From contig CP113928.1 of assembly GCA_029392055.1 (NCBI GenBank), positions 432,501 through 496,500 of the forward strand: DNA of 64,000 bases, in the 5' to 3' direction. The DNA is from Leuconostocaceae bacterium ESL0723. Its GTDB lineage: Bacteria > Bacillota > Bacilli > Lactobacillales > Lactobacillaceae. Made by a program: the position numbers and the translations under genes. The notes under the pieces are model-generated. The model made no database searches and was not told where the DNA came from. It was given only the letters and a program-made list of their open reading frames with translations. Below are positions 1-64,000 of this stretch, one piece after another (positions within the stretch are counted from its first letter, which is position 1; every line of letters starts with the position of its first letter).

Positions 1-592
1 TCATCAGCAGCAAAACCCCGTCATGACCGATACGGGCCATTGACCATAAGTTAGGTGGCTGCTTGGTGGTTGGGGTGAGATCGAACTTGAAGTCACCAGT
101 TTCCACGACCGTACCCACCGGGGTGTGCACGGCAACCCCAAAGACATCGGGGATAGAATGAGTGGTCCGGAAGAACTCGACGCTGACCTTGTCAAAGTCA
201 AGGACCGTACCATCGGTGATTTCGTGGAGCTCAACCCGGTTAAGCATCTGCTTTTCTTCGAGTTTGTTTCTGATTAAGGCCATGGCTAGTGGGCCGGCAT
301 AAACGGGTACATTGACGGCCTGCAAAAAGTAGGCAATGGCGCCAATGTGGTCTTCGTGTCCGTGAGTAATTACCAGCGCCTTGACCCGGTCAATGTTTTC
401 GACCAGGTAGGAATAATCAGGGATGACGTAATCAATACCGAGTAGTTCGTCTTCGGGGAATTTGATACCGGCATCCACAACGATAATCTCGTCCTGGTAT
501 TCGATACCATAGGTGTTTTTACCAATTTCCCCGAGGCCGCCTAGGGCGTAGACGCCAACCTCGTTGGGTTTGATGTCAACAGTGTTCGCCAT
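1..592 (-). CDS. rnjA: Ribonuclease J (N-terminal part, truncated by window edge)
   Basis: This is the first 197 codons of a metallo-beta-lactamase-fold ribonuclease that matures and decays RNA by endonucleolytic and 5'-exonucleolytic cleavage. The zinc motif HGHEDH lies at residues 77-82, after the GGLGEIGKN and VVDAGIKFP segments typical of RNase J. The start is the ATG read at 592. It follows the epsilon-subunit gene by two bases, which is the usual rpoY-rnjA pairing in Firmicutes. RNase J1 rather than J2 is inferred from that neighbour. The C-terminal part is outside the window. Confidence 0.93.
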
Positions 593-594
593 AG

Positions 595-807
595 TTAAAA
601 CTTTGTAATCTCAAAGTCAGGGCTGGCTTGCTCATAGGTCAATGATTTGTCAGATAACTCTTCGATGTGCTCCACGTTATAGTTAGTGTTTGCTTGAACC
701 TTGGCCATGGCATCAGGCAGGTCAGTTGCCTCGATGTACATGGAATGGGTTTCTTCACGCTTAGGATTGCGGTCAGGATCTTCTTGGAAATATACTTTAA
801 ATACCAC
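595..807 (-). CDS. rpoY: RNA polymerase epsilon subunit (RpoY, DUF1447)
   Basis: This 70-residue protein matches the small accessory RNA polymerase subunit found only in Firmicutes. It opens [19 protein letters not shown] and carries the [11 protein letters not shown] stretch typical of the family. Translation starts at a GTG (807) with GGAGG five bases upstream. rnjA follows almost immediately, so the two are one operon. Length and neighbour both fit the family. Confidence 0.93.
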
Positions 808-862
808 AATAACCTCCAGTTTCTATTTTTATTTTTTATCACGAACGAAAACCTTATGGTTC

Positions 863-871
863 AGTATACCA
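863..871 (-). promoter_or_regulatory. Probable extended -10 promoter of rpoY-rnjA
   Basis: On the minus strand TATACT is preceded by TGG (an extended -10) about 55 bases upstream of the rpoY GTG. No convincing -35 is seen. The rest of 872-1030 shows no gene I can support. Confidence 0.5.
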
Positions 872-1033
872 TAGTGGGCTTGCCAAATGGCGGTCAATTA
901 AGACTGGTAGCCCAAAAGGGGCCGGTCACTACCGCCCGAGTAGTGCAAGCCTTTTTCTAGTTAAAATCTAGGGAATAACCAGGTTGGTTAGGCCCAAAAT
1001 CTTTGCCCAATCCGTGTTTTTACGCCCTCTTTC

Positions 1034-1042
1034 TGGTATACT
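1034..1042 (+). promoter_or_regulatory. Probable extended -10 promoter of efp
   Basis: TGG-TATACT lies 40 bases upstream of the efp ATG. The -35 region is not well conserved. The 275-base gap between rpoY and efp holds this and the divergent rpoY promoter and nothing else I can support. Confidence 0.45.
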
Positions 1043-1082
1043 CGCTATACATAATCTTATTGAATAAAGAGGAATTTAGCTC

Positions 1083-1643
1083 ATGGCAATTGGCATGAAT
1101 GATTTGAAGACTGGTTTGACGATTGAATACAACAATTCAATCTGGCGTGTTTTGGAATTCCAGCACGTTAAGCCAGGTAAGGGTGCAGCCTTTGTGCGCT
1201 CAAAGTTGAAGAACCTGCGGACCGGGGCCGTTCAGGAAGTCACTTTCCGTCCTGGTGATAAGTTCGAACAGGCTGACATTACGACCCGTCCAATGTCATA
1301 CCTATATGAAGAAAACGGTGGCCGGGTTTTCATGGACACTGAAACCTATGAACAGATCAACATCCCAGATGACAATCTGAAGGATGCCTTGAAGTTTATG
1401 TTGGAAGGTATGGAAGTTAAGATTACCATGTTTGGTGGTGAAATCCTGGGTGCTGAGTTGCCATCCACGGTCAACTTGAAGGTCACTGAGACCCAGCCTG
1501 GTATCAAGGGCGCTACCGCCACTGGTTCCGGTAAGCCAGCTACTTTGGAGACCGGGGCCGTGATTACGGTTCCTGACTTCGTCAAGGAAGGCGAAACCAT
1601 CATCGTCAACACCGATGAAGGTGCCTACAAGGGTCGGGCCTAA
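1083..1643 (+). CDS. efp: Translation elongation factor P
   Basis: EF-P relieves ribosomes stalled on polyproline stretches. At 186 residues it has normal family length and all three domains: the N-terminal KOW-like domain and two OB folds. The loop KPGKGAAF places the residue usually modified at Lys33. The ATG at 1083 follows AGAGGAA. It heads an efp-asp23-nusB cluster that is common in Firmicutes. The modifying enzymes for Lys33 are not in the window. Confidence 0.97.
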
Positions 1644-1691
1644 GTTTTAGGACGGTATTAATCGTTATTAGCAGTATTTTAGGGGTTTAAA

Positions 1692-2144
1692 ATGGTTGGA
1701 AGTATTAAAAATCGTGCGGTCGGCAGTCACAACTTTACCCTGCCAACCCACAATGACATTGCTGGGGTTACTCAGGTTACGCCTGGGGCACTGCAGACCA
1801 TTGCCCAGGGTGCCATTGAAGAAGTGCCAGGTGTCTATGCGATGCGTGGTAGTCTGACTGACAGTTTTAGCAAGGTCTTTGGGGCCAAGATGTTTGGCTC
1901 TGGCGTTGAACTCAGCCAAGACGAAGAAGGTTTGGTAATTGACGCCTTTGTCTTCTTGGATTATGGGGTGACAGTCCCTCGGGTGGCTTTGGCTGTCCAG
2001 CAGGCCGTGATTGGCCGCCTGAAGAACCAGACCGGTTTGACGGTTAGCCAGGTTAATGTTGAGGTTTCTGGCATTGTGCCGGTAAAGGATAGCCACCAGG
2101 TTGATCCTAACCACCTCTTTGATGAGACCGAGGTAAGCGAGTGA
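1692..2144 (+). CDS. Asp23/Gls24 family envelope stress protein
   Basis: This 150-residue protein belongs to the alkaline-shock Asp23 family (YqhY-like in this position). The core segment from about residue 22 to 125 includes VTPGALQTIAQGAIEEVPGV and a following beta-rich part. It is predicted cytoplasmic, with no signal or membrane segment. It sits between efp and nusB and overlaps nusB by four bases, so co-translation is likely. The family is linked to cell-envelope stress and lipid metabolism; its exact role here is not visible. Confidence 0.9.
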   Translation: MVGSIKNRAVGSHNFTLPTHNDIAGVTQVTPGALQTIAQGAIEEVPGVYAMRGSLTDSFSKVFGAKMFGSGVELSQDEEGLVIDAFVFLDYGVTVPRVALAVQQAVIGRLKNQTGLTVSQVNVEVSGIVPVKDSHQVDPNHLFDETEVSE

Positions 2145-2548
2145 TGACTGAGACGACCCGTCACAGTGAGCGTCAAGCTGCCTTTCAGATTCTGTTCAAC
2201 CTGGCCCGTTATGGCCAGGGGACTGACCGGCAGACGGTTTACAACTTGGTTTTGGGTGACCAGCAGCCCAGTGATTTCTTAAATACCATGGTGGAGGGTG
2301 TTTTGAACAATACCGCTGACCTGGATGACTTGATTAAGCCCCATCTCAAGGCTGGTTGGTCACTGAAGCGGATTAGCACCACTGACCTGGTTATTTTGCG
2401 CTTGGCCCTTTATGAGCTGACCATCCTCAAGGACAGCCCTTATAAGGTCGTTGTTAACGAGGCGGTTGAGCTGGCCAAGGATTTTGCTGACCCAGAAGAT
2501 GCCAAGTTTGTGAACGGCTTGCTGAAAAATTTTGCACCTGAAACTTAA
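2141..2548 (+). CDS. nusB: Transcription antitermination factor NusB
   Basis: NusB binds boxA RNA with NusE (S10) during rRNA transcription antitermination. The protein has 135 residues, the usual length, and the all-helical NusB fold is suggested by ERQAAFQILF near the N terminus and YKVVVNEAVELAKDF near the C terminus. The ATG overlaps the end of the Asp23 gene. A strong terminator follows directly. In many relatives folD and xseA come next; here the tatD cluster does. Confidence 0.96.
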   Translation: MMTETTRHSERQAAFQILFNLARYGQGTDRQTVYNLVLGDQQPSDFLNTMVEGVLNNTADLDDLIKPHLKAGWSLKRISTTDLVILRLALYELTILKDSPYKVVVNEAVELAKDFADPEDAKFVNGLLKNFAPET

Positions 2549-2559
2549 CGATTTAGTTC

Positions 2560-2588
2560 AAAATACCCAGCTTGCTGGGTATTTTTTA
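2560..2588 (+). terminator. Rho-independent terminator after nusB
   Basis: A 9-bp stem (AATACCCAG/CTGGGTATT) with a CTTG loop is followed by a T run. It closes the efp-asp23-nusB operon. Confidence 0.9.
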
Positions 2589-2618
2589 TCGTTTTAGTAG
2601 AAAGAGGAGTTTTAAGAC

Positions 2619-3413
2619 ATGGCAATTTATGATTCCAGCCGTAAGCGGGCCGCCAGCTATGACAGCCACACCCATTTAAACGATGACAAGCTTTTCCATG
2701 ACGTGGCCGCTTATGTCGGCCGGGCCCACGAATTTGACGTCATGCAGATGAACGTGGTTGGCTATGACGCCCTGGGAAACCAGCGGGCCTTGGAGATTGC
2801 CCGCAAATATGAGGGCATCCAGGCGGTCTTGGGTTACCAGCCCGAAGACAGCGTGGATTTTGATCAGGCCGCCCAGGATACGTTGGCTAAGCAGTTAAAA
2901 GACGACCAGGTGGTTGGCGTGGGGGAGACCGGCCTGGATTATCACTGGGATACGCCGGTTGATGTCCAGATGGCAGCCTTCCAGACCCACCTGGACCTGG
3001 CTAAGAGTCTAGACTTGCCGGTTATCATTCACAACCGCGAGGCCTTTCAGGATGTTTATGACCAGCTGAAGGCCAGCCAAATTCACCGCGGGGTCATCCA
3101 CAGTTTTTCAGGTACCCCGGAACAGGCCCAGGCCTTTGCCGACTTAGGTTTTTACATTTCCTTTAGTGGGGTGGTCAGCTTTAAGAAGGCACCCGAAGTC
3201 CGGGCTGCTGCCCAGGCCTTACCCCATGACCAAATCCTAGTTGAAACCGACGCGCCCTACCTGGCCCCCGTCCCTAAGCGGGGCCAAACTAACGAGCCCG
3301 CCTTTGTGGCCTATGTCATCGATAGCTTGGCCGAAACCCTGTCAATGACCGCTGACGAAGTGGCCGATTTTACCCGGCAAAACGCCCAGCGCCTCTTTTT
3401 AAACCATGACTGA
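2619..3413 (+). CDS. tatD: TatD family metal-dependent deoxyribonuclease
   Basis: This 264-residue TIM-barrel hydrolase carries the TatD metal residues: HTH at residues 17-19, GETGLDY (Glu), IIHNRE (His), VIHSFSG (His) and ETDAPYL (Asp). The family has 3'-5' DNase activity in DNA repair and turnover. The ATG follows AAGAGGAG. It overlaps rnmV by eight bases, reproducing the common tatD-rnmV-rsmA arrangement. The extra N-terminal dozen residues before the usual start are mildly unusual. Confidence 0.93.
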   Translation: MAIYDSSRKRAASYDSHTHLNDDKLFHDVAAYVGRAHEFDVMQMNVVGYDALGNQRALEIARKYEGIQAVLGYQPEDSVDFDQAAQDTLAKQLKDDQVVGVGETGLDYHWDTPVDVQMAAFQTHLDLAKSLDLPVIIHNREAFQDVYDQLKASQIHRGVIHSFSGTPEQAQAFADLGFYISFSGVVSFKKAPEVRAAAQALPHDQILVETDAPYLAPVPKRGQTNEPAFVAYVIDSLAETLSMTADEVADFTRQNAQRLFLNHD

Positions 3414-3969
3414 CATAGTGCCTATTCGTGAATTTATCGTGGTTGAGGGCCGGGCGGATACCCAAAATCTCAGTCGGGCCGTGATCGCGGACACGATTGA
3501 AACCGGGGGGAGTGCCTTAAATGAAGTCACCCTGGACCGGATTGCACAGGCAGTCAAAACCCGCGGGGCGATTGTCCTGACCGATCCGGACTTTAATGGC
3601 CTGCGACTTCGCCAAAAAATTTTAGCAGCGGTACCTGGCTGTCTAGAAGCCTTCATTAGTCAAGACCAGGGGCGGGCGGCCCGGGATAATCCCCACAAGT
3701 CCTTGGGGGTTGAGCATGCCAGTCCGGCTGTGATTCAGGCGGCCTTAGCAGCAGTGGTCCACCCGAGTTCAGCCGGGCTGGCTTCAGATATTGACCGGGA
3801 TTTTCTGCTCCAGGCGGGTCTCTTGGGCGGTCCGGCGGCGAGTGCTAAGCGGCAGCTAGTCGGTGAGCAGCTGCATCTGGGCTATAGTAATGGCAAACAG
3901 TTCTACCGCCGCCTGAGGGCTTATGGTTATCAACAGGCCGATGTCTTAGCGGCTTTGAAAGGAAAGTAA
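3406..3969 (+). CDS. rnmV: Ribonuclease M5
   Basis: RNase M5 performs the final maturation of 5S rRNA. The 187-residue protein begins with a Toprim domain whose acidic residues are visible in IVVEGRADT and LTDPDFNG. The C-terminal half (LGYSNGKQFYRRL) is the family-specific RNA-binding region. The ATG overlaps the end of tatD, and rsmA starts directly after its stop, so the three genes are translationally linked. Confidence 0.95.
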   Translation: MTDIVPIREFIVVEGRADTQNLSRAVIADTIETGGSALNEVTLDRIAQAVKTRGAIVLTDPDFNGLRLRQKILAAVPGCLEAFISQDQGRAARDNPHKSLGVEHASPAVIQAALAAVVHPSSAGLASDIDRDFLLQAGLLGGPAASAKRQLVGEQLHLGYSNGKQFYRRLRAYGYQQADVLAALKGK

Positions 3970-4842
3970 ATGTCCAAATCAATTGATATTGGCAGTCCAA
4001 CCCGGACTCAGGCCATCTTAAATGAGTACGGTTTGCGGGCTAAGAAGAAGTTGGGCCAAAATTTTTTGACCGACGGCAATGTCTTGGCCCATATCGTCGA
4101 TACGGCGGCAGTAACTGATACGGATCTGGTAGTTGAGATTGGACCCGGCATCGGGGCCCTAACTGAGCACTTGGCCCGTCAAGCCCGGGACGTTTTAGCG
4201 GTGGAAGTTGACCCCCAGATGATTGAAGTGCTGGATGAGACCATGCTGCCTTACCAAAACGTCCACGTGGTCGAGGCCGATGTCTTAAAAACCAACCTGG
4301 CTGACCTAGCCCAGACAGCCTTTGGTCAGGCGGGCCCCTTAAAAATTGTTGCTAACCTGCCGTACTACATCACCACGCCGATCTTGATGCACCTCCTGGC
4401 GGCCGGTTTGGACTGGACAAACATGGTGGTGATGATGCAAAAAGAAGTGGCTGAACGCCTATCGGCCCCAGTTGGCAGCAAGGAATACGGCGTTTTGACC
4501 CTGATGCTGACCTACTATGCCCGGGCCGAACTAGCCTTTATCGTGCCGGCCCGTTCCTTTAGCCCAGCACCCAGGGTGGATAGTGCCGTCGTCAAGTTAG
4601 TGCCGATTAGGGACGGTGAGACGGTTGAGAATCCAACCGCCCTCTTTGACCTGATTAAGGCCTGCTTTGCCCACCGGCGCAAGAGCTTGTGGAACAACTT
4701 ATTGCAACGTTATGGGAAGGCCCCGGACACCAAGGAGCGCCTGACTGCGGCCTTGTCCCAGGCCGAAATTGACCCAGGAATCCGGGCTGAACGGTTAACC
4801 CTAGCTGACTTTATCCGGCTTTACCGGGCGGTACAGGCATAA
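3970..4842 (+). CDS. rsmA: 16S rRNA dimethyladenosine transferase RsmA (KsgA)
   Basis: The enzyme dimethylates two adjacent adenosines in the 3'-terminal hairpin of 16S rRNA, using S-adenosylmethionine. The 290-residue protein shows LGQNFLTD, the SAM-binding EIGPGIGALTE and the catalytic NLPYYI motif. The start lies directly after the rnmV stop. Length and gene order match the family. Confidence 0.97.
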   Translation: MSKSIDIGSPTRTQAILNEYGLRAKKKLGQNFLTDGNVLAHIVDTAAVTDTDLVVEIGPGIGALTEHLARQARDVLAVEVDPQMIEVLDETMLPYQNVHVVEADVLKTNLADLAQTAFGQAGPLKIVANLPYYITTPILMHLLAAGLDWTNMVVMMQKEVAERLSAPVGSKEYGVLTLMLTYYARAELAFIVPARSFSPAPRVDSAVVKLVPIRDGETVENPTALFDLIKACFAHRRKSLWNNLLQRYGKAPDTKERLTAALSQAEIDPGIRAERLTLADFIRLYRAVQA

Positions 4843-4846
4843 ACAG

Positions 4847-4871
4847 TTGTCAATTAGGCATAGTTGACAAG
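4847..4871. other. Inverted repeat between rsmA and veg
   Basis: TTGTCAA and TTGACAA form a perfect 7-bp inverted repeat with a 10-base spacer just after rsmA. No T run follows, so it is not a standard terminator. It could be a protein-binding site or an mRNA 3' hairpin. Confidence 0.4.
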
Positions 4872-4886
4872 TGCGAGGGCCTAAAT

Positions 4887-4915
4887 TTGAGAAAAATTTA
4901 ATATTGTGCTAAACT
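4887..4915 (+). promoter_or_regulatory. Promoter of veg
   Basis: A -35 TTGAGA and an extended -10 (TGC-TAAACT) are separated by 17 bases, 34 bases upstream of the veg ATG. Confidence 0.75.
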
Positions 4916-4949
4916 GGTATATGTCTTTACGCGAAAGGTGGAGTACTAA

Positions 4950-5183
4950 ATGCCAACGAATTTAGCAGATATAAAATCCCAGCTGGAGGCTCACGTAGGT
5001 GAAGAGGTCACGGTCGTATCACAGGCCGGCCGCAAGAAGGTAACGGAACGCTCAGGAATTTTACGTTCAACCTTCCCCTCCCTCTTCGTCGTCGAATTGA
5101 ATGATGAGACACGTTTTGACCGGGCATCTTATAGTTATACCGATATCTTAACGAAGAATGTCGCTATTACTTTTGCTGACTAG
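4950..5183 (+). CDS. veg: Veg family protein
   Basis: This 77-residue protein matches the Veg family, small SH3-like proteins linked to biofilm formation and early sporulation regulation in Bacillus. Typical segments are RKKVTERSGIL and LFVVELND. Its own strong promoter and a terminator make it a monocistronic unit. Its place after rsmA is the canonical one. The function in lactic acid bacteria is not established. Confidence 0.93.
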   Translation: MPTNLADIKSQLEAHVGEEVTVVSQAGRKKVTERSGILRSTFPSLFVVELNDETRFDRASYSYTDILTKNVAITFAD

Positions 5184-5194
5184 CAGCTGTTGTC

Positions 5195-5222
5195 AAAAAA
5201 GCCCCAAAAGGGGCTTTTTTTT
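5195..5222 (+). terminator. Terminator after veg
   Basis: AAAAAAGCCCC, an AAAA loop and GGGGC followed by eight T form a strong rho-independent terminator. Confidence 0.92.
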
Positions 5223-5262
5223 ATCAAGAAAATGAAGCAGATTTATGCAGTGAGGCAAAGCG

Positions 5263-6123
5263 ATGAATAAGCAGGTCTTGTACGCCGTGCTGACCCTGGC
5301 CCTGATTCCAATCGGTTGTGCCCTGGTTGCTTGGCATATCCTGGCCCATCCGGCGACGGTTCAATCAGCTCGGGTCCGGGTGGTGAGCGATAACTGGGCC
5401 CTGACCAGTTTAACAACCAGTCTAGCTGGTAAGCGTACGCAGATTGATACTTTTACTGGACCCATTAATAGCGGTCATGAACAAAATCGACTCCAAGAGG
5501 CCGAGCTGGTTTTGGCGGCTGGCCACCAGGATGAACTGATTAGCAAGGTGGACCAGTGGACCCTAAAACCTAAAATCACGATTGCCAGTGATTACCAGGA
5601 GCCAGCTGGCCCCAATGTTCCCTGGTTAGATCCAGATTTCACCAAGCGCCTCACCGGGGCGCTAACGGATGATTTGGCCGATGTCGACCCGCATAGCCGG
5701 GATACTTACTTGCAGAAACAGACTAAGGTTAATCAGACCCTGACTCAGTCGATTAAGGTTAAGGATCAGATTAAAAAGGTGGCCCAGGGGCAAACTTACC
5801 TGAACCTGGGGAACCGGGATTGGACTGACTTGGGCTTCTTGGGCTTGAAAAAGCTGAGTCAGCCCAGTCCTGACCAGTGGGATGATGATGCTTGGAATAA
5901 CTTTAATACCGTCTTATCCCAGGGCCAGGTCAAATTCCTATTAATTGACCAGGACAGTGCGCGCAGTGCTGATGGTCAGCTGGTCCTTTCACAGGCGGCT
6001 CAGGCCGGGGTACCAACCCTGATTTGGCAGGACTACGGTAACGGTTCAACTAGTTTTTTGAACTGGCAGTTACAGAAATTGAAGTTGATTCAAACCACCC
6101 TTGATGGGACAAAGAAGGAATAA
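5263..6123 (+). CDS. Divergent ZnuA-like substrate-binding protein of a metal ABC transporter
   Basis: This 286-residue protein has an N-terminal hydrophobic segment (about residues 5-27) and then a cluster-9 (ZnuA/AdcA-type) binding fold. It is identified mainly by position, because an ABC ATPase and a ZnuB-like permease follow at once. The family landmark usually read HxWLDP appears as VPWLDP (residues 119-124), so the metal-ligand His is missing. The second conserved His region reads NLGNRDW (181-187), again without His. His72 in the SGHEQN segment may be the one ligand kept. A lipobox is poor (IPIGC). The substrate could differ from zinc. Confidence 0.75.
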   Translation: MNKQVLYAVLTLALIPIGCALVAWHILAHPATVQSARVRVVSDNWALTSLTTSLAGKRTQIDTFTGPINSGHEQNRLQEAELVLAAGHQDELISKVDQWTLKPKITIASDYQEPAGPNVPWLDPDFTKRLTGALTDDLADVDPHSRDTYLQKQTKVNQTLTQSIKVKDQIKKVAQGQTYLNLGNRDWTDLGFLGLKKLSQPSPDQWDDDAWNNFNTVLSQGQVKFLLIDQDSARSADGQLVLSQAAQAGVPTLIWQDYGNGSTSFLNWQLQKLKLIQTTLDGTKKE

Positions 6124-6126
6124 ATT

Positions 6127-6816
6127 ATGGTGACAATTGCAGCCCGTGATTTGGGTATCCGCTACGGCAAGACCAGTATCTTGTCGGATGTTAATTTTCA
6201 AATTCAGTCTGGTTCCTTCGTGGTCATTTTAGGGGATAACGGGGCCGGGAAAACCAGTCTGATTCGTACGATTTTAGGGCAAACCCAACCCAGTACCGGG
6301 ACGTTAACCGTCCAGGCCGAAAAGATTGGCTACGTGCCTCAATTTCGATCGATTTCAGCTGATTATCCGCTGAGTGTCCGCGACTTTGTCGGTCTCGGCT
6401 TTAATCAGCCAGGTCGGCTCTGGTTTAATGCCCAAGAAAAGGCAGCGATTCAGGCGGCCATTAAACAGGTTGATTTGGCGGATCTAGCTAACCATCGGCT
6501 GGGCCTGTCTTCAGGTGGGCAAAAGCAGCGGGCCTTTGTCGCCCAGGCCCTGGCCCAAGAGCCAGATCTCTTAATCTTAGATGAGCCGACGGCGAGCCTA
6601 GATGAGAAGCACAGTCTCGCCCTGGTAAAAATGGTGCGCCGCCTGCAACAGGAGCGGGGGCTGACCGTTTTGTGGATTACCCATGATACCCAGTGGATTA
6701 ACGACTATGCCGATGACTATCTCTGGTTGGCCCACTGTGACCTCAAGCAGGGTAAGATTGCTGATTTAGCGCAGGATGTGCCCGGTGGTCACCGCCAGGA
6801 GGTTAACCATGTTTGA
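6127..6816 (+). CDS. Metal ABC transporter ATP-binding protein (ZnuC/AdcC-like)
   Basis: This 229-residue ATPase energises uptake through the permease that follows. Walker A is GDNGAGKT (residues 36-43), the signature is LSSGGQKQR and Walker B is LLILDEPTA, all intact. The Q-loop segment IGYVPQFRSI is typical of the zinc/manganese subfamily. It starts three bases after the binding protein and overlaps the permease start, so the three form an operon. Confidence 0.92.
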   Translation: MVTIAARDLGIRYGKTSILSDVNFQIQSGSFVVILGDNGAGKTSLIRTILGQTQPSTGTLTVQAEKIGYVPQFRSISADYPLSVRDFVGLGFNQPGRLWFNAQEKAAIQAAIKQVDLADLANHRLGLSSGGQKQRAFVAQALAQEPDLLILDEPTASLDEKHSLALVKMVRRLQQERGLTVLWITHDTQWINDYADDYLWLAHCDLKQGKIADLAQDVPGGHRQEVNHV

Positions 6817-7600
6817 ATATAGCTTTATGCAAAATGCCTTTATGGCGGGAACCGTGGTCAGCATTGTGGCCGCGGTGGTGGGGACCTTCGTGGTTGCGCG
6901 TAACTATGCCTTTTTGACCCACTCATTGAGTGAAATTGGTTTCGCCGGGGCCGCCTTTGGCTTTTGGATTGGTTGGCCACCGCTCTTGGGGATGATGGCG
7001 GCCACCTTTTTGTCGTCTCTATCGATTGGAGCCTTAGATTCCCGCTATACCAAGCGGGACAACGTGACCAGTGCGGTCTCAGCCCTGGCAATTGGATTAG
7101 GCATCCTATTTTTAGCCCTGGGACACACTGCAACCAGCGCCGCGACCGGAATTCTCTTTGGTTCGGTGCTAGGCATTAGCCACTTTGATCTGCTGGTCTT
7201 ACTGGCTCTGGCCCTGGTAGTTCTGCTAGTGATGTTGGTTGACTACCGGCCCCTGCGTCAGTTGGCCTTTGACGAGGCTGGTATTTATCGCGATAGCTGG
7301 TCAGTCCGGATTACCAAGTATCTCTTTTTGGCCGTGATTGCCTTAACGGTTAGTATTTCGGCCCAGCTAGTCGGCTCACTTTTAATCTTTGTTTTGATTA
7401 CCCTGCCGGCCGCCAGTGCCAAGTACTGGGTGACCGGGGTAGCCCGGCTGATGGCCGTGGCGGTCGCCTTTGCCCTCTTTGGGACCTGGATGGGTCTAAC
7501 CCTGGCCTATTTGACCAACCTGCCCACCAGCTTCTTTATCGCGACCATTGAGGTGGCGATTTATCTCCTATCCCTGTGGAGCTTCCGCCAGCGGGCCTGA
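6809..7600 (+). CDS. Metal ABC transporter permease (ZnuB/AdcB-like)
   Basis: This 263-residue integral membrane protein has about seven or eight hydrophobic segments and the family pattern NYAFLTHSLSEIGFAGAAFG. I chose the ATG at 6809 because AGGAGG lies six bases upstream; an earlier in-frame start at 6776 would place that site inside the gene. It overlaps the ATPase gene by eight bases. It forms the membrane channel for the divalent-metal uptake system begun by the two preceding genes. Confidence 0.92.
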   Translation: MFEYSFMQNAFMAGTVVSIVAAVVGTFVVARNYAFLTHSLSEIGFAGAAFGFWIGWPPLLGMMAATFLSSLSIGALDSRYTKRDNVTSAVSALAIGLGILFLALGHTATSAATGILFGSVLGISHFDLLVLLALALVVLLVMLVDYRPLRQLAFDEAGIYRDSWSVRITKYLFLAVIALTVSISAQLVGSLLIFVLITLPAASAKYWVTGVARLMAVAVAFALFGTWMGLTLAYLTNLPTSFFIATIEVAIYLLSLWSFRQRA

Positions 7601-7624
7601 AGCGGGCTTGACGATACCCGGCTA

Positions 7625-7637
7625 AATACCGAACGTT
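7625..7637 (+). promoter_or_regulatory. PurBox-like operator upstream of purR
   Basis: AATACCGAACGTT matches the PurR box AWWWCCGAACWWT at 12 of 13 positions. It also contains the palindrome CGAACGTTCG. It lies just upstream of an extended -10 (TGG-TATAAT, -10 at 7660-7665), so autoregulation of purR is a fair inference. Confidence 0.6.
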
Positions 7638-7656
7638 CGTTTTTCTAAACAAATCG

Positions 7657-7665
7657 TGGTATAAT
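7657..7665 (+). promoter_or_regulatory. Extended -10 promoter of purR
   Basis: TGG-TATAAT lies 58 bases upstream of the purR ATG, after the PurBox-like site. Confidence 0.65.
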
Positions 7666-7722
7666 TTTTCCTAATGTAAACAAGTAAAAGGGGGATGCTC
7701 GCTAGGCGAGTGTTGCACAAAA

Positions 7723-8562
7723 ATGAAAACAAGACGCTCTGATCGATTGGTAGACATGGGACGCTACCTACTGGAAAATCCACGGGAGTTAGTTTCCCTG
7801 TCTTTTTTTTCGGACCGCTACCAATCAGCTAAGTCCTCAATTTCAGAAGACCTAGCCATTATTAAGCGCACTTATGAGGAGCGGGGGACCGGTCTAATTA
7901 AAACCGTGCCCGGTGCCGCTGGTGGGGTTCGCTTTGTTCCTTACATGGAACCAGCCGAGGCCCAGGAATTTATTGCTGAAATCCAGACCCTGGTGAGTGA
8001 TGACGACCGGGTTTTGCCGGGTGGTTACGTTTACCTTTCTGATTTATTGGGCAGCCCCCGGATTCTCCGGCAGGCAGGCCGCTTAATTACTAGTCAGTAC
8101 CTGGATACGCCAATTGATGCAGTTATGACCGCGGCTACCAAGGGGGTGCCCCTGGCTCAAGCTGTCGCCAACCAGCTCAACGTCCCCTTTGTGATTGTCC
8201 GTGACGATGCCAAGGTCACTGAGGGTCCAATGGTTTCGGTCAATTACCTAACTGGTTCTTCCAAACGGGTTGAAAAAATGGCCCTGTCCCGCCGGTCACT
8301 CAAGCCCGGCTCCCGGGTTTTGATTGTCGATGACTTTATGAAGGCTGGTGGTACCATCCAGGGGATGCAAACCCTGGTGCGCGAGTTTGAAGGTACGGTG
8401 GTCGGTACGGCTGTCTTTGCCGAAGGCCGTTCCACGGTTCGTTTGCTAGACGACTTCACGGCCCTCTTGCACGTGGAAACCAACTTAGACAGTGGGCAGC
8501 CAATCTTAGTACAGCCCGGTAACTACGCTGAGGAAATTTATGGTCAAGGAGAGGCCCAATGA
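7723..8562 (+). CDS. purR: Purine operon regulator PurR
   Basis: PurR is a PRPP-sensing transcription regulator of purine synthesis and salvage genes. The 279-residue protein has an N-terminal winged helix-turn-helix (about residues 1-72) and a phosphoribosyltransferase-like domain. The PRPP loop VLIVDDFMKAGGT lies at 199-211. It overlaps glmU by four bases, the usual order. PurBox-like sites occur upstream of this gene and upstream of the purine permease at 18151, which suggests one local regulon. It is a repressor in Bacillus and an activator in Lactococcus; which applies here cannot be seen. Confidence 0.96.
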   Translation: MKTRRSDRLVDMGRYLLENPRELVSLSFFSDRYQSAKSSISEDLAIIKRTYEERGTGLIKTVPGAAGGVRFVPYMEPAEAQEFIAEIQTLVSDDDRVLPGGYVYLSDLLGSPRILRQAGRLITSQYLDTPIDAVMTAATKGVPLAQAVANQLNVPFVIVRDDAKVTEGPMVSVNYLTGSSKRVEKMALSRRSLKPGSRVLIVDDFMKAGGTIQGMQTLVREFEGTVVGTAVFAEGRSTVRLLDDFTALLHVETNLDSGQPILVQPGNYAEEIYGQGEAQ

Positions 8563-9944
8563 GTGAGAAGGATGTCAATGTAATTGTTTTAGCGGCTGGG
8601 AACGGTTCCCGGATGCGTTCTAACCTACCCAAGGTTTTACACAACGTGGCGGGTAAGGCCATGATTGACTGGGTGTTGGATGCCGTTTCACCGCTTCATC
8701 CCGCTCAGCTGATTACGATTACCGGGGTTGGCGCCCAGGCCGTTAAGGCCCACGTCGGTGACCGCAGTGACTTTGTTACCCAGGAAAAGCAACTGGGAAC
8801 CGGTCATGCCGTCCAGCAGGCCTATCCCCAGTTAAAAAATAGCCAGGGCGTGACCCTGATTATGGCCGGGGACACGCCTATGTTTCGGACCGAAACCCTG
8901 TCCGACCTGGTCGCCGAGCACCAACGGTCCAACAGTGCCGTTACGGTCTTAACCGCCCTAGCTGAGGATCCAACCGGCTATGGTCGGATTGTCCGCGGTG
9001 ATGATGGCTCCGTCTTAAAGATTGTTGAACAAAAGGATGCCAGTGTAACTGAGCGTCGGATTCGTGAAATCAACACCGGGGTTTACGTCTTTGATAACCA
9101 GTTGCTCTTTGATGCCTTAACCCGGGTGAAAAATGACAATGTCCAGGGCGAATTTTACCTGCCTGATACCTTGGATATCTTGCGCCAGGCCGGTCACACA
9201 ATCCGGGCTCACCAGTTGCACGATTTCACCGAATCACTGGGCGTTAACGACCGGGTGGCCCTGGCCGTGGCCAATGAGACCATGTTTCAGCGGATTAACC
9301 GCCAGCACATGTTAAACGGGGTCGAGCTGGTTGACCCTAAAAACACCTATATCGACGCTGGGGTCGTGATTGGCCAAGATACCCTGGTCGAACCAGGAGT
9401 GACCATCCAGGGTCAAAGCGTGATTGGCGCTGATAGCACCATTACCCATGGCTCGCGCATCTTAGACAGTCAGATTGGTGACCGGACGACGGTGACCAAT
9501 TCTCAAATTGAAGCCTCAGTGGTGGGGGATGATGTGACTATCGGTCCTTACGCGCACTTACGGCCAAATGCCGAATTGGCTGACAAGGTTCACATCGGCA
9601 ATTACGTGGAAGTCAAGAGCGCCCAGATTGGCGAGGCTAGCAAGGTTGGTCATCTGACCTATGTTGGGAATGCCACGGTTGGTAAGGACGTCAACATTGG
9701 TGCCGGTACCATCTTTGTTAACTATGACGGCGTGCATAAGTTCCACACCGAAGTTGGGGACCGAGCCTTTATTGGGTCCAATACCAAAATTATTGCCCCG
9801 GTTAAAATTGGAGACGAAGCCATTACGGCGGCGGGTTCAACCATTACCGATGATGTGCCCAAGCACGCCATGGGAATTGCCCGTGGCCGCCAGCAAAACA
9901 AGGCCGATTTCTGGGATCGGATGCCCCATAAAAAGGACAGCTAA
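8559..9944 (+). CDS. glmU: Bifunctional GlmU: N-acetylglucosamine-1-phosphate uridyltransferase / glucosamine-1-phosphate acetyltransferase
   Basis: GlmU makes UDP-GlcNAc, the precursor of peptidoglycan and wall polymers. The 461-residue protein has an N-terminal nucleotidyltransferase domain with LAAGNGSRM and LPKVLH, and a C-terminal left-handed beta-helix of hexapeptide repeats from about residue 250. NYDGVHKF and the following acetyltransferase residues are present. It overlaps purR, and its terminator overlaps its own last codons. Confidence 0.97.
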   Translation: MSEKDVNVIVLAAGNGSRMRSNLPKVLHNVAGKAMIDWVLDAVSPLHPAQLITITGVGAQAVKAHVGDRSDFVTQEKQLGTGHAVQQAYPQLKNSQGVTLIMAGDTPMFRTETLSDLVAEHQRSNSAVTVLTALAEDPTGYGRIVRGDDGSVLKIVEQKDASVTERRIREINTGVYVFDNQLLFDALTRVKNDNVQGEFYLPDTLDILRQAGHTIRAHQLHDFTESLGVNDRVALAVANETMFQRINRQHMLNGVELVDPKNTYIDAGVVIGQDTLVEPGVTIQGQSVIGADSTITHGSRILDSQIGDRTTVTNSQIEASVVGDDVTIGPYAHLRPNAELADKVHIGNYVEVKSAQIGEASKVGHLTYVGNATVGKDVNIGAGTIFVNYDGVHKFHTEVGDRAFIGSNTKIIAPVKIGDEAITAAGSTITDDVPKHAMGIARGRQQNKADFWDRMPHKKDS

Positions 9945-9957
9945 GCTGTCCTTTTTT
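9930..9957 (+). terminator. Terminator overlapping the end of glmU
   Basis: AAAAAGGACAGC-TAA-GCTGTCCTTTTTT is a strong stem-loop whose loop is the glmU stop codon. Confidence 0.9.
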
Positions 9958-10036
9958 ATTAGCTTTTGTGTTAGTATGTAAGTAGTTTTAATTATGTATT
10001 TTATGAAGTAGACCAATATGGCCAAAGGAGTTAAAG

Positions 10037-10639
10037 ATGACCAAGAAAGTTTGGGCAATTATCATCGCTGTTGTGGTGGTTATTGCAGTTGGTGCAGGGA
10101 TTTACTTTGGTAATTCACACGGAAAGAAGGAGGATAGTATGAGTTCAACCAATTCAGATAAAATGTCGATGTCAATGTCTTCAGGCCACGATATGTCCAG
10201 TGGCAGCATGAGTATGAACATGGACATGCAGCTACCTACTAACCTGCCGGATGCCCAGGACCCTAAGTACAAGGTCGGCGACAAGATTACCCTAAAGGCA
10301 AAGCACATGGATGGCATGTATGACTCTAAGGGAACCATCGCCGGGGCCTATGATACTAAGCTCTATGCCGTCGACTTTACCCCAACGACTGGTGGTAGTG
10401 AGGTCAAGGACCACAAGTGGTTAACCAAGATTGACTTCAAGGATCCTAAGGACGGCTACAAGGTTGGTGACGAAGTAACCTTAGACAGTGACCACATGTC
10501 TGGTATGAAGGGGGCTAAGGCTAAGATTGTCCAGGTTGTTAACGGACCAGCCTATGCGGTTAACTATCAACCAACAACTGGTGGTAGTGAAGTTAAGAAC
10601 CACCTCTACCTAGCCCAAGACGAAATTGAGGCTCGCTAA
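10037..10639 (+). CDS. YdhK-like membrane-anchored protein with two DUF1541 repeats and a Met-rich linker
   Basis: The 200-residue protein starts with a membrane anchor (residues 5-24), then a Met/Ser/His-rich linker (35-64), then two tandem DUF1541 repeats (about 78-133 and 141-197), each ending in PTTGGSEVK. No lipobox cysteine is present. DUF1541 proteins of staphylococci and listeria have been linked to copper binding at the cell surface; the Met- and His-rich linker here fits a metal role, which is inference. An oxidoreductase gene follows 25 bases downstream and is probably co-transcribed. Confidence 0.85.
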   Translation: MTKKVWAIIIAVVVVIAVGAGIYFGNSHGKKEDSMSSTNSDKMSMSMSSGHDMSSGSMSMNMDMQLPTNLPDAQDPKYKVGDKITLKAKHMDGMYDSKGTIAGAYDTKLYAVDFTPTTGGSEVKDHKWLTKIDFKDPKDGYKVGDEVTLDSDHMSGMKGAKAKIVQVVNGPAYAVNYQPTTGGSEVKNHLYLAQDEIEAR

Positions 10640-10664
10640 GATAAACTAACTAAAGGAGAAGGAC

Positions 10665-12008
10665 ATGGATTTTTCAGTGCTCTACATCGGTAGCGGTCAG
10701 GCTACCTGGAACGGTGCCGTTCCCCTAGCCAAAAGTGGCGTCAAGGTTGGCGTCATTGAGGAAAGTCAGTACGGTGGGGTTTGCTCAAACAAGGGTTGTA
10801 ACGCCAAGATTATCCTCGATAAGCCCCTGGAACTAGTCGACGCTACTCGCCGCCTGCAAGGTCGTGGCTTAGACGGTGTACCGGCGGTCAACTGGGAGGA
10901 TTTGATGGCCCATAAGCACGAGTTAATCGTGCCTCAAGACAGCCACGGTAAGGAGCGCCTGGTGGACGCCGGAATTACGACCATTACTGGCCACGCCGAG
11001 TTTGTGGACGCTCATACGGTTAGTGTTGATGGGCAGCGCTACACGGCTGATCAAATCGTCATTGCGACTGGGTTGCGGCCTCACCGGCTAAATATTCCGG
11101 GCGCCGAACACTTCCATGACAGTACGGACTTCCTGTCCCTGGCCCACATGCCTAAGCACATGACCATCTTGGGTGGTGGCTTTGTGGCGATTGAGTTTGC
11201 CACGATTGCCAACGCGGTTGGTGCCCAGGTTGATGTGATTACCCGTGGTAACCGGATTTTGAAGCAGTTCCCAGCTGAGTACGTTGCCCAGGTGAAGGCC
11301 GACTTGAAAAACCGGGGTGTCCGCTTTATTCCGGATATGTCGATTCAGGCGGCTGAAATGACTGAGGATGGTCAGTTAACCCTGACCGGTCCGCGCGAAT
11401 TCAGCCTAACAACCGACTATGTTTTGGACGCCACTGGTCGGATTCCGAACCATGACCAACTTAACTTGGACGCAGTCGGAGTTAAGACCGCAGCCGATGG
11501 TATTCCGGTCAACGACTACCTGCAGACTAATGTGGAGAATATCTACGTTTCTGGGGATGCTATTTCCAAGACGATTCCAAAGTTGACGCCAACGGCTGCC
11601 TTTGAGTCCCGTTACCTGGCCGCCCGTTTCATGGGTAAGAACGACCAACCAATTAAGTATCCGGCCATTAGTGAGATTGTCTTTACCTCACCCCGGATTG
11701 CCCAGGTTGGCGTTAAGCTGGACAAGGCCAAGGCTAACCCAGATAAGTATGCCATTACTGAAGCCAGTTATGACGGTGACTGGTACCGTCAAATTGAAAA
11801 TGAAAACGGGGCCAAGTTATCCCTGATTTTTGACCGGTCCAGTGACCAGCTAGTTGGTGCGGCTGAGATTTCTCACGAGGCTGAAAGTACGATTAACGGT
11901 CTGCTGCCATACATCCAGTTCAAGTTGAACCGGAGTCAGCTCAATGACTTGATTTACCTCTTCCCATCAATCGAGTACACCACCCAGCGGCGGTTACCAT
12001 TGGTTTAA
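10665..12008 (+). CDS. Pyridine nucleotide-disulfide oxidoreductase (glutathione/mercuric reductase-like), atypical active site
   Basis: This 447-residue flavoprotein has an FAD-binding N terminus (IGSGQATWNGA), a redox-active cysteine pair Cys40/Cys45 in GGVCSNKGC, an NAD(P)H-binding glycine motif (ILGGGFVAIEFA) and a second FAD motif ending in VSGDAI. Near the C terminus the usual catalytic HPTxxE is replaced by FPSIE (Phe433 for His, Glu437 kept). The natural substrate is unknown. It probably shares a transcript with the DUF1541 protein upstream, and a terminator follows. It is not a standard dihydrolipoamide dehydrogenase. Confidence 0.85.
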   Translation: MDFSVLYIGSGQATWNGAVPLAKSGVKVGVIEESQYGGVCSNKGCNAKIILDKPLELVDATRRLQGRGLDGVPAVNWEDLMAHKHELIVPQDSHGKERLVDAGITTITGHAEFVDAHTVSVDGQRYTADQIVIATGLRPHRLNIPGAEHFHDSTDFLSLAHMPKHMTILGGGFVAIEFATIANAVGAQVDVITRGNRILKQFPAEYVAQVKADLKNRGVRFIPDMSIQAAEMTEDGQLTLTGPREFSLTTDYVLDATGRIPNHDQLNLDAVGVKTAADGIPVNDYLQTNVENIYVSGDAISKTIPKLTPTAAFESRYLAARFMGKNDQPIKYPAISEIVFTSPRIAQVGVKLDKAKANPDKYAITEASYDGDWYRQIENENGAKLSLIFDRSSDQLVGAAEISHEAESTINGLLPYIQFKLNRSQLNDLIYLFPSIEYTTQRRLPLV

Positions 12009-12038
12009 GGGACAAAAGATAGTATTATTAAATAAATT

Positions 12039-12067
12039 GCGGTGCAGCTGTAGTTGCACCGCTTTTC
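12039..12067 (+). terminator. Terminator after the oxidoreductase gene
   Basis: GCGGTGCA (12039-12046) pairs with TGCACCGC (12055-12062), followed by TTTTC. The T run is short. Confidence 0.75.
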
Positions 12068-12083
12068 ATTTAAAGGAGTAAGT

Positions 12084-12557
12084 ATGCAAATTAGCGGGGC
12101 CGATTTTTTACAAGTACTAACTGACGAAGCTTATGACCAAGAAGTCCTACCGGTAGCCGACCAGGCCGCCGTTGACCTGGACCAGCTCTTTGATCGATTG
12201 GGCCAGCAGGTTGAAAATCCAAAGCTCATGCAGCTCACCGTGACCTTAAACGGGGGCGTGGCCGAAGGGGGCACCAACCTGACCCTGGAAACCAACGTAA
12301 TCAACCTGCCATTGCGTTACCAAAACCAACTAAAAAAACTGGTCTATGCTGACCAGGATTACGAGGTTAACCTGTATATGTACGTGGAAAATGCTGATGT
12401 CAGCAAGTCCCACCTAAAAATCACCAAGGTTAGTTCAGTGACCGCCTATGTCGATGATCCAGATAGCGGCCAGCAAAAGATTTCAGCCTGGTTTGACCAG
12501 GAGTTAGCCCACATTGTTGAGGTACAAAAGGAAAGTGACGAAGCCCCCGAGGATTAA
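12084..12557 (+). CDS. Hypothetical protein, acidic, 157 residues
   Basis: I do not recognise a family with confidence. The protein starts MQISGADFLQVLTDEAYDQE, is rich in Asp, Glu and Gln, and shows no signal peptide or membrane segment, so it is probably cytoplasmic. I chose the ATG at 12084 because AAAGGAG lies seven bases upstream; an in-frame start at 12054 would fall inside the preceding terminator. It converges on and overlaps the small minus-strand gene by four bases. Confidence 0.75.
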   Translation: MQISGADFLQVLTDEAYDQEVLPVADQAAVDLDQLFDRLGQQVENPKLMQLTVTLNGGVAEGGTNLTLETNVINLPLRYQNQLKKLVYADQDYEVNLYMYVENADVSKSHLKITKVSSVTAYVDDPDSGQQKISAWFDQELAHIVEVQKESDEAPED

Positions 12558-12805
12558 TCAGTCGTGATTTTGGCTAAAAGTTCGTGGCGGCCGGCATCAT
12601 TTTCATAGATGATTTTTAGGCGTTGGTTATTCTTTTGCCAGCGGACCGATTCCACGGCCCCTAGGTCAAAGCTGTGGCTGACAAAGTTGGCCAAGCTTTT
12701 GGGGTTCTGGGCTTCAAAGTCAGGTACCAGCAGGTCGGCCAGGTGCTGGTTACTAGCCCCCAGGTCGCGCAGGGGATGGGTTTTAATTTCAGTCAGTTTT
12801 AGCAT
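12554..12805 (-). CDS. Small hypothetical protein, possibly from a leaderless transcript
   Basis: This 83-residue ORF begins MLKLTEIKTHPLRDLG and has no family I recognise. I preferred the ATG at 12805 to the longest start at 12910, which would run through the promoter of the RNA unit described next. No ribosome binding site precedes 12805. A minus-strand TATAAT at 12812-12817 would place transcription start at or next to the ATG, so the mRNA may be leaderless. Its stop overlaps the convergent gene. Confidence 0.55.
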   Translation of the reverse strand: MLKLTEIKTHPLRDLGASNQHLADLLVPDFEAQNPKSLANFVSHSFDLGAVESVRWQKNNQRLKIIYENDAGRHELLAKITTD

Positions 12806-12811
12806 GGCTAC

Positions 12812-12817
12812 ATTATA
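12812..12817 (-). promoter_or_regulatory. Minus-strand -10 box (TATAAT) next to the small ORF start
   Basis: TATAAT on the minus strand ends seven bases before the ATG at 12805. No good -35 is visible (AGGCGG at the expected place). Confidence 0.4.
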
Positions 12818-12842
12818 GCGCAGCGGCCTGGCGGCCGCCTGC

Positions 12843-12871
12843 TTGTCTTTAGGCCCGGTCTGATATATAAT
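12843..12871 (+). promoter_or_regulatory. Promoter of the structured RNA unit
   Basis: -35 TTGTCT (12843-12848) and -10 TATAAT (12866-12871) are exactly 17 bases apart. The transcript would begin at about 12875-12878, where the RNA's closing stem starts, and no ORF follows. Confidence 0.85.
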
Positions 12872-12874
12872 ATA

Positions 12875-13105
12875 GGCATGCGATGAGTCGAAGCGCTTAG
12901 GCGCGAGCATACGGCCTACTGTGTTAAATCACAAACCTCGGATTTGGTGTAGGTGTTAGCAGTGTTGTGGAACGCTGTTAGCTCACCATGACTATCAACC
13001 TTTGGGTTGAGGTGACGTGACTTGAGTCAGGTTTCACCTGGCCGTCCGTCAGAACGTATCTGGCATGCCAAACTAGCAGCTAACCATTCGGTTAGCTGTT
13101 TTTTT
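12875..13105 (+). ncRNA. Structured non-coding RNA of unknown family, with own promoter and terminator
   Basis: A strong promoter precedes it and a perfect terminator ends it, with no ORF between. The 5' GGCATGC (12875-12881) pairs with GCATGCC (13063-13069) to close the molecule. Inside I can draw: hairpin GCGC-TTAG-GCGC (12893-12904); stem ACGGCC/GGCCGT (12911-12916 with 13040-13045); hairpin 12920-12933; a long hairpin 12952-12987; TCAACC-TTTG-GGTTGA (12995-13010); a two-part hairpin 13011-13038; and CAGA-ACGTA-TCTG (13050-13062). It lacks the landmarks of tmRNA, RNase P RNA, SRP RNA or a T-box. The size is near that of 6S RNA, but the multi-branched fold does not look like a 6S rod. Confidence 0.75.
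13075..13105 (+). terminator. Terminator of the structured RNA
   Basis: CAGCTAACC-ATTC-GGTTAGCTG (13077-13098) is followed by seven T. Confidence 0.92.
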
Positions 13106-13125
13106 ATTCCCTGCCAAAGTCAGCC

Positions 13126-13134
13126 TGTTATAAT
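13126..13134 (+). promoter_or_regulatory. Extended -10 promoter of xseA operon
   Basis: TGT-TATAAT ends 27 bases upstream of the xseA ATG. Confidence 0.6.
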
Positions 13135-13161
13135 GGGAGCTAGGTAATTAACAGGAGTACT

Positions 13162-14448
13162 ATGGTAGCAAAGTCGCAGTATCTAACGGTCGCCGCCCTC
13201 ACGGCCTATTTAAAAAGAAAGTTTGACGCCGACCCTTATCTTAGTAAGGTTTATTTAACTGGCGAACTGTCCAACCTGGGCCGGCGGCGGGGCCGCCATC
13301 TCTATTTTTCGATTAAGGATCCTAGCGGCCAGGCCGTGATTTCAGCGGCCATGTTTTCCTACGCCGGCCGCTTGAAGTTCGAACCTGAAGAAGGGATGAA
13401 AATTCTAGCGATTGGTCGGATTCAGCTATACGAACCCAATGGCAGCTACTCGATTATTGTCGAGCAGATGACGCCCGATGGGGTTGGGGAACTCTACCTG
13501 GCCTATGAGCAGTTAAAAAAGCGCTTGCAGGCCGAAGGACTCTTTAACCAGCCCAAGAAGCAGCTCCCACTCTTTCCCAAGCGGATTGCCGTGATTACGT
13601 CGCCCACCGGAGCCGTGATTGAAGATATCGTACAAACGGCCCACCGGCGCTTTCCTAGTGCCCAGGTGATTTTACTGCCGGCCGTTGTCCAGGGTCAGCA
13701 GGCGGTGCCATCACTTTTGGCCCAGTTAGACCGGGTTGATGACCTAGACTTTGACGTGGCCATTATTGGCCGTGGTGGGGGTTCGATTGAAGACCTCTGG
13801 GCCTTTAATGACGAAGCCTTAGTGAGAAAGATGGCGGCCTTAAAGACGCCGCTGATTAGTTCAGTCGGTCATGAAACCGACAACACTTTGGCAGACTTGG
13901 TAGCTGACCGAAGGGCCGCCACGCCCACCGCCGCAGCTGAACTGGCCACGCCGGTTACCCTGACCCAGTTACGGGACCGGATTCACGAACTCCGGGTTCG
14001 TTTGGTTAACAGCATGCAGGGTGAGATACGGACCCGGCAGCGGATTTTAACCAAGATTTTGGAACGGCCGATTTTCCAGCAGCCAGACCGCTTGTACACG
14101 GCCTACCAGCAGCAAGTTGACCAGCTAGCGGAACGCTTAGTGGGTAGCATGCAACAGCGCCTAAGGTTTACTGAGCAGCGGGTCAATACCTTGGCCAACC
14201 GGCAGCAGCTGGTCGGCCAAAACCTGCTCAAGGGTCCCAAGGAACGCCTGGCCCTCTTAAGTGCTAAGTTGGACCTGGTCAGCCCGTTGACCACGGTTAG
14301 CCGGGGTTATACCATCGTTGAAAATGAAGCCGATGAGATTGTTCGCAGTGTCGACCAGTTACAGGTTGACCAAGCAGTAAAGTTGCGCCTGGCTGATGGC
14401 CGGGCCCAGGCAAAGATTACAGGAGTAAGCCATGAGTCAGACCGCTAG
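13162..14448 (+). CDS. xseA: Exodeoxyribonuclease VII large subunit
   Basis: The large subunit of the single-strand-specific exonuclease VII has 428 residues. It begins with an OB-fold nucleic-acid-binding domain (about residues 5-100) and carries the catalytic-domain motif [16 protein letters not shown] and the [21 protein letters not shown] segment. A long coiled-coil region rich in Gln and Arg follows (about 270-370). The ATG at 13162 has AGGAG upstream. It overlaps xseB by 17 bases. Confidence 0.97.
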
Positions 14449-14656
14449 TTTTGAAGAAAAGTTACAGCAGTTAGAGCAGATTGTGACCACCTTGGAAAAG
14501 GGAGACCGGCCTCTAGAAACCGCCCTGGCTGATTTTCAAACTGGGGTAGGCCTGGTAAAGGACCTGCAAGAAGCCCTTAAAAACGCCGAGGATACGCTCG
14601 CTAAAGTGATGGACGACGAGGGTAATTTAACGAATTTGGATTTGACCAATGAATAA
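14432..14656 (+). CDS. xseB: Exodeoxyribonuclease VII small subunit
   Basis: This 74-residue helical protein ([20 protein letters not shown], then [11 protein letters not shown]) is the small subunit that wraps the XseA coiled coil. It overlaps xseA upstream and ispA downstream, so all three are co-translated. Length and position are standard. Confidence 0.96.
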
Positions 14657-15539
14657 ACCAGTTAGTAAATTAAATGATTTTACCGAAAAATACCGATCTG
14701 AAGTTGATCAGGCGCTGTCCGATGGCTTAGACCAGGTTACTGGCAAGGCTGACCAGGACTTCACCGGCATGCTGGCCTATGGCCTGCTAAACGGTGGTAA
14801 GCGCTGGCGTCCTCTACTGACCCTGATGGTCTTAGCGGGGGCTGACCGGACCCTGAGTCCGGACTTAATCCGCTATGCCAGTGCCGTGGAGTGGGTTCAC
14901 GCCTACTCCCTAGTTCATGACGACCTGCCTGCCATGGATAATGACCAGTACCGGCGGGGACAACTCAGTTTGCAGGCCAAGTACGGGGCGGCCAATGCGG
15001 TTTTGGCCGGGGATGCCTTGCTGACCGGGGCCTTTGAGGTGCTAGCTGGCATTGAGACTATTCCAGCTAAAATCCGGCTGGAGGCCACTCAGTCCCTAGG
15101 TCGTTACGCCGGTGCGCGGGGGATGGTGCTGGGACAGTACCATGACTTAGCCAACCATGGTGAGAGCCAATACCAAAATTCCCAGGAGTTGCTGGCGGCG
15201 ATTTACCGTCCAAAGACGGCGGCCCTGATGACCTATGCTGCCCTAGCGGGGGCCATTGTCTTGGCCTGGCCACCGATGGCCCAGGCGACCCTGGTTCGCT
15301 GGGCCGATCTCTTCGGTCTGTCCTATCAGATTCAAGATGACCTGGATGATTACCAGCAGGATAATGGTGAAGACATCCAATCTTTGCCTCACTTGGTTGG
15401 CTTGGAAAAGGCCCAATCCCTACAGGCTGATATGCTAGAAATGGCCAAGGTCGCCCTGCGGGATTTGATGAAAATGGTGCCGGGTTATGACGCCAGTTTG
15501 TTAATTGATCTGACCAAACAATTAGGAGAACAGGAATAG
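14649..15539 (+). CDS. ispA: Polyprenyl (farnesyl/geranylgeranyl) diphosphate synthase
   Basis: A trans-isoprenyl diphosphate synthase that condenses isopentenyl diphosphate with allylic substrates to supply precursors of undecaprenol and quinones. The 296-residue protein shows both aspartate-rich motifs, DDLPAMDND and DDLDDYQQD, and the GGKRWRP substrate motif. The residues before the first motif determine chain length, and I have not resolved the product. It lies between xseB and tlyA in the usual order. Confidence 0.94.
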
Positions 15540-16375
15540 TGGCTGAGGAAAAAGAACGGGTGGATGTTTTACTAGTCCAGCAGGGGCTATTTGACTCCCG
15601 GGAACAGGCCAAACGAGCCGTTATGGCTGGTCAAATCTTAGGTACCAACGAGGAGCGTTTGGATAAGGCTGGCCAAAAAATCCCGGTCACAACCGAGCTC
15701 CACTTTAAAGGCGAGCGCCTGCCCTATGTATCCCGCGGTGGTTTGAAATTGGTCAAGGCCTTAGAAGACTTTGATCTTGATTTAAGCGGGCAGACCGTCC
15801 TAGACATTGGCTCATCAACCGGTGGCTTTACTGATGTGTCCCTGCAAAACGGGGCGAAGCGCGTTTATGCTCTGGATGTGGGTACCAACCAGCTGGTGTG
15901 GCAGTTGAGAAATGACGACCGGGTGGTGGTCATGGAAAACACCAATTTCCGCTACAGCAAGCTGGAAGACTTTACCCAGGGGCAGCCCAGTTTTGCCACC
16001 ATCGATGTTTCCTTTATTTCCCTGTCGCTGATTCTGCCCCCCCTGGCTAAGATTATCAGCATGGGTGGCACGGTCGTGGCCTTAATAAAGCCCCAGTTTG
16101 AAGCGGGCCGTGAACACGTTGGTAAGCACGGAATTGTTAAAGACCCAGCGGTTCATCGTCAGGTCCTAACCGACACGCTAAAGACGATGACTGCTTCCGG
16201 TTTTAGCGTGGTCGGCCTGACCTTTTCACCAATCAAGGGCGGCCATGGCAACATTGAATTTCTGGCCGTCTTAAAACGCAGCGAAGAGCCAACCGTGGCC
16301 GATGACGTCAACGTTGACCAGGTCCTTTCGGCTGCCAACCAGCAATTAAACCAGCAATCCGAAAACCAGGTGTGA
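15539..16375 (+). CDS. tlyA: TlyA family rRNA 2'-O-methyltransferase
   Basis: This 278-residue protein joins an N-terminal S4 RNA-binding domain (about residues 1-65) to an FtsJ/RrmJ-type methyltransferase domain with the SAM motif VLDIGSSTGGFTD. The start is a GTG that overlaps the ispA stop (TAGTG). The next gene in many Firmicutes is argR; here recN follows directly. TlyA-type enzymes methylate 16S and 23S rRNA; hemolysin annotations for the family are historical. Confidence 0.93.
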   Translation: MAEEKERVDVLLVQQGLFDSREQAKRAVMAGQILGTNEERLDKAGQKIPVTTELHFKGERLPYVSRGGLKLVKALEDFDLDLSGQTVLDIGSSTGGFTDVSLQNGAKRVYALDVGTNQLVWQLRNDDRVVVMENTNFRYSKLEDFTQGQPSFATIDVSFISLSLILPPLAKIISMGGTVVALIKPQFEAGREHVGKHGIVKDPAVHRQVLTDTLKTMTASGFSVVGLTFSPIKGGHGNIEFLAVLKRSEEPTVADDVNVDQVLSAANQQLNQQSENQV

Positions 16376-16442
16376 CCTGGCCGGACCTTAAACGTACTAT
16401 AAGATTGACAGGGCCGCCGGGCACCATTAGCGAGGTAGCACG

Positions 16443-18116
16443 ATGTTAAATAACTTAGTAATTGAAAATTTTGCCATCATCGAGCAGGCAGATTTGTCCT
16501 TTGACGAGGGTCTGAGTATTTTAACGGGGGAGACTGGGGCTGGTAAGTCGATTATCATCGATGCCCTGGCCATGCTAGTTGGTGGCCGGGCAAATACCGG
16601 CATGATCCGTTCTGGTGCTGACCAGGCGACCTTACAGGCAATTTTTACCATTGACCACCCTGACCAAGACCTATTGAATTTGCTGGATGAATACGGACTG
16701 GCCCTCGATGAAGGCCAGCTCATCATCAACCGGGAGTTGAATAACAAAGGTCGCAGCGTAATCCGTATCAATGGTAAGTTGGTGAACCTCAAGACCCTAA
16801 CGGCCCTGGGCCGTTACCTGGTCGACATCCAGGGTCAGTACGACACCCAGCGGCTCTTAGATGACCATGAGCACCTGCACTTACTGGACCAGTTTGGTGG
16901 TCAACCAGTTAAAAAGGCCTTGCAAGCCTACCAGCAGGTTTTTGACCAGTTTAAACAGTTGACCAAGCAGTTGCGCCAACTGCAAAATAACCAGCAGTCG
17001 GTGAACCAGGAACTAGACCTGCTACAGTTCCAACAGCAGGAACTGGCCGATGCAAAATTGGTACCCGATGAGGAAGAGGACCTGCTGGCTAGGCGGACGA
17101 AGTTGCAGCACTACCAAAAGATTTCTGATGGCTTGCAGGGGGCCAGTCGGGCCTTAAACGGTGACATGGGTTCCGGCGCACTGGACCTGTTGGGGACGGC
17201 CCTCCAAGACCTGCAAAACGCGGCTAACTACGACAGCGACTATGACAACCTGGTTAAGGCGGTCACGGATAGTTACTACGCCGCCCAGGAAGCCAGCCGG
17301 GAGCTAGATGAGAAGCAGCAGGCGCTCACTTATGATGAGCAGGAACTGGTCGAGATTGATGACCGCCTCCAGTTAATTCACCGTCTCAAGCGTAAGTATG
17401 GCGAGACTGTGGCTGACATTCTGGCCTTTCAGGAGCAGGTTAACCAAAAGTTGGCTAATTATGGTGGGGCTGATTTTGATGAAGCCCAGTTGACTGAGGA
17501 ACGTAACCAGGTTCGTCAGCAATTAACCGAACTGGCTGACCAACTGCAGGCGGCTCGTCAGCAATCCGCTGACCAGCTTGCCCAGCGGATTAACCAGCAG
17601 CTAGACGAACTGTTGATGACCCATGCCCGCTTTGAAGTCCGCTTTACCCCAATTGAGGGCTTTCTAGCGAGCGGGAACCAGGAGGTGGCCTTCTATGTTC
17701 AGACCAACGAAGGGGAAGCGATGGCACCCCTGGTTAAGGTTGCTTCCGGTGGTGAGGCGGCCCGGTTGATGCTGGCCTTAAAGGCCGTCTTTATCAGCCA
17801 GCAGCCAGTTGAAACCGTGGTCTTTGATGAGATTGATACCGGGGTTTCTGGCCGGGTGGCCCAGGCGATTGCCAATAAGATGACCGCCATTGCTAAAGAC
17901 GCCCAGGTATTAGCGATTACCCACCTGCCCCAGGTTGCAGCGGCCGCTGATCAGCACTACTTCATTGAAAAGGAAGTGGCGGCTGGCCGGACCAGTACCC
18001 AGGTTTCCCTCCTAGACGAACCCGGTCGGGAGCACGCCCTGGCACTAATGTTGTCGGGTGATGAAATTACCGAAGCCGCCTTGGCGAATGCTAAGGCCTT
18101 GCGAGCCGGACAATAA
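16443..18116 (+). CDS. recN: DNA repair protein RecN
   Basis: RecN is an SMC-like ATPase that acts early in double-strand break repair. The 557-residue protein has Walker A GETGAGKS near residue 31, a long coiled-coil middle rich in Gln, and a C-terminal ABC half with KVASGGEAARLM and VVFDEIDTGVSG. The start is ATG at 16443 after GAGGTAG. It ends at a terminator shared with the convergent permease gene. Confidence 0.97.
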   Translation: MLNNLVIENFAIIEQADLSFDEGLSILTGETGAGKSIIIDALAMLVGGRANTGMIRSGADQATLQAIFTIDHPDQDLLNLLDEYGLALDEGQLIINRELNNKGRSVIRINGKLVNLKTLTALGRYLVDIQGQYDTQRLLDDHEHLHLLDQFGGQPVKKALQAYQQVFDQFKQLTKQLRQLQNNQQSVNQELDLLQFQQQELADAKLVPDEEEDLLARRTKLQHYQKISDGLQGASRALNGDMGSGALDLLGTALQDLQNAANYDSDYDNLVKAVTDSYYAAQEASRELDEKQQALTYDEQELVEIDDRLQLIHRLKRKYGETVADILAFQEQVNQKLANYGGADFDEAQLTEERNQVRQQLTELADQLQAARQQSADQLAQRINQQLDELLMTHARFEVRFTPIEGFLASGNQEVAFYVQTNEGEAMAPLVKVASGGEAARLMLALKAVFISQQPVETVVFDEIDTGVSGRVAQAIANKMTAIAKDAQVLAITHLPQVAAAADQHYFIEKEVAAGRTSTQVSLLDEPGREHALALMLSGDEITEAALANAKALRAGQ

Positions 18117-18147
18117 AAAAGGTTGTGCATTTGCACAACCTTTTTTT
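18114..18147. terminator. Bidirectional terminator between recN and the purine permease
   Basis: A six-A run, GGTTGTGC-ATTT-GCACAACC and a seven-T run can end transcription from both convergent genes. Confidence 0.9.
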
Positions 18148-18150
18148 ATT

Positions 18151-19461
18151 TTATCCTTTGGCCATAATCACCAGGAAGCTGATGAAGACCAGGGCCAGAA
18201 TATACATTAGGATTGGGACTTTACGAGCCCGACCAGTGGCAATCATGGTGATTGGGTAGGCAATGAAGCCCAGGGCAATCCCGTCCGAGATGGAGTAAGT
18301 CAGGGGCATGCCAACCACAATTAGGAAGGCTGGGGCTGAGACGGTCAGGTCCTGCCACTCAATCTTACCCAAGTTACCAGCCATCAGGATGCCGACCACT
18401 ACCAGGGCCGGGGCGGTCACCTGCGAAGTCACCACCGTCAAGAGTGGTGAAAACAGGAGAGCTAAGAAGAAGAGCAGACCGGTTACCACGCTGGTAAAGC
18501 CGGAACGACCACCAACCGCAATTCCTGAAGAAGACTCGACGTAGGCGGAAGTAGGGGAGGTTCCCAAGACGGCACCGACGGTCATTCCGACGGCATCAGC
18601 CATCAGGGCCCGACCGGCCCGGGGCATCTTGTTGTCCTTGATGAAGCCAGCCTGTTCGGCCAGGCCAATCATCGTTCCCGCGGTATCAAAGAAGGTCACG
18701 ATTAAGAAGGTAATGACAACCGTCACTAACTGGAGGGTGTTAATGTCACCCAGGTGAGTGATGCTGACCCCAAAGGTTGGGGCCAAAGAAGGCGCTGGCG
18801 CCAGTAAGGTCTTAGGCAGGTGAATCTGACCAGTTACCAAACCAGCAATGCTGGTTAGCACCATGCCGACAAAGATGGCAGCTGGGACCTTGCGACTCAT
18901 CAAAATCAAAGTGACCACAATCCCAAAGGTTGCCAGCAGGGTGGTAGGGCTGGCCAGGTTACCCAGGCTAACCATGGTGTCCTTGTTGGCCACCACCAGG
19001 CCAGCATTGTGTAGCCCAATGAAGGCGATGAAGAGACCGATGCCGGCCGCAATCGCCAGTTTTAAGTTCTGGGGAATGCTATCAATGATTTTTTCCCGGA
19101 TCTTAAAAATAGTGATTACCAGGAAAATAATAGCGGCGACCAGGACGCCGGCCATGGCCGTTTGCCACTTAATGCCCATGCCGATTACAACCGAGTAGGC
19201 GAAGAAGGCGTTAACCCCAAGCCCGGGTGCAATGGCAATTGGGTAGTGGGCCACCACCCCCATGAAGAGGGTGGCAATCCCGGCTGACAGGGCGGTGGCG
19301 GTGAAGACCGCCCCGGCGTTCATGCCGGCTGCGCCCAGGACCGTTGGATTCAAGAAAAGGATGTAGGCCATGGCCACGAAGGTGGTTAGGCCGGCAACCG
19401 TTTCCTTACGAAAGGACGTTTTGAGTTCGTCAAACTTGAAGTAGCGTGCAATTGCTGACAT
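18151..19461 (-). CDS. pbuG: NCS2-type purine permease (AzgA/PbuG-like)
   Basis: This 436-residue membrane protein, with about a dozen hydrophobic segments, belongs to the AzgA-like branch of nucleobase transporters for hypoxanthine and guanine (or adenine). The N-terminal ETVAGLTTFVAMAYILF, the YPIAIAPGLGVNAFF segment and the GTSPTSAYVESSSG motif are typical. The gene name is by similarity only. Two PurBox-like sites lie upstream, so control by the PurR encoded at 7723 is likely. Confidence 0.9.
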   Translation of the reverse strand: MSAIARYFKFDELKTSFRKETVAGLTTFVAMAYILFLNPTVLGAAGMNAGAVFTATALSAGIATLFMGVVAHYPIAIAPGLGVNAFFAYSVVIGMGIKWQTAMAGVLVAAIIFLVITIFKIREKIIDSIPQNLKLAIAAGIGLFIAFIGLHNAGLVVANKDTMVSLGNLASPTTLLATFGIVVTLILMSRKVPAAIFVGMVLTSIAGLVTGQIHLPKTLLAPAPSLAPTFGVSITHLGDINTLQLVTVVITFLIVTFFDTAGTMIGLAEQAGFIKDNKMPRAGRALMADAVGMTVGAVLGTSPTSAYVESSSGIAVGGRSGFTSVVTGLLFFLALLFSPLLTVVTSQVTAPALVVVGILMAGNLGKIEWQDLTVSAPAFLIVVGMPLTYSISDGIALGFIAYPITMIATGRARKVPILMYILALVFISFLVIMAKG

Positions 19462-19551
19462 ATTTATCTCCCAATTTATCTGTTTGGACCACCTACCATT
19501 CTAACAAGCTAATCTGAGAATACGATGAAAAAATAGCAAAAATTCGGGTTA

Positions 19552-19564
19552 AAAACCGAACGAT
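19552..19564. promoter_or_regulatory. PurBox-like site 1 upstream of the purine permease
   Basis: AAAACCGAACGAT matches AWWWCCGAACWWT at 12 of 13 positions. It lies 91 bases upstream of the permease start on the plus strand, within the divergent region shared with pepA. A weaker inverted CCGAAT is found next to it (about 19541-19548). Confidence 0.6.
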
Positions 19565-19592
19565 TTAGATTACGTGGTGGTTTTATGGGTAA

Positions 19593-19605
19593 AATGCCGA
19601 ACAAT
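19593..19605. promoter_or_regulatory. PurBox-like site 2 upstream of the purine permease
   Basis: AATGCCGAACAAT matches the PurBox at 12 of 13 positions. It is in the same orientation as site 1, 41 bases (about four helical turns) away. The rest of the 259-base divergent gap shows only promoter-like AT-rich sequence. Confidence 0.55.
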
Positions 19606-19720
19606 ATCAGAATGATGTCGTACCAGGAATCACTAGCCGCCCCGGTTTAAACCTTTGCTCTTTTAAGATTTATTGACCTCGGCTATACTATAGGATATAT
19701 GTCAATTCCAGGAGGCAGTC

Positions 19721-20794
19721 ATGGATAGTCAAACTTGGGCAAGAATCAAAAAATACACAGAATTACAGGGTACCTCTGGTCAAGAGGACCGAGTGCGGGC
19801 CGCCTTCAAGGCTGATTTGACGCCCCTCGTAGATGAAGTTACGCAAAATGGGTTGGGTGGTGTCTTTGGTATCAAGAATGGTCAAAGCGCTGGTCCCCGG
19901 GTCATGTTTGCCGCCCACATGGATGAAGTTGGTTTCGTGGTGACTGAAATCCTGCCAACTGGTAATTTCCGGGTCACTGGCCTAGGCGGTTGGAATCCCA
20001 CGGCGGTCAGTGCCCAGCGCTTCACCCTTTTTACTAACCAGGGGGAGTATCCAGTTGTTTCTGGCTCTATTTCACCCCACCTACTCCGCGGGCAGGCCGG
20101 CGGTCCGGCTACACCCACGATTGCCGGTATGGTCTTTGATGCTGGTTTCCGTGACCAAGCAGAGGCCCAGGCTTTCGGCGTTCGAGTTGGGGACTTTATC
20201 GTGCCAAAAACCGAAACGACCCTACTGGCCAACCAGAACCGGGTCGCTTCCAAGGCCTGGGACAACCGCTTTGGTCTGGTAACCATTTTGCAGGCCTTAG
20301 ATGAACTTCAGGGACAAAGCACGCCTAACACCCTAATCATGGGTGCCAATGTCCAGGAAGAAGTTGGTTTGCGGGGCGCCCCGGCGGCGGTTAACCAGCT
20401 CCAGCCCGACATTTTCTTTGCCGTTGATTCGAGTGCGGCTGATGATAATTTGGCCAAGGCCGGCCACCAGGGCCACCTGGATGAAGGAACGCTGATTCGG
20501 GTCTATGATCCAACGGTGGTGACCCCACCTCGTTTGAAGGACTTTTTACTGACTATGGCCGATGATAATGGGATTCCGTACCAGTACTTTGTTTCTAAGG
20601 GTGGCACCGATGCGGCTGCTGCACAAAGTCAGTTAGCTGGGATTCCTTCGGTGGCCTTGGGTGTGGCTTCCCGCTACATTCACACCCATGAAACCGTCTG
20701 GTCGATTCCTGATTTCGAAGCCGCCCAGGCCTTGCTGGTCGCCGTGGCGAAGAATTTGGACCAGAGCACTTACGAAACCATCCTAGGGGCTTAA
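19721..20794 (+). CDS. pepA: M42 family glutamyl aminopeptidase
   Basis: This 357-residue M42 peptidase is likely the lactococcal-type PepA that releases N-terminal Glu or Asp. The metal residues are visible in FAAHMDEVGF, KAWDNRFG, VQEEVGLRGA and IHTHETVW. The ATG at 19721 follows CAGGAGG. It precedes ftsW by four bases and they may be co-transcribed, although the functions are unrelated. Confidence 0.93.
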   Translation: MDSQTWARIKKYTELQGTSGQEDRVRAAFKADLTPLVDEVTQNGLGGVFGIKNGQSAGPRVMFAAHMDEVGFVVTEILPTGNFRVTGLGGWNPTAVSAQRFTLFTNQGEYPVVSGSISPHLLRGQAGGPATPTIAGMVFDAGFRDQAEAQAFGVRVGDFIVPKTETTLLANQNRVASKAWDNRFGLVTILQALDELQGQSTPNTLIMGANVQEEVGLRGAPAAVNQLQPDIFFAVDSSAADDNLAKAGHQGHLDEGTLIRVYDPTVVTPPRLKDFLLTMADDNGIPYQYFVSKGGTDAAAAQSQLAGIPSVALGVASRYIHTHETVWSIPDFEAAQALLVAVAKNLDQSTYETILGA

Positions 20795-20798
20795 GAAA

Positions 20799-21971
20799 TT
20801 GAAGAAGCTGCAAAAACTTGATTATTGGATTGCCGTGCCCTACGCACTCTTGAGTGCGGTTGGAGTGGTCATGGTTTTTTCAGCGAGCCAAAACGTTGAT
20901 AGTAATTCGGTGGTCAGTTTCCTAAAGCAGGCCGCCTTTGTGGGCTTTGGTTGGTTGCTAGCCCTTTTGGCCTTTAACTTTAACCGGCGTAAGCTCCGGC
21001 AGAAAAACTGGCTCAACGCCCTGATGGTGATTACCCTGGTCCTGCTGGTAATGGCGCGGCTATCGCCGGCGATTAACGGGGCCCACGGCTGGATTCAACT
21101 GCCAGGGATGACCTTGCAGCCAGTCGAATTAGCCAAGTTCGTCCTGATTTTATACTTTGCGGATTTGTTTGCCCGCCACCCCTGGCAGTCAGGGTTACCG
21201 CTGCACTTGCAGTGGCGGCGGTGGAAGCCACTGATGTCCAGCTTTGTCCTACCGGCTGCCATCTGTATTATGGAAGCCATCATGCCCGATGTTGGGAATC
21301 TCTTCATTGCGGTGGTCGTGATTATGGTGATTTGGTTAGGGTCTGGCGTCTCTTACCGCTGGAACATCTTTAACTTAACCGTGGTGATGGTGGTCTTTCT
21401 CTTTTTGCAAAACATTATCCGCTTCTTCCACCTAGGGGCTAGTCAGTCTTATGCCGTGCGTCGTTTGACCAACTTTGTCGATCCCTGGTTAAATATCGAC
21501 CAGAGTCGCCAGCTTTTATACAGTTACTATGCGATTGCCCATGGCGGTCTCTTTGGTGTCGGTCTGGGCAATTCCTTGATTAAGCCTTACCTGCCTGAAT
21601 CAAATACCGACTTTATCATGGCGGTGGCGACTGAAGAACTAGGGGCCTTGATGGTATTAGGTGTCTTAATCGCCCTCCTGGTTTTGGTAGGTCGCTTGAT
21701 CTATGTCGGTATCCAGCAAGAAGGGCAGTATGAACGCCTGGTCTTATTTGGTATTGCCAGTCTGTTGCTCCTCCAGGCCTTTGTTAACCTGGGTGGCGTG
21801 ATTGGTCTCTTGCCCATTACCGGCGTGGTCTTTCCCTTTATTTCTGGGGGAGGTTCTTCCTTTATTGTTTATAGTATTGCCATCGGTCTGGCCCTAAATA
21901 TTTCGGCCAAGACCAAGCAACCGTTGAAACTCAATCCCCAAGACATGGTGGCTAGGAGGGATTACCGATGA
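20799..21971 (+). CDS. ftsW: FtsW/RodA family peptidoglycan polymerase (probably FtsW)
   Basis: This 390-residue SEDS glycosyltransferase polymerises lipid II during septation. It has about ten membrane segments and the SEDS landmarks FSASQNVDS, MPDVGNLF and AIAHGGLFGVGLGNS. The start is a TTG at 20799 with AGGGG upstream. I call FtsW rather than RodA from its neighbours, since ylbG-rsmD-coaD after ftsW is a typical Lactobacillales order; the sequence alone does not decide it. Confidence 0.88.
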   Translation: MKKLQKLDYWIAVPYALLSAVGVVMVFSASQNVDSNSVVSFLKQAAFVGFGWLLALLAFNFNRRKLRQKNWLNALMVITLVLLVMARLSPAINGAHGWIQLPGMTLQPVELAKFVLILYFADLFARHPWQSGLPLHLQWRRWKPLMSSFVLPAAICIMEAIMPDVGNLFIAVVVIMVIWLGSGVSYRWNIFNLTVVMVVFLFLQNIIRFFHLGASQSYAVRRLTNFVDPWLNIDQSRQLLYSYYAIAHGGLFGVGLGNSLIKPYLPESNTDFIMAVATEELGALMVLGVLIALLVLVGRLIYVGIQQEGQYERLVLFGIASLLLLQAFVNLGGVIGLLPITGVVFPFISGGGSSFIVYSIAIGLALNISAKTKQPLKLNPQDMVARRDYR

Positions 21972-22258
21972 CTTTTTTCATCCAGCCCCGGCGGGCACTC
22001 TATGTTTATTTAAAAAATTTAAAATATGCCCATCAATTTAAAAAATATGGACATGTAACCTACATTTCCCAGCAGATGAACCTGGTTGCGGTCTACGTTA
22101 ATGAGGACCAGGTCCAGCACTTGGTGGACAAGTTTAATCAGATGAAATTTGTGAAAACCGTCAAGGTTTCGCCCCGGCCCGACATTGATCCGGACCTCGG
22201 TGATCAGCACGACGATGTTTTCTTTGAAAATTATGACCAAGATCAAGAGGAGTCCTAG
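21968..22258 (+). CDS. ylbG: YlbG family protein (DUF2129)
   Basis: A 96-residue cytoplasmic protein of the YlbG family, with RRALYVYLKNLKYAHQFKKYG near the start and an acidic tail. Its role is not established. It overlaps ftsW by four bases and precedes rsmD by three, the usual order. Confidence 0.92.
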   Translation: MTFFIQPRRALYVYLKNLKYAHQFKKYGHVTYISQQMNLVAVYVNEDQVQHLVDKFNQMKFVKTVKVSPRPDIDPDLGDQHDDVFFENYDQDQEES

Positions 22259-22261
22259 GAC

Positions 22262-22834
22262 ATGCGGGTGATTGCAGGTAGGTTCGGTGGGACCCGGTTA
22301 CAAGCCGTCAAGGGCCGCCAGACCCGGCCAACGACTGATAAGATAAAAGAAGCCATGTTTAGCATTCTCATGCCCTACCTGAACGGCGGCCAGGTCCTAG
22401 ACCTGTACGCAGGGACCGGTGGGTTAGGCATTGAAGCGGTTTCGCGGGGAATGGACCATGCCACCTTAGTTGACCGGCAGCGGGCGGCCGTGGCAGTGAT
22501 TGAGCAAAACGTGGCTAAGACCCATCATGAAGCGGACTTTACCATCCTGGCCCTGCCAGCAAAACGGGCCCTGGCGGAGCTACAGTCTCAGGGCCAGGCC
22601 TTTGACCTGGTGCTCTTTGACCCGCCCTATGCCCAGGCTAAAATTGACCAGGATTTAGCTGACCTGGTTGCCCGTGGTCTGTTAAACGATGGCGCGGTAA
22701 TCATGGTTGAAACCGACCAGGAAGCTATTTTACCGGCTAGTAGTGAAAAATTTAAACAGTTACAGCAAAAACATTACGGCATCACCGTTTTGACGGTTTA
22801 TCAATACCATCAGGCAGGAGGCAGTCAGTCATGA
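22262..22834 (+). CDS. rsmD: 16S rRNA (guanine966-N2)-methyltransferase RsmD
   Basis: RsmD methylates G966 of 16S rRNA during assembly. The 190-residue protein shows GRFGGTRL at the N terminus, the SAM motif VLDLYAGTGGLG and the catalytic DPPY at about residue 120. It overlaps coaD by four bases. Confidence 0.95.
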   Translation: MRVIAGRFGGTRLQAVKGRQTRPTTDKIKEAMFSILMPYLNGGQVLDLYAGTGGLGIEAVSRGMDHATLVDRQRAAVAVIEQNVAKTHHEADFTILALPAKRALAELQSQGQAFDLVLFDPPYAQAKIDQDLADLVARGLLNDGAVIMVETDQEAILPASSEKFKQLQQKHYGITVLTVYQYHQAGGSQS

Positions 22835-23313
22835 AAATTGCAGTTTTCCCGGGGAGTTTTGACCCCCTGACAAACGGCCATCTCGACATTATTGAGCGGG
22901 CCAGTAAAATCTTTGATCAGCTGATTGTCGGCATTGGGGTGAATACCAATAAAACCGGCCTTTTCACCCCGGCTGAGAAAAAGGCTCTGATTGAAAGTAC
23001 GGTGGCCGACCTCCCTAACGTTTCGGTGGCCATCATTGAGGGCCTGACCGTCCAGTTCATGGATGAAGTCGGGGCCCAGTTCATCGTCCGGGGTCTGCGG
23101 AATGCCAAGGACTTTGAATATGAGCGTGACATCGCCGGGGTTAATGGTGCCCTGTCCGATGTGGAAACGGTCCTCTTACTGGCTAAGTCTGAGAATCAGA
23201 ACATTTCCAGTTCGATGGTTAAGGAAATTGCCAAGATGGGGGCCGAGAACCTGGACGCCTTCCTACCCGAAACGGTCGTGGTGGCCTTACAAGAACGTCT
23301 GCAGATGAAATAA
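22831..23313 (+). CDS. coaD: Phosphopantetheine adenylyltransferase
   Basis: CoaD catalyses the fourth step of coenzyme A synthesis (4'-phosphopantetheine plus ATP to dephospho-CoA). The 160-residue protein has PGSFDPLTNGHLD at the N terminus, RGLRNAKDFEYE and the ISSSMVKEIA motif. It ends an ftsW-ylbG-rsmD-coaD run, closed by a strong terminator. Confidence 0.97.
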   Translation: MKIAVFPGSFDPLTNGHLDIIERASKIFDQLIVGIGVNTNKTGLFTPAEKKALIESTVADLPNVSVAIIEGLTVQFMDEVGAQFIVRGLRNAKDFEYERDIAGVNGALSDVETVLLLAKSENQNISSSMVKEIAKMGAENLDAFLPETVVVALQERLQMK

Positions 23314-23353
23314 AAAGTTGTCCCAAATGATTTATTTTGGGACAACTTTTTTA
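23312..23353 (+). terminator. Terminator after coaD
   Basis: AAAAGTTGTCCCAAA pairs with TTTGGGACAACTTTT around a short AT-rich loop, with a T run. Confidence 0.9.
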
Positions 23354-23388
23354 TTGTGCCTTCGTAAGATAAGTTAGGAGGCACAGGC

Positions 23389-24060
23389 ATGCAAAAATTT
23401 TGGCAATTATGGGACCGGTATCGGCCTTGGCTGCAACGTTTCCGCTGGTGGCTATTAGCCGGTGGAATCCTAGTGGCAATTTTAACCCTCACCCTGATTC
23501 ATGCGGTCAGTCGACCAGCAGCCCCCAGTCAGGTGCCCCGTCTAGCAGCTGAAATGACCAGTCAGGTTAGTTCGACTAAGGCATCTAGCAGTAGTGGTAA
23601 GACCGCTGGTGGCAAGCAGTGGGTTGATATCAAGGGGGCGGTCGCTCGCCCAGGTCTCTATGCCTTTAAAGAAGGGGACCGGGTCAAGCAGGGAATCGAC
23701 CTGGCTGGGGGTTTAACGCCCAAGGCTGACACGGTCCGCTTAAATTTAGCCCAACCATTGGTGGATGGCCAGGTGGTTTATATTTTAAGCCAGGGCGAGG
23801 CTACCAGCCCAGTGGGTGGCCAGGCGGGGGCGGCCGCTAATGCAGCTGGTGATAGCGGTGGTACGAGTGGGCCGGTCAATTTAAATACGGCCACCAGCGA
23901 ACAATTACAGACCTTAGATGGTGTCGGTGCCAAGCGGGCGGAGAAGATTATTGCCTACCGGCAAGAGCACGGCCGTTTTAACCAGGCCAGTGATCTTTGC
24001 CAGGTGGACGGGATTGGTGATAAATTCTTCCAAAAGATTAAGGACCAGGTTACAGTTTGA
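23389..24060 (+). CDS. comEA: Competence DNA receptor ComEA
   Basis: ComEA binds incoming DNA at the cell surface and passes it to ComEC. The 223-residue protein has an N-terminal membrane anchor (about residues 22-42), a Ser/Ala linker, an SLBB domain (VDIKGAVARPGLYAF) and a C-terminal double helix-hairpin-helix domain (VNLNTATSEQLQTLDGVG). comEC overlaps it directly, with no comEB between. Confidence 0.95.
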   Translation: MQKFWQLWDRYRPWLQRFRWWLLAGGILVAILTLTLIHAVSRPAAPSQVPRLAAEMTSQVSSTKASSSSGKTAGGKQWVDIKGAVARPGLYAFKEGDRVKQGIDLAGGLTPKADTVRLNLAQPLVDGQVVYILSQGEATSPVGGQAGAAANAAGDSGGTSGPVNLNTATSEQLQTLDGVGAKRAEKIIAYRQEHGRFNQASDLCQVDGIGDKFFQKIKDQVTV

Positions 24061-26360
24061 CGGTTGGGAAGGTACCACTGTCTCGGCTAGCCCTGCTGGC
24101 CAGCCTCCTGGCAGCTAGTCTATCCGGTGTGATTTTCCGCCCCAATCCCTACACTTACCTTTTGCTGGGCCTGGCAGTTGGTTTAATCCTCTGGCAGCGC
24201 AGTGGCCGGGCCCTCGGGCTGACGTTAATAGTGGTCCTGCCCTTTGCCCTTGGTTTCTGGGGACAAAGGCAGGCCCAGGAACGACTCAGTGGGCAACCTA
24301 GTCAACTGGCCCAGACCTTTGCCGGCCGGATTTACCCTGATGACATTCAAATTGACGGTGACCAATTTAAGGCTCGCGGCCAGTTGGACAGTGGGGAACG
24401 GGTCCAGATTTTTTGGAAGATTGCCCATCATCAGCAGCAGACTGCCCTATTGCAAAACACCCGGACTCTGGCCTTTAGGGCCCAAGGTGATTTAAAGCCA
24501 GTTAGTCCACCGACGAATTTCAACCAGTTTGATAACCAGCAGTATCTCAAAACCCAGGGCATTTGTCGTCAGTTGACTGCCAGAGAATTGCAGTGGACCG
24601 GTGATGTAGGTCGGGGATGGTTGGATCACTTAAAGGTGAAGCTACGCGACTGGCACGCGGCCGGCCTTCAGAACTGTCAGCACCTGCCTAAGCCCCTGAG
24701 TTATTATACCCAGGCCCTCTTACTCGGGGATAACGTACCTGAGTTATACCAGGAGAATCCAGGCGTGCAGCAGTTGGGCCTTATCCACCTTTTTAGTGTT
24801 TCTGGCTTCCAGTTAAACTTGTTAATTGCGGTAGTGATGGTAATTTGTAAGCGATTGGGGCTTTGGTACGAAGTGGTCGCGGCCGGTCTGATGGGGATTC
24901 TGCCCCTCTATTTTTTGTATTCTGGCTCACCGCCAATCCTAGTCAGGTCCCTGATTAGTAGCGAAATCTTGCTCCTGATGGCGATTTTTGGCCGGCGCAG
25001 TGATGGTGTCCTGGTCTGGTCGCTGAGTCTCTTAGTTAGCCTGGCGGTGTCCCCGCAAATCCTGCTAACGCTGGGCGGCCAGTTGTCCTTTGCCCTGACT
25101 TTTACCTTACTCTTTACCAACAAGATCAAACGCTGGCAACGGGATATCTGGTTGGCCCTGATTAGCCTACCGTTGATTTTAACCTGCCAGTACACCTGGC
25201 ATATTTTGCAATTAGGAGCCAATATCCTGGCCATTCCCATCTTTGAACTGCTGGTGGTGCCCTTGGTTGGGATTGGATTTATAGGCCAGGACTTTCCTGG
25301 GGTAACTCTGGTAGCCAATAAACTTCTCCATATCTTTGCTAGTAGTTTAGACCGAGTCGCCCAACTGCCGGGTCTGCTAGTGGTGGGTAAGTTACCAGGT
25401 TTGATCTTGTTGGTTATGTTTCTTGTGGCCTGGTTATTTTGGGTACCAAAGCGGCGGCTAAGAAGGGCCGCAGTAAGTTTGTGGCTGCTGAGCCTAAGTG
25501 TCGGCTGGCTTTTGGTGCATTGGCCTGTTCACGGAGAATTTACGACCTTTGACATCGGTCAGGGGGATGCGGCCCTGGTGAGAACGCCCTTTAACCGCAG
25601 TGTTACCCTGATTGATACCGGCGGCTTAGTTGATTTTTCAAGGACTGCTGCCTGGCAGAAGCCGGAACACCCCAGTAATCCAGGGGAAACGGTGGTGGTG
25701 AATTATCTGCACAGTCTAGGACTGAACCGGGTCGATAATCTGGTTCTATCCCACCGGGACCAGGATCACATTGGCTATGTGCCGGTTATTTTAACCGAAC
25801 TCCAGGTTAAACGGTTGATTATGCCAGCTGGCATGGCCAAACAAAATGCTTACTTGAAAAAAATTGCCCCCTATCTGGGCAAGACTCAGGTGCTAGAAGT
25901 GACTAATCAAACCAAGGTCCATAATTTTCCCCTCGAAATCCTGCACCCCTTTGTCCCCGGTGAGGCTGAGAACCAAGATTCGATTGCTCTCTTTGGCCGC
26001 CTTGGCAACCATAATATTTTCACGGCCGGGGACTTAGACCAGTCTGGGGAACTGGCAGTGGCCACGGCCTATCCCAGCCTGAAAGTCGATATCTTAAAAC
26101 TGGGACACCACGGGTCGAAAATAAGCACTGCTCCAGCCATCTTAGACCGGTGGCAGGTTAAAATTGGCCTGATTTCGGCTGGACGCAATAACCGCTACCA
26201 CCATCCCAATGATGAAGTCATTGAGCGGTTAAAAGAACACCGGTTGACCGTCTTAAATACCCAGCATAATGGTATGCTAAGATATATTTACGATTGTCAT
26301 TACGGTTACTTTGAGGTGAAAATTCCCGATGAACCTAAAACAGCTAAAAGAACAAATTAA
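24057..26360 (+). CDS. comEC: Competence DNA channel ComEC/Rec2
   Basis: ComEC forms the transmembrane channel for single-stranded DNA uptake. The 767-residue protein has an N-terminal DUF4131 region, a multi-membrane competence domain (about residues 190-490) and a C-terminal metallo-beta-lactamase-like domain whose metal site LSHRDQDHIG lies near residue 565. I accept the TTG at 24057, which overlaps the comEA stop. No frameshift is visible. Confidence 0.93.
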   Translation: MTVGKVPLSRLALLASLLAASLSGVIFRPNPYTYLLLGLAVGLILWQRSGRALGLTLIVVLPFALGFWGQRQAQERLSGQPSQLAQTFAGRIYPDDIQIDGDQFKARGQLDSGERVQIFWKIAHHQQQTALLQNTRTLAFRAQGDLKPVSPPTNFNQFDNQQYLKTQGICRQLTARELQWTGDVGRGWLDHLKVKLRDWHAAGLQNCQHLPKPLSYYTQALLLGDNVPELYQENPGVQQLGLIHLFSVSGFQLNLLIAVVMVICKRLGLWYEVVAAGLMGILPLYFLYSGSPPILVRSLISSEILLLMAIFGRRSDGVLVWSLSLLVSLAVSPQILLTLGGQLSFALTFTLLFTNKIKRWQRDIWLALISLPLILTCQYTWHILQLGANILAIPIFELLVVPLVGIGFIGQDFPGVTLVANKLLHIFASSLDRVAQLPGLLVVGKLPGLILLVMFLVAWLFWVPKRRLRRAAVSLWLLSLSVGWLLVHWPVHGEFTTFDIGQGDAALVRTPFNRSVTLIDTGGLVDFSRTAAWQKPEHPSNPGETVVVNYLHSLGLNRVDNLVLSHRDQDHIGYVPVILTELQVKRLIMPAGMAKQNAYLKKIAPYLGKTQVLEVTNQTKVHNFPLEILHPFVPGEAENQDSIALFGRLGNHNIFTAGDLDQSGELAVATAYPSLKVDILKLGHHGSKISTAPAILDRWQVKIGLISAGRNNRYHHPNDEVIERLKEHRLTVLNTQHNGMLRYIYDCHYGYFEVKIPDEPKTAKRTN

Positions 26361-27342
26361 TCACCAGGCCTTAGCGAATTTATACTTGCTGAGTGGGGAA
26401 GAACTGGTGCTGCTAAACTGGGCCCGGTCCCTGTTTCAAGACAGTGTCCCCGAAGATGAGCAGGCTCTGAATTTCGCCTTCCTGGACGGGCAGGACTTAG
26501 ACTGGGGCGCTATGCTAAACGAACTAAGCACGCCCTCTTTTCTAGGCGACCGGCGGGTGATTTTTATCCAACGCCCCCTGTTTTTAACCGCAGCCCAAAA
26601 GCCTAGCCGTCAGGAAGAAGACCAGTTGCTGTCAATCCTGGAACAACCCGTGATGGATAACGTGGTTGTCTGGGCCACTGGTGATTTAAAGTTAGATAAG
26701 CGTAAAAAGATTACCAAGGCCATTTTAAAAAGTGCTGAAAAAATTGACCTACCTAAGCTAGATACAGCGCAGGGACAGCGGTATATCAAGGCGCAACTCG
26801 AGCAGGCTGGTTTCAGTATAGACCCAGCCGCATTAAACGAGTTAACCAATCGGACCAACGCTGACTACAGTCAGATGGTGGCCCAGTTGCCTAAACTGCG
26901 GGCCTATGCCCAGGATGTCCATCACATTGACCAGGCCGCGGTAGCTGGCCTGGTGCCGCAAGTCTTAAATGCCAGCGCCTTTGACCTGGTGGATGCGGTC
27001 ATGGCTGGTCAGATTCACCAAGCGCTGACCCAGTACCAGGATTTGCTAGGACAAGGGGAGGCGCCCCTTAGGATTAATGCCGTTTTGACTGGGCAATTCC
27101 GGCTTTTACTGCAGGTCGCCGCCTTGCGGGGTAATGCCAATATCGCCCAAACTTTGGGGGTGCATCCTTACCGAGTTAAACTGGCCGAGCGGGTCTTAGG
27201 CCGTTATGCCTTGGACCGCTTAAAGGCCGGGTACTTGGGCATGTTAGACATTGAAATTGCCTTAAAAAGTAAGACTAGTGATCCCAGCCTTTTGTTTGAA
27301 CGTTTTTTAATTAAATTAACCAATCAAAAAGCACGGGTTTAA
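26329..27342 (+). CDS. holA: DNA polymerase III subunit delta
   Basis: HolA is the clamp-loader subunit that opens the sliding clamp. The 337-residue protein shows the HolA pattern LYLLSGEELVLLNWA near the N terminus and FLIKLTNQK near the end. It overlaps the end of comEC, as is usual. In many lactobacilli rpsT follows; here the next gene is a convergent peroxidase and rpsT is found at 62389. Confidence 0.93.
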   Translation: MNLKQLKEQINHQALANLYLLSGEELVLLNWARSLFQDSVPEDEQALNFAFLDGQDLDWGAMLNELSTPSFLGDRRVIFIQRPLFLTAAQKPSRQEEDQLLSILEQPVMDNVVVWATGDLKLDKRKKITKAILKSAEKIDLPKLDTAQGQRYIKAQLEQAGFSIDPAALNELTNRTNADYSQMVAQLPKLRAYAQDVHHIDQAAVAGLVPQVLNASAFDLVDAVMAGQIHQALTQYQDLLGQGEAPLRINAVLTGQFRLLLQVAALRGNANIAQTLGVHPYRVKLAERVLGRYALDRLKAGYLGMLDIEIALKSKTSDPSLLFERFLIKLTNQKARV

Positions 27343-27360
27343 AACCCGTGCTTTTCTTTT
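27326..27360. terminator. Bidirectional terminator between holA and the DyP gene
   Basis: AAAAAGCACGGGTTT and AAACCCGTGCTTTT form a long stem flanked by A and T runs. The holA stop codon lies in its loop. Confidence 0.9.
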
Positions 27361-27363
27361 TTA

Positions 27364-28320
27364 TTATTTGAATTCATCGTCTGCAATCTGTGCCAGGGTA
27401 TCCCGGGATGGAATGAAGTAGAGTTGCCCGTTTAGAATCCGGGAGAAGGTTAACAGGAAGTCCGATTGGTCCACCATGTTTTGTAACATGCCCTTGGTAA
27501 CCGTCCAGTGACGGGAGTAACCAATGAAGTAAGTTCCGGTGACGCCGGTAGCGGGATCAGAGTAAGGGACGTTCATCCGCACAATTTTCTTTTCTTCGCC
27601 GTCTTCCTCGTACTGGGAGGCAACGTTGTGGGCGTTTTCGAACTTGTCTTCGTCCTCCAGTTCCAGGTCAGTGAATTTTTCACGGCCAACCGCCTTTTCC
27701 TGAACCTCGGTCTTCATGTGGTTCCACACGTCCATGTTGTGGCGCCACTTTTGTGGGAAGGCGTAAGAACCGTTTTCGTAATCGGGATCTTCATCACCAA
27801 TCAGGGCGTAGTCGGCCGCATCTTCCACGGCTGGGGCCTCAGTACCATCGATAAAGCCGATGATGGCCCGGCCTTCGAAGTAGCGGAATCCCTGAGTGGA
27901 ATCGACTACCTCAGTGTAGTCCTTCAAAAAACGCATGAACTGGGCCTGGGTTTCATAAACGGCGGCATGGTCGGCATCCCGGATGTGGAAGAAAAGGTCA
28001 CCTTCGGTGCCGGGCATCCCATATTCAGGGCCCTTAACGCCCTTGAAAGTTTCTAATTCCTTAGGCTTAGGGGTGTTTGGGAAAAGGATGTCCCAGGCAT
28101 GGTTACTGAAGCCAAAGGCAACCTTCAGGCCGGTAGCTGCTGCTAAATCCGTATCGCGGATTCGCATCGAACGAATGATGGCCTGGGAACGGTCGGCAAA
28201 GGCCACCATGGCATCGTGAAGTTCCTGACGGGGCAAATCTTTAAACTTTAAAACTGTAAATTGGACGCTCTCACCCACGTCCTTCCAAACATCTTGGGCT
28301 TTACTAGGATTAATTGACAT
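27364..28320 (-). CDS. DyP-type (dye-decolorising) heme peroxidase
   Basis: This 318-residue protein belongs to the cytoplasmic DyP/YfeX-type peroxidases. The family catalytic loop reads GFIDGTEAP near residue 155, with the distal aspartate present. A histidine in YSRHWTVTKG lies in the C-terminal part, where the heme ligand is expected. I chose the ATG at 28320 because AAGGAGAT lies just upstream; the longer start at 28335 would contain that site. No signal peptide is seen. Lactic acid bacteria generally need external heme, so the enzyme may only be active when heme is taken up. Confidence 0.9.
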   Translation of the reverse strand: MSINPSKAQDVWKDVGESVQFTVLKFKDLPRQELHDAMVAFADRSQAIIRSMRIRDTDLAAATGLKVAFGFSNHAWDILFPNTPKPKELETFKGVKGPEYGMPGTEGDLFFHIRDADHAAVYETQAQFMRFLKDYTEVVDSTQGFRYFEGRAIIGFIDGTEAPAVEDAADYALIGDEDPDYENGSYAFPQKWRHNMDVWNHMKTEVQEKAVGREKFTDLELEDEDKFENAHNVASQYEEDGEEKKIVRMNVPYSDPATGVTGTYFIGYSRHWTVTKGMLQNMVDQSDFLLTFSRILNGQLYFIPSRDTLAQIADDEFK

Positions 28321-28415
28321 GGATATCTCCTTCATCAGTAATTGTTTTAATCTACTACCTAGGATACCGCAAAAATCCCCAAGAGGCCATAAAATAGAAT
28401 TATTCTAATTTAAAA

Positions 28416-29198
28416 TTACAGGGCAGTCATTTTCAGGTGTTGGTCAATGACCTCATCGGTCAAATTGGCCAACTGGTTAAAGACCTCAACCATGAAGGAA
28501 GCTGGTTGATTGCTGAAGGCTTGACCGGCTATTTCACCGGCAATGCTAAAGGTTGCCACCGTCCTAGCAATGTCGGTTAAATCATGGCTTAAAGCTAAGA
28601 CCACACCTAAGAGGCCATCTAGCATATCACCACTACCGACATTGGTCTGAAAGGCTGGGTGGCCGTTATCAACCCGCCAGGTGTTTTTGCCGTCAGTGAT
28701 AAAGTCGCTGGGTCCCGAAAGGACGACCAGGCAGTCCTGCTTTTTGGCGGCTGCTTGGGCCAAGGAAGCCAGGTCACCACTGCCTTGACCGGCGTCGATG
28801 CCATTGGCCTGCCAGCTTTCACCAGCTAGGTAGGCGATTTCACCGGCATTTCCCCGAATCAGGGTTGGCTGAACCTGTTCCGTCAGGGTCTTGAAGTTCC
28901 CCTGACGGAGTTTGGTGGCGCTGATGGCCACCGGGTCAATAACGACCGGTAGGCCCTTTTGATTGGCCACCTGGCCAGCCTGGGCGCCGGCTGCTAAATC
29001 ACCAGTATTGGTGGTGCCCAGGTTGATGACCAGGGCTTGGGCGATGGCCATCAAGTCCTGGGCTTCATCGGCGTCAGTAAACATAATAGGGGAACCACCG
29101 TAAAAATTAATGGCATCGGCCACCCGCTGGGGGGTCACAAAGTTGGCGACGTTTAAAATGACCGGGTTACTTTGACGGATATTTTCAATGGTTAACAT
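28416..29198 (-). CDS. thiM: Hydroxyethylthiazole kinase
   Basis: ThiM phosphorylates the thiazole alcohol of thiamine for salvage. The 260-residue ribokinase-fold protein shows VTPQRVADAINFYGGSPIM at the N terminus, VVIDPVAIS and the TNVGSGDMLDGL anion-hole motif. It is last in a thiD-thiE-thiM operon whose leader carries a TPP riboswitch. No thiC or thiG is in the window, so this is a salvage set. Confidence 0.95.
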   Translation of the reverse strand: MLTIENIRQSNPVILNVANFVTPQRVADAINFYGGSPIMFTDADEAQDLMAIAQALVINLGTTNTGDLAAGAQAGQVANQKGLPVVIDPVAISATKLRQGNFKTLTEQVQPTLIRGNAGEIAYLAGESWQANGIDAGQGSGDLASLAQAAAKKQDCLVVLSGPSDFITDGKNTWRVDNGHPAFQTNVGSGDMLDGLLGVVLALSHDLTDIARTVATFSIAGEIAGQAFSNQPASFMVEVFNQLANLTDEVIDQHLKMTAL

Positions 29199-29199
29199 G

Positions 29200-29856
29200 C
29201 TATGCTCCTTTTAGTTGGGCGATGGTTTTTGGAAGATTGGTACTCTGCATCAGGGCCGAAATCACGGCCAGACCGCTAACGCCGGTTTGCAGGACTGCAG
29301 CCGCATTAGCAGGAGTGATGCCCCCAATGGCTACGGTGGGCAAATCGGGTACGGCCTGGACTAATTGGGTGAGGCCAGTCAGGCCAATTGGGGCCTGGAC
29401 CTGGTCCTTACTGCGGGTGGCTGCAACCGGACCCAGCCCCAGATAATCAATGGCAGTCAGGTCACCACTAGCCCTTAGTTCATTTAAATCGTGGACCGAA
29501 AGGCCTAAAATCCAGTCCGGGTGATCACGGGAAATGGCATGGATATTCTCATCACCCTGGCCAAGGTGTAGGCCATCAGCTTGAATTTTTTCGGCTAGGA
29601 CAACGTCATCATCGACAATCAGGGGCAGTTGGTATTTTTTAGTGATGGCCCGGACCTGCTGTCCCAGCTGTTCGCGGGCCGCCCCGGATAAGCTGCCCTG
29701 GTCTTTTTCCCGGAATTGGAAAATGGTAACGCCGCTTTGGCAGGCCCGTTCCAGCTGCGCTAAGAAGTAATCAACGTCACCACCGGTGTTTTGGCTACCG
29801 CCGATGAAGTAAACTGCCAGGTCACTCGGTTTAAAGTTTTTAGACATCTGGGCCAC
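29200..29856 (-). CDS. thiE: Thiamine-phosphate synthase
   Basis: ThiE joins hydroxymethylpyrimidine diphosphate and thiazole phosphate to form thiamine phosphate. The 218-residue TIM-barrel protein has QFREKDQGSL, LIVDDDVVLA, DGLHLGQGDE and the C-terminal AIGGITPANAA phosphate-binding loop. It overlaps thiD by 17 bases and thiM follows after one base. Confidence 0.95.
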   Translation of the reverse strand: MAQMSKNFKPSDLAVYFIGGSQNTGGDVDYFLAQLERACQSGVTIFQFREKDQGSLSGAAREQLGQQVRAITKKYQLPLIVDDDVVLAEKIQADGLHLGQGDENIHAISRDHPDWILGLSVHDLNELRASGDLTAIDYLGLGPVAATRSKDQVQAPIGLTGLTQLVQAVPDLPTVAIGGITPANAAAVLQTGVSGLAVISALMQSTNLPKTIAQLKGA

Positions 29857-30643
29857 CTCCCCAGTGATTTAAGGGCCCATGGCCCTGGCCAACCTGGATT
29901 GGCCTGGTCAAAATAGTATTCAGGTAAGCTTTAGCCGCCTGGACCGCTGCCAGCACGCTCTTTCCCTGTGCTAGGTGGGCGGTAATCACGGATGAGAAGG
30001 TATCACCAGTGCCGTGCTTGCGCGGACTTTCAACGTGTTGGCCGTCTAAGATGTGGACCGACTGGTCGGCCAGCAGGAGGTAATCCTGGTTGTGGTCGCC
30101 ATCTTGGTGGCCACCCTTGATGACTACGTTTTGTGGGCCCATAGCTTGGATGGTTTTAGCCGCCTGGGCAATTTCGGCCTGGGTCTTTAAAGGATGACCG
30201 ACCACGACTTCAGCCTCTGGCAGGTTTGGGGTGACGACGGTTGCCAGGGGAAGCAGTTCTGCAATGACGGTTTGGATGGCATCCTCGGTGAGCAGGTGGG
30301 CGCCCCCCTTGGCCACCATGACTGGGTCGACGACCAGGGGGCCTAAGCCGCCGACTTTTAGATTTTTGACAACGGCTTGGACTCGTTTTCGGTCAAAGAG
30401 GGCCCCAGTTTTGACGGCCTTAATTTTGAAATCAGCCCGGATGGAGGCAAATTGGGCGTCAATCATTTCACTTGGCAGGGGGAAGATGTCTTGGACCCCC
30501 AGGGTATTTTGAGCGGTAACGCCGGTGACCACGGCCGTGCTAAACACCCGCCATTGTTGGAAGGTTTTGATGTCGGCCATCATGCCCGCCCCGCCACCAG
30601 AATCAGTGCCGGCCACGGTTAGGACTTCAGTAAATTCAGTCAT
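29840..30643 (-). CDS. thiD: Hydroxymethylpyrimidine (phospho)kinase
   Basis: ThiD phosphorylates the pyrimidine half of thiamine twice. The 267-residue protein shows VAGTDSGGGAGMMADIKTF at the N terminus, DPVMVAKGG and the GTGDTFSS anion-hole motif. I chose the ATG at 30643, with AAGGAG six bases upstream; the longest reading frame (from 30724) runs into the riboswitch terminator and is not coding. Confidence 0.95.
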   Translation of the reverse strand: MTEFTEVLTVAGTDSGGGAGMMADIKTFQQWRVFSTAVVTGVTAQNTLGVQDIFPLPSEMIDAQFASIRADFKIKAVKTGALFDRKRVQAVVKNLKVGGLGPLVVDPVMVAKGGAHLLTEDAIQTVIAELLPLATVVTPNLPEAEVVVGHPLKTQAEIAQAAKTIQAMGPQNVVIKGGHQDGDHNQDYLLLADQSVHILDGQHVESPRKHGTGDTFSSVITAHLAQGKSVLAAVQAAKAYLNTILTRPIQVGQGHGPLNHWGGGPDV

Positions 30644-30682
30644 GAAAACTCCTTTTGCGTTAAAGCGCGCAGGATTTTGCCA

Positions 30683-30716
30683 ATAAAAAAGCACACCACA
30701 GGAAGATGGTGTGCTG
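30683..30716 (-). terminator. Riboswitch-controlled terminator of the thi operon
   Basis: On the minus strand AGCACACCA and TGGTGTGCT form a 9-bp stem followed by a T run. A GGCACAC upstream (about 30735-30741) could pair with the 3' arm instead and act as an antiterminator, so thiamine-bound RNA would terminate here. Confidence 0.85.
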
Positions 30717-30749
30717 GTTGGCAAAGGGCAAAGTGTGCCTCTTTACCAA

Positions 30750-30835
30750 AAACAGGCCACGTTCCTACGCTAGTTCTAACTAGAATCAGGTTCAATGGGT
30801 CTCATCTCAGCCGCAAGCGGCACCCCAGTGGACAG
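30750..30835 (-). promoter_or_regulatory. TPP riboswitch (THI element)
   Basis: Read on the minus strand, the region carries the conserved thiamine-pyrophosphate aptamer: GGGGTGC, CTGAGATGAGACCC, TTGAACCTGAT and GCGTAGGAACGTGG in order. It sits between the thi promoter and the terminator ahead of thiD. By the known mechanism, TPP binding would favour the terminator and lower thiamine-salvage gene expression. Confidence 0.95.
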
Positions 30836-30868
30836 TTAATGATTAGTTGTACGGTTAAATACGGTCAT

Positions 30869-30898
30869 AATGTAGCACGGGCCAGCCCACCTTGTCGA
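30869..30898 (-). promoter_or_regulatory. Promoter of the thiDEM operon
   Basis: Minus-strand -35 TCGACA (30893-30898) and an extended -10 (TGC-TACATT, 30869-30874) are 18 bases apart, immediately upstream of the riboswitch. Confidence 0.65.
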
Positions 30899-30999
30899 GC
30901 AAAAGTTTTATCGCCAGTTCGATTTACCGCGGCTACGGGCCGGCTTTTTGTTAAAATAGGAGCAATTATTGACCCACGCGTAACCAGAGGAGGTTGACC

Positions 31000-31794
31000 A
31001 TGCCCACAATTACTCGGATTGGTACCCAAAAGCGGGCTGGCCGTTATAATGTTGACCTGGATGGTCGCTTTGCCTTTGGCGTGGCCGAAAGTGTCTTGAT
31101 TAAATACGGCCTGGTCAAAGGACGGGAACTTAGTCCGGCGATGATTGAAGAAATTCAACTCGATGACCAGGTGGCTCAGGCCTTAAAAATTGCCCTGAAC
31201 TACTTGGGACCCGCGCTAAGAACGGTTCACCAGGTCCAAGAGCGATTAAACCAAAAGGAAATTAAGCCCGAGGTCCAGGGCCTAGTCATTGAAAAGTTAA
31301 TTGCCAACCAATACTTGGATGATTTGAACTATGCCCGCCATTACGTAGCCAATAAGCAAAAGTTCCAACCCCGCGGACCGCTGGTCATTGCGGCCGATTT
31401 ACGCTTAGCGGGTGTTGATCCAAATTTCATCGAAACCGCTTTGGCTGATTACTCCGAAGAACAGCAGTTGGCGGTGGCTCAAAAGTTGGGTGCCCATGCC
31501 CAGAAGACCAACCGTCGCGATGCTCAGTACCTCCAGCAACAAAAGGTGGTTCGGGCCATCGCCCAAAAGGGCTTTTCCTTTGACATTGCCCAGGCCGCGA
31601 CGGCCAACTTGGACTGGTCCACCGACGAAGAAGAGGAAGAGGCCAAGTTGGCCCGTCAACTAGACAAGCTCAACCACCGCTACCGGAACGAACCCGCCCG
31701 GTCACGTTTTTACAAAATAAAAAACAAACTATACAGTCAGGGCTTCCCCCTGGATATGATTGAAAACGCCCTTGATGAAGCCAATCTCGACTAG
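31000..31794 (+). CDS. recX: Recombination regulator RecX
   Basis: RecX binds RecA filaments and inhibits recombinase activity. The 264-residue protein has a helical three-repeat fold with ITRIGTQKRAGRYNVDLDG near the N terminus, as in Firmicutes RecX. I chose the ATG at 31000, six bases after AGGAGG; a TTG at 30994 is too close to that site. A putative extended -10 (TGT-TAAAAT) lies about 50 bases upstream. Confidence 0.93.
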   Translation: MPTITRIGTQKRAGRYNVDLDGRFAFGVAESVLIKYGLVKGRELSPAMIEEIQLDDQVAQALKIALNYLGPALRTVHQVQERLNQKEIKPEVQGLVIEKLIANQYLDDLNYARHYVANKQKFQPRGPLVIAADLRLAGVDPNFIETALADYSEEQQLAVAQKLGAHAQKTNRRDAQYLQQQKVVRAIAQKGFSFDIAQAATANLDWSTDEEEEEAKLARQLDKLNHRYRNEPARSRFYKIKNKLYSQGFPLDMIENALDEANLD

Positions 31795-31855
31795 GCTTAG
31801 CCTTTAAATTATGATATGCTTAACCTAGAATTTGGTGTTGGAGTGTGACCATAGC

Positions 31856-32425
31856 ATGATTGTTGATAAACCAAGTCGCGGACCGCGCGAAGGGGATGTC
31901 ATCACGATCAAAAGCTATAAGCATGACGGCTCGCTGCATCGAACTTGGCGGGATACAATGGTTTTAAAAACCAGCGAGAACGCCTTAATTGGGTTGAATG
32001 ATCATACCCTAGTTACTGAAGATAACGGACGGCGGTGGGTGACCCGGGAACCAGCGATTGTGTACTTTCACAAAAAGTACTGGTTCAATATTATTGCCAT
32101 GATTCGCGATAATGGGGTTTCTTACTACTGCAACCTGGCCTCTCCCTACGTACTGGACAAAGAGGCCCTCAAGTATATCGATTATGACCTTGATGTTAAG
32201 GTCTTTCCGGACGGGGAGAAGCACTTGTTGGATGCGGACGAATACGCCGCTCACAGCAAAAAGTGGCACTATCCGCCTGAAATTGATCGAATTTTGAAGG
32301 CCCACGTAAAAATCTTGGTTGACTGGATTAACCATAATCAGGGGCCGTTTTCACAGGGATATATTGATGTTTGGTACGCCCGCTACCAATTCCTGATGCA
32401 GCAGCGGTTAAAAGATCGTCGTTGA
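31856..32425 (+). CDS. DUF402 domain nucleoside tri-/diphosphate phosphatase (YgaC/Ntdp-like)
   Basis: This 189-residue protein carries the DUF402 core: [37 protein letters not shown] and WYARYQFL. Family members hydrolyse nucleoside tri- and diphosphates or phosphorylate/dephosphorylate nucleotides; the substrate is not shown here. I chose ATG at 31856, by analogy with the family N terminus; TTG and GTG starts up to 24 bases earlier are also open. A terminator follows. Confidence 0.88.
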
Positions 32426-32432
32426 CACTAAG

Positions 32433-32455
32433 ACACGCCTGGCGTGTTTTTTTTT
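32433..32455 (+). terminator. Terminator after the DUF402 gene
   Basis: ACACGC-CTG-GCGTGT with a nine-T run. The stem is short. Confidence 0.75.
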
Positions 32456-32482
32456 ACCTAAGTTTAGGCCAGGAGCAAAGCA

Positions 32483-35400
32483 ATGACCTTAGAAATTATT
32501 ATGGACCGCGGACAGGCCGACTTTCGGGCTGACATGCTGGCAAAAATTAAGACCGATTTGGCTGAAAATCCCCAGCTGTCAGTCTATTACTTGGTGCCAA
32601 ACCACATTAAGTTTGACAGCGAAGTGGATGTCTTGCAGCGTTTTGCCACCCTAAATGGTTTCCAACCTGACCAGGTATATGCCCAAAGCCGGTTGCAGGT
32701 GTATTCGCTGAGTCGGCTAGCCTGGACCCTGCTCAACGGCGCCGGCCTCCAGCAACCACCGGTCTTGCAGACGGCCGGCCTGTACATGCTGGTTAGTCAG
32801 ATTTTAAATGAGCGGGCCGCCCAGCTGCCGGTCTTTGCCCGGATGCAAAATAAAAAAGGCTTTGTGGCAACCTTGGTAGCTCAGTTACTAGAACTGCGGG
32901 CCAGTCAGGTCAGCCCGGCCGATTTGCTGTCGATTTTAGACCAGACTGACGTTAGTGACCAGGATTACCAGTGGTACTTAAAGCAGGGGCTCGACCAGAA
33001 GCTTCGCGACCTGTCGGTGGTCAGTGAGGCCTTTAACCAGGCCCTGGGGGACCAGTGGTTAACCAGCCAGGACGTCCTGGCCGACTTTGCCAGTAAAATC
33101 AGCCACCTGAACCTAGAAAACGTGGCCTTTTACATCGATGGTTTCAACGGTTTTACCAATGCGGAATGGGGGATTATTCAGCAGTTAGTGGCCCATTATC
33201 CGGTGACGGTTGGCCTCTTAGGACAGGTTGACCGTCTGGGTCAGCAGGAAGAAGGCGATGTTTTTGAACGGCCAATGACAACTGCCCAGCGCTTAATTGC
33301 AACGGCTAAGCAGGCCCAAATTCCCTATGAAATCCAGGCCGCTAAGCACCAGCGCCCCCTGTCTGATAGCCTGGCAGCCAGCCTATCGGCCTGGGCACAT
33401 CTCGGTCAGTACCAGTCCCTGCCACTTGTCCAACAACCAGACCAGTTATCCGCCTTTGTGGCCGAGAATTCGGTTACTGAATTAGAGGAGGTGGCCCGAC
33501 GAATCCGGCGGTCGCTAGCAGCTGACCCCAGCCTGCGCCTAAAGGATATCTTGATTGTGGCCCGAGACCTGGACCCCTACACAACACAGATTCCAACTGT
33601 GATGGACCAGTTTGACCTGCCTTATTTTTTGGATAACGACCTGAAAATGGCAAACCATCCCATCGTGGAGCTGGTCACCAACCTTTTAAAACCTAAAAAC
33701 CAGTTATTCTACCACCAGAACCTGCTGGCCATCCTCAAAACCGGCTATGTCCGTCCCCACCAGGGGCCAGAGGCGGTCGCCGAAGATGAGTACTTTGAAG
33801 CGGTTGATTATTTAGAAAATTACGTGCTTGGACACCAGCCCAGTGCCCAGCGTTGGCTGGATTACCGCCAGCCCTTTGCCCTTTATGAGTTGGATCGCAA
33901 CGATGATGAGACCGACCTGAGTTCGGATGCGGTTGTGAACCGGCGGATTAACATTATCCGTCAGTTCATTGGCAGCGCCCTCCAAGACTTCGAACAGCAA
34001 TTAAGCCAGGCTGACACTATGCAGGCCGCTGCGACCGCGCTGATGGACTGGCTTAACCAGTACCGGGTCCCAGAAATGATGATGGCCCAGCGCGACCGGT
34101 GGGCTGAGCAGGGAGACCTGCAACGGGCCCAGCAGGTCGGCGAAGTTTGGCAACTCTTTGTCCAAAGTCTAGACCAAATGGTGGCCATTTCTGGGGACCA
34201 ACCCTACGACCTGAACCATTTCCGGGATAGCCTATTGGCTGGCTTTGCTGGGGCTAATTTCACCGGAATTCCCAACCAGCTTGACCAGCTCACGATTTCT
34301 GAGGCCGGCATTGTCCAAAGTCAAAATTACCGCCAGCTGTACTTTATCGGCGGTAGCCGGCAGAACCTACCGGCCCAGGTCAAGACCCGGGCGATGATTA
34401 ACGATGCGGAGCGGCTCTTAGTTCAGCCGGCCCTGGCGGAACAGGACCAGCCCCGTTACTTACAAGATACGGCCCAGCAGCAGATGGCGACTGAAAACCT
34501 GCTCTTTTATGGTGCCCTCATGGCCACCACGGAAGCCGTCACTCTGTCCTATCCGCTGATTAATGCGGCCGGCGAATTAAATGAAATTTCACCGTACTAC
34601 CAGCGCCTGCTTTATCATTTTCAAACCAGGCCCACCCCAGTACCGGCCCGTCCCAAGGACAGCCAGGACCTACTGGACCACTACGTGGGTACGGATGCAG
34701 CCACGGTTAGTCAGTTGCTCAAGCTACCGTCTAACCAGGACCACCAGCCAAGCTTTAGGACCCTGGTAAAGTTGCTGCGGGCCCAAAACCAGGGCGAGCG
34801 TCTCGAGCGGGTCTTTGCTGGTCGGGATTACCAAAACCGGGTCGTGCCGGTCAAAAAAGAACTGACCCAGCAACTTTTCCGCCTGCCCCTAAACGTCTCG
34901 ATTTCTCAGCTGGAAAGTTACTACCGCAACCCGCTGGACTATTTCCTGCGCTACGGTTTACGTCTGCAGGAACGGCCCCGCTATGAAATTAACAGCGCCC
35001 AGACTGGGACTATTTACCACGCGGTCTTAGAGGACGTGATTGGGCAATTAATCGCTAACCAGCAAAACCTGCGCGACCTCTCTGATGCTGACCTGGCCCA
35101 GCTGGTTCAGCGATCGCTTACTGGTGTTTTACAGTCACCTGAATTTGATTTGCTGACAGAAAGTGGGCAACCCCAGGCAATCAGTGCTTATTTAGCCCAA
35201 GTCAGTGACCAGCTCTTTACTCAGATGCGTCAGGCGGCGATGACCAATCAGTCGGCCCCGGCCCAGGTCGAGGCCCTCTTTGGTTTCCCCCAGGGCAAGT
35301 TGACCGGACTTAAGTTTAAGGACCAGGGCAACCAGGTCCTAGTCCGGGGAAAGCTGGACCGCTTGGACCGGCAAGATCCCGCTGGTCAGTATGGCACGAT

Positions 35401-35998
35401 TATCGACTACAAGACCAATGGTAAGGAATTTGACTGGGGCCAGGCCTATGATGGTTTGCAGATGCAGCTGTTAACTTACTGGCAGGCGGCCCAGAAAAAC
35501 CACGGTAACCTGAGTATGGGGCAGATTAGCGGGGCCTTCTTTGCCCCAATCCAGGGTAAAGTGCGGCCGATTAAGGACTTCAAGGGTGACCTGAACGCCA
35601 TGCTAGCCGGGCAGACCGACCCAGCCCAGTTCAAGTATCGCGGTCTATTTTTGGCTGAGGATGCCTATTTGGATAACTTGGCCCAGGTTGATCCGGGTCA
35701 AAGTGCGACCCACTACCAGCTGCAAAGAAAGGCTGACGGTTCCTTGGCCAGCCGCAGTGATGGGGTGGCACCGGCTGACTTAGAACGGCTCTTGGACCGT
35801 AACCAGGAAAATATTATCCAGGCTAGCCGTCAGGTGGCCGCTGGTCATTTCCCACTCAACCCGGTCCAGTCCAGTCTGCAATACAGTCCTTACCGTGACA
35901 TTTTGCGCTTTGACCGCGCCCTGGGAGACCAGTACCGGCCAGTCACAAAAAACAACAAGGCTGCCATCATTAAGCGCCTAAAGGAGGAGCAAGAATAG
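32483..35998 (+). CDS. rexB: ATP-dependent nuclease subunit B (RexB/AddB)
   Basis: RexB is the nuclease subunit of the RexAB (AddAB) complex that resects double-strand breaks for recombination. The 1171-residue protein has an inactivated helicase-like N-terminal half and a C-terminal PD-(D/E)XK nuclease with DYKTNGKEFDWG near residue 975. No Walker A motif is seen at the N terminus, and I found no cysteine in the whole protein. The iron-sulfur cluster of Bacillus AddB is therefore absent, as in the RexB branch. It overlaps rexA. Confidence 0.93.
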   Translation: MTLEIIMDRGQADFRADMLAKIKTDLAENPQLSVYYLVPNHIKFDSEVDVLQRFATLNGFQPDQVYAQSRLQVYSLSRLAWTLLNGAGLQQPPVLQTAGLYMLVSQILNERAAQLPVFARMQNKKGFVATLVAQLLELRASQVSPADLLSILDQTDVSDQDYQWYLKQGLDQKLRDLSVVSEAFNQALGDQWLTSQDVLADFASKISHLNLENVAFYIDGFNGFTNAEWGIIQQLVAHYPVTVGLLGQVDRLGQQEEGDVFERPMTTAQRLIATAKQAQIPYEIQAAKHQRPLSDSLAASLSAWAHLGQYQSLPLVQQPDQLSAFVAENSVTELEEVARRIRRSLAADPSLRLKDILIVARDLDPYTTQIPTVMDQFDLPYFLDNDLKMANHPIVELVTNLLKPKNQLFYHQNLLAILKTGYVRPHQGPEAVAEDEYFEAVDYLENYVLGHQPSAQRWLDYRQPFALYELDRNDDETDLSSDAVVNRRINIIRQFIGSALQDFEQQLSQADTMQAAATALMDWLNQYRVPEMMMAQRDRWAEQGDLQRAQQVGEVWQLFVQSLDQMVAISGDQPYDLNHFRDSLLAGFAGANFTGIPNQLDQLTISEAGIVQSQNYRQLYFIGGSRQNLPAQVKTRAMINDAERLLVQPALAEQDQPRYLQDTAQQQMATENLLFYGALMATTEAVTLSYPLINAAGELNEISPYYQRLLYHFQTRPTPVPARPKDSQDLLDHYVGTDAATVSQLLKLPSNQDHQPSFRTLVKLLRAQNQGERLERVFAGRDYQNRVVPVKKELTQQLFRLPLNVSISQLESYYRNPLDYFLRYGLRLQERPRYEINSAQTGTIYHAVLEDVIGQLIANQQNLRDLSDADLAQLVQRSLTGVLQSPEFDLLTESGQPQAISAYLAQVSDQLFTQMRQAAMTNQSAPAQVEALFGFPQGKLTGLKFKDQGNQVLVRGKLDRLDRQDPAGQYGTIIDYKTNGKEFDWGQAYDGLQMQLLTYWQAAQKNHGNLSMGQISGAFFAPIQGKVRPIKDFKGDLNAMLAGQTDPAQFKYRGLFLAEDAYLDNLAQVDPGQSATHYQLQRKADGSLASRSDGVAPADLERLLDRNQENIIQASRQVAAGHFPLNPVQSSLQYSPYRDILRFDRALGDQYRPVTKNNKAAIIKRLKEEQE

Positions 35999-38900
35999 TG
36001 GCAAAGCAATTCACCCCCAAACAAGCCCAGGCCATTGAGGCCGATGGGCATGATATTTTGGTGGCCGCTTCGGCTGGTTCCGGTAAAACCACCGTCTTAA
36101 TTGAGCGCCTCCTGCGTAAAATTTTGGCCGGTCAGAGCGTTAATTCGGTCCTGATGGTGACCTTTACCAACGCCGCGGCGGCCGAAATGAAGGCCCGGCT
36201 GGAAAGTGCCCTCCAAGAAGCCCTAAGTCAAACCCAGGACCCAGTGCTGCAGAAGCACCTGCGCCAGCAGCTGACCCTGCTCTCGGTGGCCCACATTTCC
36301 ACGATTGATGCCTTTGCCCTCCACCTGATTGAGCAGTACTACTACAAGATTGGGCTCGACCCCCAGTTTCGGCTCTTATCGGATACGGCCGAACGGGAAA
36401 TGCTGCGCCAGGAAGTCATCGGTGAACTCTTCAGTCAGCACTACGACCAGGACCAGCCTGGTTATCCTGATTTCATTGACCTGGTCAATAATTTTGGGAA
36501 CCCGAACCAGGATACGGCCCTCAAGGAAGCAGTTTTAAAGCTGGCGGACTTCGCCGAGGCTCGGCCGGATGGGGCCCAGTGGCTGGCTGGTTTAGCCCAG
36601 GGTTCTGATAGCTCAAAATCACTGACTGAAACTGACCTTTACCAGGATTATCTTTATCCCAGTCTGCTCAGTGAAATTAACCGCTACCTGGCCAATGCTG
36701 ATCAGCTGTTAGCTAGGGTAGGCGGCCAGGAAGCCCTCAAAAAAACCGAAGCTGGCCTGACGACCTTAAAGGATTACCTGGGGGAACTTAAGGCCGCCTT
36801 AAGTGGCAGCTGGGATCAGATTCAGGCGATCTTGAACAACCCACCCAAGCTGACTTTGGAAAAGAAGAACAGCAAGGGGGTTAAGGATGACCCCACCTTA
36901 ATCAACCTACTCCAGGAGGCGACTGACCTTAAAAATGACCTGGTCAGCAGCAAGGGTCTGGTCAACGACCTAACTTCATCCTACTTTCTCTTTAACGAAG
37001 GCCAGTGGCAGTTAGTTAACCAGCACGGGGCCCGGCTAACCAAGACCCTGGTCAACCTGACCCGCCAGTTCCAGACCGCCTTTACTGAACGGAAGCGGGC
37101 CGACCAACTCCTAGACTTTGCCGATTTGGTTACCCTGGCCCTGCAAATTCTGGACCAAGACGACCTGCAATCTTTGATTCAAAGCCAGTTTGCCGAAATC
37201 ATGGTTGATGAGTACCAAGACATTAACCAGTTGCAGGAAAGTCTGCTCCAAAAGCTATCTAACGGCCGCAATCTCTACATGGTTGGTGACGTTAAGCAGA
37301 GTATTTACGGTTTCCGCCAGGCCGATCCGAGCCTCTTTTCAACCAAGTACCGGAACTTTGCCCAGGCCGATAATCCCAATGAACGGATTGAACTGGCGGA
37401 AAATTTCCGGTCCCAGAAGAACGTGGCCGGCATCACCAACCTGGTCTTTACCCAATTAATGGACCAGGAACTGGGTGACATTCCTTACCAGGACGCCGCC
37501 CGTCTGATTGCTAAGGCCGATTTTCCTAGCTCAGTGCCACCAGTTTTTGACCTGGATCTAATTCAGTTGGACCAGGACGAAGAAGCCGTTAGTGAACAGG
37601 GTGGCGACAAGCGCACGGTCCAGTACCAGCACCTGGCTGCCAAGATTAAGGATTTGATGGCCAATGGGTCGGTTTATGATCAGGGCGAGGGGACTAAGCG
37701 CCCAGTCCGTTTCAGTGACATTGCCATTTTGACCCGGTCCAAGGGTGGCTATGTTGAGCTAATTCGGGCCCTTAACCAGGCTCAGATTCCAGTTCAAGCC
37801 GGTGGGGCCGGTGATTACTTCCAAACCATGGAAATTTACATTGTCTTAGATGTACTTAAAATCTTAGACAACCCCCACCAAGACATTCCCTTAGCGGCGA
37901 TTTTAAGGGCGCCGATGTTTGGCTTTGATGAAAACGACCTGGCTGAAATTCGGTTAGCTGATCCCGACCATGACTTTTGGACCGCCTTTACAGCCTATGC
38001 CAAGGAGGATGAGCGGGCCCAAGCCATCTTAGCCCAGCTCCAATCTTGGCAGCAGCTAGCCCGCCAAAATGATTTGGTCGGTACCCTGCGGGCCATCTAT
38101 GAGCAGACCGGCTGGTTGGATTACGTGGGGGCCATGCCCGGTGGCGCCCAGCGCCAGGCCAACCTGCAGGCCCTGTACCGCTATGCCGAAGGTTTCCAGG
38201 AAAACCAGCATGCCGGTCTCTTCCGCTTTATCCGCTACGTTGAACTCTTGCAGGATAGTGGTGGTGACTTGGGCGAGGTCAGTCAGGAAACCGAAGAAGA
38301 AGCGGTCAGCCTGATGACCATCCATGCCTCCAAGGGGCTGGAATTTCCAGTTGTCATCCTCCCCGAATTTGAAAAGAAGTTTAATGTCAGTGATCAGCAG
38401 GGGACCTTCCTCCTGCAAAAGGATGCCGGCATTGGGCTGGACTACGTTCAAAAACAGGCCGGCGTTAAGATGCCAACCCTGACCAAATTAGCGGTCAAGG
38501 CCGCCTTGAAACAGCAGGCTTGGTCAGAAGAAATGCGGCTTTTGTACGTGGCCCTAACCCGGGCCAAGCAGCAGTTATATGTCATTGGGGCCGTCAATGT
38601 CGATGACGAGGAACTAAGTAAGGGTAATCTGGCTGGTCTTTGGAACCAGGGCCGGCAGAGTCAGGGGCAGTTTTTGCCCGTGGATTTGCGTCTGCAGGCC
38701 GTTAGTTACCTAGACTGGTTGATTCTAAGCCTGGCTAGGACCGGTAATCCGGTCCTAGAAGACTGGTTTAGTGCCAGTCTGACCGACCTAGGTCCGGCTG
38801 CTTCCTTGGGCGACCAAAGTCCAACCGATGTCAATGTTTCGGTCCAACTCATTCCAGCTAGTGAGATTAGCCAGGCTGAAACCAAGCGCCAGGTCCGCCA

Positions 38901-39744
38901 GGCTGAGCCCGCCGACCTGGAAGGCTTGTGGACGCCGGGCGCCGAGGTTGAGCGGGCTAAAGAAATTCTTTCTTACCGTTACCCGCATCCAGTCGCCACC
39001 CAGACGGCAGCCTACCAGTCAGTTAGTGAGGCCAAACGCCTCTTTGAAGACCCAGACCGTCAGCATCTGGTCTCGGTTTCAGTCGATGAAAGTGGTGACC
39101 TCAAAAAGGCGGGGCCGGTCTTTACCGACCAACTGCCCCAGCCAGCCTTTATGGAAAGTGGCCAGCAAAAGCCTTCCCGGGCCGCGGTAGGAACCGCTAC
39201 CCACCTCATCTTGCAACTGTTAGACTTTAGCCAACCCAATACCGAGGCTGACCTAGAGACGTTGCTCAACCAGTTAGTCGACCAGGGCCGAATTAGCACG
39301 GCGGTGGCCGACCTCGTTAACCTGGGACAGATTGAACGGTTTTTGCAGTCCGACTTTGCTCAGCGAGTGGCCCGTCACCAGGCTAGCCTTCACCAGGAGG
39401 CCACCTTTGCCATGTTGATGCCGGCCGTAGACCTCTACCAAAATCCGAGTGCAGTTGACTTGCAGGCTGATTTAGGTTCGGACCAGATTTTAGTTCATGG
39501 TATTATTGACGGGTACTATATAGACCATCAGCACCATACCGTGCACCTCTTTGACTATAAGACCGACTACGTCCGTCCGGGCAACCGGCGTGCGGATTTG
39601 GAAAAGATCCGGCGACGTTATTACGGTCAGCTGCGGCTTTACCAACAGGCCCTGCAGCAAGAATATCCGGACTACCAAGTCCAACCACCCCAGATAATCG
39701 CCCTCAGTAGTGGGGATGTAATTACCCTAGATAAGGAGCAGTGA
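35998..39744 (+). CDS. rexA: ATP-dependent helicase/nuclease subunit A (RexA/AddA)
   Basis: RexA is the UvrD-type helicase and nuclease partner of RexB. The 1248-residue protein has Walker A ASAGSGKTT near residue 25, FTNAAAAEMKARL, the DEYQDINQLQ Walker B region, LLYVALTRAK and a C-terminal nuclease centre with HLFDYKTD. The start is a GTG that shares its base with the rexB stop. It overlaps the rhomboid gene by four bases. Confidence 0.96.
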   Translation: MAKQFTPKQAQAIEADGHDILVAASAGSGKTTVLIERLLRKILAGQSVNSVLMVTFTNAAAAEMKARLESALQEALSQTQDPVLQKHLRQQLTLLSVAHISTIDAFALHLIEQYYYKIGLDPQFRLLSDTAEREMLRQEVIGELFSQHYDQDQPGYPDFIDLVNNFGNPNQDTALKEAVLKLADFAEARPDGAQWLAGLAQGSDSSKSLTETDLYQDYLYPSLLSEINRYLANADQLLARVGGQEALKKTEAGLTTLKDYLGELKAALSGSWDQIQAILNNPPKLTLEKKNSKGVKDDPTLINLLQEATDLKNDLVSSKGLVNDLTSSYFLFNEGQWQLVNQHGARLTKTLVNLTRQFQTAFTERKRADQLLDFADLVTLALQILDQDDLQSLIQSQFAEIMVDEYQDINQLQESLLQKLSNGRNLYMVGDVKQSIYGFRQADPSLFSTKYRNFAQADNPNERIELAENFRSQKNVAGITNLVFTQLMDQELGDIPYQDAARLIAKADFPSSVPPVFDLDLIQLDQDEEAVSEQGGDKRTVQYQHLAAKIKDLMANGSVYDQGEGTKRPVRFSDIAILTRSKGGYVELIRALNQAQIPVQAGGAGDYFQTMEIYIVLDVLKILDNPHQDIPLAAILRAPMFGFDENDLAEIRLADPDHDFWTAFTAYAKEDERAQAILAQLQSWQQLARQNDLVGTLRAIYEQTGWLDYVGAMPGGAQRQANLQALYRYAEGFQENQHAGLFRFIRYVELLQDSGGDLGEVSQETEEEAVSLMTIHASKGLEFPVVILPEFEKKFNVSDQQGTFLLQKDAGIGLDYVQKQAGVKMPTLTKLAVKAALKQQAWSEEMRLLYVALTRAKQQLYVIGAVNVDDEELSKGNLAGLWNQGRQSQGQFLPVDLRLQAVSYLDWLILSLARTGNPVLEDWFSASLTDLGPAASLGDQSPTDVNVSVQLIPASEISQAETKRQVRQAEPADLEGLWTPGAEVERAKEILSYRYPHPVATQTAAYQSVSEAKRLFEDPDRQHLVSVSVDESGDLKKAGPVFTDQLPQPAFMESGQQKPSRAAVGTATHLILQLLDFSQPNTEADLETLLNQLVDQGRISTAVADLVNLGQIERFLQSDFAQRVARHQASLHQEATFAMLMPAVDLYQNPSAVDLQADLGSDQILVHGIIDGYYIDHQHHTVHLFDYKTDYVRPGNRRADLEKIRRRYYGQLRLYQQALQQEYPDYQVQPPQIIALSSGDVITLDKEQ

Positions 39745-40418
39745 TGGCCCAACAACAGCAAGCAGGACCGGTCACTAAGATTTTGGTCGGGCTGACCTGC
39801 CTGGTCTTTGCCGCTGAAATTTTTTTCAGTCATAATCAACCCGATAACGGTATTTTTTTGATGCAGTTTGGCGCTAAGTTTGGCCCCTTAATTACTAATG
39901 GCCACCAGTACTGGCGCTTGCTCACCCCAATCTTTTTGCATGCCGGCTGGATGCACATTATCACCAACATGATTACCCTCTGGTTCATCGGGCCGGTAGC
40001 TGAGCGGGACTTTGGTCCCTACCGTTTCTTGGCCATTTACCTTGGCGGTGGGGTAGTTGGTAACTTACTTTCCTATCTTTGTGCGCCGCTGGTGATCAGC
40101 GTTGGGGCCTCTTCGGCCATCTTTGCCGTCTTTGGCGCGCTTTTGATTTACACCGTGCGCCGGCGTAAGAATCCAGATATTGTCGGCCAGGGCCGGATTC
40201 TAGGCGCCTTTGTGGCCCTGAATTTGATTGTTAGTTTTACTTCCAGTGAAATTGACCTCTGGGGCCATATTGGTGGCTTAATTGGCGGTGTGGCGCTGGG
40301 CATTGGCTTAGGCTTTAGCCGGCGTGGTGATGATTTTTCACCACTGGCTCGGGGTCTAACCCTGGCAGCCTTACTGATTGCGGTGGCCGCCACCATTTAC
40401 TGGACCGGTTTTGCCTAG
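39741..40418 (+). CDS. Rhomboid family intramembrane serine protease
   Basis: This 225-residue membrane protein has six or so hydrophobic segments and both catalytic residues: the Ser of GASSAIFA and the His of GHIGGLIGG. The WMHIITNM segment in loop 1 is typical of active rhomboids. It is much shorter than Bacillus GluP, lacking the extra N-terminal domain. It precedes yqgQ and glcK, the usual gluP-yqgQ-glcK order. Confidence 0.93.
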   Translation: MMAQQQQAGPVTKILVGLTCLVFAAEIFFSHNQPDNGIFLMQFGAKFGPLITNGHQYWRLLTPIFLHAGWMHIITNMITLWFIGPVAERDFGPYRFLAIYLGGGVVGNLLSYLCAPLVISVGASSAIFAVFGALLIYTVRRRKNPDIVGQGRILGAFVALNLIVSFTSSEIDLWGHIGGLIGGVALGIGLGFSRRGDDFSPLARGLTLAALLIAVAATIYWTGFA

Positions 40419-40426
40419 GAGGTCCT

Positions 40427-40633
40427 ATGAATACTTTTTACGATGTTTTACAGTATCTCAAAAAATTTGGGGTCTATATTCATGTGGGTCGCCGGCTCTG
40501 GGACATTGAAATGGCGGCCTTAGAAGTTGATAATTTACGGCGGGCCGATGTGCTCTCTGATAAGGATTATGCCGCGATGAAGCTGGTGTTACGCCATGAG
40601 CATGAGCAGGAAAGTCAGCATCCGAGCGACTAG
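40427..40633 (+). CDS. yqgQ: YqgQ family protein
   Basis: This 68-residue small protein (FYDVLQYLKKFGVYIHVGRR) matches the YqgQ family, which is found upstream of glucokinase in Firmicutes. Its function is unknown. Confidence 0.92.
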   Translation: MNTFYDVLQYLKKFGVYIHVGRRLWDIEMAALEVDNLRRADVLSDKDYAAMKLVLRHEHEQESQHPSD

Positions 40634-40645
40634 GAAAATGTATTT

Positions 40646-40659
40646 TGAAAACGCTTGCA
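40646..40659 (+). promoter_or_regulatory. cre site (CcpA operator) overlapping the glcK -35
   Basis: TGAAAACGCTTGCA matches the catabolite-responsive element consensus at all positions. It overlaps the glcK promoter -35 (TTGCAT, 40655-40660); the -10 is TAAAAT (40679-40684), 18 bases on. CcpA binding here would be expected to repress this promoter. Confidence 0.85.
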
Positions 40660-40684
40660 TAACCGTATTTTAATCTGCTAAAAT
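40655..40684 (+). promoter_or_regulatory. Promoter of glcK
   Basis: -35 TTGCAT and -10 TAAAAT lie 18 bases apart, downstream of yqgQ, with the cre site across the -35. glcK therefore has its own promoter besides any readthrough. Confidence 0.75.
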
Positions 40685-40700
40685 GGGCCTGTAATAAGCA

Positions 40701-40746
40701 AAGGAGGAAGTGTCGGTTGGTCCCTTGACTGGCACGGCATAAGTTT
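40701..40746 (+). promoter_or_regulatory. glcK leader: distant ribosome binding site with intervening hairpin
   Basis: The strong site AAGGAGG (40701-40707) lies 39 bases upstream of the glcK ATG, and no other site precedes the ATG. GTGTCGGT (40710-40717) can pair with ACTGGCAC (40728-40735), forming an 8-bp hairpin that would bring the site to about 13 bases from the start. A 10-codon ORF from GTG 40710 to TAA 40742 is an alternative reading. Confidence 0.55.
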
Positions 40747-41727
40747 ATGGCAAAGGATAAATTAATTGGTGTTGACCTCGGCGGTACCACCATTAAGTTT
40801 GCGATTTTGACTGAAGAAGGTGAAGTTCAGCAAAAATGGTCCATTCAGACGAATGTCTTGGATGGCGGCGCACACATTGTGCCAGACATTGTTCAGTCGA
40901 TTAACCACCACTTGGACATTTACCAGCTTAGTCCCGACCGTATTATCGGGATTGGCATGGGAACGCCAGGCACAGTTAACCGGGAAACCGGCACGGTTCG
41001 TGGGGCTTACAACCTAAACTGGGCTGACGAACAGCCGGTCCGTCAACAGATTGAAGACGGTACCAACTTCTCCGTGAACATCGACAACGATGCCAACGTG
41101 GCCGCCCTCGGGGAGGCCTGGAAGGGTGCCGGTAATAATGATAACGAGGTTTCCTTTATGACCCTGGGAACCGGTGTTGGCGGTGGTCTGGTGGCCAATG
41201 GTAAGTTGATTCACGGTAAGGCTGGTGCCGGTGGTGAGGTTGGCCACATCGTGGTTGAGCCAAACGGCTACCTTTGTACCTGTGGCAACCGCGGCTGCCT
41301 GGAGCAGTATGCTTCAGCGACCGGAGTTGTTCACCTGGCCCAGGACTTTGCCGAGCAGTACGTCGGTGATTCCCAGCTGAAGAAGATGATTGATGATGGC
41401 GAAGAAGTCACTTCTAAGATTGTCTTTGATTTGGCTAAGGAAGGTGACTTCCTGGCGAACGAAACGGTTGATAAGGTGGCTTACTACCTTGGCTTTGCGG
41501 CCGCAGCTATTTCTAACATTTTGAACCCTTCTGCCATCGTCATCGGTGGTGGGGTGGCCGCTGCCGGTGAGTTCCTGCGTGAGCGCATCGAACGTAACTG
41601 GTCGCCTTTCGCCTTTCCAACGGTGCGTAATAGCACGGTGGTGAAGTTGGCTGAACTTGGTAACGATGCCGGTGTCATTGGTGCCGCTTCTCTGGCCCGC
41701 CCAGAAAAGCCAGCCCAAGAATCTTAA
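40747..41727 (+). CDS. glcK: ROK family glucokinase
   Basis: GlcK phosphorylates glucose that enters by non-PTS routes. The 326-residue ROK protein has the ATP-binding GVDLGGTTIKF at the N terminus and the zinc-binding CTCGNRGC motif near residue 177. The sugar-binding segment includes GEVGHIVVEPNG. It has its own promoter with a cre site and an unusual leader. A terminator follows. Confidence 0.95.
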   Translation: MAKDKLIGVDLGGTTIKFAILTEEGEVQQKWSIQTNVLDGGAHIVPDIVQSINHHLDIYQLSPDRIIGIGMGTPGTVNRETGTVRGAYNLNWADEQPVRQQIEDGTNFSVNIDNDANVAALGEAWKGAGNNDNEVSFMTLGTGVGGGLVANGKLIHGKAGAGGEVGHIVVEPNGYLCTCGNRGCLEQYASATGVVHLAQDFAEQYVGDSQLKKMIDDGEEVTSKIVFDLAKEGDFLANETVDKVAYYLGFAAAAISNILNPSAIVIGGGVAAAGEFLRERIERNWSPFAFPTVRNSTVVKLAELGNDAGVIGAASLARPEKPAQES

Positions 41728-41748
41728 AAACCCGTCAGGGTTTTTTTA
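41725..41748 (+). terminator. Terminator after glcK
   Basis: AAAACCC-GTCA-GGGTTTT with a T run; the stem is short and AT-rich at its base. Confidence 0.75.
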
Positions 41749-41843
41749 TTGTCCTAATTTTAGCCCCGCCTAGTTGGCGAAAAATTATGTTAGAATACCC
41801 TTAGTGTGCAAACCACCAGAACCAGGAAAGGGGGGGTGGTCAG

Positions 41844-42419
41844 ATGAATTGGGATGCCTTTTTTATCCCCTATATCCAGGCCGTGGCCGAGTTAAAAGTT
41901 AAACTGCGCTACCTCCGCCTGGCTCCCCAGGGAGCTGGCAGCGGTCCGGTGGAATTTGTGACCGGCCGGGTCAAGTCCCGGGCCTCAATCGAAGAAAAAA
42001 TTGTCCGGCGCCATCTGAGTGAAGACCGCTTGGCCTTGGACCTCCAAGATATTGCCGGCGTGCGGATTATGACCCGCTATGTTCAAGATATTTACCAAGT
42101 GGTAGAAATTTTACGGAAGCGGACCGATTTTCAAATCCTAGAAGAACGGGACTACGTCATGAACGCCAAACCTTCTGGTTATCGTTCTTATCACATTGTG
42201 ATCGAGTATCCGGTGGAAACCATCAGTGGGGAACGCAAGGTCCTTGCTGAGATTCAGGTCCGGACCCTGGCCATGAATTTTTGGGCCACGATTGAGCACG
42301 ACCTGCGCTATAAGCACGGCGGCGAGCTGAGTCCGGCAGTGGCCGAACAACTGACCCAGCTATCGGATGAAACCTTTAGCCTGGATCAGAAAATGAGTGA
42401 AATTAAAGAGGAACTGTAA
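41844..42419 (+). CDS. relQ: RelQ-type small alarmone synthetase
   Basis: RelQ makes (p)ppGpp by transferring pyrophosphate from ATP to GTP or GDP; it is the single-domain type without hydrolase activity. The 191-residue protein shows VKSRASIEEKI, DIAGVRIM, the PSGYRSYHIV nucleotide site and EIQVRTLAMNFWA. A site (AGGGGGGG) precedes the ATG. It heads the standard relQ-nadK-rluD-mgtE order. Confidence 0.94.
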   Translation: MNWDAFFIPYIQAVAELKVKLRYLRLAPQGAGSGPVEFVTGRVKSRASIEEKIVRRHLSEDRLALDLQDIAGVRIMTRYVQDIYQVVEILRKRTDFQILEERDYVMNAKPSGYRSYHIVIEYPVETISGERKVLAEIQVRTLAMNFWATIEHDLRYKHGGELSPAVAEQLTQLSDETFSLDQKMSEIKEEL

Positions 42420-42452
42420 GCCTCTCCGAATCAATGGGGTGGATGATTATTT

Positions 42453-43250
42453 ATGCGAGTTGGAATTTATCACAATGACGTACCGGCCTCACTACCAATC
42501 GTGGCCCAGCTAAAGGCGGAGCTGACGCATGCCGGGGTACCGATTGACCAGGAATCACCAGAGGTGGTGGTGTCAGTCGGCGGTGACGGAACCTTGTTAG
42601 GTGCCTTTCACCGTTATATCGGCTTAGGCGACCAGGTCCGCTTTGTCGGACTCCACACTGGCCACCTGGGCTTTTATACCGACTGGTTGGGTTCTGAGGT
42701 CACTGAACTAGTTCAGAGCCTGCTGTCAGATAATGGTCAGCGGGTGTCTTATCCAATCTTGCAGATGACGACAACCACCAAGACCGGTGAGACTAACCGT
42801 TATCTGGCCCTAAATGAAGCAACTTTTAAGCAGCCAGTTGGGACCTTGGTGGCTGATATCTACCTTGGTGACCAGATGTTTGAAGGCTTCCGGGGTGATG
42901 GGGTCGCAGTTGCTACGCCAACCGGTTCCACGGCCTACAACAAGGCCAATGGTGGGGCGGTCTTGCATCCTAGCCTCTCAGCCATCCAGATGTCTGAGAT
43001 TGCCTCGATTAATAACCGGGTCTTTCGGACTTTAGGCTCACCCCTGGTGGTGCCAGCGGGTCAAAAAATTACGGTTAAGCCTCAAATTGACAAGTTTTTA
43101 ATTACCTGCGACCAGTTGGAAATTTTTGCCCAAGACGTGGTTAGCGCCGAGTTTGAGGTAGCTGACCAGAAGGTGCACTTTGCCCCTTACCGTCACTTAA
43201 ATTTCTGGAAGCGGGTGCAAAACGCTTTTATTAGCGAGAGCCTGGGTTAG
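42453..43250 (+). CDS. nadK: NAD kinase
   Basis: NadK makes NADP from NAD and ATP. The 265-residue protein has VSVGGDGTLLGAFH, LNEATFK and the PTGSTAYNKANGG motif. The ATG is at 42453. It belongs to the relQ-nadK-rluD cluster. Confidence 0.97.
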   Translation: MRVGIYHNDVPASLPIVAQLKAELTHAGVPIDQESPEVVVSVGGDGTLLGAFHRYIGLGDQVRFVGLHTGHLGFYTDWLGSEVTELVQSLLSDNGQRVSYPILQMTTTTKTGETNRYLALNEATFKQPVGTLVADIYLGDQMFEGFRGDGVAVATPTGSTAYNKANGGAVLHPSLSAIQMSEIASINNRVFRTLGSPLVVPAGQKITVKPQIDKFLITCDQLEIFAQDVVSAEFEVADQKVHFAPYRHLNFWKRVQNAFISESLG

Positions 43251-43285
43251 TTTCCGGGTAGTACATAAAGAATTGATAAAAGAAC

Positions 43286-44185
43286 ATGAAATTTTCTTGG
43301 ACCTATGACCAGGCTGAAGATCGCAAAGTTCGGACCTTCTTGCAGGGTCACGGGGTTTCGCACCGGATGTTTAGTCAGATTAAACATAACGGTGGTGCCA
43401 TTTTGGTCAATGACCGGCAGGTCTATACCTCCGATTACCTCAAGCAGGGTGATGAGGTGACGATTATTATGCCAGTCGAGACCGGTAATGACCTGGTCGT
43501 GCCGGATTACCACCCCTTAGATATTATTTTTGAAAATGAGCACTGGCTTTTAGTTGATAAACCTTACGGGGTCACGACCGTTCCCGGCCATGCCGACCGC
43601 CTTCATACCTTAGTCAACCAGGTTAAGGGGCATTTGCTAGAAGAACAGGCTGAAGACCAGGTACCCCACGTGGTTACCCGCTTGGACCGCGATACTTCCG
43701 GGATTGTACTCTTGGCCAAGCACCGCTTTGCCCACGCAGTTTTGGATAAGCAGCTCCAAGACCACAGTGTGGAGAAGTTTTATATTGCCTACGTGAGTGG
43801 CTTGCTGCCGGAGGACCACGGGGTGATTGAGGCGCCAATTGGCCGCAAACCCGGCGACTTTATCAAACGGATGGTTACGCCCGATGGGAAACTATCTCGG
43901 ACCGAGTACTGGGTGGAAAAGCGCTACACTGATGACCCAGATCATCCGATGACCCGAGTTCGGGTTCAGTTACACACTGGCCGTACTCACCAAATCCGGG
44001 TTCACTTCCAGCATTTAGGCTTTCCCTTAGTGGGGGATGACTTATATGGCGGCCCAGCCTGGTATGGCTTAAAGCGCCAGGCCCTGCATGCCTACCAGAT
44101 GAAATTTTACGATCCTTTCATCGAAGGTGACCGCCAATTTACCACTGACCTTCCCGCCGACCTCGCTGCCTTGGCGAAGATTTAA
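43286..44185 (+). CDS. RluD-family 23S rRNA pseudouridine synthase
   Basis: This 299-residue pseudouridine synthase has an N-terminal S4-like region (HGVSHRMFSQIK) and the catalytic RLDRDTSGIVLLAK motif (Asp in the LDRDTSG loop). The RTHQIRVHF motif is present. The precise target uridine is not resolved; RluD- or RluA-type naming would be by similarity. The ATG has only a weak ribosome binding site. Confidence 0.93.
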   Translation: MKFSWTYDQAEDRKVRTFLQGHGVSHRMFSQIKHNGGAILVNDRQVYTSDYLKQGDEVTIIMPVETGNDLVVPDYHPLDIIFENEHWLLVDKPYGVTTVPGHADRLHTLVNQVKGHLLEEQAEDQVPHVVTRLDRDTSGIVLLAKHRFAHAVLDKQLQDHSVEKFYIAYVSGLLPEDHGVIEAPIGRKPGDFIKRMVTPDGKLSRTEYWVEKRYTDDPDHPMTRVRVQLHTGRTHQIRVHFQHLGFPLVGDDLYGGPAWYGLKRQALHAYQMKFYDPFIEGDRQFTTDLPADLAALAKI

Positions 44186-44217
44186 ATTAAAGCGAATGTT
44201 TATTCAGGAGCACAACC

Positions 44218-45582
44218 ATGGACAATGAACAGCACCATATAGAAGAAATCGTGCAAGCGTTGGTCGACTACCTGTCGTCTGGCCAGGATGATGAGTTTGT
44301 CAACTTCTTTGAAAACCTGCACGAGTACGAAATGGGCCAAGCCTATGCTGAAATGCCCGATAACATGCGCGAAATTGCCTGGCGGGTCTTAGACGACGAG
44401 AGTCTGGCCACCGTCTTTGATAACTTGGAGATTGAGCCCGAAGACGAGGTGCGCCTGCTGCAGGAAATGCCACCCCAAAAGGGGGCCCAGGTCTTAGAGG
44501 CCATGTATGCCGATAATGAGGCCGACCTTTTGCAGGCCATGCCTTCCCGTCTGGTCGCAACCTACCTGGGTCTCATGCCCAAGGAAGATGCCCAGGAAAT
44601 GCGGCGGTTGATTAAGTATGAAGAACAGAGTGCTGGCGCTTTGATGGGAACGGACTATTTGGCCGTTCACCAAGGCCAGCGGGTCGCTGATGTCTTTAAA
44701 AAGGTCAAGGAGCAGGCAGTCGATGCCGAGTCAATTGCCTACATTTACGTTGTGGATGACCAGCACCGCCTGGTCGGGGTGATGTCTTTGCGGGACTTGC
44801 TAACCCATCCCGATGACCTCTCAATTGATGAAATCACTAACACCCGGGTGGTTAGCGTTAAGGCCGGCGACAACCAGAAGGACGTGGCCCAGGTAGTAGC
44901 CGATTACAACTTCCTGTCGGTGCCGGTGACCGATGATGATCAGCGCTTGTTAGGTATGATTACCGTCGACGACATTGTCGATGTTATCGATGAAGAGGCT
45001 GCGACCGAATATTCCGGCCTGGCGGCGGTTGATGTGACCCAGGTCGATGATTCTGCTTGGCGCTCAGCCTTAAAACGGACCCCCTGGCTGCTAATCTTGC
45101 TGGTCTTAGGTCTGGGTACGACCTTGATGATTAGCGGTTTTAGCAGCTTTATCCACGAGGCGCCTGTTCTAGCTGTCTTTATCACCCTGGTGGCTGGGAC
45201 AGCCGGTAACGCTGGCACCCAGTCCCTGGCCCTGACCATCCGCGGCCTATCCGCTGGTAATGAAAAGGGCTTTTGGAAAAATTTCGGTAGTGAAATTTTG
45301 GCTTCCTTGATTCTGGCAATCTTTGCCAGCCTGTTAATCGGCCTGATTGTTGGTTTCTGGCAGGGCAACGCCGACCTAGGCTTGACGGTTGGCCTGGGCA
45401 TGGGCGTGGCCATTTTCTTGGCCAGCCTGCTCGGCTTTCTCCTGCCAGCTGCTTTGGACCGGATGGGTCTTGACCCAGCCTTGATCAACGGGCCGCTGTT
45501 GACCACGATTTGTGACTTTACCTCGATTTTGATTTATTTTGGGGTGGCCCAAGTTTTTATTAACCATTTTCTTGGTCGCTAA
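44218..45582 (+). CDS. mgtE: MgtE magnesium transporter
   Basis: MgtE is a magnesium-gated magnesium channel. The 454-residue protein has an N-terminal MgtE domain (about residues 20-130), two CBS domains (about 145-265) and a five-helix C-terminal membrane domain with GTAGNAGTQSLALTIRGLS. It ends the relQ cluster. No terminator is visible. Confidence 0.94.
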   Translation: MDNEQHHIEEIVQALVDYLSSGQDDEFVNFFENLHEYEMGQAYAEMPDNMREIAWRVLDDESLATVFDNLEIEPEDEVRLLQEMPPQKGAQVLEAMYADNEADLLQAMPSRLVATYLGLMPKEDAQEMRRLIKYEEQSAGALMGTDYLAVHQGQRVADVFKKVKEQAVDAESIAYIYVVDDQHRLVGVMSLRDLLTHPDDLSIDEITNTRVVSVKAGDNQKDVAQVVADYNFLSVPVTDDDQRLLGMITVDDIVDVIDEEAATEYSGLAAVDVTQVDDSAWRSALKRTPWLLILLVLGLGTTLMISGFSSFIHEAPVLAVFITLVAGTAGNAGTQSLALTIRGLSAGNEKGFWKNFGSEILASLILAIFASLLIGLIVGFWQGNADLGLTVGLGMGVAIFLASLLGFLLPAALDRMGLDPALINGPLLTTICDFTSILIYFGVAQVFINHFLGR

Positions 45583-45671
45583 TTATGTAAAAGATGCCAT
45601 TGTTTATGACTGAACAAGTGGCTCTGAAGGACATTTCCTGTACTATAAGGGAACGTTACGGAGGAGTCAGC

Positions 45672-45812
45672 ATGCAGGAAGAACAGTCATTCACGAAATT
45701 ACTCTGTGTTTTAATGTCACACGGCGTTTACTGGGATTTAAAGGCAGTCCTAGCAGGCGGACAGCACCGGCCGGCGACCGAGGACCGGGACCTTAAGCCG
45801 CCAGTGTCTTGA
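45672..45812 (+). CDS. Possible small protein of 46 residues
   Basis: An ORF starting MQEEQSFTKLLCVLMSHGVY has a strong ribosome binding site (GGAGGAG) seven bases upstream of its ATG, and a promoter-like ACTATAAG before that. No family is recognised. It could be a small gene or a chance reading frame in the 300-base gap between mgtE and the next gene. Confidence 0.4.
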   Translation: MQEEQSFTKLLCVLMSHGVYWDLKAVLAGGQHRPATEDRDLKPPVS

Positions 45813-45824
45813 ATTTTATGGTAT

Positions 45825-45833
45825 ACTTTCAGG
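45825..45833 (+). promoter_or_regulatory. Extended -10 upstream of the secreted-protein gene
   Basis: TGG-TATACT lies about 50 bases upstream of the ATG at 45883. No good -35 is seen. Confidence 0.5.
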
Positions 45834-45882
45834 GTACGTGACAAAGTTATTACATATGTTACGAAAGGAATACAAAAAGAAT

Positions 45883-46317
45883 ATGAAAAAGATTATTACC
45901 AGCGTAGTGGCGGTGGCAGCTTTGGCAGTTGCTGGTGTAGCCGGTTACGCCCAGTTTAATCACCAGGATAGTAGCCATGCCAAGGTGACCAAGACCAGTG
46001 CCAAGAGTAGCACCAGTGTCGATAAGTCCGAAGTGACGACGAGTCCTAGTTCGTCCTCAAGCAGCTCGAGTTCAAGTGCGGCGGCCCAGTCTTCGGCCGT
46101 TAACCCTCAGGGTGCTACCAACTATGATCCTAACAAGACTGCTGGTGGTACTGAAATTACTATGCCGATGATTGAACAGGCTCGGCAGGAGTTAGACAAG
46201 GCTGGTATCCCAGCTGACAACTTCGCCCCAAGCGATATCAAGACCATCATTGCCAATGCTTCTCAACAGGGAGTTTCGATTGTTGAGTACGCTAAGCAGA
46301 ACTTCCATTCCAACTGA
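45883..46317 (+). CDS. Secreted Ser-rich protein of unknown function
   Basis: This 144-residue protein has a signal peptide-like N terminus (MKKIITSVVAVAALAVAGV), a Ser/Lys/Thr-rich middle with a run of serines near residue 60, and a folded-looking C-terminal segment (MPMIEQARQELDKAGIPAD through SIVEYAKQNF). I do not recognise the family. I chose ATG 45883, because the longer GTG start at 45838 adds charged residues before the signal peptide. The GH25 gene follows after 10 bases, so they are probably co-expressed. Confidence 0.7.
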   Translation: MKKIITSVVAVAALAVAGVAGYAQFNHQDSSHAKVTKTSAKSSTSVDKSEVTTSPSSSSSSSSSSAAAQSSAVNPQGATNYDPNKTAGGTEITMPMIEQARQELDKAGIPADNFAPSDIKTIIANASQQGVSIVEYAKQNFHSN

Positions 46318-46327
46318 GGTGACCACT

Positions 46328-47518
46328 ATGAAAATTAGAAATGTATTACTAACTGTCGCCGCCTCAGCGGTCTTTGGTACTGCCGCGGCGAATATGCCGG
46401 TTCAGGCCCAAGATATTGCCAACGTAACGGCTGGGACAGCCGGTTTGCCAAGTGCTGACGTGGTCGATATTTCATCTAACAACGGGCCTTTGTCAGTGTC
46501 AGACTTCCAAAAGATGCGGGCCGCGGGCGTTAAGGGTGTTATCGTCAAGATTACTGAATACACCACTTACCGTAACCCATACGCTGGTCAGCAGATTAGC
46601 AACGCCCAGGCCGCTGGGCTAAACGTTGGGGTCTACCATTATTCTTGGTACACCTCTCCTTCAGAAGCCCAGAATGAGGCCAACTACTTTGCCAACTATG
46701 CTTCTCAGTTGGGTCTGCCTAAGTCAACTTTGATGGTCGATGACCTGGAAGAGGCTTCCACGAAGTCCGGCAATGTTAGTGCTAATGCCGCCGCCTTTAA
46801 CAGTCAGTTACAGGCCAATGGCTACACCAACACCAGTATTTACACCTATCCGTCATATCAGACTTCCAGTGGTTTGAACTTCTCCTTCATCGGTAACAAC
46901 CGGGTTTGGATGGCCACATATCCATACAATCCTAGTTCTGCCAGCCTGCGCAATACTCAGTACGGTATGTGGCAGTGGTCCAGCCGGGCCAGCTTCCCTG
47001 GTCTGTCAGGACAGTTCGATGTTTCCATTGACTACCAGGGCCTGATGGGCGCCAGCTCTAGTCGAAACAGCACGACAACCAGCACGCCATCAACGACACC
47101 AAGTACTTCCAGTTCAACGGGTAGCACGGATATCTTTGGAAATTTATTCAAGGGTCTGACGGGCAGCAGTAACAATAACGGTCAGTCAGGCCTGAGCAAG
47201 ATTGCCGCTAACGGAAACCGCTTTAACCTGAGTGGAACTTACACGGTTAACGAGCTGAAGCTGGTTAACGGGGTGATGGAAGCTCGGATCGATCAGTTGA
47301 GCGCCAAGCCATTTAGCTGGAGTGATAACGGTATTCCTGTTTCTATCCTGCAAAATGCCAATGGTAGCTCGGCCATCAACGCCGGTGACCAGGTTCGCTT
47401 CCAGTCGGCTTATAATCACGGCACCATTGATGCCAGTGACCAGCCTTCCGGTGCAGTTGGGATTATCTTTACCAGTGGCCGCGGCCTCGTTTGGTTCGAT
47501 GCTAACGCTCTGGGTTAA
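46328..47518 (+). CDS. Secreted GH25 family muramidase (lysozyme)
   Basis: This 396-residue secreted enzyme hydrolyses the peptidoglycan backbone. A signal peptide (about residues 1-28) precedes a GH25 domain (about 40-240) with DVVDISSNNG, GVYHYSWY and the MVDDLEE acidic motif. A Ser/Thr-rich linker (about 240-275) and a C-terminal segment of about 105 residues follow, perhaps for wall binding, unrecognised. I chose the ATG at 46328, with GAGGTG upstream, because the longer start at 46250 lies in the previous gene. Confidence 0.93.
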   Translation: MKIRNVLLTVAASAVFGTAAANMPVQAQDIANVTAGTAGLPSADVVDISSNNGPLSVSDFQKMRAAGVKGVIVKITEYTTYRNPYAGQQISNAQAAGLNVGVYHYSWYTSPSEAQNEANYFANYASQLGLPKSTLMVDDLEEASTKSGNVSANAAAFNSQLQANGYTNTSIYTYPSYQTSSGLNFSFIGNNRVWMATYPYNPSSASLRNTQYGMWQWSSRASFPGLSGQFDVSIDYQGLMGASSSRNSTTTSTPSTTPSTSSSTGSTDIFGNLFKGLTGSSNNNGQSGLSKIAANGNRFNLSGTYTVNELKLVNGVMEARIDQLSAKPFSWSDNGIPVSILQNANGSSAINAGDQVRFQSAYNHGTIDASDQPSGAVGIIFTSGRGLVWFDANALG

Positions 47519-47534
47519 TTTAAAATTATCTACT

Positions 47535-47565
47535 AAAAGGACACCATTCACGGTGTCCTTTTTTG
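47535..47565 (+). terminator. Terminator after the GH25 gene
   Basis: AAAAGGACACC-ATTCAC-GGTGTCCTTTT with a T run. Confidence 0.9.
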
Positions 47566-47696
47566 TTGGACCGTCATTATGAGTAAAAACTAATGCTAGC
47601 CCCAGTTTTACCAAGTTTTCACTGCTGTGGATATGGTAATATAGAACATGTGTGGCCATTAGCAATAATTGGTGCACCGCTGTTACTGAGGTAATT

Positions 47697-48686
47697 ATGG
47701 CTGACGATACACAAGATATTATGGTACGGGCTGAATCGATTACAAAAAACTTTCAGCTCTATGCCAACCAAACTGAAAAATTAAAATCCACCTTTTTAGG
47801 AAACCAATCCGAAACCAATTTCTGGGCCCTGCGTGGCCTCACTTTTGAAGTGGCGGCCGGTGATGTTATCGGTATTGTTGGAACCAACGGTTCTGGTAAG
47901 TCGACCCTGTTAAACATTTTGAGTGGGGTTATTCCCCAAACCTCCGGTCAGTTGACCCTGAACGGATCCATTGGCGTGGTCGCAATTAACGAAGGCTTGA
48001 ACTGGGAACTGACCGGCCGGGAAAATATCCGGCTCAAGCAGTTGATGATGGGTAAGACCAACAAGGAAATCACGGCGGCCATGCCTGATATCATTGAATT
48101 TTCCGAACTCGGGGAATTTATTGACCAGCCGGTTAAGGATTATTCTAACGGGATGCGGGCCAAGTTAGGCTTTTCAATTGTGACCCACAATGACCCCGAT
48201 ATTTTGATTGTCGATGAGGCCCTGTCAGTGGGGGATAGTAACTTCTCCCAGAAGGCCCTGGGTAAGATCCGCGAATTCATTGCCGAAGGTAAGACCATTT
48301 TCTTTGTTTCCCACGACCTGCAGCAGGTCCGGGAATTTACTAATAAGGTCATGTGGATTCAGTACGGCGAGATGCGTAGTTTTGGTTCAACTAAGACGGT
48401 TAGTGACCAGTACGAAGCCTTTACCAACCAGCTGGACGAGATGGGTGAAGAAAAGCGGGATGCTTACGTGGAAGCCCAAAAGCACAACCAGCAAATCTTT
48501 ACCCTTGACCAGCTCCAGGACCAGCTACGGCGGGAAGGGTTGACACTGGAACAGGCCAAGCGCCTGACGACCGTCCGCAGTTTTGAGGGCTTTAGCGCCT
48601 GGTCCCTGTATACGACCCTGCTTTTGATTCTGGGCCTGATGGCCTTGGTCGTTTACCTATATTTGACCAAGGAGCAGCAGATATGA
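47697..48686 (+). CDS. Polysaccharide/teichoic acid export ABC ATPase (TagH-like)
   Basis: This 329-residue ATPase powers export of a surface polymer. Walker A GTNGSGKS lies near residue 62; DYSNGMRAKLGFS is the signature and DILIVDEALSVGD the Walker B. A hydrophobic segment near the C terminus (about 300-322) suggests a membrane-tethered form. I chose the ATG at 47697 after GAGGT; a longer frame from 47652 is open. The permease overlaps by four bases. It begins the surface-polysaccharide locus. Confidence 0.9.
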   Translation: MADDTQDIMVRAESITKNFQLYANQTEKLKSTFLGNQSETNFWALRGLTFEVAAGDVIGIVGTNGSGKSTLLNILSGVIPQTSGQLTLNGSIGVVAINEGLNWELTGRENIRLKQLMMGKTNKEITAAMPDIIEFSELGEFIDQPVKDYSNGMRAKLGFSIVTHNDPDILIVDEALSVGDSNFSQKALGKIREFIAEGKTIFFVSHDLQQVREFTNKVMWIQYGEMRSFGSTKTVSDQYEAFTNQLDEMGEEKRDAYVEAQKHNQQIFTLDQLQDQLRREGLTLEQAKRLTTVRSFEGFSAWSLYTTLLLILGLMALVVYLYLTKEQQI

Positions 48687-49510
48687 TTGTAATTTGTAAA
48701 TCTATTCTTCGGCTCGTGATTGAGCAAATCCGTCATCTGGGCATGGCTGTCCGGTTGGCGGTTTATGATACCAAGGCCAACAACGCCCACAAGTACCTGG
48801 GTAATCTCTGGGAAATCCTGGACCCACTCTTCCAGGTGCTGACCTATGCCGTTATTTTTGGCGGTGGTTTTCGGGCTTCGGCCCCAGTTAACCACGTGCC
48901 CTACTTTGTCTGGATGGCGGTCGGCTTTTCAGCCTGGTACCTAGTTAACCAGGGCTTTAGTGATGCCATCCGCTCTATTCAGAGCCAAATTTATATGGTC
49001 CGCAACGTAAAATTCCCTGTGTCGGTCTTGCCGACCATCCGGGTTTTGCAGGTCCTGCCGGCCGTGCTATCGGTTTCGGTGGTCGCGGTTATTAGCATGA
49101 TTTTATCCCATCAGTTTCACCCATCCTGGTACTGGCTGCAGTTCTTTTACTACTTTCCAGCCGCCCTGGTCATGCTCTTTTTCCTAGGCATTTTTAGTGC
49201 CACGATTAATATTTTGATTCCCGACTACGACCTGGCCATCCGTCAGGTTCTGCGGTTACTATTCTTCGTTTCTGGGGTCTTGTTTGAACCTTCCCGCGGA
49301 AATGTCTTTAACACCCTTATTTTTTACATCGCAAAAATCAACCCCTTCTACTACATTGTCAACGGCTGGCGGGAAACCTTCCTACTGGACCGTTGGTTCT
49401 GGAATTCGCCCCTACAAATGGCCATGTTCTGGTTAGAAATTGCCTTCTTTGCAGTTATTGGGACCCATCTGTACTTGAAGTTTAAGGATCAGTTGATTGA
49501 CTTCATCTAA
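48683..49510 (+). CDS. Polysaccharide export ABC permease (TagG-like, ABC-2 type)
   Basis: This 275-residue membrane protein has about six hydrophobic segments and the ABC-2/TagG pattern YLGNLWEILDPLFQV in the N-terminal amphipathic part. With the ATPase just before it, it would move a lipid-linked polymer across the membrane. It overlaps the ATPase gene by four bases. Confidence 0.9.
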   Translation: MIVICKSILRLVIEQIRHLGMAVRLAVYDTKANNAHKYLGNLWEILDPLFQVLTYAVIFGGGFRASAPVNHVPYFVWMAVGFSAWYLVNQGFSDAIRSIQSQIYMVRNVKFPVSVLPTIRVLQVLPAVLSVSVVAVISMILSHQFHPSWYWLQFFYYFPAALVMLFFLGIFSATINILIPDYDLAIRQVLRLLFFVSGVLFEPSRGNVFNTLIFYIAKINPFYYIVNGWRETFLLDRWFWNSPLQMAMFWLEIAFFAVIGTHLYLKFKDQLIDFI

Positions 49511-49528
49511 TCTCAGGAGATACTTTTC

Positions 49529-50629
49529 ATGAAAAAGACTGTCGCGGCAGCGATTGTTACCTATAACCGGCTGGAACTTTTAAAAGAATCACTAACAGCT
49601 GTTCTAAATCAAGGTGACCGGTTGGGCCACGTAATTGTGGTTGATAACCAGTCCAGTGATGGTACCCGGGAGTACTTGGATGGTCTGACTGACCCCCGCT
49701 TGGTGATTTACCATGCTAAGGACAACCTCGGTGGCGCCGGTGGTTTCAACCAGGCAGTCCGGATTTTTGCCGAACAGTTAGATGATGACTTTGTCTGGCT
49801 GATGGATGATGACACGATTGCCCAGCCGGGCTCCCTCCAGCACTTGGTCGACTATACCGACCAGCACCCGGATGTCAGTTTTGTGAATTCCCAGGTGCGC
49901 TGGGGTGCCATAGATGGTCTGCCTTCTTGGATGAATGTTACCGCGCCACGGGGTTTCACCTGGTCAATGGACTTACAGGGTGATAACCCGGCGGTTGAGG
50001 TCGTGAATTCAACCTTTGTTTCGGTGATGTTTTCGCGGGCGATGGTGATGATGGTCGGCCTACCCCAAAAAGAGTACTTTATCTGGGGTGACGACATGGA
50101 GTACACCAACCGCCTGGCCAACGTTTACCGGGGTTACATGGTCTTAAAGTCGGTCGTGGTCCACAAGTCCAAGGAAAACACGGTACCCGGTGACATTGTC
50201 CGGGAGCGTGACCAGAGTCGGTTGTGGCGTTACCGCTACGAGTTCCGTAATCGGGTTCTGACGGCTCGTCGGATTTCAAAGAAGGAACTGCTTAAGACCC
50301 TTGTGCGGATTTATGCTTACGACCTGCCCCGGGTTACCTTTAAGCGGCACGTTGCCTTCCGTCTGAAAAAAATGGGCATGGTCTTTGCCGGTGGTTTCCG
50401 CGGCTGGTTTTTCCGGCCTAAAATCGAGTACCCCGCCGGTGCTAAGGGCCAGGAGAAGCGTTCGATTAACGTAATCTTGCACGCCCGCAAGTTGGCGAAC
50501 CCAACTAAGATGGTTACTGTTGACGAGGAAGTTGATTTAATTCAACATGGGCACCTGACTGATTTTGAGGGGGCTAACGATAAGGCCGATCGTTACATCA
50601 AAAAGGCCTTGGCTGACGGCTTCGAATGA
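49529..50629 (+). CDS. GT2 glycosyltransferase, galactofuranosyltransferase-like (first copy)
   Basis: This 366-residue GT-A fold enzyme has AAAIVTYNR, NLGGAGGFNQA, WLMDDDT and a FIWGDDMEY segment, features shared with GlfT-type and RfbF-like transferases. A galactofuranose donor fits the UDP-galactopyranose mutase encoded in the same operon; that is inference. A related copy lies at 60020. An ATG with CAGGAGA upstream is used. Confidence 0.85.
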   Translation: MKKTVAAAIVTYNRLELLKESLTAVLNQGDRLGHVIVVDNQSSDGTREYLDGLTDPRLVIYHAKDNLGGAGGFNQAVRIFAEQLDDDFVWLMDDDTIAQPGSLQHLVDYTDQHPDVSFVNSQVRWGAIDGLPSWMNVTAPRGFTWSMDLQGDNPAVEVVNSTFVSVMFSRAMVMMVGLPQKEYFIWGDDMEYTNRLANVYRGYMVLKSVVVHKSKENTVPGDIVRERDQSRLWRYRYEFRNRVLTARRISKKELLKTLVRIYAYDLPRVTFKRHVAFRLKKMGMVFAGGFRGWFFRPKIEYPAGAKGQEKRSINVILHARKLANPTKMVTVDEEVDLIQHGHLTDFEGANDKADRYIKKALADGFE

Positions 50630-50666
50630 GGCCGGACTATTTGGCATTGATTGGAGGTGATTGACC

Positions 50667-51293
50667 TTGAAGCCAAGTCGTACTTATAAAATTAGCAAAC
50701 GGTTTTTAGACATCTTGGTTTCCCTGGTCGCTTTAATCATCCTTTCACCAGTCATGCTAGTCATCGCAATTTTGATTAAGCTGGACAAGCATACCAGTCG
50801 GGTGATTTATCAGCAGGAACGGATTGGTAAAAACGGCCGTCCCTTTAAAATCTACAAGTTTCAAACCATGGTTGATCACGCCGAGGAAATCCTCCGGCAA
50901 AATCCCGACCTCTACCAGAAGTTCATTAAAAACGGCTACAAGCTGCCAACCAAGGAAGATCCCCGGATTACTAAGTACGGGGTCTTCCTACGCCGGACCT
51001 CCCTGGATGAAATTCCCCAATTTTGGAATGTCTTAAAGGGGGAGATGAGCATTATCGGTCCTCGGCCGGTGGTGAAAGAGGAACTAAAGGAATACGGTGA
51101 CCACGTCGACGAATTCCTGTCGGTTACACCGGGGGTCTTTGGCCTCTGGCAGGCCGAGGGGCGCAGTAACATCGGCTATCCCGAGCGGGCCCAGATTGAG
51201 CTCGACTACGTTCGAAGAGCCAGCCTGCCCTTTGATTTCTACGTGCTCTTCCGTAACATTGGCATGGTCTTTAGCCAGGATGGAGCGTTTTAA
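50667..51293 (+). CDS. Undecaprenyl-phosphate sugar phosphotransferase (initiating, small type)
   Basis: This 208-residue protein is a single-membrane-segment polyisoprenyl-phosphate hexose-1-phosphate transferase that starts polymer synthesis on the lipid carrier. It has the N-terminal hydrophobic segment (about residues 12-38), the QQERIGKNGRPFKIYKF and SLDEIPQFWNV motifs and the RPG-like GPRPVV. I prefer the TTG at 50667, nine bases after GGAGG, over the TTG at 50661. The sugar added is not resolved. Confidence 0.92.
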   Translation: MKPSRTYKISKRFLDILVSLVALIILSPVMLVIAILIKLDKHTSRVIYQQERIGKNGRPFKIYKFQTMVDHAEEILRQNPDLYQKFIKNGYKLPTKEDPRITKYGVFLRRTSLDEIPQFWNVLKGEMSIIGPRPVVKEELKEYGDHVDEFLSVTPGVFGLWQAEGRSNIGYPERAQIELDYVRRASLPFDFYVLFRNIGMVFSQDGAF

Positions 51294-52075
51294 TGGTTCA
51301 TGCTAAAATTTATGTAGCCACCCACCGCGCCTATCCAATGCCAGTTGATGACCTTTACCAGCCCATCTTGGTCGGGGCAGCTAACCAAGACCAGGTGCCC
51401 GCGGGCTACCTGGCCGATAACGTTGGGCCCAATATTTCGGCTAAAAACCCGAATTACAGTGAGTTAACCGCCATTTATTGGCTCTGGCACCAGCCCAAGG
51501 ATAATGATATTGTTGGCCTGGTTCACTACCGGCGTTACCTGGGTTTAAAGGGTGGCCATGACTGGACTAACCGCCTGTCAGTCCGCCAGATTGAGGCGCT
51601 TTTGGCCGACCATGACCTGATTTTACCCAAGGCCCGTAATTACTGGATTGAAAACCAGCGGAACCATTATCTTCATGCCCATGCAGCGGCCCCTTATCAG
51701 GCCTTGGCCAAGGTTTTGCGAGATGATTATCCTAGTTATTATCCGGCCTTTACCGAGCTGGAAAAATCAACCAAGGCCCATCTATTTAACATGTTTATCA
51801 TGCCCCGGCCCTTATTTGACCAGTATGCGGCCTTTGTCTTTGGTGTTTTAGACCAGGTGGCGGCCCAAATTGATTTAAGTCAACTGCAGGGTCAAGAGCA
51901 GCGCGTTTTTGGCTACCTGAGTGAGCTCTTGATGGACACCTGGGTGAACACCAAACAGCTCCGGGTGGCCGAGTGTCCGGTGATTAACCTGGAAAAGACT
52001 AACTGGTTGGACAAGGGTTACCAGTTCTTAAAGCGCAAGTTCTTACCCAATTCAAAAAAGAAGGTACATTTTTAA
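51293..52075 (+). CDS. DUF4422 domain glycosyltransferase-like protein
   Basis: This 260-residue protein matches the DUF4422 family of polysaccharide-locus glycosyltransferases (KIYVATHRAYP at the N terminus, VGLVHYRRYLG). Such proteins are typical of capsule and wall polysaccharide clusters. The donor and acceptor are unknown. It overlaps the sugar transferase upstream by one base, and glf starts directly after it. Confidence 0.85.
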   Translation: MVHAKIYVATHRAYPMPVDDLYQPILVGAANQDQVPAGYLADNVGPNISAKNPNYSELTAIYWLWHQPKDNDIVGLVHYRRYLGLKGGHDWTNRLSVRQIEALLADHDLILPKARNYWIENQRNHYLHAHAAAPYQALAKVLRDDYPSYYPAFTELEKSTKAHLFNMFIMPRPLFDQYAAFVFGVLDQVAAQIDLSQLQGQEQRVFGYLSELLMDTWVNTKQLRVAECPVINLEKTNWLDKGYQFLKRKFLPNSKKKVHF

Positions 52076-53257
52076 ATGACACAGCACTTTAACACCAAAC
52101 AGTATGATTACCTGATTGTTGGGGCCGGTCCCTTTGGGATGACCTTTGCCTATGAGGCTGCCCGTCAGGGCAAGCGCTCCCTCGTGATTGAAAAGCGCCC
52201 CTTCATCGGCGGTAATACCCACACCCATACTGAAGAGGGGATTACCGTTCACGACTTTGGCGCCCACATTTTCCATACCGATAACCGCCAGGTTTGGGAT
52301 TACGTCCAGCAGTTTGCCGACTTTAATGGCTTTGAAAACCAAGTGATTGCGAATTACCAGGGCACCTTGTACAACCTGCCCTTTAACATGAATACTTTCT
52401 ATCAGATGTGGGGGACTAAGACCCCCGCTGAGGCCCATGCCAAGATTGAGGAACAAAAGCAGGCGGCCTTGAAAGATTTGGGTGACCGCCAACCTCGTAA
52501 CTTGGAAGAGCAGGCCATCTCTTTGATCGGGACTGATATCTACGAGAAGCTGATTAAGGGTTATACCGAAAAGCAGTGGGGTCGCAAGGCGACCGAGCTG
52601 CCCGCCTTTATCATTAAGCGGCTGCCAGTTCGTTTTATCTATGACAATAACTACTTTAACCACCGTTATCAGGGCATTCCCATCGGCGGTTATACCCAGA
52701 TTTTTGAGCACATGGTCGAGCAGTCAGACGGCCTGGTGGATGTTTTGACCGACACCGACTTCTTTGACCTTAAAGACGAGTTGATGGCGGAGTTCCCCCG
52801 GATTTTGTACACGGGGATGATTGACCAGTTCTTTGACTACCAGTTTGGTGAATTGGAGTACCGTTCGCTGCGCTTTGAAAGCGAGACCCTTGATACGGAC
52901 AACTACCAGGGTAATGCGGTTATTAACTATACCGACGCCAAGACCCCGTATACCCGGGTCATGGAATGGCGTCACTTTGATGGCCTGGCTGATCCTGGTA
53001 AGACGATTATTACCCGGGAGTACCCCCAGGACTGGGACCGCAGTAAGGAAGCTTACTATCCCGTTAACAACGAGGAGAACACGGCCAAGTACAAGCAGTA
53101 CGCGGCGGAAGCCCGTAAGAACCATCCCAATGTTATCTTTGGTGGCCGCTTAGGGAAGTATCGTTACTTTGATATGGACCAGGTCTTCAACGATGCCTTT
53201 AACACGGTTCGGCAGGAGTTTAACCTGCCAGACGATTACCAATTTGTCACGAAGTAA
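52076..53257 (+). CDS. glf: UDP-galactopyranose mutase
   Basis: Glf converts UDP-galactopyranose to UDP-galactofuranose using FAD. The 393-residue protein has the FAD motif IVGAGPFGMTFA, RPFIGGNTHTH, DFGAHIFHT and the C-terminal NPxxD-like MDQVFNDAF segment. It supplies the donor for the Galf transferase-like genes at 49529 and 60020. It starts directly after the DUF4422 gene. Confidence 0.95.
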   Translation: MTQHFNTKQYDYLIVGAGPFGMTFAYEAARQGKRSLVIEKRPFIGGNTHTHTEEGITVHDFGAHIFHTDNRQVWDYVQQFADFNGFENQVIANYQGTLYNLPFNMNTFYQMWGTKTPAEAHAKIEEQKQAALKDLGDRQPRNLEEQAISLIGTDIYEKLIKGYTEKQWGRKATELPAFIIKRLPVRFIYDNNYFNHRYQGIPIGGYTQIFEHMVEQSDGLVDVLTDTDFFDLKDELMAEFPRILYTGMIDQFFDYQFGELEYRSLRFESETLDTDNYQGNAVINYTDAKTPYTRVMEWRHFDGLADPGKTIITREYPQDWDRSKEAYYPVNNEENTAKYKQYAAEARKNHPNVIFGGRLGKYRYFDMDQVFNDAFNTVRQEFNLPDDYQFVTK

Positions 53258-53287
53258 CAGGGTTGTTGTTTAGTAAGGGGGATTTGT

Positions 53288-54244
53288 ATGACAATTGAGC
53301 AGCATAATTTGGAACAAATCCAACCGGTACTTTCTTTGGTTGTGCCCCTGCATAATGAAGAAGATACGGTCAATATTTTCTATCAAACCATTCAAAAAAT
53401 GGTTCCAGACCTTCCGGTGGACATTCACTACCATTTTGTTGATGATGGATCTACTGATCGAACTATGGAGCTACTGAGGGCCCTAGCTCGTGCGGATGAA
53501 AATGTTCACTATGTTAGTTTTTCAAGAAATTTTGGTAAAGAAGCTGGTTTGTATGCTGGACTGCAACATGCAGATGGCGATTATGTAGCGGTCATGGATG
53601 TTGACTTACAGGATCCACCCGAATTACTCCCTGAAATGCTTAACGGGGTGATGTCTGGTGAATATGATGCAGTTGGTACCCGCCGCATCAATCGCGACGG
53701 GGAAGGTCGAGTAAGGTCCTGGTTCTCTGAACAGTTTTACAAGTGGATGAATAAGATTAGCCAGACCCAGCTGGTTGATGGCGCCCGTGATTACCGGGTG
53801 ATGACTCGCCAAATGGTGGATGCTATTCTATCTCTACCCGAAAATCAACGTTTCAGTAAGGGGATTTTTGCCTGGGTCGGCTTTAAGACGAAGTACCTCC
53901 CCTATGAGAATCGTGAACGTGTTGCTGGTAGTAGTTCCTGGTCTTTTGGAGCCCTCACGAGGTACGCTATTGAAGGCATTGTTTCTTTTTCAACGGTGCC
54001 GCTGGTACTGGTTACAGTGCTGGGATTTCTTTCATTTGTGGTTGCGGTCTTGAGCGCTATATTTATCATTGTTCGCGCCTTGGTTAGCAACACCAGTGCT
54101 GCTGGTTGGCCATCAATGGTTACGATTATTCTCTTTATTGGCAGTGTGCAATTACTGAGTTTAGGTGTTATCGGCCGGTATGTGGCCGCAATTTTCTTGG
54201 AAACAAAGCGTCGGCCAATATATGTAAGTCGTGAAGAGCGGTAA
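53288..54244 (+). CDS. GtrB-like polyprenyl-phosphate glycosyltransferase
   Basis: This 318-residue GT2 enzyme resembles GtrB: it loads a sugar onto undecaprenyl phosphate at the inner face. It has an N-terminal GT-A domain (SLVVPLHNEE, FVDDGSTD, DVDLQDPPEL) and two C-terminal membrane segments. Base composition is intermediate between the GC-rich cluster and the AT-rich genes that follow. A GtrA partner is encoded at 60966. Confidence 0.88.
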   Translation: MTIEQHNLEQIQPVLSLVVPLHNEEDTVNIFYQTIQKMVPDLPVDIHYHFVDDGSTDRTMELLRALARADENVHYVSFSRNFGKEAGLYAGLQHADGDYVAVMDVDLQDPPELLPEMLNGVMSGEYDAVGTRRINRDGEGRVRSWFSEQFYKWMNKISQTQLVDGARDYRVMTRQMVDAILSLPENQRFSKGIFAWVGFKTKYLPYENRERVAGSSSWSFGALTRYAIEGIVSFSTVPLVLVTVLGFLSFVVAVLSAIFIIVRALVSNTSAAGWPSMVTIILFIGSVQLLSLGVIGRYVAAIFLETKRRPIYVSREER

Positions 54245-54264
54245 AAATTAAAAGGATAAGGCTA

Positions 54265-56352
54265 ATGGTGTTTAAATATTCAAGAAAGTTTTTATTGATT
54301 CTATCTTTTTTGATACTCCTGATGTTGTTAGTTACGGCGAGTTTTTTGTACCCTAAGAATGGTGATGCTAGATTGTTTTCACCATTTTTTTCTTGGTTTT
54401 TTAGAATTGGTGCGACTTTAACCTTTCTAAGTGGTGTATTTTCGTTCCAAAAGCTAACAAATAGATCAAAAACAATTTTATATTTTTCTTTGTTAACTTG
54501 TCTCCTGATTGTTCAAATATTATTTTTGATTTTTTTTCAAAGACCATTGCATACTGATACTGCGTATGTTTTCACAATGGCAGAACGTCTGGCTTCCAAT
54601 AATCACAACTGGTTTTATTATTTCACCTTATATCCCAATAACGTGAACATAACTATATTTTGGTCATGGATAATTAGCTTTTTTAAATTTGTTGGTATAC
54701 AAAATTATTTAGCTGCGTATCCGTGGTTCCAGGCGGTAGTGTTAGATTTAAGTTGTTATTTTTTTGCCTACTCCCTCAATGACATTAGGAGGGGGATGGG
54801 TCGGTATGCGTTACTATTTGCCTTTGCATATCTTCCTCTCTTTATGTACGTTATTTTTCCTTATAACGATGTTTTCGCAGTGTCTTTGTTACTGGTTTCG
54901 TTAGGAAGTTTGATAAAGGCAATGAAGTGTGAGGAAACAAACTATAAATTTGCTTGGTATGGACTGTCTTTCCTAGCACTGGCAGTGGGCATTGCAATTA
55001 GACAAAATTTACTTATTATATTGATAGCATTCATAGTGATGATTTTTTTGTCTAGACAATATTCAGTTGCAAGAAAATTCATTTTAACCATTAGTAGCGT
55101 TGTAATAACTATAGTTGTCATGATGTTCTTTCATGCTAGTACTATCAACCAGCAATTTCACTCAGATGATAATCATGCCACCCCTTCAATGCGTTACATA
55201 AACATGTCGTGGAATCCCGAGACTTCTGGAGAGATAAATGTTGCTGATGCTTGGGAGGGAGGGCAACTTTCAAAGTCGGCACGTACAGAACTGCTGACTC
55301 ATGAATTTGAGAATAGGCTGAAAGAGCTAGGTCCCTTTGGTATTCTTAAACACATAGTTAAAAAGATTTCGTATATGTTCGCCATTGGTTTACCATACCA
55401 AGATATGGAAGATGTTAAGTTCAGTGATATGCTGCCAATTTCTCAATCTAAAACCAGGCCTTTGTACGCCTTTGTTGCTAATATTTTCCAGCCAGTATAT
55501 TTATTCTTTCTATTTATTAGCTCTTATGCAGTTTTGAAATGTAAAACAAAAAAATACGACAATATAACGACTGATCTGATTGTTCTATCTTCATTGGCTA
55601 TTGTCGGAGTGACCGCATTTCATGCGCTACTTTGGGAAGTCCGGGACCGGTACGCTTTGCCCCTAGTCCCATTCTTTATTTTGTTATCCACCTTAGCGAT
55701 TGTAGACATTAAAATTCCAAATCAAAGACGGATAGCTAAATTCGAGAAGATGAGTAAATACGTTAACGTAGTTGCTCTTAGTCTTTTGTTAGTTGGTTTT
55801 GGTAGTCAATTTACACACTTTAACAGCTTAAGTAATCAATCCGGACTGGTTTATTCCTCAGGTTTTGATTTGTATGCTGAACCCACGAATGATCAAAAGA
55901 TTATTAACTCTGATGAAAGTTATCGGTCCGCGAAATTTAAATTAAATAGTCAAGCAAATGGCGTACTATTTTCTAATACTGTGTCATCCGAACTACAGCC
56001 AGCAAACTTTGAATTGATTAATGCTAGGACTTTGGAAAGCGAGAAAGTCAACGTTAAACCTGGATGGAGTTTTTTCAACAAGACTGTTGAAAAGGGTTTG
56101 TACTTTGTAATAATAAATACTAATGATATTAAAAAAACACCATCAACATTAATTGAGCAGACTGGCGTTAATGATGTTCAAGGTCCCGCTTTACACGAGA
56201 GTGATAAGTTTGTTCCTGATATGCGCGCAGTATTTGATATCAAGGATAGTCAAGAACAGAAGATTATGCCTTTTTTCCTATATGCTGGGGTGTATATGAT
56301 TTTTATAATTTTGCTCTGCTTGACGTTGTTAGTAAAAAGAAATAAACGATGA
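54265..56352 (+). CDS. Large multi-membrane protein, GT-C-like, AT-rich
   Basis: This 695-residue protein has about 12 hydrophobic segments, an extracellular loop with RPLHTDTAYV and a late EVRDRYALPLVPFF segment, features of GT-C fold transferases that use lipid-linked sugars. A C-terminal soluble region of about 150 residues and a last membrane helix follow. The family is not firmly recognised. The gene is strikingly AT-rich against its neighbours. Confidence 0.7.
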   Translation: MVFKYSRKFLLILSFLILLMLLVTASFLYPKNGDARLFSPFFSWFFRIGATLTFLSGVFSFQKLTNRSKTILYFSLLTCLLIVQILFLIFFQRPLHTDTAYVFTMAERLASNNHNWFYYFTLYPNNVNITIFWSWIISFFKFVGIQNYLAAYPWFQAVVLDLSCYFFAYSLNDIRRGMGRYALLFAFAYLPLFMYVIFPYNDVFAVSLLLVSLGSLIKAMKCEETNYKFAWYGLSFLALAVGIAIRQNLLIILIAFIVMIFLSRQYSVARKFILTISSVVITIVVMMFFHASTINQQFHSDDNHATPSMRYINMSWNPETSGEINVADAWEGGQLSKSARTELLTHEFENRLKELGPFGILKHIVKKISYMFAIGLPYQDMEDVKFSDMLPISQSKTRPLYAFVANIFQPVYLFFLFISSYAVLKCKTKKYDNITTDLIVLSSLAIVGVTAFHALLWEVRDRYALPLVPFFILLSTLAIVDIKIPNQRRIAKFEKMSKYVNVVALSLLLVGFGSQFTHFNSLSNQSGLVYSSGFDLYAEPTNDQKIINSDESYRSAKFKLNSQANGVLFSNTVSSELQPANFELINARTLESEKVNVKPGWSFFNKTVEKGLYFVIINTNDIKKTPSTLIEQTGVNDVQGPALHESDKFVPDMRAVFDIKDSQEQKIMPFFLYAGVYMIFIILLCLTLLVKRNKR

Positions 56353-56390
56353 TTATCCATGAATATCACGTTACGCTATTGGGGAGATAG

Positions 56391-58160
56391 ATGACTAAAA
56401 ATAGGGCATTTCACATTGCAGGAATACTTTTAGTATTGTTTGTTTTATCAGTGGTATATACTTCACTAACAGTTTCATGGAACTACGTCCAAGGAGGATC
56501 ATCCGATAGAATTTTTCATCTCGTTCGTCTTTCTGAGAATTTTATAAATTTCAACCAATTCAGGTTCACATATATTATGACAACTACATTTGGAGGCGCA
56601 GGGCAGGGAATTAATTTCTTTTATCCTTCCGGAAATTTGTGGCCTTTTCTAGTTGCACTGTTGTTTGTGAAAAATCCTGTTCATGCGATTTTTTTAGGGA
56701 CAATTTTGAGAACATTCGTGGGACTCGTTTCGTCCTTTGTCGCAATGAGGGTACTGAATCATCGAAGTATCGTTGCTATTGTATTTTCGGTCACATATTG
56801 TTTTTCTACGTACTTATTGTACAATGCAATACCAAGATTTGACTTAGGCGAGACCATGGCTATTCTTTTTTTGCCTTTAGTGTTCGCCAGTTTCTATAAA
56901 ATTTTAATTAGCAAAAATCAAGATTTTGGTTTAGATTGTTTGTTTGCTTTTTCGCTAGCCCTTCTAACGTATGCACATTTATTGACAACAGTTTTTACTT
57001 TTTTACTGTTGTTTATTCTCAGCGTTATTTTTTTGTTAGCCGGCCGAACCGTTCGCAACGTTAGAAAAATCTTAATACAATTTCTGTCAGCAGCTTTGTG
57101 TTACACCTTTTTAACGATAGGGTTCTGGCTCCCATTTGTCAGTCAATTGGTTAGTACTCGTATAGCACATCCTGAATTGCCTTATGAATTTGGCGTACCT
57201 AGCATTGCTGACCCGTCATTGTCTCAAATTTTTAACCTTTCCTTAAGTAATCATCTTCAGAACAATGGTGTCACCTTAGGCATACTGGCTTTGATTGGTG
57301 TATTTGCACTGTTTATTCATTTTAATCACTTAGACAATAAGACTAGATTTATATTTATTCTAGGGTTGTTTTTGTTATTGCTCTCAACTGATATTTTTCC
57401 TTGGGCACTATTTGAAAACACACCAATTAGCGTTATACAAATGCCAAGTCGTTTTATGCCCTTCGCTAATCTTTTTTTGATTTACGCAATTATACTCATG
57501 GAGGAAAATTATCTTTCAAGAAATGATGTTCATAGGCAGAATTTTTATTTTATTATCCTCTCGGCGATACCAATAATTTTAGCTGCGGGATCTTCAACCA
57601 TTTATTTCCATCAACAACGTGAGGTGCCTGTAAACAAAAAAGGCGAAAATATCGCATATATTTGGAGTAAACGTATTAACGGTAGTGCTAACTGGTATGG
57701 TGAATCTGGCCCCATCTATGATGATTACCTCCCCACTGCTAGTGGAAGTATAAAGCAGCAAGTTGATAAGAGACAAATCTTGGTTAACGGTGCTCCACTG
57801 GGAGATAAATCAGTTAGTTATTACCCAATTACAAACGGGATGATATATAAGTTTGATAGTGAAAAAGATTTGCATGACGTGGCTGTAACACTTCCTTTTT
57901 GGACATATAATAAGCGGAATTACATGATTTCTGTTAATCATAGTAAAAATAAGATTCCAGAAAAATCCCGAGTTAATGTGGCGTCCATCATAACAAATTT
58001 GAAGGAAGGTGAAAATGAAGTTACTGTTCGATTTGTGGCACCAAATTCATATAAAATCTCGGGTTGGGTAAGCATCATATCAATGATTGTTATGCCGATT
58101 ACCATAATTTTTAACAAATTTTCTTCTAAAACTAAAGTGCACAGAAAATCTTTGAAGTGA
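56391..58160 (+). CDS. Large multi-membrane protein, GT-C-like (YfhO/PTPS-related type), AT-rich
   Basis: This 589-residue protein has about 10-12 hydrophobic segments. An early SSDRIFHLVRLSENF segment with an acidic residue fits GT-C membrane transferases of the YfhO-like group, but I cannot name the sugar. It follows the previous AT-rich gene after 38 bases and shares its composition, so both were probably acquired together. Confidence 0.65.
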   Translation: MTKNRAFHIAGILLVLFVLSVVYTSLTVSWNYVQGGSSDRIFHLVRLSENFINFNQFRFTYIMTTTFGGAGQGINFFYPSGNLWPFLVALLFVKNPVHAIFLGTILRTFVGLVSSFVAMRVLNHRSIVAIVFSVTYCFSTYLLYNAIPRFDLGETMAILFLPLVFASFYKILISKNQDFGLDCLFAFSLALLTYAHLLTTVFTFLLLFILSVIFLLAGRTVRNVRKILIQFLSAALCYTFLTIGFWLPFVSQLVSTRIAHPELPYEFGVPSIADPSLSQIFNLSLSNHLQNNGVTLGILALIGVFALFIHFNHLDNKTRFIFILGLFLLLLSTDIFPWALFENTPISVIQMPSRFMPFANLFLIYAIILMEENYLSRNDVHRQNFYFIILSAIPIILAAGSSTIYFHQQREVPVNKKGENIAYIWSKRINGSANWYGESGPIYDDYLPTASGSIKQQVDKRQILVNGAPLGDKSVSYYPITNGMIYKFDSEKDLHDVAVTLPFWTYNKRNYMISVNHSKNKIPEKSRVNVASIITNLKEGENEVTVRFVAPNSYKISGWVSIISMIVMPITIIFNKFSSKTKVHRKSLK

Positions 58161-58167
58161 GTAAATT

Positions 58168-59895
58168 ATGCAGTTAACGCAAAAAATAATTGCTGGACTT
58201 AAACAGTACTGGCCCACCAGTTTGGCGGCCATTATTCTGTCCATCTTCTTTACCTGGGCAACCCTGATTCAGCCCAGTGGCTACTATGATTTTCGCTTTA
58301 GTGGTGGCCGGCTTTATTTCTTGGCTGTGCTCTTTTTCTTAGGCTATGTTTGGCTAATCATGATGGTCGAGCAGCAGGCCCTGTCCTTTTTTCGGTCTTC
58401 ACTCGTACGGTCCAAAGTCTTCGCACCTGTGAGTGCCAACTGGCTTTATTTTCGGGTACCAGTCATCCTAATTTTGGCCTGGCTGCCCTATGTCCTGGTG
58501 ACCTGGCCCGGAGTGCTGAGCTGGGATGGGGCCGACCAGTTAAATGCCTACTTCCAAGTGGCCATGCCACCCCAAGATATTCATTTTTACGGTATTGACT
58601 ACAACGGGACCCAGCAACAATTTTACCTAACCAACCACCACCCTTGGTTTACTAGCCTGGTGCTAGGGTCCGCCTTTAAAATCGGGCAGCAGTGGTTTGG
58701 CGGCTTAGCCGGCGGCCTGGCCACGATTGTGGTCTTAAACACGACCCTGCTGGTTACAGCTTTGAGCCGACTAGCCATCCAGATTTTCCGCTATGCCAAG
58801 TTGTGGGGATGGCTGACCCTGCTCCTTTTCGCCTTGCTACCGACCTTTCCCATTATGGCTGTCAATGTCAATAAGACCGCCCTGGCAGTCGCTGTTTTTG
58901 CCTTCTTTGTATCAGCCCTGCTTCGCCTGTGGCAGCAGCCTCAAAAATGGCAGCGTTGGCTGGCCCTGTTAATCATCAGTATCCTCCTGGGCCTGGTCCG
59001 CAACGACAGCTTTGTGATGATTGGGGCGGCGATGGTCTTTGGTCTCTTTTACCGGAGAGTCCGGAAGCCCCTGCTAACGATTGGCATTGTGACCCTGTTG
59101 GCGCTGTCGGTATGGAACCGGGTAGTTTTACCAGCCGCCCAAGTGCTACCATCTGAAAAGGTTGAGATGCTAGCGGTGACTAACCAGCAACTGGCTCGGG
59201 TGGTGGTCAAAGATCCAAACGGTCTGACCGCTGACCAGCATCAGGAACTCAGCAAGTTCACCGACGTCAACGCCCTCAAGGCAGCCTACAACCCAACCTT
59301 TTATGATCCGGTCAAGCATACCTTCTACTACTACCCGGTTAACTTTTGGCAGCGGGGGAAGACCTACCAGCAGAATCAAGCAGCACTTAAAAATGGTTAC
59401 CTAAACCAGCACTTTAGTGACTACTTAAAACTCTGGCTGGCAGTTGGGTCTAAAAACCTGGGTCAGTACACAGCGGCTTTGATGAATGACGCTTACCAGT
59501 ACTTCACCTTTATCCATAACCCGGTCCAGACCGACTTGTTCCTGGGCGGTGGGGTAGTACCGTACGAAAATACGACCCTCTTTACTGGTTACCGTCAAAA
59601 TCACCCCCGGGCCATTAATCAAGGTCAAAGCTGGCTGAATCATTTGAACCAGTTCCCGGGCATTAAGCTCATCTTCCAAACCGGCTTGTGGGGCGCGTTA
59701 ACCTTAATGCTGCTGGCTATGGCCATTGAACTCCGAGCCCGTTTGGCCGTGGGCCTGGGTATGATTGGGGTCGGGGTCTTGGCCGTGGCGGCAATATCGC
59801 CGGTTAATGGACTGAGTCGCTACATTTATCCGCTCTACTTCCTCCTACCGCTGATGTTGGCCTATATGACCTGGCAGCAGGCACGTCGGACCTAA
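58168..59895 (+). CDS. DUF6020-like multi-membrane protein
   Basis: This 575-residue membrane protein has about ten hydrophobic segments and the loop motifs WPGVLSWDGADQLN and NHHPWFTSLVLG, which resemble DUF6020 proteins of Firmicutes wall-polymer loci. The base composition is back to the GC-rich local norm. A GT-C-type role at the outer face is plausible. It begins 7 bases after the AT-rich gene and ends at a terminator. Confidence 0.75.
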   Translation: MQLTQKIIAGLKQYWPTSLAAIILSIFFTWATLIQPSGYYDFRFSGGRLYFLAVLFFLGYVWLIMMVEQQALSFFRSSLVRSKVFAPVSANWLYFRVPVILILAWLPYVLVTWPGVLSWDGADQLNAYFQVAMPPQDIHFYGIDYNGTQQQFYLTNHHPWFTSLVLGSAFKIGQQWFGGLAGGLATIVVLNTTLLVTALSRLAIQIFRYAKLWGWLTLLLFALLPTFPIMAVNVNKTALAVAVFAFFVSALLRLWQQPQKWQRWLALLIISILLGLVRNDSFVMIGAAMVFGLFYRRVRKPLLTIGIVTLLALSVWNRVVLPAAQVLPSEKVEMLAVTNQQLARVVVKDPNGLTADQHQELSKFTDVNALKAAYNPTFYDPVKHTFYYYPVNFWQRGKTYQQNQAALKNGYLNQHFSDYLKLWLAVGSKNLGQYTAALMNDAYQYFTFIHNPVQTDLFLGGGVVPYENTTLFTGYRQNHPRAINQGQSWLNHLNQFPGIKLIFQTGLWGALTLMLLAMAIELRARLAVGLGMIGVGVLAVAAISPVNGLSRYIYPLYFLLPLMLAYMTWQQARRT

Positions 59896-59907
59896 AATAA
59901 TGACCAA

Positions 59908-59934
59908 TAAAAAACCGTGGCACACGGTTTTTTG
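59908..59934 (+). terminator. Terminator after the DUF6020 gene
   Basis: AAAAACCGTG-GCA-CACGGTTTTT followed by more T. It separates the following GT2-gtrA unit. Confidence 0.88.
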
Positions 59935-59938
59935 TGTT

Positions 59939-59967
59939 TTAGTCTGATATTTTAACTATGATATAAT
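59939..59967 (+). promoter_or_regulatory. Promoter of the GT2-gtrA unit
   Basis: -10 TATAAT (59962-59967) with a weak -35 TTAGTC 17 bases upstream, 52 bases before the ATG. Confidence 0.55.
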
Positions 59968-60019
59968 CTTCCCTGGTTATCTTATCTATAGGCCCTTGGG
60001 CCAGAAATTTGGAAAATAA

Positions 60020-60949
60020 ATGACAACGCTTTCCACGCCAAAATCCAACCATCCTGCCACCGTCAGTGCCGTAGTGGTCACGTACAACCGTTTAGGCCTG
60101 TTAAAAGAAGTGATTGCCAGCCTCAAACAACAAAGCATGGCAGTCCACCATTTAATTGTGGTCGATAACAATAGTGATGCAGATACCCAGGACTACTTGA
60201 AGTCCCTGGGTGACCAGATTGACTACCTGCGCTTGGAGCAAAATCTAGGCGGGGCCGGTGGCTTTAACCGCGGTTTGCGTTACTTTTTGGAAAAGACAAG
60301 TGACGAATACGTCTGGCTGATGGACGACGACACGGTGCCGGCTCCAGACGCCCTGGCCGCCCTCTTGGATTTTGCCTACCAACAGCCGCACTTTGGTTTT
60401 TTGGCCAGTGATGTGCGCTGGACTGACGGCCACCGGGCTAAGATGAACCGGCCGGCCCCCTTAAACCGGCTGCAGTCGGTCCCCGAAGACCAGACCAATC
60501 CCATTCAGCTGCAAAATGCCACCTTCGTTTCCCTGTTAATGAAACGCCAGGTAGTCGCAGAAATTGGCCTACCGATTACCGACTTTTTCATCTGGGGTGA
60601 TGACATTGAATACACCGAGCGGGCTGGTCGTTTAGCACCAGGTTACTTTATTCCGGCAGCCAAGGTGGTGCATAAGATGACCACCAATACCGGCAGCAAT
60701 ATCCTAAACGATGGCCCCGACCGGATTAAACGCTACTACTACGCCTATCGTAATAAGATGTACTATTTAAAAAAGCGGGATTGGTACCGGCGCTTGCGGG
60801 CCCGGTTACGGATTAGTTTGGAATACTGGCAACTGTATTTTTCCCACGCCCCATACCGGCGTGAAAAGTTGGCCACCATGCGGACGGCTATCCGGGACGG
60901 CCGGCACTTTCACCCAACCATTGAGCGGGTGGAACAGGTAAAAAAATAA
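60020..60949 (+). CDS. GT2 glycosyltransferase, galactofuranosyltransferase-like (second copy)
   Basis: This 309-residue protein is a paralogue of the 49529 gene, with SAVVVTYNR, NLGGAGGFNRG, WLMDDDT and FIWGDDIEYTE. It is shorter at the C terminus. It has its own promoter and precedes gtrA by 16 bases. A galactofuranosyl transfer role is inferred from the shared motifs and the glf gene. Confidence 0.85.
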   Translation: MTTLSTPKSNHPATVSAVVVTYNRLGLLKEVIASLKQQSMAVHHLIVVDNNSDADTQDYLKSLGDQIDYLRLEQNLGGAGGFNRGLRYFLEKTSDEYVWLMDDDTVPAPDALAALLDFAYQQPHFGFLASDVRWTDGHRAKMNRPAPLNRLQSVPEDQTNPIQLQNATFVSLLMKRQVVAEIGLPITDFFIWGDDIEYTERAGRLAPGYFIPAAKVVHKMTTNTGSNILNDGPDRIKRYYYAYRNKMYYLKKRDWYRRLRARLRISLEYWQLYFSHAPYRREKLATMRTAIRDGRHFHPTIERVEQVKK

Positions 60950-60965
60950 CGAGGTAAGGATAACC

Positions 60966-61397
60966 ATGACTGACATTAATACCCTTTGGCAAAAATACCG
61001 GGAGACGATTCTCTACCTGTTCTTTGGTGGGGCGACCTTTGTGGTGAGCATGGTCACTTATGCTCTCTTTGTTTCTGTCTTTCATTGGACGGTGACCTGG
61101 TCCTATATCGTTTCCTGGTTTCTGGCCGTGCTCTTTGCCTATTTAACCAACCGGATTTGGGTATTTCAGTCGCAGGTGCGAGACTTTGGTGGTATCGTTA
61201 AGGAGGCTGGACAGTTCTACCTAGCCCGGTTAGTCACTGGGGTGTTGGGTTGGTTGATTCTGCTCTTCGGGGTCTATGTCCTCCACCAAAACAGTATCGT
61301 GTGGAACGGTATTCAAAACATCCTAGTGATTATTTCCAACTATGTGCTGAGTAAACTGTTTATTTTCAAGGCCGTTGAAGACGAAATCAAGGATTAA
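60966..61397 (+). CDS. GtrA family membrane protein
   Basis: This 143-residue protein has four hydrophobic segments and the GtrA pattern FGGATFVVSMVTYALF, SWFLAVLFAYLTNRIWVF. GtrA proteins act as flippases for lipid-linked sugars. It completes a possible GtrB-GtrA pair with the gene at 53288, although the two are not adjacent. Confidence 0.9.
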   Translation: MTDINTLWQKYRETILYLFFGGATFVVSMVTYALFVSVFHWTVTWSYIVSWFLAVLFAYLTNRIWVFQSQVRDFGGIVKEAGQFYLARLVTGVLGWLILLFGVYVLHQNSIVWNGIQNILVIISNYVLSKLFIFKAVEDEIKD

Positions 61398-61412
61398 GCT
61401 TAGGAGGTTGAT

Positions 61413-62336
61413 ATGACAGCAACTGCAAAGATTGGTAAGAGCGACGTGACGACGACTAAGTTAGGCCTTGGTACCAACAAGGTCGGTGGCCACAACTTGT
61501 TTCCTGGCCTAAAGGACCAGGACGGTTATGACCTGGTGAAGGCTGCTTTAGATGACGGCATCCAGTTGATTGATACCGCCTATATGTACGGCCTTGGTCG
61601 TTCGGAAGAAATCATTGGCGATGTCATTCAAGATTATGACCGCTCCAAGATTGTCTTGGCTACCAAGGGTGCCCAAGATCCTAACCACGATAATCAGGTC
61701 AGCAACGACCCGGAGTTTTTGAAGCAGGCCGTCGCTGATTCGCTCAAGCGGTTAAAGACCGACTATCTGGATATTTTCTATATTCACTTTCCTGATAAGA
61801 CCACGCCTAAGGATGAGGCCGTGGCCGCTTTGAATGAACTCAAGCAGGCCGGCAAGATTCGGGCCATCGGGGTTTCGAACTTTAGCTTAGACCAAATCAA
61901 GGAAGCCAATAAGCACCAGCAGGTCGATATCGTTGAAGACCACTACAGCCTGGTTTACCGGGGTGCTGAGGGGGCCGAGTGGTCCTACTTGAAGGACAAT
62001 AACATTTCCTTTGTGCCATACTTCCCACTGGCTTCCGGCCTGCTAACTGGTAAGTACAGTCCGGCTGACTATCAGAAGTTTGCCAAGCAGTACAGTGAAG
62101 GTCAGTATAAGGACATTATGCAGGCCCTGACCAAGGTGAAGACAATTGCCGACCAGCACGGGGTGACTGTGGCCCAGACGATTTTGGGCTGGTATATCGC
62201 TAACCCGGACATTAGTGCCGTCATTCCTGGGGCCCGCAATCCCCAGCAGGTGGCGGCCAACGTTAAGGCCCTGGACGTGACCTTGAGTGCTGGCGAGTAC
62301 GAGCAGATTGATCAGGCCTTTGCTGCTTTTAAATAA
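61413..62336 (+). CDS. Aldo/keto reductase
   Basis: This 307-residue NADPH-dependent AKR barrel enzyme has the DTAYMYG (Asp and Tyr), ATKGAQ (Lys) and FYIHFPD (His) catalytic segments and GVSNFSLDQI. The substrate is unknown. It lies 15 bases after gtrA and has a strong ribosome binding site (AGGAGG). It may be co-transcribed with the end of the polysaccharide locus. Whether it acts in it is not shown. Confidence 0.92.
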   Translation: MTATAKIGKSDVTTTKLGLGTNKVGGHNLFPGLKDQDGYDLVKAALDDGIQLIDTAYMYGLGRSEEIIGDVIQDYDRSKIVLATKGAQDPNHDNQVSNDPEFLKQAVADSLKRLKTDYLDIFYIHFPDKTTPKDEAVAALNELKQAGKIRAIGVSNFSLDQIKEANKHQQVDIVEDHYSLVYRGAEGAEWSYLKDNNISFVPYFPLASGLLTGKYSPADYQKFAKQYSEGQYKDIMQALTKVKTIADQHGVTVAQTILGWYIANPDISAVIPGARNPQQVAANVKALDVTLSAGEYEQIDQAFAAFK

Positions 62337-62341
62337 AAATG

Positions 62342-62380
62342 GACACAAAAAAGCTTGGTGTGATTAACACCAAGCTTTTT
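62342..62380. terminator. Bidirectional terminator between the AKR and rpsT
   Basis: AAAAAAGCTTGGTG-TGATTAA-CACCAAGCTTTTTT serves both convergent transcripts. Confidence 0.92.
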
Positions 62381-62388
62381 TATTTGAA

Positions 62389-62640
62389 TTACTTAACGCG
62401 CTTTGCCAAACGTGACTTCTGACGAGAAGCCTTGTTCTTCTTAATCAAGCCCTTTGAGTAGGCGTGGTCAATCGCAGCTGAAGCTTCGCGGTAAAGGCTT
62501 TCCAAGTCGCTTGAACCAGCGGCTGCGGCCTTTTCGAAACGCTTAACAGCTGAACGGTAAGCACTGCGCTGTGGTTCGTTGCGGTCGTGTTGCTTTTGAC
62601 TGAGGCGAACCCGTTGAATTGATGATTCAATAATAGGCAT
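62389..62640 (-). CDS. rpsT: 30S ribosomal protein S20
   Basis: This 83-residue basic protein matches S20 (MPIIESSIQRVRLSQKQ, AIDHAYSKGLIKKNKASRQKSRL). The start ATG has AAGGAG upstream. It follows rpsO by 40 bases on the same strand. Confidence 0.95.
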   Translation of the reverse strand: MPIIESSIQRVRLSQKQHDRNEPQRSAYRSAVKRFEKAAAAGSSDLESLYREASAAIDHAYSKGLIKKNKASRQKSRLAKRVK

Positions 62641-62680
62641 ATGTCTTTCTCCTTAAATTTGATACGGCTGAAATTGTCGC

Positions 62681-62950
62681 TTAACGACGAAGTCCCAGAC
62701 GCTTAATGAGCTCACGGTAACGTTGGATATCGTTGTTCCGCAGGTAACGCAAGAGGTTACGACGGCGACCAATCTTCTTAAGAAGTCCACGCTGTGAGTG
62801 GAAGTCGTGCTTGTGGTTGCTCATGTGCGTGTTCAGTTCGTTGATGTCAGCAGTTAATACCGCCACTTGAACTTCGACTGAACCAGTATCGCCTTCTTGG
62901 CGAGCATATTCCTTAATGATTTCGTTCTTACGTTCTTGAGTAAGGGCCAT
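62681..62950 (-). CDS. rpsO: 30S ribosomal protein S15
   Basis: This 89-residue protein ([18 protein letters not shown], the [15 protein letters not shown] segment and the [11 protein letters not shown] part) is S15. I chose the ATG at 62950, eight bases after GGTGG; an upstream GTG and an ATG at 62956 lie too close to that site. It heads an rpsO-rpsT operon. Confidence 0.96.
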
Positions 62951-63053
62951 AATCATTGCCACCTTTCTATTCTAAAATGTCGCCGTATTCTGAGTAAAAC
63001 GACGGTGAGACGCTAAACTAAGAAAACGGTCGGTTGTTTTGACAACAGGCTCT

Positions 63054-63081
63054 ATTATACGGGCTTTTCACCAAATTGCAA
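63054..63081 (-). promoter_or_regulatory. Promoter of rpsO-rpsT
   Basis: Minus-strand -35 TTGCAA (63076-63081) and -10 TATAAT (63054-63059) lie 16 bases apart. A leader of about 100 bases with a GTTGT-CAAA-ACAAC hairpin follows, which may hold ribosomal-protein feedback control. Confidence 0.75.
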
Positions 63082-63113
63082 CCTAAATGCAAACTAAGGC
63101 AAGGGTGGAATTA

Positions 63114-63122
63114 TGCTAAAAT
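63114..63122 (+). promoter_or_regulatory. Extended -10 promoter of gatCA
   Basis: TGC-TAAAAT lies 77 bases upstream of the gatC ATG. A GC-rich hairpin (CGGG-TGAAAG-CCCG, 63162-63175) is in the leader. Confidence 0.5.
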
Positions 63123-63198
63123 ATAGGGGAATGAAAATAAAAGAAAGGGTAGTAATTTGGGCGGGTGAAAGCCCGTTGACAAATGAAGTTAGGGACTG

Positions 63199-63507
63199 AT
63201 GGCAGAACAGATTTCAAAAGACCAGGTCGCCCACGTGGCTAGCCTGGCCAAGTTGGCCTTTGATGAAGAGGGCTTGAATGAATTTACCGAACAGTTGGGG
63301 GATATTTTATCCCTCTTTGAGACCTTACAAGAGGTGGATACCAGCGAGGTGGAACCGACCTATTCGGTCACTACCAATGTGAACCACTTGCGGGAGGACC
63401 AGGCTGATAACTGGCACCAGAAGCGCGAACTCTTAGCCAATGCACCAGAGGAAGCGGCGGACTTGATTAAGGTACCCGCAATTTTGAAAGGGGAGGCAGA
63501 GGAATGA
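63199..63507 (+). CDS. gatC: Asp-tRNA(Asn)/Glu-tRNA(Gln) amidotransferase subunit C
   Basis: GatC is the small subunit that holds GatA and GatB together in the tRNA-dependent amidation of Glu or Asp. The 102-residue protein shows VAHVASLAKLAFDEEGL and LQEVDTSEVEPTYSVT. It overlaps gatA by four bases. Confidence 0.96.
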   Translation: MAEQISKDQVAHVASLAKLAFDEEGLNEFTEQLGDILSLFETLQEVDTSEVEPTYSVTTNVNHLREDQADNWHQKRELLANAPEEAADLIKVPAILKGEAEE

Positions 63508-64000
63508 CCTTTAACTTTTTCGACCATGACTTGGCTGCCTTGCACCAAGGTTTGAAAGATGGCCAGTTTACTGCCCAGGGACTGGTTCAGGGTAGTCTAG
63601 ATAACATTGCTAAGACCAATGACCAGCTCCAGTCCTTTTTAAACACCAACCCGGATTTGGCCCTAGAGCAGGCCAAGGCCGTTGATGAAGCTGGTGATTT
63701 TGCCCATCCCTTAGCTGGTATTCCGCTGGGACTCAAGGACAACATTGCGACCAAGGGTCTGCCAACTACGGCGGCTTCCAAAATCTTGGAAGGCTTTAAG
63801 CCGGTCTATGATGCAACCGTGGTGGATAAGCTCCGCGACCAGGGCGCAATTTCAGTCGGTAAGACCAACATGGATGAGTTTGCCATGGGTGGTTCGACGG
63901 AAAGTTCCCACTACCAAAAGACGACCAACGCCTGGGATAGCAGCAAGGTACCCGGTGGTTCATCAGGTGGATCTGGGGCGGCCGTGGCTGCGGGCCAGGT
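63504..64000 (+). CDS. gatA: Asp-tRNA(Asn)/Glu-tRNA(Gln) amidotransferase subunit A (truncated by window end)
   Basis: The first 165 residues of GatA, the amidase subunit that releases ammonia from glutamine. The catalytic lysine lies in PLGLKDNIATKG, and the serine-rich GGSSGGSGAAVAAG amidase signature is at the cut edge. The ATG follows GGGGAGGCAG. gatB is presumably downstream, outside the window. Confidence 0.95.
   Translation, partial: MTFNFFDHDLAALHQGLKDGQFTAQGLVQGSLDNIAKTNDQLQSFLNTNPDLALEQAKAVDEAGDFAHPLAGIPLGLKDNIATKGLPTTAASKILEGFKPVYDATVVDKLRDQGAISVGKTNMDEFAMGGSTESSHYQKTTNAWDSSKVPGGSSGGSGAAVAAGQ

Follow-up and report, generated by a model that had tools for sequence, protein, structure and literature searches.

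The window analyzed here, a stretch of 64 kb, carries on its forward strand a small RNA (sRNA) that, judged by its sequence, is an antisense partner of the peptidyl transferase center (PTC) of 23S rRNA. It would pair there with the 5′ strand of helix 90 (H90) and with the loop of helix 89 (H89), the latter contact being kept by compensating changes. Covariation supports pairing between the two RNAs well, as far as a comparison of genomes can do so. We consider it fairly probable that this divergent Ref68-type sRNA base-pairs in trans with 23S rRNA, probably as a folding chaperone or place-holder. The RNA family was already known from Rfam; the 23S rRNA partner proposed for it is new.

Gene boundaries and predicted features

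Both ends of the sRNA were predicted, from promoter and terminator scans, the fold, and the Ref68 match at 12879 to 12975. They give a transcript of about 228 nt (12878 to 13105), longer than the 190 to 200 nt of the original prediction. The features referred to below are as follows, with 23S rRNA positions (U2506 to A2518 and others) in E. coli numbering taken from rrlB.

12843 to 12871, + strand: promoter from scan, with −35 box TTGTCT (12843 to 12848), 17-nt spacer and −10 box TATAAT (12866 to 12871)
12878 to 13105, + strand: sRNA, about 228 nt, predicted to start at A12878, about 1 base ahead of UGCGAUGAG, and to end in the terminator T-run
12879 to 12891, + strand: 5′ antisense element UGCGAUGAGUCGA, complementary to 23S U2506 to A2518, i.e., the H90 5′ strand plus one base on each side
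12915 to 12919 with 12949 to 12953, + strand: P2, enclosing P3 and P4
12921 to 12932, + strand: P3, inside P2
12935 to 12948, + strand: P4, inside P2, with loop CGGAUU
12955 to 12982, + strand: P5, a hairpin of 12 bp
12966 to 12971, + strand: P5 loop UGUGGA, complementary to U2473 to A2478 in the H89 apical loop
12983 to 13015, + strand: P6, a hairpin with a kept 7-nt bulge (AUGACUA, 12988 to 12994), in the Leuconostocaceae-type 3′ domain
13043 to 13064, + strand: H-type pseudoknot, S1 pairing 13043 to 13045 with 13054 to 13056 and S2 pairing 13048 to 13053 with 13059 to 13064
13066 to 13073, + strand: UGCCAAAC, candidate contact with 23S G2490 to A2497 in the H89 3′ strand, in this lineage only
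13077 to 13105, + strand: intrinsic terminator from scan, with a 9-bp stem (13077 to 13098) and T-run (13099 to 13105); hairpin span 13075 to 13100

For comparison we used the window locus together with 102 more, 103 loci in total, which were collected with an RF02840 model that contains the 5′ motif. As the loci were gathered in this way, the conservation of the 5′ motif, whose 13-mer was identical in 62 of the 103, partly reflects how they were chosen. The TTGTCT-17-TATAAT promoter of the original prediction was recovered by the scan. Taken by itself such a match is at chance level (1 found, 0.7 ± 0.8 expected); a TANNNT box ending 5 to 8 nt ahead of the 5′ motif was present at 101 of the 103 loci, the window included, compared with 91 of 1,236 control positions. 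A run of at least five T's lay 110 to 290 nt downstream of the motif at 99 of the 103 loci, a count made without a control. As neither the spacing of the box nor the downstream T-run had been selected for, the 5′ motif most likely forms the extreme 5′ end of the transcript. The bases ahead of it vary from locus to locus.

The 9-bp terminator also held up: the hairpin at 13075 to 13100 is followed by T's, and its stem (helix 12) was paired in 96% of the cells of the 21-sequence alignment described below. The 7-bp pairing proposed between the 5′ and 3′ ends did not, as it uses GGCATGC at 12875 to 12881, three bases of which lie upstream of the inferred start at about 12878. A minimal leaderless ORF (AUG CGA UGA) at the sRNA start was considered and rejected, the base before UGCGA being A at 85 of the 103 loci and G, T, or C at 18.

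Relationship to the Ref68/Lacto-3 family

At gathering scores, Rfam models returned nothing at the sRNA locus. This agrees with the original view that the RNA is not tmRNA, RNase P RNA, SRP RNA, or a known riboswitch, none of whose covariance models matched there at gathering score. The only gathering-score match in the 64-kb window was a TPP riboswitch away from the sRNA (30744 to 30837, − strand, 65.4 bits). In a search by E value, however, RF02840 (Ref68/Lacto-3) was found at 12879 to 12975, with the full model (1 to 124) aligned at 37.6 bits and an E value of 2.1e-6. The score is below the curated gathering score of 44 bits, whereas a homologue in another genome (G002), likewise located before xseA, reached 45.5 bits. 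Given the full-length match and this relative in the same place above the cutoff, the window sRNA is, judged by its sequence, a divergent homologue of RF02840 outside the curated limit. The claim of an RNA without a known family therefore fell. What was undescribed is the role of the RNA and its 3′ domain, not its existence.

Ref68 (RF02840; Enterococcus sRNA 68, Lacto-3 RNA) shares with the window sRNA the 5′ UGCGAUGAGUCGA, the hairpin with the CGGAUU loop, and the UGUGGA hairpin; the model is matched over its full length, with its first hairpin mostly gapped in the window. Unlike the 124-position Ref68 model, the window sRNA continues past the match into a 3′ domain of about 130 nt with a pseudoknot and UGCCAAAC; this pseudoknotted domain of the window lineage lies outside the Rfam model. 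The entry line of RF02840 in Rfam names no target.

6S RNA (RF00013) resembles the sRNA in size and in being a single gene, but it had no match at the locus and occupied a separate locus in 26 of 41 relatives (E ≤ 1), and it was rejected as an identity. In G000 and G001, 6S RNA was not found at E ≤ 1; a divergent copy below detection is the probable reason.

Distribution and genomic context

Matches to RF02840 were found in 35 of the 41 relatives at E ≤ 1 (17 above the cutoff). When 295 Lactobacillales genomes were searched at E ≤ 0.01, 171 had a match (74 above the cutoff). These cover 53 of 75 genera, and the RNA was almost always present as one copy per genome. The other 124 of the 295 Lactobacillales genomes had no RF02840 match at E ≤ 0.01, so in these the RNA was missed, is dispensable, or has been replaced. 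Both f8 genomes listed were without a match, also at E ≤ 1. In a class-wide search, a strict pattern was matched by 16 of the 28 Lactobacillales genomes and by 7 of the 271 from elsewhere in the class. As the seven outside matches had no promoter box in the right place and by eye resembled chance, no homologue was seen outside the Lactobacillales among these 271 genomes.

The genes flanking the sRNA differ from family to family. It is a free-standing gene whose product would act in trans. By xseA, the closest relatives of the window and its genus-mate G001 were Convivina, Leuconostoc, and Fructobacillus. In a survey of xseA, in which 80 named loci were kept out of 451 found and the sRNA motif was sought as an exact pattern, the motif lay 283 to 355 nt ahead of xseA in 17 of 26 Leuconostocaceae loci (L113 to L138); the exact 5′ motif was absent from the remaining 54 kept loci. 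Nine Leuconostoc xseA loci (L116 to L122, L125, and L126) were without the exact motif; there the sRNA gene may have diverged or lie elsewhere. We rejected the possibility that the RNA is a cis-regulatory leader of xseA, as the terminator precedes xseA, the flanking genes vary, and only 17 of the 80 kept xseA loci have the motif.

Two further reading frames near the sRNA had no Pfam match. The one at 12084 to 12557 (+ strand) encodes a 157-amino-acid protein, relatives of which lie upstream of the sRNA at 18 of the 103 loci, and the one at 12554 to 12805 (− strand) is a small ORF of 83 amino acids with relatives beside the sRNA at 6 of the 103; both counts include the window.

Secondary structure

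Positions 12878 to 13107 folded at −87.8 kcal/mol (z score −4.1), and none of 200 shuffles was as good. The structure, with its pairs drawn on the window, was tested on 21 Leuconostocaceae-type sequences, i.e., the window and 20 homologues. Among its 61 pairs, 39 had changed on both sides, compared with a shuffled mean of 26.2 (0 of 500 shuffles as high) and with 9 to 15 in slid versions. Pairing was possible in 87.8% of cells versus 35.5 to 37.8% with slid partners, a comparison biased in favor of the observed value because the structure was drawn on one of the aligned sequences. The fold, the pairs changed on both sides, and the spacing of the promoter box bear out the prediction of an independently transcribed, structured RNA with covariation.

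Support was not uniform along the molecule. The pairs of P2, P3, and P4 (helices 2 to 4) were formed in 100%, 100%, and 96% of cells, and 8 of their 12 pairs had changed on both sides. For P5 the corresponding values were 82.5% and 9 of 12 pairs; the long hairpin that had been drawn with 13 bp at 12952 to 12987 is present, with 12 bp at 12955 to 12982. Past the end of the Rfam match at 12975, P6 (helices 6 and 7) was paired in 100% and 94% of cells. Both stems of the pseudoknot were paired in 100% of cells, with changes on both sides at 1 of 3 pairs in S1 and 3 of 6 in S2. By eye, three loci (L014, L049, and L059) read CCUG...CAGG in place of S1, with a different S2. P2, P3, P4, P5, P6, and the terminator were thus well supported, but on this alignment the first hairpin, P1 (33% of cells paired), and a hairpin at 13028 to 13040 (45% and 62%) were not.

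The ACAGGAUGU P4 loops raised the possibility of a CsrA-like GGA loop, which was rejected, as other P4 loops (CGUAU and CGCAU, by eye) are without GGA. Pairing of the P4 loop with 23S positions 2518 to 2523 would suit AGGAU loops and in part CGGAU loops, but not CGUAU.

Complementarity of the 5′ end to 23S helix 90

We searched the sRNA's own genome for the complement of the 5′ motif, allowing up to two mismatches. Ten sites were found, the gene itself among them, compared with 25 for a backward control; as the control gave more sites, the number of sites is no evidence. After the gene itself, the best two sites, each with one mismatch, were both copies of 23S rRNA, at UCGGCUCAUCGCA in the peptidyl transferase center. 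With both copies, the 5′ element can form 12 Watson-Crick pairs and 1 G·U pair. The best 23S duplex of the 13-mer was estimated at −22.5 kcal/mol and the best among 300 shuffled 13-mers at −19.6 kcal/mol; a local estimate for the native H90 strands was −14.7 kcal/mol. In the Rfam large-subunit rRNA structure, C2507 to C2517 make up one entire strand of a helix that we take to be H90.

Across 60 genomes, the 5′ element pairs without a mismatch in 55. The other five have one mismatch each, which is a G·G at position 10 in four and an end mismatch in one. Nine of 66 genomes have an sRNA with C at position 6, and all nine have G2513. However, position 2513 (A or G) also covaries fully with its native 23S partner, 97 nt downstream of 2474, and its agreement with position 6 is therefore no independent proof of pairing.

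Covariation of the P5 loop with 23S helix 89

The second antisense element is the P5 loop, which across genomes reads UGUGGA or UGUGAAC. Its counterpart in 23S rRNA is the H89 apical loop, which in the Rfam structure is exactly G2472 to A2478. The 23S stretch from 2444 to 2546 was sought in 98 of the 103 sRNA-bearing genomes and in 4 others. It was obtained from 70, of which 66 bear the sRNA, while 32 of the 98 gave no 23S by pattern. Few bases in this stretch vary, among them 2474 (C or U) and 2513. A GUGGA loop accompanied C2474 in 43 genomes and a GUGAA loop accompanied U2474 in 23, an agreement of 66/66. More than one GUG(G/A)A was present in 8 of the 66 genomes, six of them with both kinds; we used the copy that lies in the hairpin, which is also the one picked by an automatic hairpin rule run on all loci. 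Agreement was likewise complete (60/60) in a set of fetched 23S sequences, in which three loop states were assigned by hand from the hairpin and the automatic rule gives the same result.

In the latter set, the mutual information between the loop and position 2474 equaled the entropy of the loop (0.948 bits), and the next best of 1,125 variable 23S columns reached 0.395. Within 23S rRNA, the best column against 2474 likewise reached 0.395 of 0.948. With no strong covariation between 2474 and any other 23S column, the P5 loop is not an imitation of a native partner strand.

A 23S tree of 59 genomes was built without the two variable columns. On it, the loop and position 2474 each switch 6 times, and strongly supported branches force 4 of these switches. 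A paired sign test on the forced co-switches gave 4/4 (P = 0.125), a test that with 4 events could not reach 0.05. When the two were simulated as independent traits on the tree, full agreement was reached in 0 of 40,000 runs (20,000 at each of two rates), the best being 55/59. At least 6 of 7 Watson-Crick pairs between the P5 loop and the H89 heptaloop are possible in all 60 genomes and all 7 in 22. The seventh pair, C-G2472, occurs in 21 of the 22 genomes with U2474, which are those with the weaker A-U2474 pair. Three AGUGGAC loops lose the pair at 2478 and gain one at 2472.

Genus g39, probably Lactobacillus in the strict sense, judging by its many sampled species, had no RF02840 match in the 13 genomes listed. 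The three g39 genomes whose 23S rRNA was read (G041, G042, and G063) all have U2474 and G2513. A pattern left open at both variable bases found the sRNA gene in G041 and G042, with a UGUGAA loop, C at position 6, and a −10 box upstream; the state of the loop in both is that predicted from their 23S rRNA. With the loop fixed as UGUGAA, 9 of 31 g39 genomes matched, 8 of them convincing by eye.

By the automatic rule, 2 of the 103 loci (L004 and L060) have no GUG(G/A)A loop, the 23S rRNA of both genomes lying outside the comparison. L060 (genome G025) has a variant 5′ motif and no recognizable UGUG(G/A)A loop, and this genome encodes a DbpA RNA-binding domain.

A candidate third contact in the window lineage

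In the 3′ domain, UGCCAAAC is an 8-nt perfect complement of 23S 2490 to 2497 and is unchanged in the 21 rows of the alignment. The 23S bases are invariant in the stretches compared and so carry no covariation signal. A 3′ contact of this type spans 8 nt at 9 of 101 loci; 21 of the 101 match the stretch over 6 nt or more, while shuffles average 4 to 5. On the strength of this complementarity, UGCCAAAC could add a contact to 2490 to 2497 in the window lineage.

Proposed role and alternative explanations

The computations establish the gene, its structure, how widely it occurs in the order, and its covariation with 23S rRNA; from them we infer pairing in cells, the stage at which it takes place, a chaperone role, and any helper protein. 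The free 5′ end of the sRNA would form a 13-bp duplex with U2506 to A2518 that covers the whole 5′ strand of H90, and a kissing interaction would join the P5 loop to the heptaloop at the tip of H89. As the 13-bp duplex and native H90 are mutually exclusive, pairing would take place before the center closes, on pre-50S particles or unfolded 23S rRNA. H89 and the PTC fold late in 50S assembly. The sRNA may hold H89 separate from H90, and both of them in order, during assembly of the remainder of domain V, after which it would have to leave or be removed. We also lean slightly toward the broader proposal that the sRNA is a dedicated bacterial rRNA-folding chaperone that times closure of the PTC, as an independent counterpart of snoRNA chaperones, with a third H89 contact contributed by the Leuconostocaceae 3′ domain.

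The helicase DbpA is thought to act near H90 to H92. Its RNA-binding domain (PF03880) was found in 6 of the 41 genomes and not in the other 35, among them every one of the 25 that belong to the window's family. DbpA was rejected as a clean replacement for the sRNA, as both f8 genomes are without either and two genomes (G033 and G040) have both.

The location of the target leaves room for other readings. One is that the sRNA keeps the PTC inactive when growth is slow, like hibernation factors, by binding to 23S rRNA or free 50S subunits. In its favor are the choice of target, U2506 and the H90 strand in the catalytic center itself, and a single-copy gene with a promoter of its own. However, the 5′ strand of H90 is paired in the mature rRNA structure, so the 13-bp duplex needs the center unfolded, and the promoter box appears to be of the ordinary vegetative type; silencing is thus unlikely, though it is the first alternative to be weighed. 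We regard it as improbable that the sRNA guides a modification or processing enzyme to its 23S segment, or that it tags misfolded 23S rRNA for decay by an RNase. The two antisense elements do flank a stretch with several modified bases (2498 to 2504), and long perfect RNA duplexes can be RNase III substrates, but no enzyme is linked to the gene, whose neighbors vary between families, and no snoRNA family matched at gathering score in the window.

Two readings would make the match to 23S rRNA incidental. The sRNA might be a decoy for an assembly protein, which it would bind by resembling the native 3′ strand of H90 and the surroundings of H89, with complementarity as a by-product. The strand to which its 5′ element is complementary is indeed the one bound by the native H90 partner, with which 2513 covaries too; as 2474 has no covarying 23S partner, however, there is nothing for the P5 loop to mimic, which makes a decoy very improbable. 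Least credible of all is that the RNA is a conventional trans-acting sRNA, directed at mRNAs by a 5′ seed, that matches rRNA by coincidence. Although sRNAs with conserved 5′ seeds are common, the complete covariation of the loop with 2474 is never reached by simulations of independent evolution. A CopraRNA target list published for one conserved Enterococcus sRNA pair (PMC7724050) also speaks for such a reading. Pairing with 23S rRNA during folding accordingly remains the reading that we prefer.

Comparison with known chaperone RNAs

Our search of the open-access literature found no paper on Ref68, Lacto-3, or the 5′ motif, and, among the full-text results listed, none on a bacterial rRNA-pairing chaperone RNA. 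To our knowledge, no bacterial sRNA targets rRNA for assembly, and the RNAs so far described to help in folding the catalytic center of the ribosome are those of eukaryotes. If the proposed role is true, bacteria too evolved RNA-assisted folding of the PTC, with an origin independent of snoRNAs, and a testable function is gained for an orphan sRNA family found across the Lactobacillales. The question of how H89 and H90 avoid misfolding in 50S assembly would then become directly testable. An Enterococcus sRNA pair (sRNA_112 and sRNA_005) with a conserved first 50 nt has been described (PMC7724050) and might be the same RNA.

The closest parallels are eukaryotic. U3, U14, snR30, and snR10 are named as chaperones in small-subunit biogenesis (PMC8536666). 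They share with the role proposed here that an RNA chaperone pairs with pre-rRNA, but they are eukaryotic snoRNPs and serve the small subunit. Yeast snR190 acts as a snoRNA chaperone: it carries elements antisense to domains V and I, it has been connected with structuring of the PTC, and its release is attributed to Dbp7 (PMC8536666). As proposed for the window sRNA, a small RNA with two antisense elements, at least one of them for domain V, would help to structure the PTC and would not guide methylation; antisense elements to large-subunit rRNA are indeed what both possess. Unlike the window sRNA, snR190 is a box C/D snoRNA, directed at H73 in domain V and at part of domain I (PMC8536666), so that its target bases differ. 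Rfam models revealed no snoRNA family at gathering score in the window, and the sole snoRNA models between 12500 and 13400 at E ≤ 10 (E values of 2.5 and 4.1) lay on the opposite strand, outside the sRNA, which itself has a bacterial promoter and terminator. By analogy, the window sRNA may thus work like snR190 without, by these models, being a snoRNA of that kind, and with no common descent seen between the two.
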